From contig NC_135242.1 in NCBI RefSeq assembly GCF_947623445.1, forward strand, positions 5,518,001 to 5,582,000: a stretch of 64,000 bases of DNA, written 5' to 3'. Position numbers and translations under genes: made by a program. The notes below the pieces were generated by a model. The model worked only from the letters and a program-made list of their open reading frames with translations, ran no database searches and was not told the origin of the DNA. The stretch is from Clavelina lepadiformis (lineage: Eukaryota > Chordata > Ascidiacea > Aplousobranchia > Clavelinidae). Every line of letters begins with the position of its first letter. Position 1 is the stretch's first letter. Below, one piece after another: positions 1-64,000 of the stretch.

Positions 1-1900
1 AATAGAGATATTGAAGAAAATCACGAAGCGTAACCAGTGCTCGCCAACCTAATATCCCTCAAGTGGTGGAAATTTCAAATCGCATTAAATCAAAAATGGC
101 TTGAGATATTAAAAAAAGTTTATTTTTAATTCTAAATTTTTTAAACCTCCACAACATATATCCAAACCATCAAAATCTATGACTAGTGGTTACAGGGCCT
201 GGTTGATTATTATGCATGGAATGACTTGTATGTAAACTTATGCACCGTTTGTAATGCACTATCCCATGTGGGGTATTTTGTCACTCATTGTAGGTTAAAT
301 AGAATTTCCTTCAAAGAAGGAAATAAGTCATATCCTGCCTGCAAGCCATTCTGTTTGACTAGATCAGATTGTTGCCAGCCTGTTTAGGTAACAGCCATTT
401 TTGTGCTCTTCTTAAGTGCAGTGTTCGCATCAAACTATCTGGAATCAATTCAATAGTTTTACAAAGTACAATTTATATATATACACTATTTTTTGCAGCA
501 AGTAATGATAAGGATGTTTGTATAATTGTACAACAGTTGTATTCAAAGTGTAACTTATTTCTAGGTATACTTTGTGACATAATGCAACGTAAGCTTTAAT
601 GAAATTTTTAATTGAACTCTGTCAAGAAGATGAATCAACAACAATTTTGGTCAAAACCTTGTTTTAAAGATGAATATCCTTGGTACATACATCATTACTA
701 AGAAACTGAGATTCCGGTGGTTGAAGTGGCTAAAAATGTAAATAATAAACAAAGTAACCAGAGTATATAACGGAACAATTGTTGTGTGAAATTGCCATGT
801 ATAGCAACTGTCAAAGAAGTTTGGTGAAAAATGCTTAGTTTAAATGTTTATGAAATTTCTGCAGACTTAGACTAAATCTACCCTGTATCAATTTGGTTCA
901 CAAGCCAAGACTCTGTTCGAATTTAGCAAATAACTATCACTAAATAAATCTAAGCATTTACGTAAGATGTAACATGCATTATGCAAGATACTAAAAACCA
1001 ATCAGAAAAATGTATGCACTTTTAGTGATGATTTTATAAGTGAATGTAAATATTTTCTCCATTTGCATGTTTTATTTGATGCTGTTTCCAGATGTTTTGT
1101 ATGTGTGTATCCAGATATTGTGTTTGTCATGCACATAATTTTTGCCATTCGAGATTATTACAGCTGTTATCTGTAAGATACCATCAGCATTGTAACAACA
1201 TGTATATAAAGAGCAGGTACTCCAGAGTTAATATCATTATGTTTTATTGTGTTCTATGTATGTACATATTAATAGTACTGCCATGTAAAGTCAGTTCACA
1301 ATGCAGTAGTTGTTTGTTACATGCAATATTCTGTAACGTGCAAACAATCTATATTATTATTTATATACGCCTTCAGCACATCATGTTGTTTTGTATAGTT
1401 TCTGCCATGAAAATTAATATTCCAGCAAAACACAAAAACTCTATCATTTTGCTTACATAAAATTGACCATTTATAATCATTGATGTTGAATAATTGCTAC
1501 TAAACCCATTAGCGTATTGCAGATGTTGGTATAGTTTTACACTTTTAGTTAGATTTTTATTTATCGTCAAGTTTGCCATTTCATGTATTGTATTTTGGTT
1601 TAACTTTTTGATAAATTTATTTGATTTGAACTGTGAATGACCCACACAATTCCCATTTTTTCATGTTATATCTTATTATCGTTATCTACAATTTCCATTA
1701 TAATCAGAGATAAAGAACAGTGACTGCTTGTGGTCATGTGATCAACGTCGTCGTTTGGGACTCAAGTGCAATATATCTCTGTACATATTGTGTATAGAAA
1801 AGAGGTTATGGGTGTCTGTCATGTTCTCGTGTGACACCCAGTGTTTGTGAATATTTGTATATTAAAAATTCGTCATAAGAAGCAGGAATATTGTTGATTT
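1..1900 (+). other. Probable last codons and long 3'UTR of an upstream plus-strand gene
   Basis: Reading from base 1 gives ten codons, Asn-Arg-Asp-Ile-Glu-Glu-Asn-His-Glu-Ala, then TAA at 31-33. This could be the tail of a gene that starts before the window. The next 1.85 kb is T-rich with no convincing ORF. It holds five exact Pumilio-type TGTANATA motifs (737, 1045, 1201, 1261, 1790) and an AATAAA at 744. That composition suits a 3'UTR. The assignment is inference, because too little coding sequence is present to name the gene. Confidence 0.3.
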
Positions 1901-2181
1901 CATTTAACAGATTGTGTTTTACTGCGGTATATGTAAGATACAGATACGACAGGATTAGGGTTAGTTCGGATATCAATAATTTTTACTATCCGGATAACGG
2001 ATATATCCGTATATTTGGAATTTATCTAACCGGTTAACCGGATAATAACTGCTAAGTGAGACAATCGATTTCACGAGGTTTGCATGAAAAATGGATTGTA
2101 AAATCATTACACAGTTTTATTGTAGATCTATGTACACGCGCAGTACGAGCGAATACGAGAAAAATCACGCAAATTTAATGT

Positions 2182-2725
2182 TCACTGCTTCTGCAACGCC
2201 CTCCTTATAAAGCACAATGCATCAATTGTGGAATCCTGTAGACGGGACCGGAGTTTTGTAACAAAGAGTCCACATGCACTGAATGCTCTTTCTGCTTCCA
2301 CAGAAGTGGGCTGAATAGTAAGCAGCGCTTCATAGAGAGTCTGAAGGTTGGCAGGTCGTTTCCCAGAAGCTTCAAAGACTTCACATTCCTTTTGGACCAT
2401 TCTTCTGTTTAGGTTTGGAGTACTGGAAGGACGAGTAGTTTTCGACGAGTAGTTTTAGTGGCTTAAAATAGTTTTCAATCGTGCTAGTACCTGCGGAACA
2501 TTTGTTTGTGTTTTCCAAAGAAACTTGCTGTTTTGCTTTCTTTGTGTCAAGAACAATCTTATGTTTTAAAAAATTTAAACCAAGGTGGTTTCTCATTTCT
2601 CCTGTAGATCCACCTTTACAAGAAATCGTGTTTTCACAGGTTTCACATTTTGCCCTCTCACCATTTCTCGATCGTAGAAAGTAGCCCCAAACTGGATTAT
2701 CACTTTTGAAACGTTTAAATTCCAT
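2182..2725 (-). mobile_element. Internally deleted hAT-superfamily DNA transposon (BED finger joined to hAT C-terminal dimerisation domain)
   Basis: Two abutting minus-strand frames are seen. The upstream one (2381-2725, 114 aa) starts with a BED-type zinc finger: a CETCENTISC cysteine cluster followed by the NHLGLNFLKHK histidines. The downstream one (2182-2400, 72 aa) has the hAT dimerisation signature TSVEAERAFSACG and KLRSRLQDSTIDAL. The catalytic RNase H-like core that normally separates them (about 400 residues in the family) is absent, and the two pieces meet out of frame near 2400. This is the usual form of a non-autonomous deletion derivative. Repeated ATCCGGATA/CCGGTTAACCGG motifs at 1965-2045 may belong to its 3' subterminal region. 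I could not define terminal inverted repeats or a target duplication. Confidence 0.75.
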
Positions 2726-3339
2726 CTCTTAAATTTAGTAACTTCAAACTAGGTTGTAGTCAAAGCTTTTCAACTGACACTTCACAGACTTTACCTTGCT
2801 ATGAGAATGCAGTCTTCTATTAAAAGAATCATTCATTATGCTTTCTTTGTGACGTGATAGTAAATTTCACTCGTGCATGAGTGTGTATACTTACTGTATA
2901 CTCGTGTATACTTTCACCGTAGTTGAAAGTATAAGACAATAGAAGTGTGAACAAAGGTTTAATTGCGCTCAGCGGGAGTCAGCCTCTATGTAACAAAGAA
3001 TGTTCAAACTTACTAAAAAGTGTAAAACGCATTAGCAACGATACTCTTTTAGCCATTGTTTTCATTGTTCCATTGTCATTAGCAGTTTAGAACAGGAACA
3101 ATCTGTTTCCCAGAGACATTGCACTCAGGATGTAGGCTACTGTTGATTTGTTGTGAATCCAGCAATAAAGCGTAAACAGATGATTATTTTCATAATACTG
3201 TATTTTAACAGTTTGTTGGAACATATGTAAAAGAATCACTCGGTTTATCTTTGTTGCCAGGCGCCCACTGTCATATACTTATTATAATCATTATTAACTT
3301 TAATTCATGCTCTTCGACCACCATAAAACATGGATCTGG

Positions 3340-3990
3340 CAGGATCTATTTTAGACCATGGTAGGTTATGATAAGCTTTATCGTCAGACTAAAGAAAGTT
3401 TTTGCACAACTTAAATTCTGCGATCATTGCTCAAACCCCGACTAACGAGTTAGCTTAGCCTTTGTGCAAGTTCTGAAATTACAACATTTTATTTTTTTTT
3501 ATAGAGAGTGAATATTTGACCATAAGGTTACACAGACCGTTAGATAACGATTAGGAGAATTGAAATGCAAAAAGTTAATGTTAGTTATTTAGGGCTCAAT
3601 TCAAGTTAGATTTACTATGCAAGGAAGATTTTGGTAAAGTTAAGTTAATAAAAAGCTTCAAACATGATCTTTTCTGGTCAAATAGTGGCAGCCTTTTTTT
3701 ATATCGCATTGGCCGAATTTAGAACTGTTCACCACAACCACTACACCGAACAGGAGAAAGCGTCGTTAATGCCTTGCCCAAGGGCATTGGTATAATATGA
3801 TAATCTTTATCCTCATACTGAGGAAAGTCTTTACATGACTCAAACCCGGCAATGATTCCTCAGTTCGGGTTTGGTAGTCGTGGTAGCACCACTGTAATTC
3901 AAACATTGCACGTTTCAAGACGTCAGGCCTTTGTCGCTTTCCCGTTCGTTGATAATTTGTGAGCGTACTTTGAGAACGTACGGGTTTTCT
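3340..3990 (-). repeat. Diverged duplicated repeat, possibly SINE-like
   Basis: About 80 bp around 3358-3440 and 3790-3875 align with each other in direct orientation at roughly 70% identity. Both contain GATAAKCTTTATC, then an AAAGTYTTT core and a CAAACCC stretch. On the minus strand the second copy reads like the body of a deuterostome or molluscan SINE: a GGGTTTGAGTC box, then a CCTTGGGCAAGGCATTAAC motif. No tail or target duplication was found, so the SINE label is tentative. Confidence 0.3.
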
Positions 3991-4076
3991 CACTATTTTA
4001 TGTACAATAATAAGTTATGAATTCTTGCGGTACAGACTTATACTAGTGCAGGGATGCTTTTTGGTCGTGTTTGTCC

Positions 4077-4085
4077 GGTTTATAT
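4077..4085. repeat. Left 9 bp target-site duplication (GGTTTATAT)
   Basis: GGTTTATAT here is repeated exactly at 10449-10457. The two copies bracket an element whose ends are inverted repeats. A 9 bp duplication is the size typical of Mutator-like transposons. Confidence 0.7.
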
Positions 4086-4123
4086 GAGGCGGGGAAGTGA
4101 TCCATTTATGACTCGCAAGCCAG

Positions 4124-4765
4124 GCGTGAAATTCAGAAGCCTGGGTCGAGATTACAGAAGTCATGGCTCGTATAAAATGAAGCCTGGGTTGAGATTACAC
4201 AGATCATGGCTCGTATAAAATGAAGCCTGGGTCGAGATTACAGAGGTCATGGGTTCTGTGGATTGAAGCCTGGGTCGAGATTGGAAGGGTCATGGCTCGT
4301 ATAAAATGAAGCCTGGGTCGAGATTACAGCAGACATGGCTCGTATAAAATGAAGCCTGGGTCGAGATTACAGAGGTCATGGGTTCTGTAGATTGAAGCCT
4401 GGGTCGAGATTGGAAGGGTCATGGCTCGTATAAAATGAAGCCTGGGTCGAGATTGTAAGGGTCATGGCTCGTATAAATTGAAGCCTGGGTCGAGATTACA
4501 GAGGTCATGGGTTCTGTAGATTGAAGCCTGAGTCTAGATTGGAAGGGTCATGGCTCGTATGAATCGAAGCCTGGGTCGAGATTGGAAAGGTCATGGCTCG
4601 TATATAATGAAGCCTGGGTCGATATTACAGAGTTCATGGGTTCTGTAGCTTGAAGCCTGGTTCGTGATTGGAAGGGTCATGGCTCATATAAAATGAAGCC
4701 TGGGTCGACATTGCAGAAGTCATTGGTTAGGCTATGTAGCCTACGACTGGAAAGGTCACAGCTTT
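4124..4765 (+). repeat. Left tandem array of ~43 bp units (inverted terminal repeat of the foldback element)
   Basis: About 14 copies of a ~43 bp unit are present, each containing GAAGCCTGGGTCGAGATT. Two half-types tend to alternate: one has CATGGCTCGTATAAAATGA, the other CATGGGTTCTGTAGATTGA. Divergence rises towards the inner edge (4650-4765). The reverse complement of the same unit forms the right array. Confidence 0.9.
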
Positions 4766-5471
4766 TTTTACTAAAGGTTTGATCGACAATAAAGAGGTCA
4801 TGCCTAAAAGGCTGGTTTGAAATGAAATAGATCATGTTTTTTAATTAAATCCTGTATCACTAAGTTTGCGTTGTGCAGTAAATTATCATACATTACCTAT
4901 ATTACGGAAATTAAGCCCCACAAATTACACACGAAGTTAAATTGAGTGCCACAGGAATGTTGAGTTATGCAAAACCACAAATACATTATGCAAGTACATG
5001 ATAAAATTATTGTTGAACTACTTATTTGTGGTGTTTCTGATAAAATGCCTGCTACCAATTACTTTTTTTCTCCTCACATGTTAATTACACCATTGTCTTA
5101 GTTGTACTTTACAGGTATATAGTGATTTGCTTAGTAAGCTATTGAAGAACATAAAAATGGAGTGGTTTGACCATACATTATTACTGCATGTTAGGATTTT
5201 TGATGCAGACCATTTCACGTTGCTCCAAGGATTGTGAAATCATTCACGTGACCCACGTTCAATTGGGAAGTCTCCTGACTGCATGAGTTAAACACATTTA
5301 CAGATGAATGTCTTTGTAGTGAGGAAATTGTTTAAAAGTACTTTCTTCAACACCTTCCTTTCCGCTGATATGCTTCAATTCAATAAATCATTTACAGTGA
5401 ACGCTTGCCTGACTTATATTTGTACCACAAACAGGTTAACAACTGGAAAGAATTTTATTACAGTACATGAA

Positions 5472-8400
5472 TTAAATTGTGCAATGTTTGCATAGGAACT
5501 GTTCGTTTTCTGCCGGTTCAGCGGAGCAGGATTCGTGGATCCAGCGGCAGCATTGATCACATGCATACTGAAAGAGAAATAGGCAAAACAGTTTGATATT
5601 GCTGTAATAGAAGCCTTAATGTTATGACATTACATTGAACAACTTCAGGCGAAAACTATTTACCCATGCAGTGCTCCGTGATGTTGTTTTCGAACAATGA
5701 ACACAAAATTCGTCAAGGTTCTCTTCGTCTAAAAACAAAACATGAAGTGAAATAATATTATTTTTCATTGAATTAATGGGACCCCAAATAAATTAAGCAT
5801 GGACTTACCACAATGTCTAAGCAGCATATTTCCAATTGCAATGCGTATTGCATTACAATCTGTGGGAGCCTCTCTAAATTCTTGAAATTCATTTTTCATG
5901 TATTGCTGGGCAGCCTACATAAACATAACGTAGAAGTAGCTTTCAGTGGATAGGCAATTTCAAGTTTATAATATTTTGTCACATATAATCCACAAAAATG
6001 TATAATCTCCCACATATGTCCAGAGTCTAAGTCTTCTCTGAATTGTAAGGTGCACATTAGCACTCAACTAGTAAAAGCCATGCTCTTCTTTTACAATTAT
6101 TATGCAATTATTAACTACCAAGTGGCTGCATTGTTAGAGCTCTGTGCTACCAACAGTGCTGCACATGTCCGATACCTACTATAATGAAAATTCCTTTGTT
6201 AACTCGCCTTGTTTTATGTTAATTATTTCTCACTGCAATAACTTATAGTCAAATGTAACAAGATATGAGTTAGGGGGTTTATCTTGTATGATTGAACACT
6301 TACCATGATAGAGAGGGGCCCACAACTGTGGGTATCTTGTTGTATATTGTGGCTGTGTATTACCACTTTTGCATCTTCATAAGATGCATTCAGTTTATGC
6401 ACTTTCATGTTGTAAAACTTCTGGAAGGATCTATTTAGATTTGAAATATATCAGTACAGTATAAATACTTGTAAAGTACCGAACCCGAAATGTAAGCTCA
6501 TGTGAGCCCGAGTGATAGGCGTGATAATATTACAAACATTGAAATTTATTTGTGAAAGCACAAATGTCCTTATTGACTCACTGTTGGCTACATTAAAATC
6601 CTATATGTCCACGGTATACCACCTGCATATTTCTTAATAGTAATAAAACTTCTTTATCAATCACTGGCGAATTTCATGCACCGTTCCATGACAGATTACA
6701 AGCCAATGTTTTAATCACAGCTTCAGCTTACGTTAAATTAGTTGTAATGGTTGGAGCGATGGTATTTTCCCTCCCAAGTGGATCATATATGAAAACCTCA
6801 GCGTTAGCAACATCAATTGCCTGCAAATAATGTAATGGTAGCTGCATGGTGATAGTCGTCAGGCAGATAGCTAGTGTTACAAATAATCTTAATACATTGA
6901 ATTTGAATCTCACCAAAAACACCCAGTGTGCTCCAGTATTTATGATAGTTATAACTGGTTTCATGAAACGTCCAGTTACCTAAAAACAAACTTCATAAAC
7001 AACATGTCAAAGTAAAAAGGAGCAAATCATGGCTTTAACATACCCAGTCACTATTTCTGCGGGTAAATCTTCTTTTGTGAAACCATAAAGTACCATACTG
7101 TGAGGAAACAGTATTCCAATCCTCATTCTTTGAAAGAAGTTTTCAAACCACATGTGAATTCAAACGTGAAATACACACAATTTCAAAGTAAACCAATAAC
7201 AACTGTATGGCGGTAGAATACCTTATATATGTTTTACAGTACAGCACATTAACTACACTAATTCAAATAAAACATGTCAGTTGTGCTGCTAAAATCAAGT
7301 TCAAAGTATATTGTTTTTGCTAAATTTTACTTTATTTGTAAGCTGTGAACAGGAATATTTCCTAATGTGAAGTATAAACAGTTATATATATAAATGAAAA
7401 TACCAAAGCATACCTCAATACATAGGGCTTCTAGTGCCGCATCAACGACCTAAAGATAAAGAGATATACCTACACTTAGCCTGTTTACATACAACTTATT
7501 CCATAAAGAAAAATTATTAGATCAGCAAAATCCACATAAACAAGTAAAGGGGCATGCGCTTGTAAGCTGGCTTCCTGAAGCTGCAGGCATTTCTGACAGG
7601 AATTATCAGATATTGAATTCAATCTTCTCAACTCATTCAGATAAAATTGTTGTAAAAAGACAGTTTCAGCAATCTGGGAATATTGAACTGCCAATAAATG
7701 TTGACATTCATAGCCCGGATTCATGATTGATAAATGTTTTATGAGATACATACACTCTTCATTAGTGCAAACAGATGCGCTCTGCAAAACATTCTTCTTA
7801 ACATGTATTGGAGCCAAAGGTCCCTTGCTAGATATTGCAACCATAAATATTCCATTAACAGCATCAATTGTCACACATGGCAGTATACTTTGAAGAACGC
7901 CATGTTTCTTTTCCCCATGTCTACGTAAGGCTATCGTGCTTGAAAAACATTGGCTGCAAATTTTACACATAAAACCTTTTCTGTGAACTTCCTGGTTACA
8001 AATTCTATCTGTAAAAAGACACCATGATCATTAATATTTAAGTTAAAGTACAGAAAAATATAACGTCTTTTCAATTGTGTAAGTTTTGTGCGGTGTTTGG
8101 TGAAATAAATTTTCTCTGTCTCTCTATAAACTTGTGTGAGAATTTAATTCATGTTGTAACATACTATATCTGAAGATGCTGATAATTTCAGTATGCATGC
8201 ATTCTGCATAATTTACTGGCTTCGTAGTGCTTCACAACTAATGCTTTAACCAAAACTTAAAATATGTTTATTTACTTTTTCGGCCTGACTTTGCAAAGCA
8301 GTCGCTAAATATTTATCAGATGACCTTAAGCAGAAAATAGCTGCCCACCCTTGACCCAGCTATTACTATAATCTATCTGTTCAGCAGTTACAAACTGAAA

Positions 8401-9772
8401 AGTTATGTTTATAATACAACATAATTAGCCCAAAACATTTATATACCTGTTGATGTAGATGGCAGTTGTATGTCACTGGACGATTTTATTGATCCACATT
8501 CCCCTGGCATAAAAATAGCTCTTACAGCATGACCACATAAAAACTATCAGTACTGACCAGGCAGCTATATATACTGCACAAGGTATAAGTGCAGTAAAAT
8601 AGAAAAATATCAGCATTGGTTATATTGACATATTACAATCATTTCCAGAGTCAGAATTACAGTACATCCATTAAAACTGAGCAGTATTTGTTAGACCAGA
8701 TAATGAAATTTAAAAATGACTAAATGCAAAAAGCTACCAGGTCATAATTAGTATTCATAAATCTTCATAAACAAAAATATGTTTATACATAGACTCGATA
8801 CTAAGTGAGTGCAAAGCAATTAACTTACCATTTGTTGTAACGAGGTGGTGTTTTAGAGGCCTACTCCGACCAAACACATGAAGACAAAAAGGGCAATGAA
8901 AATGACTTCGTCGTGCCTCAGTTTCACTTTTTCTGTTCAGGCATTCTTGCTTGCGGCAAGGAAGAGAAAAACCTTAAAAAATACAAACATAACATTTTAT
9001 AATCTAACAATGCCTAACTATACATTATCAAGATAATTTGAAAATTAGTAATACTTGCACACTTACCCTTTCTACCTTTTACTTCAAATTTCACGGCATA
9101 AAATACAACTTTTTCCTGAAAAGCTTTCTATTTTTTCAAAAATTTCATCTTTTCGGCCCCAAAACACCGAAGAGAAATTCTCTTTTGACTCCATCTATTT
9201 AAAATCGGATTGTTTAATAGTTTTGTATTTTATTATAAATATTTGTTTATATTAAAATTTTGATCAGTATATAAAAAGCATTCATCATTCGTACAAGAAA
9301 GGCTGATTCCGTAAATCAGTCAATTTTTCAGTATGGCCTATAACTACTAATAAAGTAGCTAGCCTATCACCCAAGTCCCAAATAGTACCCGGCTACCAGG
9401 TTACGGTAGTCAAGGAAAACATTATGTCAGTATGCGACTTTGGGACCACATACCAGTATGTACCGGTATCCTACTATAAGCTACAAACTATAATATTCGT
9501 TTCAGATTGCCTAATAATAAATTTCGCCTCATACAGGCCTAGCCTAACTTTCAATGCAATCAAAACCCATGGCTTAAAATATTTCAATACAGTAGTGAAA
9601 TTTCAATATTCAATGCCTACACACTGACACAGTAATTTCTTTAACAATAATCAGCGTCAGCAGTCTGCCAGTCCTAAAAAAAACAGCAAAAGAGCTCGAC
9701 TAACCCTCCTGCCTTCTGATTCAACATTTTTAACTTCAGACTCCAGGTCTCAATTCTATTCGAATTCACCAT
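5472..9772 (-). CDS. Multi-exon C2H2 zinc finger / Ulp1-type cysteine protease / PHD finger gene inside the foldback element
   Basis: Minus-strand exons with consensus splice sites can be followed through the element. Exon 8829-8972 encodes a C2H2 finger (HCPFCLHVFGRSRPLKHHL), 8447-8503 is a linker, and the exon from 8008 to about 7500 holds a second C2H2 finger (MCKICSQCF...RRHGEKKH). A 36 bp exon sits near 7414-7449 and another near 7062-7114. The next two (about 6916-6975 and 6731-6821) give GAHWVF and FIYDPLG. About 6300-6410 gives DTHSCGPLS. Then come 5809-5915, 5661-5729 and 5472-5571. The ordered His, Asp and Cys match the catalytic triad of Ulp1/C48 SUMO proteases. The last two exons form a C4HC3 PHD finger (FCVHCSK, YACDQCCRWIHESC, FLCKHC), ending at TAA 5472-5474. 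A possible first exon starts at ATG 9772, but its phase does not join cleanly. The phases around 7.0-7.5 kb and 6.4-6.7 kb are also unresolved. The gene is probably element cargo; its substrate is unknown. Confidence 0.65.
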
Positions 9773-9774
9773 TT

Positions 9775-10270
9775 TCTTATATCACCCAGGCTTCATTTTA
9801 CAGCACCCATTACCTCTGTAATATCGACTCAGGCTTCAATTTATACGAGCCATGACCCTTCCAATCTCGACCCAGGCTTCAATTTATACGAACCATGACT
9901 GCTGTAATCTTGACCAAGGCTTCAATTTATACGAACCATGACCCTTCCAATCTCGACCCAGGCTTCATTTTATACGAGCCATGACCCTTCCAAACTCGAC
10001 CCAGGCTTCAATCTACAGAACCCATGACCTCTATAATCTCGACCCAGGCTTCATTTTATACGAGCCATGACCCTTCCAAACTCGACCCAGGCTTCAATCT
10101 ACAGAACCCATGACCTCTGTAATCTCGACCCAGGCTTCATTTTATACGAGCCATGACCCTTCCAAACTCGACCCAGGCTTCAATCTATAGAACCCATGAC
10201 CTCTGTAATCTCGACCCAGGCTTCAATTTATACGAGCCATGACTTCTGTAATCTCGACCCAGGCTTCATT
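9775..10270 (-). repeat. Right tandem array of ~43 bp units (inverted relative to the left array)
   Basis: About 12 copies of the ~43 bp unit lie in reverse orientation, each with AATCTCGACCCAGGCTTCA. Both half-types of the left array (cat of ATACGAGCCATGAC and of CAGAACCCATGAC) recur in alternation. Between this array and the right end (10271-10448) is a non-tandem segment whose last ~40 bp match the left end. Confidence 0.9.
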
Positions 10271-10448
10271 TGTGACGCCTGTCTTTGCATTGTGGGTTGC
10301 AATAGTGGCCTGTAGAAGATGTGACCTGTAAGTTGTGGGTTGTATTGGAAGTGGGTTGGCTCCTGTGGAACGTGACCTTAGAATAGTGGCGTCTTTTCAA
10401 ATTTTCATGACCTGGGTTCGAAGTCATTAAATAATCACTTCCCCTATT

Positions 10449-10457
10449 GGTTTATAT
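10449..10457. repeat. Right 9 bp target-site duplication (GGTTTATAT)
   Basis: This is an exact copy of 4077-4085, directly flanking the right end of the foldback element. Confidence 0.7.
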
Positions 10458-12620
10458 TCCAAGAAATGTGTGTGAGTTTCCCGCGAAAACAAAAACTTCT
10501 TAGGTTTTAGTTCATACAATTTAAAGATAACAAAATTTAAATTACAAGTAGTCTATTATTTCTTATAAACCTAAGAAAACAAAAATAGATTTCTGCATAA
10601 TCCATATCAGAGTGGAATCGAATAATTAGTAAATAGTTACCAACAGTTTGGATTTGTTAAATGTTGAAAGTTTTATTGCTAAGAGCAATATGAAATACTT
10701 ACAACCCTGCATTGAGATGTGTACAGGAAAGAGTAAACCAAAAACTTGAGAGTAAATAGCCTAACAGTTTTGCTTCAACTTATGTGTTTGTGGTTGGGTG
10801 TGGTTTCTTTCAGCGGCAAAAATTTGCAGGCACGACATATTTTTCTTTTCAATTTAAAGCTAACTAAAGTTGTATTGTACCTTAATCTCTTTGTCTCCTA
10901 AATTACTTCAAACCTTGGTTTAGCACATTTTATTAACTATAGCCTACCGTGTATCAATAATGTTCTGTATGGAAAGCTTGTATTTTTAGATTTACGACGA
11001 AAAAATTAGGACCCATGTTTACCCCACACCAGTATTAAACCTATAATTATTTTCCGCCACAACTAATTCCTATTTTAATAAAGGGAGGATTTCACTAAAA
11101 GCCTGAAACACTGAAGTGAAGAAAATAGGCCTACTGGTTGCGAAACACTGTTTTCAATTTCAGGCTTTTAGCGTGTCCTTAAATGCCAGTTTGGAATGCA
11201 AGTTTTTAGTGCACCGGTATGCGTGAGTGTGCACCAGATGTCCCTGTTTTGGAATTAATTAGCTTACAAAGTAGCTTTTTTGAGGCACTTTGTGCACGAG
11301 ATAGGCCCTAGTTATGTTGTACACAACGCTTTTTTCCAAATGGTCTTACAAGGAGCCGATTCTAAGGCCTCTGGCTTCCACCTGCTTGTGCCACTGTCAA
11401 GTTATAAACCTACCGTTCAACTGTCAAGTGTTGAAACTGAGGGAAGTTCACCGCACTTGCAATGTTTGTATGCATGCTTCTTGTCACATTTTGTGCAAGG
11501 ATTTAATGAATTTATGTCAGAAAGGCTGAAGCTGATATTTACGCCAATAACATAACCATATTTGCTCCATTGCCACGCCGAAAATCTTTGACGTTGAAAT
11601 TGGCAAGTTTGTTAAGTGCGTGGAGTATGAAAATTAATTGCACATATTATGGCTGTTATTTCATTTTGATTTCTCTTCCAAAAACAGCAAACTTTCCAAT
11701 GTGGTCCGGCGTATCATACAAATTTTATACAAATTGTATGTATATCTGTTGGTTATCATTAGTCTATTTTACCAGAAAAAATTGCACTTACAAAGCTAGC
11801 CTATGCTTGGTTTTTCACAAGGTTTTCGTAAACTTAACTGTTAAAACACGGTAACCTAACCCCTGACCAGATTGCATTTTTTGCTTTTTTCGACAAAATC
11901 TTGGGTGCGCAAAAGATCTACGATTGCACTTTAAGTCCACACTCACAGTCTGCGAAGTGATGGTTTTGATGCTTTAGCAAGCTTCTGTCTGCTAAAAAAC
12001 TTGCTATAAATCATGTAAAAGTGCATAAAAACTGCGTCCACAATTGATTAAATGCACTAACTTCAGATAAAGGCACAATTACGTAATCATCAATCATTAA
12101 CGTACCTAAAGTGTGCAATTGAGTATAATTATAATTGCAATTGAGCGTGCTGTTACCTAATTTTGCAGACCAGACCCCTGACAACGTGACTGCAGCTTGA
12201 ATTGAAAGTATCGCAGTTTTTGACGAGAAATCCTGCTTGCAAAGACAAATTTTGACATAATGACATGCACTGAATCCTCATTCCTTTGTATATTTACTAT
12301 AAATTGGTGTTCAAGCAACAGTCTTTTCTTTTTTTATTATAAATCGGCGTGAAGATAAAGTTTGTTGTGCATGTTGATAAAGCTTATCTGTGCAAGTGCC
12401 AGACTTTCCACTAGACGGTACTGCAGAGTATGGCCGTTTTCAGCATGATCTTGTGTGCTGCAAACAATCGAAAATGACAACCGCAGGTGACCCAAAACGG
12501 CTGAAACCACTGTATTAGATATGTGCCTGGCCTATTGAAATAATCTTATCTGTCATACTTACAAGTTGCAAGCACTCAATTTGTTGTTTGACATCTAAGG
12601 TTAAGTTGTTGGCTTTTAGA
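10458..12620. other. Gene-free stretch upstream of the kelch gene
   Basis: Short ORFs here (11280-11555, 11570-11854) show no recognisable domain or splice structure. I see no repeats with defined ends. The region presumably includes the promoter of the kelch gene. A splice-acceptor-like CTTTTAG sits directly before the kelch ATG, so a 5' untranslated exon or a trans-splice site is possible. Confidence 0.4.
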
Positions 12621-13910
12621 ATGGGTAATGAATCATCACAATACGGTAAAAAATTAAAGAACAATATAATAGTAAAGTGGAATAAAGATAAGGAAAAATG
12701 TCCATTTCCTCCAAGGGAAGGTCAAGCTACTGCTGTTATTGGATCTAAATTGTACGTATTTGGAGGTGTCGTCTTTTTAAAAAATGAGAATGGTGGTGGA
12801 GAAGATCTTGAATCGAATGACCTGCTTGTTTATGATGTTCTGACAAGAAAATGGTTCAAAGAACCATGTTATGGAACATGGCCAAGTCCACGTTCTGGGG
12901 CTACAATGACATCTGTTGGGAAATCCTTATATTTGTTTGGCGGACTGAGTCAGTTTTCTGGTTGGATGAATGACTTTTATCGATATGACACGGAGTGTAA
13001 GACCTGGAAATGTATAGATGCAAGTGGTGCTCCAAGTCCTAGAGACAAAGTAATGTGTGCGTCAGTTGGTGAGAAAATTTACATCCATGGTGGGTTCGGT
13101 CCTGCTCAATACCTTAATGTTGATCCCGATGATGTTCTACCAATCGACGATGATGATGGTGAATATGAAGATATGGATGAATTACACGAAGTTAGAAACT
13201 GCCAAGAAGCAGCAAACTTTACATGGTCTGATGAACTGCACGTCTTTTGCACAAGCATGGGAAAATGGTCACATATCAAGCCAAAAGGTCCAAAAATACC
13301 AAGTGCTCGTGCTGCCCATAGTCTCACAGCTGTAAGCAGCAAGGCAGGCAACTGGTTGTATGTGTTTGGAGGCCGAGATATTGACTCAAGGCAAAATGAT
13401 TTGTGGAGATTTAATATAAAAGATTGTGTATGGGACCAATGCCAAGGTCTAGGTTGCCAACCACAACCGCGGTCATTTCATGCTGCAGTGGCAGTAAAAG
13501 GACGTTTAGTTGTACATGGCGGTCGTGCCGTGAATAATCAACATTTTGATGATTTCAACATATTTGATATAGACACTAAGGAATGGCTGCAGCCAGAGAT
13601 GGTTGTTGGTGGTCCTGCTATGGAAGAAAGCATAGAAACTCCTTGTGCAATGGGACTACATACATTATGTGCAGTGGATAACTACCTTATTCTGTTTGGA
13701 GGAAGCTCAGAACTAGATCCTGCAACTGGCACATGTACCAAATACAATAATGACATATTTCGAATAAATATTAATGACATTTTAGAGGGTGGTGCCATAG
13801 CAGAAAATGATTCTTCAGAAAATGATGCAAAACAAACAAATGTTTCACATATGCCTGGCATTTTGAATCTGAAAGCTAAAGTGAAATCAAGTGACCAGAA
13901 TTCAGAATAA
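12621..13910 (+). CDS. Kelch-repeat protein, KLHDC1/2/3-like, single exon
   Basis: A 429-codon uninterrupted frame starts at the first true ATG (12621, Met-Gly-Asn-Glu). The frame is open slightly further upstream but only from TTG. At least five kelch blades are visible, each with a hydrophobic-Gly-Gly core: KLYVFGG, SLYLFGG, KIYIHGG, WLYVFGG, RLVVHGG and YLILFGG, followed by Trp and a Pro-Arg-x-x-His/Gly turn (SPRSGA, SARAAH, QPRSFH). Kelch propellers of the KLHDC1/2/3 type act as substrate-binding adaptors of CUL2-RING ubiquitin ligases. Here the spacing and the SARAAH/VFGGRDIDSRQNDL blade resemble that group, but no BC-box was confirmed at the acidic C-terminus. Blade 3 contains an unusual acidic insert (DDDDGEYEDMDE). 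Lack of introns in an intron-rich region may mean retroposition. The sequence TTTTAG lies just before the ATG. Confidence 0.85.
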   Translation: MGNESSQYGKKLKNNIIVKWNKDKEKCPFPPREGQATAVIGSKLYVFGGVVFLKNENGGGEDLESNDLLVYDVLTRKWFKEPCYGTWPSPRSGATMTSVGKSLYLFGGLSQFSGWMNDFYRYDTECKTWKCIDASGAPSPRDKVMCASVGEKIYIHGGFGPAQYLNVDPDDVLPIDDDDGEYEDMDELHEVRNCQEAANFTWSDELHVFCTSMGKWSHIKPKGPKIPSARAAHSLTAVSSKAGNWLYVFGGRDIDSRQNDLWRFNIKDCVWDQCQGLGCQPQPRSFHAAVAVKGRLVVHGGRAVNNQHFDDFNIFDIDTKEWLQPEMVVGGPAMEESIETPCAMGLHTLCAVDNYLILFGGSSELDPATGTCTKYNNDIFRININDILEGGAIAENDSSENDAKQTNVSHMPGILNLKAKVKSSDQNSE

Positions 13911-14222
13911 AAATTCATCGTAACGTTTTAATTAAGTCAATTGTGTGTATTATATAATTGTTTGTACAGCTTTCAATTGTCATATTTTATGCTCATCAGT
14001 TTTTTCAACTAAAATTGTCTTGTATCATATTTCATTTTTCTGGAGCTGAAGAAGCTGTTTTCAGCTTTGATTATCTCATTATTATTGGGAAAATATTGAC
14101 AAGCCACAATTTTGCAACATCTAATTAAACAGATTGCAACTACATAACACAAAAACCTTTCTCCAGATTACAATTACACGAAAAGTAGTTATAATAACTT
14201 TAAAAATGCAGAAATAGATTTA

Positions 14223-14228
14223 AATAAA
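14223..14228 (+). terminator. Candidate polyadenylation signal (AATAAA) of the kelch gene
   Basis: AATAAA lies 313 bp after the kelch stop codon and is the first canonical hexamer downstream of it. No cDNA evidence is available, so this is position only. Confidence 0.35.
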
Positions 14229-14905
14229 CTTTCTAAATGCCCCTTTTTGTGGTTAGGCTTATTACTTTTTATACAACTTTTATTGTTAGGTAAGCTTTTT
14301 CTGATTGGAGCCCATTCTGAGTAAACTCCCTACCTTTTTGTTTATGCCAATATATATGAATAATTTTTGTGTTTCTAGAAATAGCTTATAGTGAAATGTT
14401 TGTAAACCAGTTTTTATATTTGTAGTGTTAGAAATTGCTACATCTAAAATATTGTATATATTAAAATTTCAATCAGGTATGGCCATGGGTGGTCCCATGT
14501 CTGTTATATTTTCAGGATGACTCATCATATAATATAATCCTATTCTCCATAACTATTAAAATGTTTAAATAATGTTTGTTTCTAATGATTTTGCTTTGTT
14601 TACTGACATGATAGAGAAACGATATATAAATTAACATTACTGTTTTATCTGCAAACTATTATCTGTTGTTGGTCGCTCTTTTGAAGAGATTTCAAACTTT
14701 AAGGTACTTTTTTATTTGATATGTAATTAAATTCATGTTTTTCTTTTCTTGTCTTTCTTTTTCTTTTTTGCAAACTCATGTCATAAACTTATGTAGGAAT
14801 GATTTATGCAACGTGTACATGTGAGCCTTACAGCATCTTTGTTATATTACATAAAGGTAACATAAGGTATTTGCAAAGAAGCAAACTTCTGGCATAAGTA
14901 TCAGC

Positions 14906-17254
14906 ATGTCAAAGGATAGTGAAGAAGATGATGATTTTGGCAACTCAGTGCTTGATGAAGACACACCGCAAAGTGAAATCAGCCAGCATCTCTCAAAGCA
15001 AGTCGATTCTTTTATTTTTAGATTCATTTATATATTCTGCACTTTAAATTTGTTCGAACGTATCAGTTATAATTAAGAAGCTAATCTTGAATAGATTCAT
15101 CGAATATCGCCAGAATCTTTCATTTAGCTAAACCCAAATACAACATTATCATACTTATAAATTTATCGACTTTCGTAAGAAATAATGTTGTAGTTTGAAA
15201 ACTTAAGTAGGGACAACATTCTTTAAACTAAAAGTCATTTACTGGAGGAATTACGTTTTTTAATCGTTGTTTAATAAAAAAATTTCTAGCAGAGCTAATT
15301 GTTTAGAGATTACGTCATGTTGTAAGCCAAATTAGGCTACATATTGATGAAATTTATCACTTGGTTCTGATACAAATAGAATCGTTCGTGTCGACCTTCA
15401 TAAGATTCATGTTTGCACAAACTTGAATAATTTTCTTCTCAACACAGCCCTAGTGATTGACTTAAAAGGAGGTTAAAGAACTCTGTATAATATGGAGGTG
15501 TTAGGCATTTTGACCATTTATGCAATAATCTCTTGGTTAAATATGCGCCTTGAGTCGAAGGCTTAATGCAAAGTTATCTGGCAGATGCTAATACTTAAAA
15601 ACATGGTGTTTGAAAATATCACTCATAGTCATACTTATATATTATATATTGAATATATTGTAGGTAGGCCTATATTTGGTTTGAGACATAAGATTAACTA
15701 CAAGCATGACCCTGGCCTGAACCAACGTTTTGAACGTAATATGAGATATGTTGTTTATTGGATGATTGTGCTTTTTTAGGACAGAGAGACTCAACCTTAG
15801 ACGAAGCTACAGAAAGCTTATTGAAGAAACACAGCAAAATAAAGAAGAACTCATTAAACCTGACAATAATGGATTAATGGAAAATATTGCCAAAGCACAA
15901 GAGCTATTTAAAAAAGGTTCACAGGAAGAATGCTTTCAATAGTAATAAGTTCTATGCGTAATTTTTATATTTTTTGGTATTTCATGCTTTTTGTGTTGTA
16001 GTCAAAGGGCCTACGGAAGGTGCTTTGGATTCTCGCTTCATGTCGCTTGCAGTGTCTTTGGGTGCGCAAAAAACTAGTTTACTGCAAACGGATTTGGTTG
16101 CATTTCAGCCTGATGAATTCATTCAAAAACTGGTAAATCCCTGTCTGTATTTTATTTACCACACTTTTTGTATGAGTATTTCTTGTCAATTCAGTACTAT
16201 AAAAAGTATACTTTCAGGTGTCTATTTTGTTGCAGGTTACTTTTATGGAAGGAAATGTAACGTCTGATAATCCTGAAGATGTCTTCATTCCGGATCGAGG
16301 ATGGGAAATGCTTGGAGAAAATACAACCCAATACTTCACAAGCATTGTACCTGCACTTCATCCACTGTTAGTTTTATTTAACGTCAATCCTAAGTTCCTT
16401 CAATCCTAATGGCAGAGGCTGGGAATTTTTTCTCAGTCTTAGAAATGCATATACTCTAGTAATTACGTGCATTTTGTCAAGAAAAGTTAACTTTGGTCGC
16501 CAAAGCCCTTTACAATGCTTTGTAGGGCTGGCGTTTTTGAAGATGTCGGTCAATCTCGTGGTCCAACTCCATCTAAAGTTCGAAGGTTTAATGAAGAGAC
16601 AAATGCACGAACTCAACTACCACAGCATTTAACAAATTATCGAGCTGATCAGAAGGAAGCAACTCCAGAAGAGATAGAAAGAGTCTTGAAAATAATTAGG
16701 GGATTTTATGCCAGCGACCGTAATTTCAAACTTTTTTTTTGTGTCCTTAACTTTAGGTTTATGTCATTTACTTAATTGGTAAAGTGTGCGTTGTCTTAAG
16801 CTGCACGCAATACTTTACAGCATCACCCTTTGACTACTTTGAGCTTGTAGTCAACCCGCAATCGTTTGGCCACACCATAGAAAACATATTCCATCTTGCT
16901 TTTCTTGTCAAGGATGGTCTGGTCAGAGTGTTTCTTGGTGAGAATGGAATTCCTGTTGTTGAACCTGTAAAAGACGCCGAGGCCCAAAAAAGTAAAAAGA
17001 ATTTAAAGGAAGACGACATTTGCAATCAGGTCGAAAGAAGTAATTTATCGATACAGAGCAAACTAAAACTCGCTCTTTTAGCCCTATTGTCAATTCTCAT
17101 TAATTGTTAAAATCAGTGATCGCGATTGTCATAGGTTATGGTGTCCTTATCGATGGATGAATGGGAAGCGATCATAGACGCGTATCAACTTGCAGGCGCT
17201 GAACCTAGCATACCTGCAGGTGGAGCTCGCGCGTCTAGAAAGAAAGTTAAGTGA
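14906..17254 (+). CDS. NSMCE4A: Non-SMC element 4 (Nse4 kleisin of the SMC5/6 complex)
   Basis: Seven exons join to 336 codons plus stop: 14906-15001, 15787-15916, 16002-16132, 16236-16366, 16526-16719, 16821-17029, 17135-17254. All phases close. The weakest join is exon 1 to exon 2, which uses an AG within GACAGAG. Nse4 is the kleisin that bridges the SMC5 and SMC6 heads with Nse1/Nse3 and acts in nuclear DNA repair. Family features seen are the N-terminal helix LNLRRSYRKLIEE, the EGALDSRFMSLAVSLGAQK helix, the central PSPFDYFELVVNP and TIENIFHLAFLVKDG block (the Nse4 C-terminal winged helix), and the terminal SMDEWEAIIDAYQLA motif. The predicted length is slightly below the ~385 aa of the human protein. 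It lies 1 kb downstream of the kelch gene on the same strand. Confidence 0.93.
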
Positions 17255-17510
17255 ATGGATAACTTCACACTGGATCAGTGTCGATTTCTGGATGTTGGAT
17301 TGAAGTGTTTTTTCTTTCACTGTGATCGTATTTCTACATGAATTATGCGTACAGCTTTGCTGTGGCGATCGTAACTTTTGGCCAAATGGTTTGGTTGAAT
17401 GGTTGTTATGTGAACTAGTGTAAGGAGGTTAGTTGTACGCTTGTGGTGTACACGTCGTCCTTGAGAATCTTGCCACTGTCGACTTTGTTAAACTTCTTTT
17501 TCCGTTTTAC

Positions 17511-17516
17511 AATAAA
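17511..17516 (+). terminator. Candidate polyadenylation signal (AATAAA) of NSMCE4A
   Basis: AATAAA lies 257 bp after the NSMCE4A stop, at the end of a T-rich stretch. It is the first canonical hexamer in the 3' flank. Confidence 0.45.
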
Positions 17517-17529
17517 ATCCTAACAAGTA

Positions 17530-18650
17530 TGCCGTCATGTTACAGATAAATTGTAGTTAATCAACTTCAAAATAGATTGCATCACACAAAATCTTTTGTT
17601 AAAATATTCTTGTTGGAGCCTCTTAATCAAATGTGAAAAAAATCCCAAAAATTTACGCCTACATCTTGGGTAGATGCAACAGTGACGGCCTTCACACTTT
17701 TCTAAGCCGTTGTTTTTGGAAACATTTTGTGCAGTCGCTCGTTTAAGTTAATAACATTACGAAGTTGACCATTGCCGGTCAATGACAAAGGTCATAGACT
17801 CCAGCAGTTCTTAAACTTAGCTTTTGCTGGCTACTTGCAACCAAAGAGATGTGGTCAACATCTGTGCTAAACATTGTCACTCCCGCAGCAAGCTGTTTAG
17901 TTGTAATCCAATTTACCAAGGAACACAGCTTCTGAAGAAGTTGTAGGCTACCACCATGATGATGATTATGGAGTACCTTTCTTTGTAAGCTTTTGCGTTT
18001 TGATCCAGATTACGATTATCAGTTCAGTTATCATTTTTTGCCAATAAAGTTTTATCTGATGTCAAGCAAATGCAATACCGAGATGTACATTGTACACGCA
18101 GTCTCGTGGAGTTGAATTAATCAGACCTCACGACCACAGTGTCTTAGCAGCTATAGAAAACACGTTAACACTCGGCCATTTATGTCTAATTTATCAACTA
18201 GTGCGCACATTGACAATGAAACTTAATTCCTGCTCGAAAACCTTAACATCAACAAACAATCAGTAAAATTTACAACAAGCAGTTGAGTACCCACAGCAAC
18301 CTGCACAATGCATCCACCTGAATTTAAATTCTGATGGTGTTGCTTATTTCTAAAGACACATTTACAGTAATTGATTAAACATATTTTTGTCTTTTTCAAG
18401 GGAAAGGGCTTAGGCTCCTTACTACATTTACAACGGTAAGCAAGCCTTGAATTGTTTAACGCAATTTTCGTCATAAATAATTAAGAGACGATTTTGTGTA
18501 TTTTTGGCAATAACTGCTTAACAACTGCAATTTTGATGTTGTTCTTGACTTTAATCGTTTTTGAAAAGTTAAAGAATAATTGCCCTAATGATAAGAAATT
18601 TAAACAACATGTAAAGGCCCAAAAATTTGTTCCTCTCGTCTTATTGCAAA
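17530..18650. other. Intergenic, nothing recognised
   Basis: The ORFs on either strand at 18223-18730 are short and without recognisable domains. Part of one is the edge of the hAT MITE that follows. Confidence 0.4.
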
Positions 18651-18658
18651 ATCTAGAA

Positions 18659-19146
18659 CAGTGCTCTTCAACCTTTTTGTCAACGCGGAACCCCACATGT
18701 ACTTTCGCGTTTGTCACGGAACCCCACTAACAAAAGTTTAGAAGTTACAAATTGCTTGGTCAGAAAATAAAATATTTCGTTATTACACAAGTCTGTACTC
18801 TCTACTCAGTCTGCTTGTACTTTTGTGATCTGTACATCGGCAACATCCTATGAATGTGATGCAACAATAACGTTCTTGTTAACAGCTAGTGACGCAACAA
18901 TTATATCAATGTTTTATTGGGTTGTTGACTGCACTCAACTTCTTGTTTAACAAACTGGCCTACTTGAAGTATGAATGCGGTACAGTGATCTGAAAAAAAT
19001 CGGAATGACGCATCAAAATGCTGAAGCAAGAAATCAATTTCCCTAAATAAACGAGGAACCCTCGCGGAACTCTGAAAACTCACGGAACCCCACTACATGG
19101 TTCCCGGAACCCTAAGGTTCCGCGGAACCCCTGTTGAAGAGCACTG
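18659..19146. mobile_element. Non-autonomous hAT element (MITE), 488 bp with 8 bp target duplication
   Basis: The left end CAGTGCTCTTCAACC is the reverse complement of the right end, with one difference (GTTGAAGAGCACTG). The element is flanked by a perfect 8 bp direct repeat, ATCTAGAA (18651-18658 and 19147-19154), as hAT transposases make. Subterminal GCGGAACCCC words recur several times near both ends (18690-18725 and 19060-19130) and look like transposase-binding repeats. No transposase frame is present. Confidence 0.9.
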
Positions 19147-19757
19147 ATCTAGAAGACAGCAAAGGCTAAAATCAATCAACCATTTCAATTTTCGTCAAAA
19201 GCGCTTTTGGGGCACAAAAATCGGGCCACTTATTACTGTACCAGCAAGCGCTAATCAACGGGAAAAAGTGACTAAGCCGAAAAAGCTTAAAACGTACTCC
19301 AAAAAATGGGCAATAATCCAGCATAACTATTAGTAATGAAATAATGAGTAAGGCTATAAATCCTAAGTAATACAGTACGTTGTAACGTAGCAATCGTAAT
19401 TCTATGCTTTTCGCAAAGTTTAAATTCTTTTCGTTCTGATGAAGTTAACCCGAATGGGTTAATGAAACGTTAGCAGAAATAAAGCTTTTATTTAAGCCTT
19501 GCATTTCATTTTATTTTTGTTGTGCCTGGTGTCAACTGTAGTATCTCGAATGCCAGATGTGTAACGTTACACTATAATCGTTATTCAACGTGCTTCTTCA
19601 TATAGGCGTAACAAAATGAGCATTTTTAGACCAATGCTTCAAAGAAACCGAAGATTTTGAAATGTGATGGACCTAATTCAACAAGATTATTTGTAAGTTG
19701 AAATTATAGAACCAATGCAAACCTATGAAGTCAAAAGATAGTTGTGTGGTGCTTTAA

Positions 19758-19846
19758 TGGGCCAATGAAGTGTAACGGCAAAAGTTTTTGTATTAACCTG
19801 TATTTGTATGGTCTTTGTTAACGGCCGTTACACTTCATTGGGCCAT
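19758..19846. repeat. Short inverted-repeat hairpin (~89 bp)
   Basis: TGGGCCAATGAAGTGTAACGGC and a near-perfect reverse complement (GCCGTTACACTTCATTGGGC) are separated by about 45 bp. It could be a very small MITE or an excision remnant. No clear target duplication is visible. Confidence 0.65.
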
Positions 19847-20006
19847 GAAAAGCAGGACCGGGTATACAATACAAGAAACAAGTTGGGTGCTAACTGCTAA
19901 CATACTGTAGCTTTATCATCATGAAAGTGCGCTAGATCGGAAAGTTTAGCTAGTCGGCGACTGGTCAATAACGGATGTTGTGCAGTTACTGCAGTTACAC
20001 TGCAGT

Positions 20007-20083
20007 AGTGCGCAACCAGATGACGTCATGAATAGAGTAGCTTGGGTTTAGTATGCAAAGGCATCCTATGGTTGTGCACTTCT
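20007..20083. repeat. Small MITE-like repeat, copy 1
   Basis: The ends GTGCGCAACCA and TGGTTGTGCAC form an inverted repeat. The interior (GATGACGTCA, GTAGCT, GCAAAGGCATCCT) recurs about 80% identically at 53114-53187. A dispersed family of ~77 bp with terminal inverted repeats is the simplest reading. Confidence 0.6.
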
Positions 20084-20861
20084 GCATCAGATGCAAAATG
20101 ACAATAGCCTACTCTGCATGAGCTGATAATGATAACAACATGTATATGAGCCACGGCTGTACAGTAAGCGTGCTGCATTCTTGGTAAGCTTATATATAGA
20201 GGCGATGCCTATACTGTTAGGCCTATAGGCTATGCATCGGATTCCACTCGGCTATCTTTCGATATATTCTATAATTATCCTAAACTATCATCGTTAAGTT
20301 CAGAACGTTTACATTCTTCAATTTAAATTAGATTTAATTCCTTTAACGTGCCTGGTTTTAGTGTTAACAATATCCATTGTTAAGGCTAGGTGGTCAAAAG
20401 AGTCTGTCAGATTGCTAGACTGCAAAGTATGCTGGAAGGTGAGAATGTTCGCCAAACAGCATTTTGCACATTGGTTGTACTTTATTTACTTTATCAGGCG
20501 TAACATATAAGTTATTTAATGTGCTGTCCTCATTAAAATGGCCCTGGTAATGGTAAATGGTAATGGTGGTGGTAATGATAAATGGTCATTGGCATCATTT
20601 ATTTCCATTTTCAATAAAGTTTTACTGATGCTGTTAATTAAATGTTTATTTAATGAAAAAGAAAGCACTTGTTTGTGTAAAGGTTTTTGATTAAATATAT
20701 AAATAAGCCAATGGCAATTTATATATATTCCTTGATAAAATGAAAAATCATTTAAGAGCCAATGAAAACCGGATAATATTTTTGTAATTTAAATTTATTT
20801 TAACAGGTTGCTGGTAAATGATATTGTAGGTTACCAGTCACCTCACAATACATAAATTATA

Positions 20862-23800
20862 ATGGATATGTTTTGGTTAAGTTTTTGGATTCTGCTTGTG
20901 ATATGCATAGTGATGTATATCTATACAAGAAAGGTAGCTGAAATCCCAGAGAGCAGTGCCTTTAAAATGTTTCAGAAGCAGTACCTCGTTGTGTATTTGC
21001 TTGCAATGGGTGAGAAATTAGTCGTATATATGTATATTTATTAATTTATATATACACTCACACCAAATGTGCATTAGTTCCTTTCCAGATACTCATGTTT
21101 TTAGTTTAATCTCGCCTGTCCAAACTTGCACTGGTTCAGTTCCTGGGCAGTTCCTTTCAATTTCTTGGCTTTGTCACTTGCTGATGTTGCATTAAAGTGT
21201 TTTTTTCTGAAATTTTGTTTTCTGTTGTAAATGCATTTATCATGTTTACATTAACGATTCTTACTGTTTTACATATAGGAGGTGACTGGCTGCAAGGGCC
21301 GTATGTGTATGCTTTATATCAGCATTACGGCATGACAACCCATCAGATCGATGTTTTGTTCGTAGCTGGATTTGGTTCCAGCATGATCTTTGGCACATTT
21401 GTAGGTTCAAGCGCTGATAAAATGTAAGTTGTTTGTTGCGCAGTTGCGCTACTTGTATTACCAATTATCATAAAATTTTAATTCCCTATAATCGTAAAAA
21501 TAAGTGATACAAAGTATAAGGTTGGCAACTAGAAGCACTACAGTAACATCTCGATTAAGTTTGCAAAAATTTATCACAAAATCTAGATTCAACTTTTTGA
21601 ATTTTTCATTTGACATCATGTGAATAGAGAGAAAAAACTTGTGTAGTGTTCGAATGAAACCTTGATATTTTTCGAAATATAACAACTGCAAAAATATTAA
21701 TTTGTATCATATTGTATTTACAGTACAAAGCTTTAGCGCTGCCTAAATTTCTGACAAGAAGACAAGCCAATCAGTTACCAATAATTCTCCAAACTAGTTC
21801 TTAGCAAAACTTAAATGTAGAATGAAATAGCACCCCTCGCCAAGACAAGTGTCTGTGACGTCACGAAGCAAACAAATAAAACGATTTCCAAAAAACTGTA
21901 ATTGCTAAGTTTGCACCTACCACTACCAGCTAAGTTCACACTAACTGCTCAGATTCAAGTTGCAAACTTAACTGGGATATTACTCTACTCACCCGAGTAA
22001 CATTAGCGATGACTGACCTCGGAAGCATTATCCCACTCAGCTGCCACTAGCAACCAAGCTTGAAGACCTATCAAAGGCTTAACTCAATGCATACTTAATT
22101 GGCATTTTGGTTTGGTTCGCAAATTCGGTGCACTCTCACATACTAGTCACACTCAGGTAGTTAATCGAAAACAAGGAAACATGCTAACAGAGGGCTTGTA
22201 TTCATCGTCCTAAACAAAGTGGATTTATATAGACAATAAAGGATGGTGTATTGCAAATATATACAGTGGGACCTCGTTAATCCGGACCCCGATGAACCGG
22301 AATCCCCGCTATCCGACACAAAACTGCCGGGAACGGATTTCTTCCTATGCATTTTACCCCTTTAATCCGGAAACCCCGCTGTCCGACTCCGACACTAAAG
22401 TTTCGGAACAAATGTGCTAAATCAATAGCAATAAAATCCGATAAACCGGATTATTAACAGTTAAGCGAAAATGATTCACGACTGTCCTAATACACTATGT
22501 TAGTTTGTTGACGAAACAATAGCCGATTATCTACGCATAATAACGTTGCGGTCTTTATTGATTCAAAAGTACAGTATTGTACAGTATTTTAGAAACGAAA
22601 AAATAAATTGTTCATCAACAGTAACAAACAACGCTTCCGCGGTCGCAAAAAAATACGTACATTACATCGGTTGAGTGCGGCAATCTATTGAAGACATACT
22701 GCTGCAACTCAATCGTGCTATCAGCTTTTGATATCGCATTGCGCAAAGATTGGAAACAGGTCAAAGAAAGTTCAAGACAGTTGGTCCCACCGGAATGCTT
22801 CGCCACGCAAGAGCGGTTGTCAAACCGATTTGCGACCGAATGTTCGTCACTTGGAGAGCATTCGTCTTTAATACGGTGGTTCTGGGGTTCGACACTGGGT
22901 CGGATCATACAATAAATATAATTTTATTTTAGTTGCTGTCCAGCCAGAAACTCGGCACTTAGAATTGGAGTAAGGTGCATACGTCGTTTTGAACACGGTG
23001 CTGCATTTGCAAGATTGATTGATTTTTTACTTTCCGATTATCCGGATACCCCGCTAAACCGACATTTTTTGACGAAACGAAGTGGTCCGGATTAACGAGG
23101 TCTCACTGTAGTATCACAAAAAGCATTGAAGTTAAATTAATTACACTGGCCAACAAAAAAAACATTTTTTTTGAGTGCCAAAGATATTTTGATGGTTTCT
23201 GGGTAATTTTGGGCTGCTGAGTCCGAAAATAACATTCGTTTCTTTGAATTGGCTCTAGTTTTTGAGATATCGATGTTTTTTATTTTTGACAAGAGAAAAA
23301 TCGTTAACTTTAGTATCTGCCAATTGTGAACACAAGCATCAGTAAAATGCATATTGGAAATGTCTCTTTGGCAGTATGCATTACTTATTTTGGACCAGAT
23401 ACTCCACTATGTCTATTTGTTATTGTAGCATCCCATTACTTCAGAAACAAGGCATTGAAAACACTCCATTTTCGGCATCATTCTGATAAGCTACAGTTTC
23501 TTTGTATTGTTCACCACATGTACAGTGTAGAGTACTCCCTTCAGTTATCACATCATATCAATATCTCATTTTATAGCTATATTGTTGTAGACTAAAGATG
23601 TTGTAATCAGAGTTTAATAGTTCTGTAGCCAGAGAAAGGAATACCACGAGTCAAGTTCAAGCTATTGCTCACATAACTAAGTTTGGAAAACGTGGAGTTT
23701 TTTTGTAATTCAAGTGAGAATTGAGTTCATTAGTGGAAGTTTGACAATATGCTTAGGCCTTGTCACTGGGAGGATGCATTTTCCTGTGACTGTGAGTGAG

Positions 23801-26800
23801 AGCAGTGGAAGTGTGTTCGAAAGCAGTCCATTCATTCCAGAGCCATTCAAGCAGGAGGAGCTGAGCGATCTTATCAGGGATCTCAACTTAACCAAAGAAG
23901 CAGCAGAAATTTTGGCATCCCGACTCAAAGACAAAAACTGCCTTGGAACCGGAGCTTCAATAACATTCTACCGTACAAGAGAGAAAGAATTACTTCCGTA
24001 TTTTAGCCAACAAGATGAACTTGTTTACTGCAAAGACATCGAAGGGCTTCTGCTGAAAATGGGAGTGCCACAATATAGACCTCAAGAGTGGCGCTTATTC
24101 ATAGACAGTTCGAAAAGGAGTTTGAAATGTGTATTGCTACATAATGGTAACAGATATGCATCTCTCCCAATTGGCCACTCAACAAAACTAAAAGAAGAGT
24201 ACAACAACATTAAAACGGTATTACAGAAACTGGATTATGACTCTCACCAATGGTTAATCTGTGTAGACTTGAAGATGGTAAATTTTTTGCTTGGCCAGCA
24301 AAGCGGCTATACAAAATACCCATGTTTTATCTGCTTGTGGGATAGCCGAGCGCGCACTGATCACTGGGTGAAGAAAGGGTGGCCACTTAGAGATTCCATG
24401 AGAGTAGGTGAAAGTAACATCATAAATGAACCTTTAGTTGCTAGAGAGAAGATCATCATTCCACCGCTGCACATAAAACTTGGTTTGATGAAGCAATTTG
24501 TGAAAGCCTTGCCTGCAACTGGGGATTGCTTCAACTATATTTGCAGAACATTTCCTGCTTTGACCATCGAAAAGCTTAAAGCAGGCATTTTTGATGGCCC
24601 TCAGATCCGCAAACTCATAAAGGATGTGTGTTTTGTGCAGTCCATGACAGAATCAGAGTCTGCTGCTTGGCAATCGTTTGTTTTAGTCACACAGAACTTT
24701 CTTGGTAACCGAAAAGCTGAAAATTACCAAGAATTGGTGGAAGATATGCTTTCCAAGTTGAAAGATTTGGGTGTGAAGATGAGTATCAAGGTTCACTATC
24801 TCTTCAGCCACTTAGATTGTTTTCCTGCAAACCTTGGTGATCTAAGTGAAGAGCAGGGAGAAAGGTTCCACCAGGACATTAAGGTCATGGAAGAGAGGTA
24901 TCAGGGCAGGTGGGATGCCCATATGATGGCCGACTACTGTTGGAGTCTCCAACGTGACTGCTTGGCTGCATCACGTTCCAGAAAGTCGTACAAAAGAAAA
25001 TTTACAAGCATCGACTAATTTTTTTGTATTACAGTACCGATATATGATTGATTAGCGTGCTTTGACAGCTTACTAAATGTACTTTGAGCGTTACTAAAAG
25101 TAGTGTTTGTGCTTTGACGTCGCCTGTTTTTGCGTTACAAAAATCTGTTGTTTACTGCTAACATCGCCTAAGTTTTATAATTTTTGCTTGATTTTCACAT
25201 GAAACATGATTCGCATAAAGAAGGCTCTTTGTGTTAACGATTGCGTCTTTAACAATATCGCATCAGAAATAGAAGAATACTGTATGCACATGATTGAAAA
25301 GACAGATGTAGACTCATCAAAGTTGTAGTATAAAGAGAATTTTACCTATGTCAAAATTTGCGTATTTTTAGCACTTTTTGAAACAAAAATATGGAATATA
25401 GTCAGTTGGGGCAAAAAAAAACATAGGGGTACTTGGGGTAAAAAAGGACAGCCCCCCCAACTCCCCCTAAGAATGATTTTTTTGAAAAAGCTTTGCATGG
25501 TTAGAAACATCATTTATTTGCATAGTTTTTTAACATACAATACAGGTCTAGAGGTAAGTACTCTTCAGGAACTATGCAAATCACTAAATTGACCCAAAAA
25601 CGGTCCAAAAAAACTTTTTTTGCTCTTTACTAAACTTTTTGTGGATCGAAAACGATGGTTAAAAATCACAATCTTTTTATGTGTATCTACATGATATTTT
25701 AGTATGATTGTACTCCAGTACTTCAATTTTGATTGCTGTTAACCTTTCATTCTATTCTATGTTGTCTTTTTTTACCCCAAAACTACACAATGTGTTGGGG
25801 CAAAAAAAAACAGTTGTTTTTATTTTCCCAGTGCTTGTTTTTTTTTACCCCATCTTTAATAACTTTCATTTTAGAACGATTTTGGTTGCTATAAGGAATT
25901 AAACTAGCACTTTAATGCTTTACTTGCATTGTCTCAGTTTCCTGATCTCTAGTAAATACATTAATCCTAATGTGCTGATGATTCATTTGAAATTAAGTTA
26001 AGCGAGTGAAGTTAAGCGTTAAGTTTTACTCTCCAATCATTTTGTGTTGTTCTTTGTAGTTAATTGATTTATGTACCATTCCACTTTGTTGAACTCCTGC
26101 CAAATAGCTATTCAAAAGCTTTACCTTCTTGTAAGCATTTACCAGTTTCAGAAGTCTCCGTTCAGTAGTAGTTTAACCAGTCCTGGTAGCATTGTGTTTC
26201 TCCAAAAGATGAAGAAGGCAATCCAATTTTGGAAAAGACCAGTCCACAGGAAACTGAATGGTCAAGTAATGTGGAAGAAATGCCATCCACCTCATCAATC
26301 CGCAACATTTAAGCTGTTTCCACACCGTCGACGAGAACCACAGTACAATCACGGATCAGAACAACAAAGGACATCATCAATGAGTTGCAACTTCACGCTC
26401 CCGAAGGGATGAAGTATGAAATACGGCTTGTGTCAAAAGATTAATCGGTTTCGATAGAAAGTGTGTTAAAATCAAGGGGACGACAAACAAATGACAAGAA
26501 GAAAAAAAGAAAAAAGAGTGAAGATGAATGGAAGCATTTTAACAAATGAAGAATTTAACGAGCAAGTTGAAAACTTTGAAGCAAATGGAACAATTGCAAA
26601 AAAGAGAAAAGCTGGGAGAAGGAAAAGGAACGCAGACGAAGATGAAGAAATAAATTCACTGGACTTGGAGGAGGAGGAAGAAATAGAAAGAAGGATGGAG
26701 CGGGAAATTCAAAGACAAACGGATGAAGACATAAGGAGAGTAGATACAGAGGATGAGATGGTAGAAGAGTCTGACGATGAATCTGAAGCAATGAATGACA

Positions 26801-29800
26801 AAACAAGAGAAGACACAGTTGTTAGAATGGAAGATGTAGAGGAAGAGAGAAGAGATGTAACTGAAGAAAGTGTAAATGAACAGAAGAGAGAAAAGAGAAC
26901 AATTAAATTGGAAATAAACAAAAAGCAAGTTGGAAAGTACTTTGCAGTGTTTTGGGAGAAGCCAAAAACATATTATTGGGGAAAACTTCTGAAGGTCTTC
27001 AGAGACGAGGTTGATGGAAAAATTGAGCAAGCTGAATTTAAGTTTTGGGACAAGAAATCAACTTCAGAAGATGCAGTGTATTGGGACTGGCAAACAAAGG
27101 AAGACATAGATATAGTCACCGTTGAAAATTGTTTTTGGGGTCCTTCAACCGCAGTGTTAACTTCTGTCGGACGTGCAAAATCATATTTTGGTTTTGCCGA
27201 AGAAGAGGAAGTGAAAGAAAAATTTGTGTTCCTAAGCAAATATGGACTTCATAATGCATAAACTTTTTTGTTTGTTTGAACAAGATGTTACAGTTTCATC
27301 CTCATCTGTATATATTGCTATTTCTTCTGCTTTGTGTTGCTTTTAATAAACAAAATTTGCTGTCGAAATTGATTGTTTTTTTTTACCCCGAGCATGGTTT
27401 TTATTGCCCCAAACACTGGGGAAAAAAAAGCAACACAAAATATTCGATAAAAATAAAAAGAATAAACATAATGCTCCAATTTTTTGGATACATCAATGGA
27501 ATATTAATATTGATCAATAGAGGGTAAAACTTGACTTTTTGGCCCATTTTTTAGCGAGAAAATCAAAAGTTTGTCAATTTTGCATTTTTTTGCCCCACTT
27601 GACTATATCTCAAAAACTAGAGCCAATTCAGAAAAACTAATGCCATTTTTGGATTCAGCGACATAAAAATACCCTAAAACCGTTGAAACTTTCTTGGCAC
27701 CAAAATGTGTGTTGACCAGTGTTATTAAATGGTTTATAGGTTAGGCTGCCGATATTAATATTTTTTGTTTCACATCCAGTGAAAAATCTTCTACATTGTT
27801 GTTTGAATGTTTAATAGGATGTTGTCTCTGTATAAATTTAGTCTGGTGGTAAGTCTTTTTTCTGTATAGAATAAGGCTGAAATAAAAGGCTTTTTTTAGC
27901 CTTCTATGAAACCTATTCTGTTGGTTAGAATTAGCTAGTAAGCACAAATGTCTCCTAATTCATTTCAAATGGCTTTTCTTTATACAAATCAATTCATTTT
28001 TAAAATGTTTGGGGTTGCTAAATAAAATTCTTTTTCGTTTTGTCATAATAATTGGAAACTCAGAAATAACTGTAATTGTGAATGGAGATCATTACTCAAA
28101 AGCAAAAGTTGGGTTGTTAGGTTTTTAAATTATACTTGAGTGATAAATTGCAAACAATTAGCGCTCACGGTAGCTCTATATCACCAACCTATAATAGCAG
28201 CATAATACAACAGTTAAGCATTTTGTGGAGCTTGTAATTTCCAAGTTATATATAAGTTTTTTCCTATTTATGTCCATATTTCTAGGGGTCGCCGGTTTAC
28301 CTGCATTGTGTATGCTGTCCTTTATTCATTGGCATGTATCACAAAGGTTGGAGACTTTCGTATAATGAAATTATAAAGTTAATGTTTTGTTAAATTTCAT
28401 CATTGTACAAGTTATTTAAAGTGCATGGTTTTGCATAAAAAAATTAATCATTCATTCAAATATTAAAAATGCTAAAGGTTTTACTTGCTTTGAATTCATT
28501 ATTTCCTTGCATTGTAATTATCTTTATCTTACTTTTCATCACTTTGCAAATAGCATTTTCCCGTCTTTTGGATATTATTGGTCGGCAGATTCCTGGGTGG
28601 GATAGCTACTTCCATTCTCTTCAGTGCTTTTGAATCCTGGCTTGTGTGTGAATACCACAAGGTATAACCACTGATTTTACAAAATTTCTGTATGACAAGA
28701 TATTTGATAATATAAATCAAGAAATGAGTATGTCCTTTACAGAGGGATTTTGGTCAAGATCTTCTGGGTGAGTTGTTTTCACGAGCAACGCTTGGTAATT
28801 CCCTGGTAGCAATTTCAGCAGGCCATTTAGCTCAGGTAGCAATAATAAGAAATTTAAGAGAGCAATAATTGACAAACGAATGTTTTGTATTTATGTATAA
28901 TATTAGTCCTTGTAAATTTGTGCTGCTGGAAGATAGATCTACTGTTTAATTTGTCTCCAAGAGTACAGAGTATTCATCCTACATATTAGCATATATGTAT
29001 TTCATCATGAGAAAGACTGAAATGTAATTAATGTATTATATCTGTTTGTCTTTTGAAAGGTTTTTGCGGACATGTATGGATTTGTTGCACCGTTTGATGT
29101 GTCTATGACTGTGCTAGTGGTGATGGTATTAGCTATAACCCTAATGTGGAAGGAAAACCACGGAGATGCTGAATCCACATTTTCAACAAACTTTAAAAAT
29201 GCACTTACCATTACTTTAAAGGGTACATGCTTACGTGCTTTAAATTATCATAGAATTAAGAAATAGTAAAAAAAGTAAAATGTTTGTATCATGCCACAAA
29301 GTACCGTTTGTTCATGCATCATTCAGACCCTAAGATCATGATGTTGGGTGTAGTGCAATCCTTCTTTGAAGGCTCTATGTATACATTTGTGCTGGAATGG
29401 ACACCAGCTCTTACCCCGCAGTCCAGTGATGTTATATCAAAGCCTACAATTCCTCACGGATTAATTTTTGCTTCATTTATGGTAGGTTTTGAACAATCAG
29501 TATGGGTAAGGAACTTAGTCATACAGCAACAATTGTGCATTGCAGGAAGGCATGACATTTGTATTAATTGCCTGGATATGCGAGCGGTTATGAAGGAATG
29601 GCTCTTTCCGTTTAGCAAACACAATGCTGTTAAGCGCCATGTAATTATTCTATTTCAGGTTGCTGTAATGATTGGATCGTCAGTGTTTAAACTTGCAAGT
29701 CGTTTTTTCTCAATCGAATCTTTTATGAGGTTTGTGCTGTTGACATCAGCATCATCCCTTGCCATACCTGTATTCTTTCCTGAAGTATGTCTTTTTGGTT

Positions 29801-32800
29801 TACTACTGATAACAACCGGTTTGGTATACGCAAATGTTTGAAGGTTTTGGTGTAGATTTTTCTGTGGTTACACGATTTGATTTGATTGCTATTTAACTAG
29901 TTCACAAGCAAAAATTATGTTTTTCACTCACAGAATCATTTGTGGATATTATTGGGTTTTTTTGTATTTGAAGTTTGTGTCGGTATATTTTGGCCTTCGC
30001 TTGGAACTATGAGGAGTATATATGTGCCCGAATCAGGTTTGATTATGCGTTAGCGTGCATAGTTTACACTTAGTGGATATTATTTTCCATCTCAATATTT
30101 TACAGTAAGCTTCGCATTGGAGCATCATGTAGTCCAGTTATTTGTCACTAAAATTCTGACAAAATTATTATGATAAAAATTTCTTAAAAAGCTTTCTTAA
30201 ATTGTCAATGCACAGACAAGATGATGCTTCTTAGTTGTCCACTAATGACGCTCACATAGATACATCATAAGCGTTTTTGATCTTCGCACTTTTATATTGC
30301 GTCGAATTAGAATTTGTATTGTATTATTCAGAACGGCAATACTATGACCCACCGACTCGTTCTCATACAGTTAATTGTAATAGGCCCTTTAGATACTACA
30401 TACAGTAAAGACCAAATCCCTAGGAAATTTGTTCCATCAATTACCGATTTTTATTCGTTGATGTTTAAGCTCGACAGCATGTCATGCACATAAGCGACAA
30501 CGTATTTTCCATTTTGATCCAATAAATGAGGGTTATGCATATGTCTGGTCATATGAGTATTAACACTAGAACGGCCGAGGTGTCGAAATCGACACTTTTT
30601 GAATTTTGATGTGTTTTATTTTTTAGCAAATGCAGTTGCAGCGTGATAAAATTTTCAGTAGCTTCCTAACTTTCTTCAAAGAGTACGGATATGTAATATT
30701 TACTGAAATTTGATTTTCGATTAATTTTTTATACCTGTTATACCTTCAACGGCCGAGGTGTCGAAATCGACACCAAGATGATTTTAGAGGTACAATAGAC
30801 TCCAACATCTTATTACATCGCACGATTACACTTCCAACTATCATATACCTGAGATTACCCTGGTTTTTATCTTTTCACTGGATTGTTTGTCTCTGTTAGA
30901 TACAAGTTTTATGTTGAGTTTATGAGGTGATACACGTAGCCTACTTTGTCCGTGTACGTTTGCACAATTCAAAATTGCTTTGTATTGCAGTGAAGACTAA
31001 CTGTGAAATGCACACGGCAGTTTTTGTGCAACGCATGGATTGTATGTTACAGCAGTTAGACTAAGAGCTTTATACGTTTTCCATATTATAAAAAGAATAA
31101 TTAAAAATAAAAGCATCCAGTAATAGTTTTTTTTTGTTTCATACGCTATTAGCAGAGCTAGGTTACAAACTGTACAGTAGGCAACAAATAGCAGGCAACA
31201 GGCAAAAAAATAGTTCTTGCTGGTTTGCTAAGCCAAAGAAATATGACAATTGTACCAACGATTCGACCTAACAGCAAAGGATTTCCAAAAGAGATAAACA
31301 GAGGAGAAGAAAAAAAGTTTTCTAGCAAGTTCTTCTACAATTTACCGAAAAACTGTTTGCTTGTGAATTACCAGTGCAAACAAAAGAAAAATGTTAACCT
31401 TTTATCGACAATGCACAACAGCCCAAGCACTGATGCAACAGAAAAAAAGAAATTTACTGTTATTCAATTCTACAACCAAAACAAGGTAGGCGTGGACGAT
31501 TTCGACCAAATGGCAAGAAACACACAACCCATGCAGCAAGTAGACGTTGGCCTTTGGCTGTTTGGACAAACCTACTGGACATAGCAGCGCTAAATTGCTG
31601 GATTCTGTACAGAAAAAGTTCCGATAGCAACATCAACCGACGAAGCTTCATACTCCAGCTTATTGAGGGGTTGAGGGATGCTTACGTGGTGAAGAGGAAG
31701 CATGTGGTCCAGAGAAAAGTGAACCCAGCACAGAAAAGGCCATCTGGAAAGCGAAGCAAATGTGCAGGAAAAGGTTGCAAAAATAATACAGTTACTGTTT
31801 GCACTCAATGCAGCAGGCCAATTTACGGAGTGTGTGGTAACGACGACTGGAAGCTGACAGAATGCAAAAACTGCACGACGTAAATTGATCAACATGGGTC
31901 CTGCTGTAAACTCAAAAGACTTATCTTATTGTGTGAAGGAATCATATCACCTTTATCTACAATAGTTAAAGTTTTGTTAAGATACCTACCATCAGAATAG
32001 CGTTCGTTTTTGTTTCAAATCAAAAAAGTTGTTTTATTTTGTTCCTTACAAATCTGTGCAACGTCATAAAAGATTGACTTACTGTAGCTATGTTAGTTTT
32101 TGTTTCAACTGAACAAGTAAAATTTATCTTAAATTCATTAACGGAAGTATATAGTTTTGAGTTTTTCAGTAAATTTAATCAAAAAGTACATTTTTTAGGA
32201 TGGTGTCGTTTTCGACACCACCGGCTGTTGGAGGTAAACTTGATTTCCGGCCGTTCTAGTGTTAAGTACGTTCACTTTCAAAAAATGAATTTTGTTTATA
32301 GCAATGAGCTGTAATGTTGATGAGATTTTCTTTCATTGAGAACGTTTCAATTTGTTTAATGTGATTCTTTTCCTGAAATGATTCGATTAGAATTGTGTTC
32401 TATAATGAGCAATTTTACTTCTTTTCTTTGCAGTCAGATCCACTGTGATGAATTATTTCAGGATCCCTTTAAATTTGATCGTTATTGTTATATTGCTGCA
32501 GGTCAGTTTCAAAGTGATTTTCATGTTAAAATTGTCATTCAAGTACAATGTAAAGTTATGTGGTGAAAACAAACCTTTTAACAGGACCTAAGTTTGAAGA
32601 CGATATTTTCCTGTTGTGTAATTTTCTTACTGCTCGCAACGGTGGCTCAGCATATGCTTTTCAGGTAAGTTATTTTGGAATAGCGTGGAGATAATTTCAA
32701 ATCGTGTTAGGTGCCAGTGCATGTTTCAATTTCATTAATGAAGCAGAACACTGTGAAAACCAGTGCAGATTGTTTTGTTTCAATGATGTTGATTTTTCAA

Positions 32801-32901
32801 ACATTAGGCTGGTTTCGAAAGGAGAAACGAACGCGGCTCTGCCACTGTACCACGAAGAAGGAAGCGATTTGATTTCCAAAGATGAGCAAAACTCTGACTG
32901 A
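20862..32901 (+). CDS. MFSD5: Molybdate-anion transporter (major facilitator superfamily domain-containing 5)
   Basis: Twelve exons join without frame breaks to 447 codons plus stop: 20862-21009, 21279-21423, 28286-28346, 28554-28661, 28743-28835, 29060-29222, 29327-29481, 29659-29784, 29934-30036, 32434-32501, 32585-32664, 32808-32901. This matches the family length (human 450). MFSD5 is a plasma-membrane, 12-helix carrier linked to molybdate uptake. Diagnostic stretches are GDWLQGPYVYALYQHYG, LVGRFLGGIATSILFSAFES, FEGSMYTFVLEWTPAL and VMNYFRIPLNLIV. Introns are usually under 500 bp, but intron 2 (6.9 kb) and intron 9 (2.4 kb) are swollen by transposons. An acceptor-like TTTTAACAG lies about 56 bp before the ATG. 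Confidence 0.95.
22264..23108. mobile_element. Pogo/Tigger-type element (845 bp, non-autonomous) in MFSD5 intron 2
   Basis: The left end CAGTGGGACCTCGTTAATCC and the right end GGATTAACGAGGTCTCACTG are terminal inverted repeats. The element is flanked by TA on both sides, as for Tc1/mariner-pogo insertions. Degenerate copies of the tip (ATCCGGAAACCCCGCTGTCC and similar) recur inside, near 22296, 22370, 22438 and 23035. A minus-strand frame (22615-22908) has a stretch, TCFQSLRNAISKAD, that could be a relic of a Tigger transposase C-terminus, but this is weak. Confidence 0.85.
23774..25018 (+). CDS. Candidate transposase-like protein of the 4.6 kb element (widespread uncharacterised invertebrate family)
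   Basis: The frame is open from 23714, but the first true ATG is at 23774. It ends at TAA 25016-25018 (414 codons from that ATG). The N-terminal part has LSDLIRDLNLTKEAAEIL. The core has an RNase H-like order of features: EWRLFIDSSKRSLK (Asp), HQWLICVDLKMVNFLLG (Asp), YPCFICLWDSRAR (CxxC), PPLHIKLGLMKQFVKAL (His), and EEQGERFHQDIKVMEERYQG (Glu-rich helix). From memory, proteins of this pattern are common and uncharacterised in aphid, Hydra and other genomes, where a zinc-binding N-terminus usually precedes this block. That part is missing or in an unrecognised exon here. A D/D/E catalytic role is inferred from residue order only. Confidence 0.6.
   Translation: MHFPVTVSESSGSVFESSPFIPEPFKQEELSDLIRDLNLTKEAAEILASRLKDKNCLGTGASITFYRTREKELLPYFSQQDELVYCKDIEGLLLKMGVPQYRPQEWRLFIDSSKRSLKCVLLHNGNRYASLPIGHSTKLKEEYNNIKTVLQKLDYDSHQWLICVDLKMVNFLLGQQSGYTKYPCFICLWDSRARTDHWVKKGWPLRDSMRVGESNIINEPLVAREKIIIPPLHIKLGLMKQFVKALPATGDCFNYICRTFPALTIEKLKAGIFDGPQIRKLIKDVCFVQSMTESESAAWQSFVLVTQNFLGNRKAENYQELVEDMLSKLKDLGVKMSIKVHYLFSHLDCFPANLGDLSEEQGERFHQDIKVMEERYQGRWDAHMMADYCWSLQRDCLAASRSRKSYKRKFTSID
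26491..27261 (+). CDS. Acidic coiled protein with C-terminal Trp/Phe-rich domain, second ORF of the 4.6 kb element
   Basis: The protein is 256 aa from an ATG at 26491. Residues 1-150 are highly charged and probably helical, with a basic patch (KKRKAGRRKRNADED) that could be a nuclear signal, followed by long Glu/Arg runs. Residues ~150-256 form a compact aromatic block with FAVFWEKPKTYYWGKLLKVF, FKFWDKK and NCFWGPS. This could be a small beta-barrel of the Tudor/chromo/SH3 type, but no family is recognised. Just upstream, a frame ending at 26444 reads INELQLHAPEGMKYEIRLV and may be an earlier exon. Codon composition (GAA/AAA-rich) differs from the neighbouring MFSD5 exons. Presence inside the transposon suggests an accessory protein; function is unknown. 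Confidence 0.5.
   Translation: MTRRKKEKRVKMNGSILTNEEFNEQVENFEANGTIAKKRKAGRRKRNADEDEEINSLDLEEEEEIERRMEREIQRQTDEDIRRVDTEDEMVEESDDESEAMNDKTREDTVVRMEDVEEERRDVTEESVNEQKREKRTIKLEINKKQVGKYFAVFWEKPKTYYWGKLLKVFRDEVDGKIEQAEFKFWDKKSTSEDAVYWDWQTKEDIDIVTVENCFWGPSTAVLTSVGRAKSYFGFAEEEEVKEKFVFLSKYGLHNA
30564..32261 (+). mobile_element. Internally deleted piggyBac transposon (1,698 bp) in MFSD5 intron 9
   Basis: Terminal inverted repeats CACTAGAACGGCCG / CGGCCGTTCTAGTG are flanked on both sides by TTAA (30560-30563, 32262-32265), the piggyBac target. Two overlapping plus-strand frames (31225-31584 and 31554-31883) carry the 3' third of a piggyBac transposase. They contain KKNVNLLSTMHN, QFYNQNKVGVDDFDQMA, the RWPL-like tail followed by NLLDIAALNCWILY, and the C-terminal cysteine-rich finger (CAGKGCKN, CTQCSRPIYGVC, CKNC). 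The N-terminal two thirds, including the first catalytic aspartates, are absent, and a frameshift separates the two frames. A 16 bp palindrome occurs near the ends (see findings). Confidence 0.93.
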
Positions 32902-32999
32902 ATGGACGTGGTCGTGTACTAGTTCTTGCAGTTATTCCGCCCATTTTCTTGCTTACCTGTGTTTTTGCGTCATTGGTGGTTGACTAGCGTTTGAAACTT

Positions 33000-34740
33000 G
33001 ATTTTTAAAGTTTTTTTGCTGTAAAAGATGTGGTATTTGGACTACACGCTGATACGAGACATAGCTCATAAACTTTCGTTCCATATTTATACCATATTCA
33101 TGAAATTATTCGATGCACTTTTGAAATCTGCTTTATAATATGCAACTTAAAAACAGCTTTTGTACATTTCTTTACGCGTTTTGTGCTTATATTACGCCAC
33201 GCGAATGACACCAGTTACTTGTTGTCTTGTCCTTGCGTTTGTGAAATGCTTGCGACAGTTTCTGAAAGACATTACCGTGGAACTATGGAATACAGTCTAT
33301 AATATTGGTTCCTTTGCAATTGCTGTGATGTACCAACAACTCATGCCGTCCTTTACAATGGTTAAAACTGTCAGGTATATATCGATCTTGTGTAGTTCAA
33401 ATTTATTGTACTAACTGAAGTATTTCAAACATCAATTGCTTTGTGCTAATTTTTAATTTACTGCGTTGTCTTTAATTTAATTTACTGTCTTTAAGCATGT
33501 CAGTTGCCTAGGTTTTTATAACTAATAATGATGCGAACATTTTAAGTCGAGCTCGTCCTATCTTCAAGAGATACAATTGTATACAATTACTATATACAGT
33601 TATACACTATATTGTTGTTTCATTTTTTTGAACTCATTTAAGAAGCTTTTTGTATAGTGAAAATAAATCTTGCTTGTTAGAAGTCTTTAAAACGGAATTA
33701 CAAATCGAGTTATTTATCATCTATTCTAGCACTCAATTCGAGTCTTTTAGTGTATGAGACCAGACCAGAGCTGCTTGACTCGAGTACCATTTTTGTTGAT
33801 GGCACTTTATCATGTGTACTGAGTTTTTTTAAATACTTGAATTGGTAATTGTTTGTCCCAGTTATATAGTTGATTTGTTATTGCATATTAAACTTTTTAA
33901 ATAGTGATAGTCTTGATGGATAGCGGGACTTAATGAAGTTTCAAGGAAATTAAAAATTATTCCGTAATTTGTATGTTGTAATAATTTAAAGAAGTACTCG
34001 ATTACCTATGCTGAGTACTTGGCATTTGCCAACTGGCCTGGTACTTCTACTTGACTGTTTTAAGATTAAGTTTTTGTACTGGAGTAGCAAAATTAGTACT
34101 TTTATACAGCTCTGAATGAAACTATGGTCAATATCAGAAAGGCAATCAAACAAAAACCAGAAATAGCATTTCTTTGGGCAAGAAGAGCTTCCAGTTGTAT
34201 GGCAATTGCGTAAAGTAGATGCATCACTGGCGTTTGTAGATAAAAACTGCATCTCACTGCGTCGGGACCGCAGTTCATTAACTTGCTGGTACTGGTACCC
34301 GCAGCAGTGCTGGGTTATTTCCGGATATTCCAATAGTAATTTATATTTAAGCATGTATTGTATGCAAGAGCATAACTAGCCTATCACTAATATTTACAAA
34401 TTAGGTACCTATACCCTAATTTTAGTTTAAACCAAGCTAATTACTTAATTAGTAACATGGGCACTTTTGAGAAAACCCACCAAATTGAAACGGAAACACC
34501 AGATCGATCAGAAAATATTGCCTACCACGCAAACATAATTAATTATGTGCGAACAAGTAACTGAATAAGAAACTACGTGACAACAACTTAATTCACGTTT
34601 TAACGTGTTCAAAAATAATTAAGGTAATAATTGCTGGTAACAATTAGCACGGCCAGTAAACTCAGTTAGGCTAGGAGACTGGTCAATGTACAAAATTAAA
34701 ATCTTAATATTTCGCCAAGAACTAAGTTTTAATCGGAAAC
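33000..34740. other. MFSD5 3' flank and intergenic sequence, nothing recognised
   Basis: AATAAA at 33662 is a possible polyadenylation signal. Frames at 33160-33414 and 33986-34354 show no recognisable domain and lack splice structure. The stretch 33990-34120 is repeat-like, but no boundaries could be found. Confidence 0.35.
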
Positions 34741-34743
34741 AAT

Positions 34744-35500
34744 TTATATAGTTTTTAATCTAAATGTAGTACCTCGAAAAATGCAATAAAAATTCGATTT
34801 TGTGTTTTTTGCCGATTTTTTTTTGTGTGTGATATATTTATTTCGATGAACGCATAGCTCAGAGTCTAATGCTCTAAACGCGAACAGCACCTGGCTGGAA
34901 ACAATAGCTTTAAGGTTAAGTTTAATTTGAAATGAACGTAATTTTGTTTCAATTGGTGAGTTGTAATGGGCGCGGTATAATTCTTTCCATGTTGTCTCGG
35001 GTATGTCAATTGCTAGTTCTTTTTCCCATTTTTTTACATGATATTGACAGTCGTAGCTTTTCGCTGAAGAATGAACTCGTAGCTGCGTTTTGTTGTTTTC
35101 CCATGGAGTGTAACCCATTGTTTTAGAGATTCTAATGGGTTTCTATTGTGGTCGTTTTGTCGCGATGTTTCGTCCCAGTCATCTGGGATTGCAGATTTAG
35201 GTTTGACGTATTCCACGAATAGTTGATTGTTAGGTAGCCTACAATGTTATGGTCAATCATAAGCTTGTCAAAATTTATATAATCACCGTTTGTGTCAATT
35301 AGTTGGTAGTATTCTCACTATTCTGTAATACCTTCGCGAGCCCTAGTGGTAACGTAGCATAACTTCTTTTTATATCTAACTAGTTTATTGAAGAAAAGCG
35401 GTTTGGTTTGTAGGTTGAGTAACTTTATTTCTTCTGACGCAAATGTACGCCATGCGCTTACCAAAGACTTTTCTTTGCCGAAGTTGTTAGTTCGCGTAAG
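34744..35500 (-). mobile_element. 5'-truncated LINE fragment (L1/Tx1-like ORF2 C-terminal part)
   Basis: Reading on the minus strand from about 35500 down, these pieces appear in order across shifted frames: EKSLVSAWRTFASEEIKLLN, FNKLVRYKKKLCYVTT, EYYQLIDTNGDYINFDKLMI, IPDDWDET with NPLESLKQW, and KKWEKELAIDIPETTWKELY. The last is the typical distal region of L1/Tx1-clade reverse-transcriptase proteins, downstream of the polymerase palm. The reverse transcriptase active site itself is absent. Several frame changes show an old, dead copy. Confidence 0.65.
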
Positions 35501-35611
35501 TCGCTACTTTTTCTGTTCTCACCTCTATGTTTATTTCGTTGCGTACGTTGAAAATTTCTCAATTTACCTTTCCTGTTACTTGGTTTCCTGCTACTGGTAG
35601 TTAGCATTTAT

Positions 35612-35973
35612 GGTGGTCGTACGATTCAACCCCGGACGATTCAACCTGCGGACGATTCAACCCAGGACCATTCAACCTAGGGCGATTTAACCCACGGACG
35701 ATTCAACCCACGGACGATTCAATCCGGTGCCTGATAACGAACTACGTAGACGGTTTTGTAAATGGGTTAAATCGCCCGCGGGTTGAATCGTCTGTGGTTT
35801 GAATCGTCCGTGGGTTGAATCGTCCGCGGGTTGAATCGTCCGGGGTTGAATCGTCCGTTGGTTGAATCGTCCGTGGGTTGGATCGTCCGTGGGTTGAATG
35901 GTCCTGGGTTGAATCGTCCGCAGGTTGAATCGTCCGGGGTTGAATCGTCCGTGGGTTGAATCGTCCGACCACC
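35612..35973. mobile_element. 362 bp miniature foldback element of inverted ~18 bp tandem repeats
   Basis: The ends GGTGGTCGTACGATTCAACC and GGTTGAATCGTCCGACCACC are inverted repeats. Each end leads into tandem copies of an ~18 bp unit (GGACGATTCAACCCAC). About six units lie on the left (35621-35730) and about eleven in reverse on the right (35764-35966), separated by a ~35 bp unique spacer. The flanks share a near-duplicate, CTGGTAGTTAGC (left, ~35593) and CTGGTGGTTAGC (right, 35974), which may be the target duplication. Frames through it are artefacts of the repeat. Confidence 0.8.
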
Positions 35974-35989
35974 GCTGGTGGTTAGCTGT

Positions 35990-37119
35990 CATGGCCACTA
36001 ACTGTCAAGTCACATTGTTAATCACAGGCAAAACTGTTATTTATTCTTAAGAAATGTGATGAAAAGTGTTGTATTGGCAATTTCTGCCACGCTAGACCAG
36101 CAGCCAGCCAAAACTTTTGGCGAGTTGGGCAAATATTTTGACTTTAAACGATTAACATTACTTTGTTTGGGGCATTCGGTAAGCTGCAAATGATGTTCAA
36201 GGACGAACCCAAGATCGCTTATTTTTCCCACTTCGTATGTTTGTTGCTGACCGGGAATACAAGAACTAACATTAGGTGTAATTGGTGTTTCCACTCCAGG
36301 CGTAGGCCTAATTGATGTTTCTAACGGCAAATCTTGAGATTTTGCAGAAAAAACCTATCCAATTTTGCTTGTTTGGGTTTTGCCGTCTAAGTAAACTGCG
36401 GTATGCAAAACTAATACAATTAGCAGGCTAAACGTTTGAAATTCGAAATCGCAGAGTACAAATCTCGTTTTCAATAGCGAAAACCAATGGTGGCGTAGTA
36501 AAATCATAGTTGGTCTGTGGCTGCTTTTGTTTGAAATTCTTCTTCAATAGAAAGTTGCTTTAATTTGCAAACCAGTCAGTGTAAACAAAATAGGAGATTA
36601 AGTTTTAGCCTACGTCCTACAGCTAGACTTGAGGCTCACGACGCACATTTCCGTTAACTCAAATGTGTTTGTGCTGAATCATATGGCAATATCTCAAGTG
36701 CTGTGCTTTATTTGCTGTTCCCACAAAAAAGTTTGCCGAGAGCAGCGCAGCCAATACAGTCAACAAAAACGAACATAGAATAGGTTTAAGAAGAGGAAAA
36801 GCGTAAGCCTACAGAGTGCAAGTTTGCAAAGGCAACCGTCACATAATCGCATTTGTTCGAAATAAGAACGAAAGCCGTTCGAGTAGTTTAGTTTTGGTCT
36901 TTAGTGGCCATCTTGGTTATTTACCAGGAGCAAGTCTACATCAATATTTCTAGCGTTAAGCCTTGTTGGGTTTGTTAGTTTTTCCGTGCTATCAGCTGGC
37001 ACTATTTTTTCGTCTACACCGCAGTAAAATAAGTTAAATGAATAATTGGTAACATCTTTATTGCAGCAGCTGTAGGGTGTCGGTTATAGCAAGATATTGT
37101 TATTATAGAACAATTCGAT
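35990..37119. other. Intergenic upstream of the BHMT-like gene
   Basis: No domain is recognised in the minus frame 36037-36330. The sequence TCTTTATTGCAG at about 37057-37068 is a good splice acceptor 52 bp before the BHMT ATG, so a 5' untranslated exon or a trans-splice site is likely. Confidence 0.4.
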
Positions 37120-39154
37120 ATGAAAGATATCCTGCAAAGACTGGCTGAAGGTCCAATAGTAGGAGATGGAAGCATGTGCATGACTTTAGAAAAACGTGGT
37201 TATTGTAGTGCTGGGCTTTGGTCGCCGGAAGCTGTGCTCCTCTACCCCGAAGCGGTCAAACAACTATTGCGGGAATATATGCGTGCTGGTGCCGACGTGC
37301 TGCAAACCCCTTGCTTTTACTCATGCGAGGGAAGGCTACGACGAGGAAACACGACTTTTACGGTAAGTATTGCTTTTGTAGGCTACTTGATTTTGTAAAG
37401 GGCGATGCCAGCTGTGTAGATTTATGATGTTTTTAGTCTAACGAAATCAATGACGCTGCTTGCAAGATGACGCATGAGATAGCAAATGAAGGGCAAGATG
37501 TTTTGGTATGTGGCGGACTCTCGCCAGTCGAGACTTACGCGCCCGGAAAGGATCTAAGTGCAGCCAGAAGAGAATTTGAAGCCCAGCTTGAAGTATTCAT
37601 CAAACATGACGTTGATTTTCTTCTGGCCGAGGTACCATTGTTCAAAAACATTTTCATCTTAATCCTAGTGCTTTCTACATGGCCTAAACCAGGGATGTCC
37701 AACCTTTTATTATGGTGGGCCGCATTGTCACTTGAAATAATTGAATGGGCCGCAAAACCTATTAAATTTCAAGAAAAATGGGTACATGAAGTACATACTT
37801 TTGGAGTGAAAATGGCTAGCGGGCCGCACAAAAATCTCAGGTGGGCCGCACTGTGGCCCGCGGGCCGCAGGTTGGACATCCCTGGCCTAAACGATTGTTC
37901 AGCTCGTATATATTAAGTAGGCGTATATTACGTATTTATATTTATTTCTATTTTTAATGTTTGCCTGTTTTGTTTCAGTTTTTTAATTACATAGAAGAAC
38001 TAGAGTTATGCATCGATGTCATGAAAAAAGCCAACAAGCCAATTGCTGTCTCCATGAGAATTGGACCTAACCCAGATCACAGTGACGTTTCGCTTGAGGA
38101 GTGCACAGTTCGAATGGCGAAAGCTGGCGCCGATATAATAGGTAGAGTAGGTAGACTCATAAGGCTGTATAACTGAACGATACTTTTGTGAAAAACTTTC
38201 CATTAAACAGTACGAATAAACTCCATTTGAGATTTGATGTTTTCTCAATCCCCACTTCCTTCGTTACAATACGCCTAAGAATTCGAGGCATCTCTTACGA
38301 AAAGCTTTCTTTGCAGGTCTTAACTGTATGTACGACATTGACACCATGCTGAATGCGTTGAAACGCATGAAGACAGCTTTGGATATCGCAGGTCTTTCAG
38401 TGTACTTGATGTGCCAACCCTTAGGCTGGCGATGTCCAGATGTAGATAACGAAAAGGAAGGATACATCAGCCTTGTCGAAGCCCCCCTCGGTGCGATTAA
38501 ATAACAATTAATGACATATTAGTGTGTTCAAACTCAATGAATAACTTACAGTGCAATGTATTCGACATACAATAAGCTTAATCGAGAAGATGTTGCCAGA
38601 AATACAACACTTTTTCTGTAGCCATGGAGCCCCGAGCTCTAACCAGAGGAGAGGTGCACAAGTTTGCAAGATCTGCTTATGAGCTCGGTGTCCGATATAT
38701 TGGTGGATGCTGTGGAATGGAGCCGCACCACATAAGGGCGATTTCGCATGAAGTATTTCGAAAAATCTCTCACGGCCGAAGAATTAAAACTTCAGAATAG
38801 ACAACTTACTTTAATTCAAGAGCTAAGTGAAATCATAAAACGGTTCTGTTTATGTCTATTTAGTTGGCAGAAGAAAGAAAAAAGGATCCACCTGTCAACG
38901 ATATGTGTCCTCCATTCACCACATTGATAGGCAGTTCCATGCGAAATCACCAAAAGAAGTAATAACTGTTCGTGCAATATTCGATATAATCTATTTTCAA
39001 TGTCAACTAAGTATAAAGAGTAGTGAGTATAGTTGATTCAAAGATATGCCAATTAACTTTTTTCAGAGGATCAAAAGAATTCTGGCTAAATGTAAAACCG
39101 GGGTCCGGAAGGCCACACTCTTCCGCATATTCAGAAATAGAATCAACAGAATAG
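37120..39154 (+). CDS. BHMT: Betaine-homocysteine S-methyltransferase-like protein
   Basis: Seven exons with closing phases give 362 codons plus stop: 37120-37362, 37437-37631, 37979-38141, 38317-38490, 38622-38752, 38864-38958, 39067-39154. BHMT moves a methyl group from betaine to homocysteine to make methionine, using a zinc ion held by three cysteines in a TIM barrel. All three are present: GLNCMYD and the adjacent pair in [16 protein letters not shown]. Further matches are [31 protein letters not shown] and [13 protein letters not shown]. The C-terminus ends soon after [18 protein letters not shown], about 40 residues short of vertebrate BHMT (406 aa), so it lacks much of the tetramer-forming tail. 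It could also be a BHMT2-like homocysteine methyltransferase; betaine use is not proven. Confidence 0.9.
37690..37884. mobile_element. 195 bp hAT MITE in BHMT intron 2
   Basis: Terminal inverted repeats CAGGGATGTCCAACC / GGTTGGACATCCCTG are flanked by a perfect 8 bp duplication, GCCTAAAC (37682-37689 and 37885-37892). Internal GGGCCGCA words recur (four or more), as in many short hAT derivatives. It is wholly intronic. Confidence 0.95.
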
Positions 39155-39939
39155 ATGCAACCCGGACACAATGCTTGGTAATTCAAGCTTTCAAGTAAAA
39201 CTTGTTGAACCTTGTACAATCAATTGCTCGCAAAATATAAAATTGAATGTAAAGATTTTGTTTTAGAAAAAGTCAGACATTTAGAATTAAATTAGAATGC
39301 ATGTTAGACACTATACTAAATTTCGTTTTATGGTGCCAAACCTTTCCTGGACGGGGCCAGAAAATTTTATATTGGCAAATTTGGTTCGTCCAAAGCCAAG
39401 ACATCAGATTTATAGAGAAGTATAGACCTAACTGCTTTAAGTATATGTAGAGTTTACACAAAGCAATTTTGATTAATTGATATTTTTGATATAGTGATTG
39501 ATCAAAACCTTGTCAGACTGCAAAAGATCTTTTAAAACTATAATTCTCTTCTGTCATTAACCACTATGTTATACGTTTCATTTGCATATAATATATTATT
39601 CAAGATATATGAAGAGTTAATTACAACGTAGGCTATAAAGGTTTTCGCCTACAGCAGGACTTTATGAATTTGATGGCCATAAACACAGGGCAAAGCTTAT
39701 ATGAAGATAAACTACCTTATTCTTCTCCTTTTTCAACAATGCATAATCAAGTTAGTATGTCCTAAAATAGCATTAAAAAGTGGACCTATTCAACAAGACA
39801 TTGCAATACTAAATATATTATGGTAGGATCATAGCAAAAGAAAATAATTGTTGACCACGCAATCACGCACAATTTCGTATTTAAGGAGTTTCATAATAAG
39901 TTTGCAGATAATTCCAGCATCCTTCCCGGCAATTAACCT
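39155..39939. other. Convergent intergenic region (3' ends of BHMT and the carboxypeptidase gene)
   Basis: This 785 bp stretch lies between two convergent stop codons. It is AT-rich with no ORF or repeat of note and must hold both 3'UTRs. Confidence 0.5.
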
Positions 39940-42900
39940 TTAAAGAGCGCAGTTGCCTTCTCTAATATTCCTCGCAATCACCAACAGCCCAGCAAATATT
40001 TCCTCTGCTGTTGGTTGTATTTCACTGCAAAGATAATCAAAAACAATTCAGTTTAAAGGATATGGCCTATCAAGTTGCATTTATCTGGAAAAGCAGATCC
40101 AAAGCTTTTTGTCAGACTAAAGAGCCGCAAAATGTGTGCAAAGTTATAAAATGCATCACTTACCAAAAAATAAAAGGAACCGCATAAATATATACACAGT
40201 AGAAAAATTCCCAAGTACAAAATGACAAAGGCATAAAACTTAAATTATATGTAACAACTGGGACATTTTGGAATGTATTTTAGTGAGTTGCAGAAAACGA
40301 TTTTGGTAACTTTAAATGGATTGTGGTATTGGATGTATATTTAGCTGTCCTTAATACCTAGTTGTGTTTATTCAGGCTCAAATATTGAACTATATAGCTA
40401 CTTTAAAAGCCCCAGTATCTCATGAGACAGTAGTGGGGCTATAAACCAGAAATGTCAAATCAAAGTTCAGCTAAGCCTGCAAAGTACCGAAATAACAATA
40501 ACTTGTTTAACCTACATAACAACTTGTTATTCGGTGGCATATAATACATAACGCTATACCTTGCTCCCGCCTGGGTACTGTTTTCAAATTATTATCTTTT
40601 GCTACCTATCATTCCCAATATATTGATACAAAAAATGTGGTTTCAATGTATTTTCTTATCAAAAAATTGATGTAATTGCCGAAAAAGAGAAAAGATATGA
40701 AAAACACCGTCTTGAAAAGAGAAGCTGCCGACAGGGGTCACTTAAAAAATTAAGAGACGGCCCAAAAGAATTAGTGTGGTACAGTCAAATGAAAAAAGTT
40801 TTCCGCTGAATTAAACTTGATGTAACTTGCCAGAGGCCTGTGGCAACCGCCACATTTGCCACTAGGTTAACCCTTACCTTTCTGGAAGAAGCATTCCATG
40901 CTGCCCTTTGTCCCTTAGTTCAGCTGCAAACACGCATCGCAGCTTTAAGTGATCATAAAAGTAATCAGCCGTACTTCCAGATGCCACGTCTGTTACAAAT
41001 TAATTTCACTCTTTGAACTTTATAGCCAAATAAATGATCTTTATGTGATTTAGAATTATAATATTCGATAACATAATACACAAGGCCTAGCCTAACATTA
41101 GTCATATGCTATGCCACAAAACAAAAATTCCGACTTACATATTACTTCGGCAATGGGCCCGGGCGTATAGACTACACCATGCACGCTTTTTATGGCCGCA
41201 ACGCTCTCGCTAGCTATTTTGGACTGTCAATAAATATATGTAATATTAAACTTATAAGGTTAAACTTACAATATTAAGTTGTTATTATTCTTAAAAATCA
41301 ATGCCAGTATGCCCTGTAAAATTACAAAAACTCGAAATTTTTCTTTCAAAGTTACATATTTTACATTCATTTATGTATTCATCTACTGTACTTATTTACA
41401 TTCATGTTTTACGTTTCATTGCTGTAGCTTATAGTGAGTCTTATACCAGCAGTTCGTAGTCTCGAGCGTGTTTGTAAGTATATCCGTAAGGAAACATCCA
41501 AAGCTGACTGAATGAATGAATGTCAATGTACCCCTGAAGGTTTTCAATTCCATTTACAAAATCTCTCTGAGCCCGTACGTTGGCCTAAAACGGCAAGACG
41601 AGTTTATAGGCTTCGTGGTTTTGTTACCGCAACCAGTTAACCATACGCTTGTTTAAAAGGCTGAAAGTTCACGGAAAAAGTCTTATGACAACTTTAGAAG
41701 TCATGGAAACAGTTGTGACCGCTACAATTAAGGACTTACTTCCGACCAGGCGTGAGGTCCATGGTAATCGTCACTGCATGGATCGTTGCTAGAGCCATTA
41801 CCTGTAATGAAATTCAGACAACAAGCGAATTTAGGCAAATAGCATCCAGGAAAAAGAATAGAATTTACGATTAAGCAAGTTTTTATTTTACCTGCAAAGT
41901 TTGAATCCCAATTACGATTTGGATCAACTCCAAAGCAATTACCGGATGTTGGCGACCGTGTTTTCCTCCACATGCGATCCTGCAAGGTAATCAAAGGATG
42001 TCGCAAAAAACGCTTCAAGGAATCAAGATATAAGATAGATGATAACGTGTACAGGAAAACGCACTCTAAAACACATTCAAAGGGATACGTTACCGATTGC
42101 CAAGAATATACGTATCCATCGGGGTTTGATGATGGAATCAAATAAAAATCGACATCTTTGAGTAGGTCACCTACAAGCCCACTTGTTCCTATAGATTCTG
42201 TCAGCTGAAAAGTACGTTGTGATGATAGCTAGTCTTTACTTTACTTTCTAATAAAATAAAGTTGTTTTGGACGTTTAGGTGCAACGCATTGAACAACGTG
42301 TTAAACATGCATTATAGGCCTATATTCAGGGTTGCTATCGGTCTGGGCTCAAAAATAAGGAAGACTAGGAAACAAAGAAGAATACAAAGTTAAATAGTGC
42401 ACAACAGGAGAAGGCAATGAATGTTCCTAAAAAAAACAAAAAACTAAACGAGACATTATTTGCATGTTCTTAATATTGGCATCTCTTTGTTACAAAACGG
42501 TATATTAAAGGTGTCAAAATGCCCAAAATAGGAACCTCTGCCATAAAAATAAGACAAAAATAAAAACAAAATTTTTTTCTAAGAAACAGACCTTAAAAAT
42601 ACGCACAAATTTTAGAAATAAGGACGGTATGACAACCCTGCCTATACTACTGATAGTGATAAGTAATTAGGTAGATATATTTTAAATGAAAGTGTCACGC
42701 AAGTGACCAAATTGAAAGTTCCCACGTTTTTAATGACGTGGATACAGGTAGCTGGTCCGATCCACTCGTCTGCGTGAATCCCACAATCAAGAGCAAAAGC
42801 TTTCTTTCCCGATCCTCCTGTACTAATCTGAAAAGCAAGGTATACAAACGAGTCGGAGCGCTAAGATAGGTTTCCAACAAACAGTAATACCAAATATGGC

Positions 42901-45056
42901 ATTTGGTTAAAAAATAACTAATAAGATATAACGGATTAAGGGGTCGGAGTGTTGCCGAGGTTAATTATTATCTTAAGGCTAATTGCAATGCCTTCAAGTC
43001 AGTTTACAGTGAACAAGCGCAAAACTGACCTTTAACGCGTAGAACGTCCGATTTTCGTATGTTGTACCCACTTTTATTCTTGTCACGTATTTGGAGTGGG
43101 CCTTTGCGAAATTCGCTGTCCATGCAGTGATCTGAACAAAAATAAAAATCATACTTTCCCTGCTACCGTCTCATTTTAAGTTTACCTGTTCATCCAACGG
43201 AATGCTTTTTGGCGTAAGAGAGATCTATAGCAGCTAAAGTTTAACTTGTGGTTTTATTAATATTGGAAGACCTTACGCCGTTATTAAATATAGGCCTACA
43301 TCACAAATGAAAGTTCGGTCTATCATAACCACTGCGGTGATATAATATTGATTACTTAGGGTGTTCCTATATGATTCATTCCGGAAACTCTTTGGAAGTT
43401 TCGGTAAAACTCTTTGCAAAACTTGCATTAACTGTTGTAAAATGTCAACGTTACGGAAAATTTAGATTAATCAGCAACTTGTCTTATGACCAAACACCAA
43501 AGTCACTTTTATTGGAAATGAGTTTAACTTTTCCTTAATCAGTAACACTGAACAAACAAATATCAACCGACAACCCTGTTTTAAACATCAGCAATATATT
43601 AGACATATGCTACAAGAGCGTTAACTTGCCTCTGCAAATGTATGGTATTTGTTGTAATCGAAATCTGCCAAGGTAAACTGCGCTTCCCGTGGTGATACTT
43701 GAGCTAGTATGGCTTCTTGCAAATCGTCGATGGCGACTTCAAATGACATACTTTTGCAACAAGGTAAACAAATCATAAATGTATCGTATTCACAGTTGGT
43801 TGAATATGTTCACAACTTTGTTGATTTTTGACGACATTATTTCACTTATTATTCACAATATAATTTGTTTTTATGACAATCATTACAAAGCTATTAGTTT
43901 CATACCGGTTTAGCACCAGTAATTGCTTGACTGTTAAAAGCTCATCACTGGGCACTTGCAGATCCACTGGTCCATTGTGGCGTCTTGGATCACGCCAGAA
44001 GCGTAACTGACAAAAAGTTGTTAAACCCAGTTTAGCTTTTAAAATGGCGTCCAAGAAATGTTAAAATAGCAGGAAATAATTAACGGCAGAAGCCATTTTA
44101 CGTCGATCATACTAGTAATCGAACGATGATGTGTGTAAAATACATTTAGCCACATGATCTATACTCTATAAGTCTATAGTACTGTAGGTCTACAACAACA
44201 CATTTGGTTTACCTTGTATTTAACCTGAAGTTCCCTGAGTATATCACGCTCATTTTCATTCCCTGGGTTCAGTGTTAAGACTTGGGCTCTGCGTTTCAAA
44301 TATAAAAAGCTTATAACAAAAGCGAAAAACATTGCATTTAAGCATATTGATACATCATAGAGCACTGATACGGCTGGAAATTTAGCTGACTTTGTTAAGC
44401 TGTTAGGCGTTAATCGTTAGCTAGCGAATATAGCTATACCGTAGTTGCCAACAATGTCCAGCCAAATTGTTAGCTGTAGGCAAAATTATTAAGTTTCATT
44501 TGCAAGTCATCTTAAACTCAAAGTTTATGTTGAAAAGAAAACATTAACCCTATAAAACTAAAATTAAAACTGAGCACTTTCCTATGTCGAAAGACCACAA
44601 AAACATTTGTACATCTTATTTCTTTTATGAAGATTAGATTATGTTTTCGCCCTAATGACAAATAGATTTGGTATATGCTAAGACCCTTAGTCGCTAAATG
44701 GTTATCAGCAAAATACATTTTCCCAGCCTTACTTGTAAAACTTTACTGAAGCAATGACTCTTATACGTAGCCTATATATATGCCGTCGAGCACAGCTACT
44801 TTACCAAAACGTTTCTTTCAGACGAAAATTTTGACGCAAGCTGTGACCTAATACGTAACAACATGATAGTTGGCCTGCAAAGGATTGGTTATGTGAGCTA
44901 GTCGTAAAAATGGCCTTATCTTATATTTTACAAATTTTGTACAGCCGCAGTCAGCGTTTCTGAGTTAGTTCTATTAATCACTTACCCTCTGTAGGAGACT
45001 TTGCTGCAAACAACGACTAAAATTGAGCTAAAAATTAAAGCAACCAAGAGCTTCAT
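39940..45056 (-). CDS. Secreted pancreatic-type procarboxypeptidase (M14A, A/B-like)
   Basis: Thirteen minus-strand exons close to 411 codons plus stop: 44986-45056, 44213-44288, 43906-44006, 43630-43750, 43030-43131, 42726-42827, 42094-42204, 41892-41979, 41740-41801, 41447-41584, 41139-41205, 40878-40989, 39940-40024. Residues ~1-20 are a signal peptide (MKLLVALIFSSILVVVCS). An activation propeptide follows (VLTLNPGNENERDIL, FWRDPRRHNGPVDLQVP), then the metalloprotease. Zinc ligands are in CGIHADEWIG (His, Glu) and YIDIHSFSQLW (His). Also present are RMWRKTRS, the NRNWD pair, the substrate tyrosine in VIYVASG, and the catalytic Glu in FAAELRDKG. The residue facing the specificity pocket appears to be Ala, favouring A-type rather than basic substrates. 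The arginine usual in HxRE is Asp. The intron after exon 4 has a GC donor; exon 11 relies on an unusual GCGAG acceptor. Confidence 0.93.
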
Positions 45057-47142
45057 TTTTACACTATTTTGTTGAAACTACTTTGGGAAAATGCATCAGC
45101 TTTAACTGGTCATACAGTAATGCAATACCCAGACACTGATTACGTGGTGTTTGCACGATTATTTGCAAAATTTTCGCATTCTGGCGAATCATGATTGATG
45201 GTAGAGCATAAAATTGCTCGCATTGTTTATCTTACTGGTTGCATTATGAGGTTAGGGTAATTTGACTTACATATTCTAATAACTAACCAGGTAAATAGAA
45301 TGCGGAAGCTAACGCTTAAAATGGTCATTGACACCACACTTATGTCCCAAAGCAGTTTTTTAGTTTGGCTGCAGTTGACACCAGTTGAGCTGCACGCAGT
45401 CTTTGGGTTACCATCCCAAATCAAGTGTTTATTATTGATGTTACTGTATATAGTGTATTAAGGAAGTATTAAAACGTGCCAACTTAAGTCGACTTCATCG
45501 TACGCATGCTGTGAAAAACACCAGACATGTTTGTGCCGAACACTTGCTCTGAGCTTGTAACAAACAATCTAATAGTTAGCGATAAATCAACTGTATTCAA
45601 ACAATATGCAGTTCTGCAAAAATCATGTAATTCAACTCAAATAGAAAATGGGTTAAAAATCAATCAACAAACGATTACGCGCCAGGTACATTAGGAGAGT
45701 TTTATCAACTCATCTGTAGAACCATACTCATGAAACTACTAACAAAGAATAATTAATTGCACAAGTAACGCTGCGAGAAGTGGCAAACGCAAACAACTCA
45801 AAACAACGTACCTCTTAGAAGATACAAAACACCACTATAATATGGCTACTGACTAGTCGCCAAATATTGCTTTTATATAACTGCGTTGGCGCAAATACTT
45901 GCACAGAATTTCCAAACAAATCAAAGCAACATAATCTATTACTACAGACCGATTGGGGCTGTAAAAATTTGACCGATGTTAAGTCGTTTCTTATAACAAC
46001 ATTTCCTGTTCTGGGCATGCGCAGTGTGAAGTCCAGCAATTCCACAGCTGTAGCGAAAGTCTGAACGCACGCAGTGAACTACATGCATATCAGATACTCT
46101 AGTACAGGATAGGAAAAGTGCGGCCGTTTAATCATTTGCTTGCTTCCAAAATCTAATCTTTGTGATGTTTTGTTCAAGAATTGCAAGCAAACTAACTCCC
46201 AGATAACTGAAACGCGACCTTCGAGGAGAAAATGTTTCCCCGCCCATGCTATAATATCATGATAGGCAGTAAGTTTAGAAGAGTAAATCCGTTTGAATTT
46301 TAAAGGGGATGTTATTTTATCCACATCAACCGATCAGTGGTGTAGCCAGCCTAAAAATATATTTTTTTGGGGGGGGGGGGGGGCAAATATTTTCATTTTA
46401 AGCCACAAAAATGTCAATATTACAGAACTAATTATTAAGAGTAAAAAACTTACAAATTTGGGGGCATGGCAAATTCTCCAGCACCAAAAGCATTGAAATG
46501 CTAGATGTCCAGGTCAGTTTAATACTATACAGGTGTTCAGAATTAGGAATATGTGTGATAATTATGGTAATAATGATCTCATAAATGTAACAAAATAAGA
46601 GATCATTATTACTAAAATTATTATCATGTGCCAAGATTACCGAGCATTTTAATGCACGGTTCTATGAAGAATGTGCTTCCAGTACACTAAAGCAGCGGTT
46701 CGCAACCAGAGGGCCAGATTATTTATGTTTATTACCAGACTTCGTTTTCATTTCTTGAAATCTCAGTCAATTCCTCTATTTCAGATGTTATTTTTCAAAA
46801 TTTTAGTCTTGTTTTAGCATTCAGGCTGAGACAGACCCGAGGAAGGAAAGTAAGGGATGGTAAATTTACTCGTGAAATATTCCATTATAATTAACAATTC
46901 TATAACCCATTTACGCAGAACTTTGAAAAGTCTGCCACAAAATATTTTACAGAACAAAAGCGGGCAACAACTATAAAAGGGTTGAAAACTCCTGCAATAT
47001 AGCACTGGACCAAAATACAATTTACTCTATCGGAGGCAAAATATTTGCAGCTGATAGAACGTTGGTGCTTTTGACGATGTCTCACTTTTGATAGGTTAAA
47101 TTGCCTGATTCTTGGGTTGGATAAACGTTTTTGAAACACAAA
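45057..47142. other. Intergenic region between the carboxypeptidase and the 3' LPCAT3-like gene
   Basis: There is no convincing gene. A G15 homopolymer sits at about 46369-46383, next to CAGTGGTGTAGCCAGCC, which looks like a single transposon tip. A hairpin lies at 46551-46629. CAGCGGTTCGCAACC at about 46692 resembles one hAT terminus, but its partner was not found. Confidence 0.4.
46551..46629. repeat. AT-rich hairpin with ~27 bp arms
   Basis: TGATAATTATGGTAATAATGATCTC is followed, after a loop of about 18 bases, by GAGATCATTATTACTAAAATTATTATCA, its near reverse complement. Written in short pieces: the inner arms GTAATAATGATCTC / GAGATCATTATTAC are perfect. It could be a tiny MITE remnant. 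Confidence 0.6.
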
Positions 47143-50100
47143 TCACTGCGTCTTCTTCTCAGCAGGTACAAGTAGTGTTCGCAGTGTTAGCAAAACATAT
47201 AAAGTACCGTAGAAAACATGGCCGTGGTAATAGATGGATGCATGCACCTACGATAAGATATAGGTTGAGAGTTGCCTTATAGAATGTACAAGTCAAAAAC
47301 TACTTCAAGAAACACTCACCGGCTGATAACGGTCCCAAGTGAGCAGGGTAAAATCGATCATGCAATAACCCAACAGGGAATGAAGGTAAAAGAAGCCAAT
47401 GGCGCTCGGAATCCAACTTAACACCGAGATGGATTTCAGTTTCTTAACGAACGACGATTCGCGCAAAAGCGTAATAAACTGCAAATTAAAATAAGAAACT
47501 TTTTTATAATAGACCTCTAACTCTAACCAAAATAAAAATAAGTAGCTTCAGTAGCGCGCCAGCTAAAATTCATAAATTCTCGGCATTTTGTAAACTCAAC
47601 TTTTCGTTAAATATTGTTCTGATCTTAAATGCGACAAGCATTAATTTACGCGGCTTCGTTAAAATATTTGCGGCTTACCAGATCTCAGTGAAATCGGGTT
47701 TAAAATGAAAATTTAGGTTTCAGTGCTTTAACAAAATCTGGAGAAAACTTTTACCACAATAATTGAGCTGACTAAATAGAGTGTGAACTAACAGCGTAAT
47801 ATGTATGTAATAATATGTAATAGCACTGAGCCTCTGACTCATGCAATGTTGTAAGGACTCAGCAGTTATTGCTGAATTCGGTATTTATGACAGAAAGTAC
47901 AAGGCATCTGACTAACAATTAACGATATACATACTGGTTTTTCAACTGTCATCGTCAAGAACTCGTATGCAAAGCAAGTGAAGTATCCGACATGCAAGCC
48001 ATGCCATACAGCGAGAAACGTAAGTGCTGATAGGTGAGATACTGTCCGGATACCAACAAATCGTAATCGCTTGAAAACGTATCTGTAAATTTCACACAAC
48101 TTAACTTTATTTTTGACAGCTGAAAATCTATTGTTTAATTGAAAATCTATTATTGATTTTACTGCGTAGGGGGCTGCAATATGGGTAACACGAACCTCAT
48201 AACCCATCCATTGGTGTTCACGTTGAAACAATTGATTATGTCTTGAAAGCTTTGAGCCAACAGGAACTTATGAAGGGTAACATTTCTGACGGCGTCCCAT
48301 TTTGCCTTTCCTGTCTTATCATCTTTCGTGTAACCCAGGCCACAAATAATACAAGCCCCTTCCTGTTACGAAACGAAGGTTGGCTAAAGACTTAAATAAG
48401 TTTGTTATGTACTAAAATGATTTGAATAGGACCATGGCAATGAATTGAAATAACAAAGGACGATTAGAAGGTCCTTAAACTTACGTTTATCATCCAGATG
48501 CATACATAGCGTAGTAAGGTGTTATGACCGGCGATGGCAACGTACCCAGCTTTATAGAAAAATCCAGAGCCCTGGGTTATAGTGGAACAAAGTGTTGTTA
48601 TATTGAATTTAATATATACTTAGTAATGTTACGCTTACGCAGTGGTCGTTCACGTTGTGTTTGCATTTACACGTGCAAAATATCTTGTATCTGTACTACA
48701 TTGCCATTGTTGTACAGTTATTCCATCAAAACCATTTCTAAACAATGTTCCACTACCTGAAATTCACTTGTTGTGTAGTATTGTGGATAAAAAAATATAT
48801 CAATGTAAGTTTGAATGCCAAGCATGACTGTCCCAGAAAACCCTCTTCTGAAGCCAGCCATCACACTGTAACACCATTCATTGATTAATATATGTATCAT
48901 TTTGTATATAATATCATTATTACATCTGTATCTCACATTGTACAGGTAAAGATCTACGATGCTATGCTAAATACAAGGACCAAGATACATATTATCTGGT
49001 ACTATGCAAAAAATCACTGGCTTATATTGAAACACACCTGTTCGGTCTTTGACCAGGGGAATCTGTTAGTTCACCATTTATTAAGGCACGAGCACGCTGA
49101 AGGGGATACTGTGAAGGAAATAGACACAATTGAAAGGATAACACAGTACTTTACCTTCTACTTAACACTGACTGATATGTATAGACATATAATATACAAT
49201 ACGCTAAATGTGTAATTCTAAATAATATTCATGCCATCACAGAGAACCAGAAATTAATCAATCTATTGAAACAGAAATGTTGTATTAATATTATATCACA
49301 ATAGAATTTATCACCTGTGGTCCAACTATATAACCGCAGTATAAGTAGTTATAGCCAAGTAGTTCGAACAATGACGGGAAATCTCTTATAGCTCTTTGTT
49401 TCTGATCCGATGACAGGTCATCCTACAACAGTACTGGTATTGCAACGTACGTATCTAGTTTGATATTAAACGCTCATCTTGCAAGTGAAATACAGTTACT
49501 ACTGCTAATAATTATAGACAAATCATTTTAAATTATGAAAAGGAAACAACTCACTTCATTTCTGTGACCATCGTATACATCAAACGCCAAACCTATTTAG
49601 AATAGTTTCGACAGTTACTCAAAAAATCAATACTAATATGGTACAGTATGACAGGAAAGTCAAAACATACTCAGCACAACATTAGAAAAATAATTGAAAT
49701 AAAAAATTACTGACAGTGCTAAAACAAGTTGACCTTACAGCTTAAACAGAGAATAGTTGCTGGCATGCATACCAGACCAAAAATGCCTCAATAATATTTA
49801 GTGATTAAGCATTTATTGCCAAAACGATGCAAAAATGCATTTTAGCCACTAACTATAACATAAGTGGTGGTAGTTATGGCATCATCATATCCATGCGCAT
49901 AACTTAGATGCTCGGATCAAGTATGTGTAGGACATATCTTGTAGGGAATGGAAAACAACTTATTTCTGATGTTGGCTTATCTGAAGATACATAATCTTAA
50001 TAGGCATAGCAATAAGCATAATGGCTGACCAGTTACTATTGAAAATGTATGGCAAATTTGCTGATGAAGATAAGGAAGGTGAGTAATGACCATCTCAAAA

Positions 50101-52442
50101 GTCACAATGCACAGTAAAGTCAACCTGCTCTATGGCTGGCTTTTGAATAACATATTATAATAGAGAATAGTGGTAGGTTAGCACCAACAGCCAGAACTGA
50201 GCTCAGTGAGCTGTAGCTTAGTATCAACTTTCAGTAATCCATGAACTGTAAGTTGGTTTAGGTACAATGAATGTGAGATATTCCTGTTACACACTTCTGT
50301 ACACTGCAACCCACATGAAACATTCTACTATATTTCTACTTGATTCAAACACCAGCATCATGTACAATGTTTTCACATTGTGATGCTACAATAGCCACAA
50401 CGTATGTACTGTAATTAGCAGCAAATTTGTGGTGATTGAACACTGCAAAAGAAAATAGGATTTTAACCATGTTTCATGAAAGAGTAGACTGAGACGGTTG
50501 GGGTATGTTATGAGGTAGAGTGATCTGGACTGGGTAAGAAAATGTTTAGATCTGGAAGGGGATGGCGAGACATGACTGAAGAATTGTGGCTTGTTTTGTC
50601 TAAAGAGGATGCTGGTGATAGGGGGAAGTGGAGGAAACTATCATAGGGAACCACTGACCAACCCATGCGTGATCATACCAGTACAAATGCTAAGATGACC
50701 ATGATTTTAGGCAATAACCGCTTAATTAACACACACATATATATATAATGTATATTACATAGAGTGTATATATATTATATATTTTTTAAATTCCTTTGAG
50801 TGTAATTGCATAGTTAACTGGCAACACTTTTTTGATTTAAGGTATGACTGGTCTTAGCATTTAACTCTTATTTTATACATACCTGTTATTGGTTTGATAC
50901 CTATGGCTGGATATCAAAACATAGCAAAATGAAACATTATGATTAACTCTTAACTTACCTATCAAGCGAAGGGTAAGAACGCATTGTGGTATCAACCAGT
51001 TTATGTCATAGTCGGAAGTTGAAAAGTAGAGATACCCCAATGTTAAGTAACCCTACATACACCAAAGAAAACCTTTTTAATTAATACGTAACATCTAATT
51101 ATAATAATTATGTTAAACATTTATACTCACATCCATGCATCAACTTATACATACTTCTCATAAAAATCTATGCAGTATATCGTGTCAATACCAAAAATAA
51201 TAAATATCATTGTTTAAGCCAGCAGTATTACAAATATTACCACGCACCAACTGAAAGACAAATGATGTCGTCACTGCATACACACTTCCTCCCAATACGA
51301 GAAAGATAAGCCATTGGGTGACAACACAAAGCAATGAATGCAAAACATCCCAACCTAGGTAAATTAGCCAAGGAATTATGAGGTATATACTGGCATATAC
51401 GTGTATACTATGCCTATGCTTATAGCATTTCTTATGATATGTTCTGTCTCTATAATAAAATAAATATATGTGAATACAGTACACTCCGCTTATTATGACC
51501 ACACCATTTTGGTCATAATATTTGAATGGTCACAATAATAAAAGCTGCTACAATACCGTATAATCATACCAGGGTCGATGCAGTTATATGCAAAATTACA
51601 AAAAACAACAAATTCATCATTTATATATTTTATTAACATTAAACGGTGAACTGATGCCTTGGAAAAAATTTTCCTAAAATGAGTGTTTGATTGATATAAA
51701 AAGGAAAACAACTGCATTATGAAGTCAACTATTACGTGGCACAATTGTGATTGTCACATTGCATTTATAATTGGCAAAGAAAAATTAAGAAAAAAGTTAA
51801 AAGAGATGGAAAAAGTGGTCATAGTAAGTAGAGAATTTTATATGGCAACAATCGGGACCATACCGAAATGGTCATATAAATTATCCCTTGTTATACGAAA
51901 TGGATTGTACCATGTTGAGAAATACAAGTAACACATTAGTCTTGTTTTCTTTAAAAAATTCCAAGGAACCGGCAAAGTCGTTTGAAATTACTAGTGTGAC
52001 ATTGCGAATGTCACTTTGACATAAAATTATTGGGTGTGCAGTAGTGCACTTATTATACTCTGCAGTCTGATACGACATATGAACATTAAAAAGGAATTAA
52101 AATGTTAACATTTATACAAAACTCACCATAATTCCAGTAAAGAATCCCTATTCCAGAAAGAATAAAATAAAGGTACTGATGGTTCTTGGGCGCGGCAAAG
52201 AGTGATCTACGATGAATCAATGCCAGAATATATCCTGAAACACAGTGTAAGTACATTACTGCTCAGTGCACAATAGAAGAAAAAAAAAAAAAATATAAAC
52301 TCTTGCATTGCGAAAGAAGAAAACATCTTTAAGTAGATGAAAAAAGAGCTGGAAATTTCAACAAACCTGCATAAAGTGTCAGCAATAGTTTTACAGCAGC
52401 TTCATTCACATTCAAAGCTTCAGATAATGTCGACACTAACAT
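47143..52442 (-). CDS. LPCAT3: LPCAT3/MBOAT5-like lysophospholipid acyltransferase, copy B (3' copy)
   Basis: Thirteen exons close perfectly to 458 codons plus stop: 52367-52442, 52127-52234, 51248-51354, 50959-51052, 49555-49592, 49315-49422, 49038-49108, 48757-48865, 48485-48571, 48196-48362, 47935-48082, 47320-47478, 47143-47247. LPCAT3 puts polyunsaturated acyl-CoA chains onto lysophosphatidylcholine in the ER membrane. MBOAT catalytic residues are present: Asn in NVNTNGWVMR and His in FLAVWHGLHVGYF. Other matches are YDINWLIPQCVLTLRLI, AGFRRGFSG and EGACIICGLG. The C-terminus KKTQ is a dilysine ER-retrieval signal. Many hydrophobic segments agree with a polytopic protein. An acceptor-like CTTAG sits one base before the ATG. 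Confidence 0.94.
50485..50660 (+). mobile_element. LINE 3'-end remnant in intron 4 of LPCAT3 copy B
   Basis: The translation reads RLGYVMR, then DLDWVRKCLDLEGDGET, then a tail like GGSGGNYH in a shifted frame. This resembles the end of many LINE ORF2 proteins (W-GHV-R, V-KC, then a GKWR-type motif). It is short, has an internal stop and a frame change, and no reverse-transcriptase core nearby. Confidence 0.45.
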
Positions 52443-53113
52443 TCTAAGAAAGCAATACTATACAAAACCAAGACACCCTATTTTAAGGCAAACACTATAG
52501 CATCAATTGCTAAATGAAAATGACAAGTTTAAGCTAAGGTTTAAACTCTGAAATGCAGAATCGGAGTGTATGAAATAAAGCCTGTAAGCCGAACTTGTGT
52601 ATTTTTACCCAATTCTGCCAAATTAATTTGGCCTGCCGAAATTTCGGGGCACCTATAATGTATACTATTTCTCTCTAACTCATGGAATTGTTATTTTATC
52701 ATGCTAGGCAGCTAGGCCTATATAATGGTTAATATTTTATTTTTTGTTCCCCCACAGACAATGACGAAAACTAAACGATTAAATTATCACATAGTTCATA
52801 GCCTATATACCTGTTACAAATCATGTAACCTGGCCTAGCCTACCTATGGACATGGTCTATCTGTATGGAGTCGTATTTCAAACAAAAAGCTTAAGCTAGG
52901 CTACCACCTACCACTACCGGCATTACTGCTATTAGTTGCCATACCTATAATAACAGCAACCGCGGTCATAAAGCCGATTCTTTTTACATGTTGATTTCAT
53001 AATGACCGCTGACCGCCGTCCTCATCATAAAAGGAGGCCAAATTTGCGATACAATTTTGGCAATATCTGCTTAACCACCATATATATTGTTAAAAATTCG
53101 GGTCTAGAATTCA

Positions 53114-53187
53114 AGTACACAACCAGATGACGTCACAATTTGAGTAGCTGGGGTCTAGTATACAAAGGCATCCTGTGGTTGTGCATT
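53114..53187. repeat. Small MITE-like repeat, copy 2
   Basis: This is the same family as 20007-20083: GTACACAACCAGATGACGTCA at one end, GTGGTTGTGCA at the other, and a shared interior GTAGCTNGGGTYTAGTAT. Confidence 0.6.
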
Positions 53188-53232
53188 TGTATAGGCCTAT
53201 ACTAAACCCAAAATTCCTTTCACCGGTATGTT

Positions 53233-53406
53233 CAGTGGTGGGATTCAAATATTTTAACAACTGGTTCTGTCACTAGGCCTAGCAGCATGCGATAATGACC
53301 CGGGCTCGATATACACATAGGCCTATACATACGCTTGTTAACAACCGGTTCGCGGAGGTCACTAAAGTTCCAAGAACCGGTGCGAACCCGCTGAATCCCA
53401 CCACTG
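53233..53406. mobile_element. 174 bp hAT-like MITE
   Basis: Terminal inverted repeats are CAGTGGTGGGATTCA / TGAATCCCACCACTG. The flanking octamers GGTATGTT (53225-53232) and GGTAGGCT (53407-53414) agree at 6 of 8 positions, consistent with an aged hAT target duplication. An inner inverted motif, AACAACTGGTTCT / AAGAACCGGT, is also visible. Confidence 0.8.
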
Positions 53407-53876
53407 GGTAGGCTATATTTACTCTTTAATTTCAAGCCAACTTGTTTCGGGACTTACCCCCCACTTTAAGCAAGTTTAAGGATTGTGTGTGAGTACACGT
53501 CGATTCAAGGAACGGGGTGCAAGACAAAAGTTGTGCGGACTTGTACGAACTCCGCAAAAAAGGAAAAACAAACTTACACGGAATTTTACGGATTTACAAA
53601 CTTAGAGACTATTTAAATGCAAAGCTTTCTAACATCAGTTTAGCAACAAAAGGAGAAAAACATTAGTCAACATTGACAAATAAAACATTTTTATGTCGCA
53701 TTATAATCCAAATTGCTCACGGAGCTATTATACAGTGACAAATAAAGATGATCTGGCTTAGGTACGAATTTTTTCAAAGTGAAACGTTTGCTACCTGGTG
53801 TCTAGTTTATTGTGTATGATTTCAATGCAAATGACATTTTCATACTGCTTCTACTTTAGGTCTACATACTTCTGCT

Positions 53877-54140
53877 TCAATGCTGATACTGCCCACCTGC
53901 CGAGTATGCAGTACCCACGCTCAAGAAATTGACTCGGCTATATTCAGCGTCTTGGGTACGGTGATCGAAAGTCTGCGTCTTACACCACTGAACAATGTAC
54001 CTATCCTCGTGGGCATTCAACCTGCTAGATTTCGCCGCGATATGGCTCGGAGTGTTACCCTGTGAGTGTGGTTCGGAGGAGTAAAGGCCGTTTGTCGTAG
54101 GTACACCTATTGGCAACCTATATACGTTGTCCATAGACAT
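53877..54140 (-). mobile_element. Possible Tc1/mariner transposase fragment
   Basis: The minus-strand frame contains SRLNAHEDRYIVQWCKTQTF. This resembles the ExDRYI stretch in the helix-turn-helix region of Tc1-like transposases. The rest of the frame does not match in an obvious way, and no inverted repeats or TA duplication were identified. This is a weak call. Confidence 0.25.
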
Positions 54141-54776
54141 ACGTACTCATGTTGTGTGAAACACTTAACGTTGCAGCTTCTACTAACTCAGGCCTTTTGC
54201 TTCGTTTGAACACAATTATTACAGCCTTACAGCTCCGCCGAAAATACCTAAATAACTATAGGCTGATTTCAGGTGGAGTGAAATTAGTAAAATTAACTGC
54301 AAAATTTTGAGCAAAACCAAACAATTTTGATTCAATTTTTGAGCAAGTCAAGCCACCTGATTCGTCAAGGATTAACTCATAGGAAAGGGAAAAAGGAAGG
54401 AACGGATTAGCCATTCGTATGAGCTAATGGTAATAATTCCACCTTTTTAAATAATCGTTGTAAAGCTAATCATATGTCGACTGAGTAAACGAGAATCGGT
54501 TTTAGGTTTTCATTTGGACCGATATTTTCTGTACCGACCGAGTATTTCAGAAAAAAAGGTCTCCACTGTTTTTTTCACAACTAAGTTTTAATTTCTATGA
54601 GATATGCTAATGGCCTGAATGTAATTAAATTCTTCTGTACGCTACAATAATTATATTGTCTATAAAAAGTGAAGCGCTTTATATTGCATAAGTCCTTTTT
54701 TGGATTACAACGTAAAATGCAATTGTACCCATAAAAAGTTATCTAAACCTGGCCTATAGCAATTTTTAACCTAAAA

Positions 54777-59820
<5,044 letters not shown>

Positions 59821-62800
59821 CTTGAAAACTTACAGTAATACGGTAACAACAGTAATACGGTACAACACCATGGACGCAATTAACTTACTGGAAATTACTA
59901 CAGAGCCTATATAACAAATGTTCCGAATAAAAAAGGAAAGATTTATGTCGTCATTTACAAGCGTTAGCAGATTCAAACCACCGTATTCCCGTTGTTCATT
60001 GCGTTTTGTTATAAATATCTGCAGTTATCTTTGTGTTACCACCGGGAACTTATATGAAAAAGTTGACATATCCACTGATTTTTACAGTAAGGCGAAAATA
60101 ACAGTAAAAGCTAACCTTAAATCGAAGGGGAGTTGTCAGTAAATTGACAGAAAAAAAATTATTGACGAAAATGTTTGTCAAATGTATTTACCACTATGTA
60201 TTTATGACAGAGGTAGCAGCAATCATGACGCCACAATGTAACCACATGCTGGAGTGCTGGCGTTTGAGTCAATGACGCAAGTAGCCTTACGTTTTATACA
60301 AGTTGCTAATTACTGGTAGCCCACCGGGTTAGGCTAGAGCCAACAGACAAACTGGCCTCAGAAAGTTTCAGCTTCGCATCTACAGTACATACACCAGTGT
60401 ACATACACCAACTGTAAATTAGATTAGTCCTTACTAGTGCAAAATATTTCTGTTATGTACTTAAAGGGCAAATCAAAAAACAAGTCGGCCATCAAGAAGT
60501 AAGTATACGGGAGAAAGGATTTTCAATAACATATATTGCCAAAATTTTATCGCAAATTTGTCTTCCTAGTTTGGGCTCTTTCGATTGTTTGTAGAGAAAA
60601 ATTGTTCAATTGAAAAATCGATTGTTTTTAGAGCAAAATAACCATTAAAATCGGAATACAGCCTCTGCTGAGCCGATGTTGCAAAGGGTCGTTTTTAAGA
60701 TTACCAAAAAGACTTCCAACGGATGTACTGAGGTCGTTATGCAAAAGGCTGAGTCAGCACTCACGAGATAGTTAAAGCGTGCACATAAAACTTCAGTTTA
60801 CTCTATCAACTCCACTGCAACATAAAGAATTGAAATGCTAAAAGAGAAAACTAAGCAAAATCATTAACTCACTGTCAGATGCAGCAAAAGGAAGAGATAA
60901 AAGAAATATTTTGTTAAATGTATACAAACACGAGAGAGGAAACGCATACCAAAATTTTAGGGTTTCCTTGACGAGTGTTTTCAAATTGAAATACATAAAG
61001 CATTTGCGGATGTGATGCGAAAATACGTCAAAAACATTAAAACACTGCTACGTCATTGCAACTAAAATTACAGGCGATATGCAAAATGATGCTACACTTG
61101 GCAGGCAATCCGAAATGTAAAATATCTTTTTTTTCTAAAATTGTTTGCGTTTGATCTCGCCATGATACCCATGGAGCAGATTAATCCAAGCCTTGCCTAA
61201 CTGCTGCGTACAAACAAGAATCATGAAACATAAAAACGAGTTGAGCGGACAAACATATCAGATGACATCTTGGAAAGCTATTAGCGATTAAAACGGAATA
61301 GCCTATACCAGCAAAGTTCTTCCTTAGCTGTGACTTAAGCTAATCTTAAATCGACAAAACCTAAAACTTTTCTTATTTATGTATGTATTAGGTCTATAGA
61401 TTTACTACACTTTGATTCATTTAGATTTTAGATGCTGCTGAAACGTATAATAGCTTAATCGCTTTCTGTTCGATGAATCATGCAACTCAAACAAAGTTAA
61501 AGTTATGTGTTTTAGATTTTGAGCACAATTTTAAGACAACTTAATTAGAAAAGATGATAAAGGCCCCTTGCAAAATAGATATAGGCACATTATGTAATTA
61601 CAGTAGTTAATTTATTATTATTTTTGAGTAATTTTACCATATAGGTTGTGGGATTTTTTAACTTCTAATATCAAAATCGCTTCAATAAAAGAAATATTGT
61701 CAGATAAAGTTTGTAATCTTTTGGTTGTTTCGGTTGGTATTAAGTTATACTTGTTGTTTGTAGTTTCGTGCCTGTTGCTTGAGTAGTTCTGGCTATATTC
61801 AATGAGTCTCGTATCTATCAGTCGTGAAATATTTCGTAGCCAGAATTCTGATATTGCTTAACTTGCATTCAACTCAACAAAGTGTGTCCATATTAATGTT
61901 CATTTTATTGACATCGTAATTTATACCAATTCCACTAAAAACTAGAATAACATCACGAGACACAGGCTTGAGTATCAGACTGATGAAAGTCCAAGTTAGA
62001 CTGGAAGGGGTGATACAGGTAAACGTTTGTAGTTATATCATGAAAATCGTGCACATCGTTGTTTAAGACAGGAAATTTTATAGGCCTGCATTTTATTACT
62101 CTCCACACGTTTAGCGAATCTTGGGCCTTGTGATTATAACACGAATACTGTTTCTCAGGTTGAACGATTTCAACTATAATGCTTACTTATCAATTATCAT
62201 CGATATGCATTTTTCTATAATCTCGACGTCATAAGTCGAATGGCCAAAATGACGATAATGACGGCTTTTTAGCAAATTAACTGTAATGAAATGAGCAATA
62301 GTTGATAAATCAACTTTATGATAAATAAGCCCTGACTAATATGAAGATTTGCTAAAAGATCATTGAATGATGTTTGTGGTTTTATTCTCCTCAAACGTTA
62401 GTCAATGAACCAGCAGTGAAAATATATAACGATCGAAGACTTTTAGCGCTGGCACAAAAGATTTGCCAGCAATTTGACGTTTCAACTTTTATACTACATC
62501 AGCCTTATAGCCGTATTCTTTAGATTTAAGTTGCTAAATATGCATACTGCTTCATTTATAACTCATTTACGTAGAAAACCGGTTGCAAGTGTAACTTTGC
62601 CATACTATTGCCGCCTTTGAACTAAGCACACAACAAACGTTCAAAAACTAGAACAGCAGACACATACAATGCTTCCGTGCAGTAGCAAACATATGTAACA
62701 AAAAGAAAACAAACGGTGTTGGAACGGCGACTTGAAAACGTTTCAATCTGTGACATAAATTGCTGACGAAAAATTTGATGATCATTATATCTTGAACAAG

Positions 62801-63382
62801 TCTGGATGAATGAATCTGGAATTTATCCTCAAAGGTGTCTTTATATAGAAACAATTTCATTCCTCGGATAATCGAAAGCGTTCGTTTAATGAAGGGATGG
62901 TCATAACGTCAGAAAAATAATTGTCATAACATCGACATCAGTTTTTAATGGATTGTGCCGACTAACATTCAACTTTCACAACAAACAAGTCCTGCTACAG
63001 TTGCGATACAGGTTTGGAACTCGGTTGCTCATGTTAAAGTTCCCATAAACGTGCGCTTATGCAAACTAAACGGACAAAAAGTAAACAAGCTGTTTGATTA
63101 CCTTCAAACTTAAACTTGTAATAACACGATCATTAACTAACCCAGTTATAAAACATATTATAACCGATTTACGGTTTAATGTGCAACAGTGTCCGCCAAA
63201 GACCCAAAGGCAGCTGACAAGTGACATTCTCTTCGCAGAAAGCTTGCAATTAGAAAACCTTTGAGTGTTGCTGATTAGAAAGGGAGTATTTTTGGTAGTG
63301 AGGGAAAGTCTGAAGAGAAAACTAAATAAGTAATTGATTTCAACAAAGTTTTCAGCAAAAGGTTATGTTTTTCTTTTATAAG
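59821..63382. other. Intergenic region between LPCAT3 copy A and the luciferase-like gene
   Basis: These 3.5 kb lie between divergent genes. Frames at 59918-60142 and 62648-62860 have no recognisable domain. No transposon ends or RNA genes were found. Both promoters must lie here. Confidence 0.45.

Positions 63383-64000
<618 letters not shown>

Follow-up and report, generated by a model that had tools for sequence, protein, structure and literature searches.

The DNA examined here (the window, a stretch of 64,000 nucleotides from Clavelina lepadiformis) contains a DNA transposon of 6,364 bp at 4086–10449, which encodes one multi-exon gene on the minus strand. The element is probably an internally deleted Zisupton/KDZ-like transposon, with the gene being the remnant of its own transposase-type gene. 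The C2H2 and Ulp1–PHD exons are best explained as the two ends of that gene, because a CxC4 cysteine cluster is encoded in the gene middle of the fullest genomic copy (L044) and because 8-bp target-site duplications (TSDs) flank 12 of 13 paired copies.

Borders and genomic copies of the element

The window element has the exact terminal motifs at its ends and is flanked by an 8-bp TSD. The termini were found 63 times genome-wide, versus 0 for a reversed-pattern control. The 12 paired copies with a perfect 8-bp TSD represented 11 independent insertions, since L051 and L052 have one insertion in common; in L048, both ends were found without a TSD. The scan of the copies tested a length of 8 bp only, so the TSD length does not discriminate between superfamilies. 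The window element has the TIRs of Zisupton/KDZ transposons, and its long TIRs and TSD length also agree with Mutator-like elements, whose TSDs are 8–11 bp long; the TSD length of Ginger1 differs from 8 bp. Long TIRs, subterminal repeats and 8–9-bp TSDs are found together in Mutator-like elements too (PMC5225508), which counts against the KDZ reading.

At C7:16.02 Mb lies a 5-kb element of which 2 kb was read; this part is a diverged copy that retains traces of a PHD, and no core was seen in it. A relative on C9 (L061; 37% identical over query residues 26–151) contained five stops and gave no family at E ≤ 0.02 in five scanned frames.

The gene in the window and in the fullest copy

Eight consecutive minus-strand exons (U1–U8, 7449–5472) with AG/GT borders were joined in phase into 222 aa ending at a TAA codon, and C2H2-type exons were located upstream in the same direction, in agreement with the sequence-only reading of a C2H2, Ulp1 and PHD gene within one transposon. 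The acceptor of the exon before GAHWVFL was placed upstream, and its frame was set by comparing copies. The coordinates are summarized in the table.

Features of the transposon and its gene in the window
Feature	Position	Strand	Description
Left TSD copy	4078..4085		GTTTATAT; 8 bp
Left TIR	4086..4790	+	Terminus GAGGCGGGGAAGTGATCC, then 43-bp tandem units; inner limit approximate
Exon U8	5472..5567	-	PHD finger second half (CDQC, HESC, CKHC), then stop codon
Exon U7	5664..5728	-	PHD finger first half (CVHC); first cage-like Trp
Exon U6	5809..5914	-	Ulp1 domain end and linker
Exon U5	6304..6430	-	Catalytic Cys motif QQDTHSCG; Cys codon 6324-6322
Exon U4	6732..6820	-	Catalytic Asp motif IYDPLG; Asp codon 6784-6782
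Exon U3	6914..6979	-	Catalytic His motif TGAHWVFL; His codon 6928-6926
Exon U2	7044..7127	-	Ulp1 segment NEDWNTVSSQYGTLWFHK
Exon U1	7414..7449	-	Ulp1 helix VVDAALEALCIE
Deletion junction	7526..7528		~3.25 kb lost relative to L044 (about 3960-7207 there); 2-bp CA microhomology
Exon E3	7528..8008	-	Canonical C2H2 finger CKICSQCFSSTIALRRHGEKKH; 3' end cut by deletion
Exon E2	8447..8503	-	Small linker exon; acceptor and phase match L044
Exon E1	8829..8972	-	Irregular C2H2-like motif CPFCLHVFGRSRPLKHH
Exon E0	9067..9194	-	Start codon 9194-9192; lacks 80 bp present in L044 and L051
Right TIR	9784..10449	-	43-bp units, terminus ...ATCACTTCCCCTATTG; inner limit approximate
Right TSD copy	10450..10457		GTTTATAT; 8 bp

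The Ulp1 domain of the window matched Pfam Peptidase_C48 (E = 2.2e-11; 44.5 bits against a cut-off of 20.7). The His, Asp and Cys of the triad read earlier from GAHWVF, IYDPLG and DTHSCG are all present, with two Gln five and six residues ahead of the catalytic Cys; the N-terminal part of the domain is deleted in the window. A 266-aa L044 query matched SENP1 in the PDB (E = 1.2e-3) with the Ulp1 motifs aligned (NWLDD in L044, GxHW and the Asp); the reading frame of one exon of this query was provisional, and its residues 1–44 correspond to nothing in the window copy. A shorter L044 query of 181 aa, which used the corrected frame and excluded the PHD, gave no PDB match at E ≤ 1; the Ulp1 assignment is therefore based on the Pfam match.

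The proposed C4HC3 PHD finger retained all eight of its ligands but fell below the curated Pfam PHD cut-off (E = 4.5e-4 alone, 0.0077 within the 222 aa); its best PDB match, with the L044 query, was the KDM5B domain (E = 1.1e-4), to whose two Trp its own were aligned. Both SENP1 and KDM5 are remote in sequence, with SUMO specificity and H3K4me3 binding being putative. At the sequence level, these comparisons show protease homology for the element's gene and point to a PHD-like finger. Two C2H2 fingers had also been proposed. Only the one in the exon starting at 8008 fits the C-x2-C-x12-H-x3-5-H spacing and is canonical; that in the exon 8972–8829 is irregular with adjacent His residues, and every Pfam C2H2 match was below its cut-off. 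The first exon of L044 encodes a third C2H2-like motif, and the shortening of this exon in the window breaks its frame.

Other genomic copies have up to 3.25 kb of extra sequence separating the C2H2 from the Ulp1 exons. With this stretch, the window copy lost the remainder of E3 as well as the CxC4 exons and the exon encoding the Ulp1 start (NWLDD). The gene in the window copy is incomplete, having lost its middle, the Ulp1 start and 80 bp of exon 1, and the element is presumably a non-autonomous, internally deleted copy.

In L044, nine exons (E0–E8) are in phase and encode 671 aa. The exons on either side of the deleted stretch are in phase as far as traceable, the phase from E8 to E10 was not traceable by eye, and the right end of this copy is lost. 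The spliced L044 protein matched PF18717, the CxC4 “cysteine cluster associated with KDZ transposases” (E = 6.1e-9; 36.3 bits versus 26.9), which is deleted from the window copy. A PF18717 search of the whole genome gave no match at E ≤ 0.001, as did that of control genomes, so the CxC4 assignment depends on the L044 protein in spliced form and on one of the exons encoding it. An NCBIfam scan of the 671-aa protein gave no match. An order like that of L044 (CxCxH, CxC4 and ‘SDTLLNTEF’) precedes the KDZ-like core of HMGXB3-like and cnidarian proteins. The gene middle is whole in one copy and partial in others (14 matches; 13 of 13 candidates scored). Searched against its own genome, the middle protein gave 20 matches; these were to the element family, one fragment of which is at C3:24.2 Mb, and, at E = 0.007, to the C9 relative. 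In viral contigs, three stretches fitted a pattern from part of the L044 middle and two loci were confirmed; both had frames resembling phage genes and short matches near FGPTNNPW and DINPEEVW, and were judged to be chance.

The dN/dS value between the Ulp1–PHD regions of the window and L044 was 0.27 (Fisher p = 3.6e-5). This value shows past purifying selection, so Ulp1–PHD mattered to the element. The recurrence of coding exons in the copies at this dN/dS, together with the exact termini and 8-bp TSDs, argues that the C2H2, Ulp1 and PHD exons are not a chance arrangement.

The putative transposase core and alternative origins of the gene

The KDZ catalytic domain (PF18758) was found in no examined copy of the element family. 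A genome search with this profile gave 31 matches, the closest being 13.4 kb and the next 23.8 kb from any of the 63 termini. The closest match (C1:1374413), near a partnerless terminus, is a relic with seven stops; matches to E3 and to the middle protein were both absent there, and it was therefore regarded as unrelated. With the L044 protein, the profile gave no match up to E = 10; as a control, it matched L062, another element of the same genome, at E = 1.4e-22 in one frame. L062 is a different KDZ element; its five scanned frames were without Ulp1 or PHD, and no inverted repeat >20 nt was found. No transposase family was matched at E ≤ 1 by nine frames of ≥60 aa on the plus strand of the window element or by ten further frames of L044. 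We filed the element as Zisupton/KDZ-like, not as a member, because PF18758 was not found and L044 is damaged where the core would lie; membership is nevertheless likely, and we infer an ancestral KDZ core.

The Zisupton TSD is 8 bp (PMC12730594), and the Zisupton genes of P. pacificus have 18 and 31 exons encoding 1,166 and 1,367 aa (PMC9297572). The window family resembles Zisupton/KDZ transposons in its 8-bp TSD, TIRs, long multi-exon gene and CxC4 cluster, and differs from them in having a C-terminal Ulp1 and PHD and no KDZ core in the examined copies. A literature search, outside which the founding Zisupton paper lay, yielded no paper with Zisupton and Ulp1, nor with KDZ, transposase and Ulp1 together; PMC3424704 and PMC7599744 each name Zisupton twice, without domain details in the available text.

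The Ulp1–PHD pair itself is already known from transposase ends. Ginger1-9_HM is tabulated with a C-terminal Ulp1 followed by a PHD on its transposase, as here, whereas the Ginger1 core is Gypsy-integrase-like with an H2C2 finger and CxC4 is unmentioned in the available text (PMC2836005). The same source reports Ulp1 in hydra and lancelet Mutator and includes Mutator in its Ulp1/PHD alignment. This also fits an unlikely alternative, in which the element is a MULE foldback element with the same Ulp1–PHD end and the lost core was a MULE transposase. Fourteen mosquito MULE families have 8–9-bp TSDs (PMC5225508), and the TSDs, TIRs of subterminal tandem repeats and deletion derivatives of the window family, as well as its Ulp1, are consistent with animal Mutator and foldback MULEs such as Muta1. 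However, a search of two L044 proteins (671 and 332 aa) at E ≤ 10 detected no MULE domain, the KDZ-named CxC4 was above its cut-off, and the TSD support is non-discriminating at the single length tested.

Kaonashi elements carry an Ulp1-like domain inside TIRs, with no recognisable transposase in the same copy; these plant MULEs are not known to have a transposase at all. No core was found in the examined copies of the window family, but none of these copies was undamaged. The gene may never have encoded a nuclease core and may be a C2H2–CxC4–Ulp1–PHD helper mobilised in trans by the KDZ transposase of another locus in the genome, which we consider improbable. Other KDZ loci do exist in the genome, Ulp1–PHD was under purifying selection, and it is open in 3 of 16 copies, two of which (window and L048) are without most of the middle. 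Against this, CxC4 is named as a KDZ transposase cluster, the copies resemble successive internal deletions (the usual decay of autonomous elements), and phase is not traceable in the L044 region where the core would sit. The gene middle, deleted here, points to a transposase, unlike in Kaonashi. The parallel with Kaonashi drawn earlier is real insofar as both are ULP1-carrying transposons, but Ginger1 and animal Mutator are closer because Ulp1 and PHD are a known C-terminal pair on transposases (PMC2836005).

A C48 search of the genome gave seven matches at five loci; L002, the sole locus profile-scanned, runs on into a PHD and is only about 20% identical, so no close host donor was seen among the C48 loci. 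Capture of a host gene as cargo that shields the element from SUMO-dependent silencing, as first proposed, is very improbable: a SUMO protease with a histone reader would be a plausible counter-silencing pair and Ulp1–PHD was under selection, but the KDZ-associated cluster lies within the same gene in L044, Ulp1 and PHD are known together on transposases of other superfamilies (PMC2836005), and no other transposase was found in the scanned frames. The window copy itself is an unlikely agent of silencing evasion, because the start of its Ulp1 domain is missing and the reading frame of its first exon is disrupted.

Proposed mechanism and significance

For the transposase-type gene, the ancestral order would have been the C2H2 end, SWIM-like and CxC4 cysteine clusters, a DDE core, Ulp1 and PHD. 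The zinc fingers would bind the 43-bp TIR repeats, and the transposase would cut and paste the element through 8-bp staggered joins. Ulp1 could strip SUMO or a like modifier from the protein itself or from nearby chromatin or repair proteins, and the KDM5-like PHD could hold the protein on H3K4me3-marked chromatin.

That a gene carrying a KDZ-associated cluster also ends in Ulp1 and PHD suggests a portable accessory module used by transposases, and the very distant Ulp1–PHD open frame of L002 in the same genome is compatible with this. More tentatively, a Zisupton/KDZ transposase lineage may have acquired a SUMO protease and a PHD reader of the H3K4me3 type at its end by fusion, independently of Ginger1 and Mutator. 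At least three unrelated transposase superfamilies would then have convergently recruited Ulp1 and PHD, which would suggest that cut-and-paste transposition generally needs local deSUMOylation of active chromatin. For annotation, the window copy illustrates that a deleted transposase copy can mimic host gene cargo. If the module is a local deSUMOylase on H3K4me3 chromatin, the question of why transposases retain ubiquitin-like proteases would become testable.

Copies and termini of the element

The 6,364-bp element lies between two copies of the 8-bp duplication GTTTATAT and has the termini GAGGCGGGGAAG and CAATAGGGGAAG. Its inverted arms consist of 43-bp tandem units and, in the best register, are 86% complementary over 484 nt. 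DNA searches of the animal's own genome (209 Mb, 95 contigs) revealed at least 186 matches to the element, a lower bound since 40 of 145 candidates were scored, and the terminus pattern (≤1 mismatch) matched 63 times versus none for the reversed control. Sixteen sequences (15 fetched loci and the window copy) were compared, and the fewest-mismatch pair was retained where a copy offered several candidate end pairs. Both ends with exact terminal motifs were found in 13 of the 16, and 12 of these 13 have a perfect 8-bp duplication, the exception (L048) having none. Because one duplication is common to L051 and L052, the independent insertions number 11. The right end of L044, the fullest copy, has been lost, and L057 and L058 are without a pair of ends.

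L051 and L052, separated by 1.6 Mb, represent one insertion in opposite orientations, with the duplication CAATCTGC or its reverse complement, reflecting either a segmental inverted duplication or an assembly effect. Element matches at C1:3.16 and 3.43 Mb also resemble this pair.

Coordinates of the element, its neighbours and related loci (window positions unless a contig is given)
Feature	Position	Strand	Description
Element	4086-10449		DNA transposon
Ulp1-PHD exons	7449 to 5472	minus	eight exons
Triad His codon	6928-6926	minus	
Triad Asp codon	6784-6782	minus	
Triad Cys codon	6324-6322	minus	
Junction relative to L044	7526-7528		2-bp CA microhomology
hAT remnant	2182-2728	minus	adjacent frames match the hAT dimerisation region (E=2.4e-9) and a BED zinc finger (E=2.9e-6)
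Kelch-repeat frame	12519-13910	plus	463-aa open frame (KLHDC2-type, E=1.3e-62) just beyond the element; probably a host gene
Inverted arms	23170-23270 / 27605-27705		101 nt, 77% complementary, spaced 4.3 kb; possible further element
Inverted arrays	35618-35967		93-nt arms (82% complementary) built of 15-16-bp units, spaced 149 nt; looks like a small foldback-type element
L051	C1:2421300-2428600		element copy
L052	C1:4011600-4018900		element copy
L062	G000:C2:6466000-6475900		different KDZ transposase locus
L002	G000:C1:24933424-24936795	minus	distant Ulp1-PHD gene

The encoded protein and its decay

The Ulp1-PHD exons have AG/GT borders, keep phase and end in a stop, giving a 222-aa product and bearing out the sequence-only reading of exons spliced in one direction. 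The Ulp1-type protease with a His/Asp/Cys triad was likewise confirmed by the Pfam Peptidase_C48 profile (E=2.2e-11) and the located triad codons. The proposed C-terminal PHD finger does lie downstream of Ulp1 in this product, but its Pfam score is under the cut-off both there (E=0.0077) and when scanned alone (E=4.5e-4). A PDB search with a 266-aa L044 query, for one exon of which the frame was provisional, hit SENP1 at E=1.2e-3 and a KDM5B domain at E=1.1e-4; the corrected 181-aa Ulp1 part of L044 gave no match at E≤1. In the KDM5B alignment, both Trp (window residues 191 and 200 of 222) stand opposite KDM5B Trp, which in KDM5 PHDs would form the H3K4me3 cage. Upstream, exons E0–E3 carry C2H2-type motifs, but of the two fingers proposed only one has canonical spacing within the window.

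Mapping the element onto its copies showed that L044 is longer by ~3.25 kb at the tabulated junction. Phase is kept across its nine exons E0–E8, which encode 671 aa, and its middle also contains a CxC...CxH motif, presumably SWIM-like, and CYKCG...DGNWKN. The profile of CxC4, a cysteine cluster that Pfam links to KDZ (Kyakuja-Dileera-Zisupton) transposases, matched this protein over the curated cut-off (E=6.1e-9; single exon alone, 1.2e-6). The Ulp1 domain begins (LLQGSNWLDDI) in L044 exon E11, which is in phase with the exon that follows; the window copy is therefore without the protein middle and the first part of the protease domain. In addition, its E0 is 80 bp shorter than in L044 and L051, which breaks the reading frame there. 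The complete middle was found only in L044 (14 matches to the middle, 13/13 candidates scored), with partial middles progressively shorter from one side in L045, L047 and L046, from the other in L051/L052 and L048, and smaller pieces elsewhere, which is how an autonomous element usually decays.

In the Ulp1-PHD exons, the window copy and L044 differ at 22 of 133.5 synonymous and 26 of 532.5 nonsynonymous sites (Nei-Gojobori, own script; dN/dS 0.27, Fisher p=3.6e-5), and between the window and L051 dN/dS was 0.36 (p=0.06), comparisons with few independent lineages behind them since L048 is identical to L044, and L051 to L052, in these exons. All eight are open in three of the 16 sequences (window, L044 and L048); one stop interrupts them in L051/L052 and a frameshift in L050, and the remaining 10 sequences are without some exons. 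PHD remnants persist in the diverged copies L058 (pieces 67–83% identical to the window element) and L063 (~69%), so that the module is old in this element family.

Transposase or cargo, and a possible role

The gene had been read as transposon cargo; we favour the element's own transposase, on three lines of evidence: the KDZ-associated cluster inside the same gene in L044, the 8-bp duplications, and the precedent of Ulp1 and PHD as C-terminal domains on transposases. According to PMC12730594, the Zisupton target duplication is 8 bp, the length seen here. In PMC2836005, the Ginger1-9_HM transposase ends in the same Ulp1 and PHD pair as the present gene, and a Ulp1/PHD alignment takes in Mutator.

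No transposase family was detected at E≤1 in the window element (nine plus-strand frames and one minus-strand) or in 10 further L044 frames, and the KDZ catalytic core (PF18758) was not found in the copies examined; the profile does detect L062 in the same genome (E=1.4e-22). Among 31 KDZ matches in the genome, the closest to any of the 63 termini lies 13.4 kb away (next, 23.8 kb), contains seven stops, and is matched by neither E3 nor the middle protein. Twenty-one of the 31 cover the same short profile stretch (166–210/211) with similar scores. From E8 to E10 of L044 the phase could not be traced by eye, and this stretch is where a core could have been lost. Because phase could not be traced across E8–E10 and no core was found in the copies examined, we label the element Zisupton/KDZ-like, membership being likely, rather than filing it as a member.

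A C48 search of the genome gave seven matches at five loci. One, L002, is a second, very distant Ulp1-PHD gene, with a 393-aa open frame in which Ulp1 (C48 E=2.4e-14) runs into PHD (E=8.4e-6); it is ~20% identical to the present protein, and its PHD likewise has two Trp. The remaining four were inspected as translated frames only. Ulp1-PHD on a transposase is already known. No Ulp1-PHD with a KDZ-associated protein, and no paper naming Zisupton and Ulp1 together, was found in the literature searched, a search outside which lie the founding Zisupton and KDZ papers, where the combination may be in print. KDZ, transposase and Ulp1 did not occur together among the best-ranked papers, nor Kyakuja or Dileera among the matches listed.

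Anatomy, duplications, domain homology, selection and deletions are demonstrated. In the proposed mechanism, the zinc fingers would recognise the 43-bp units, DNA would have been cut and joined by the core now lost, Ulp1 may strip SUMO or a related modifier in the vicinity of the insertion complex, and the PHD finger would tether the protein to H3K4me3. The authors of PMC2836005 suggest that Ulp1 and OTU domains function in transposition, e.g. via DNA repair factors. Evading SUMO-dependent silencing, as the sequence-only reading proposed, is one possible use of the module.
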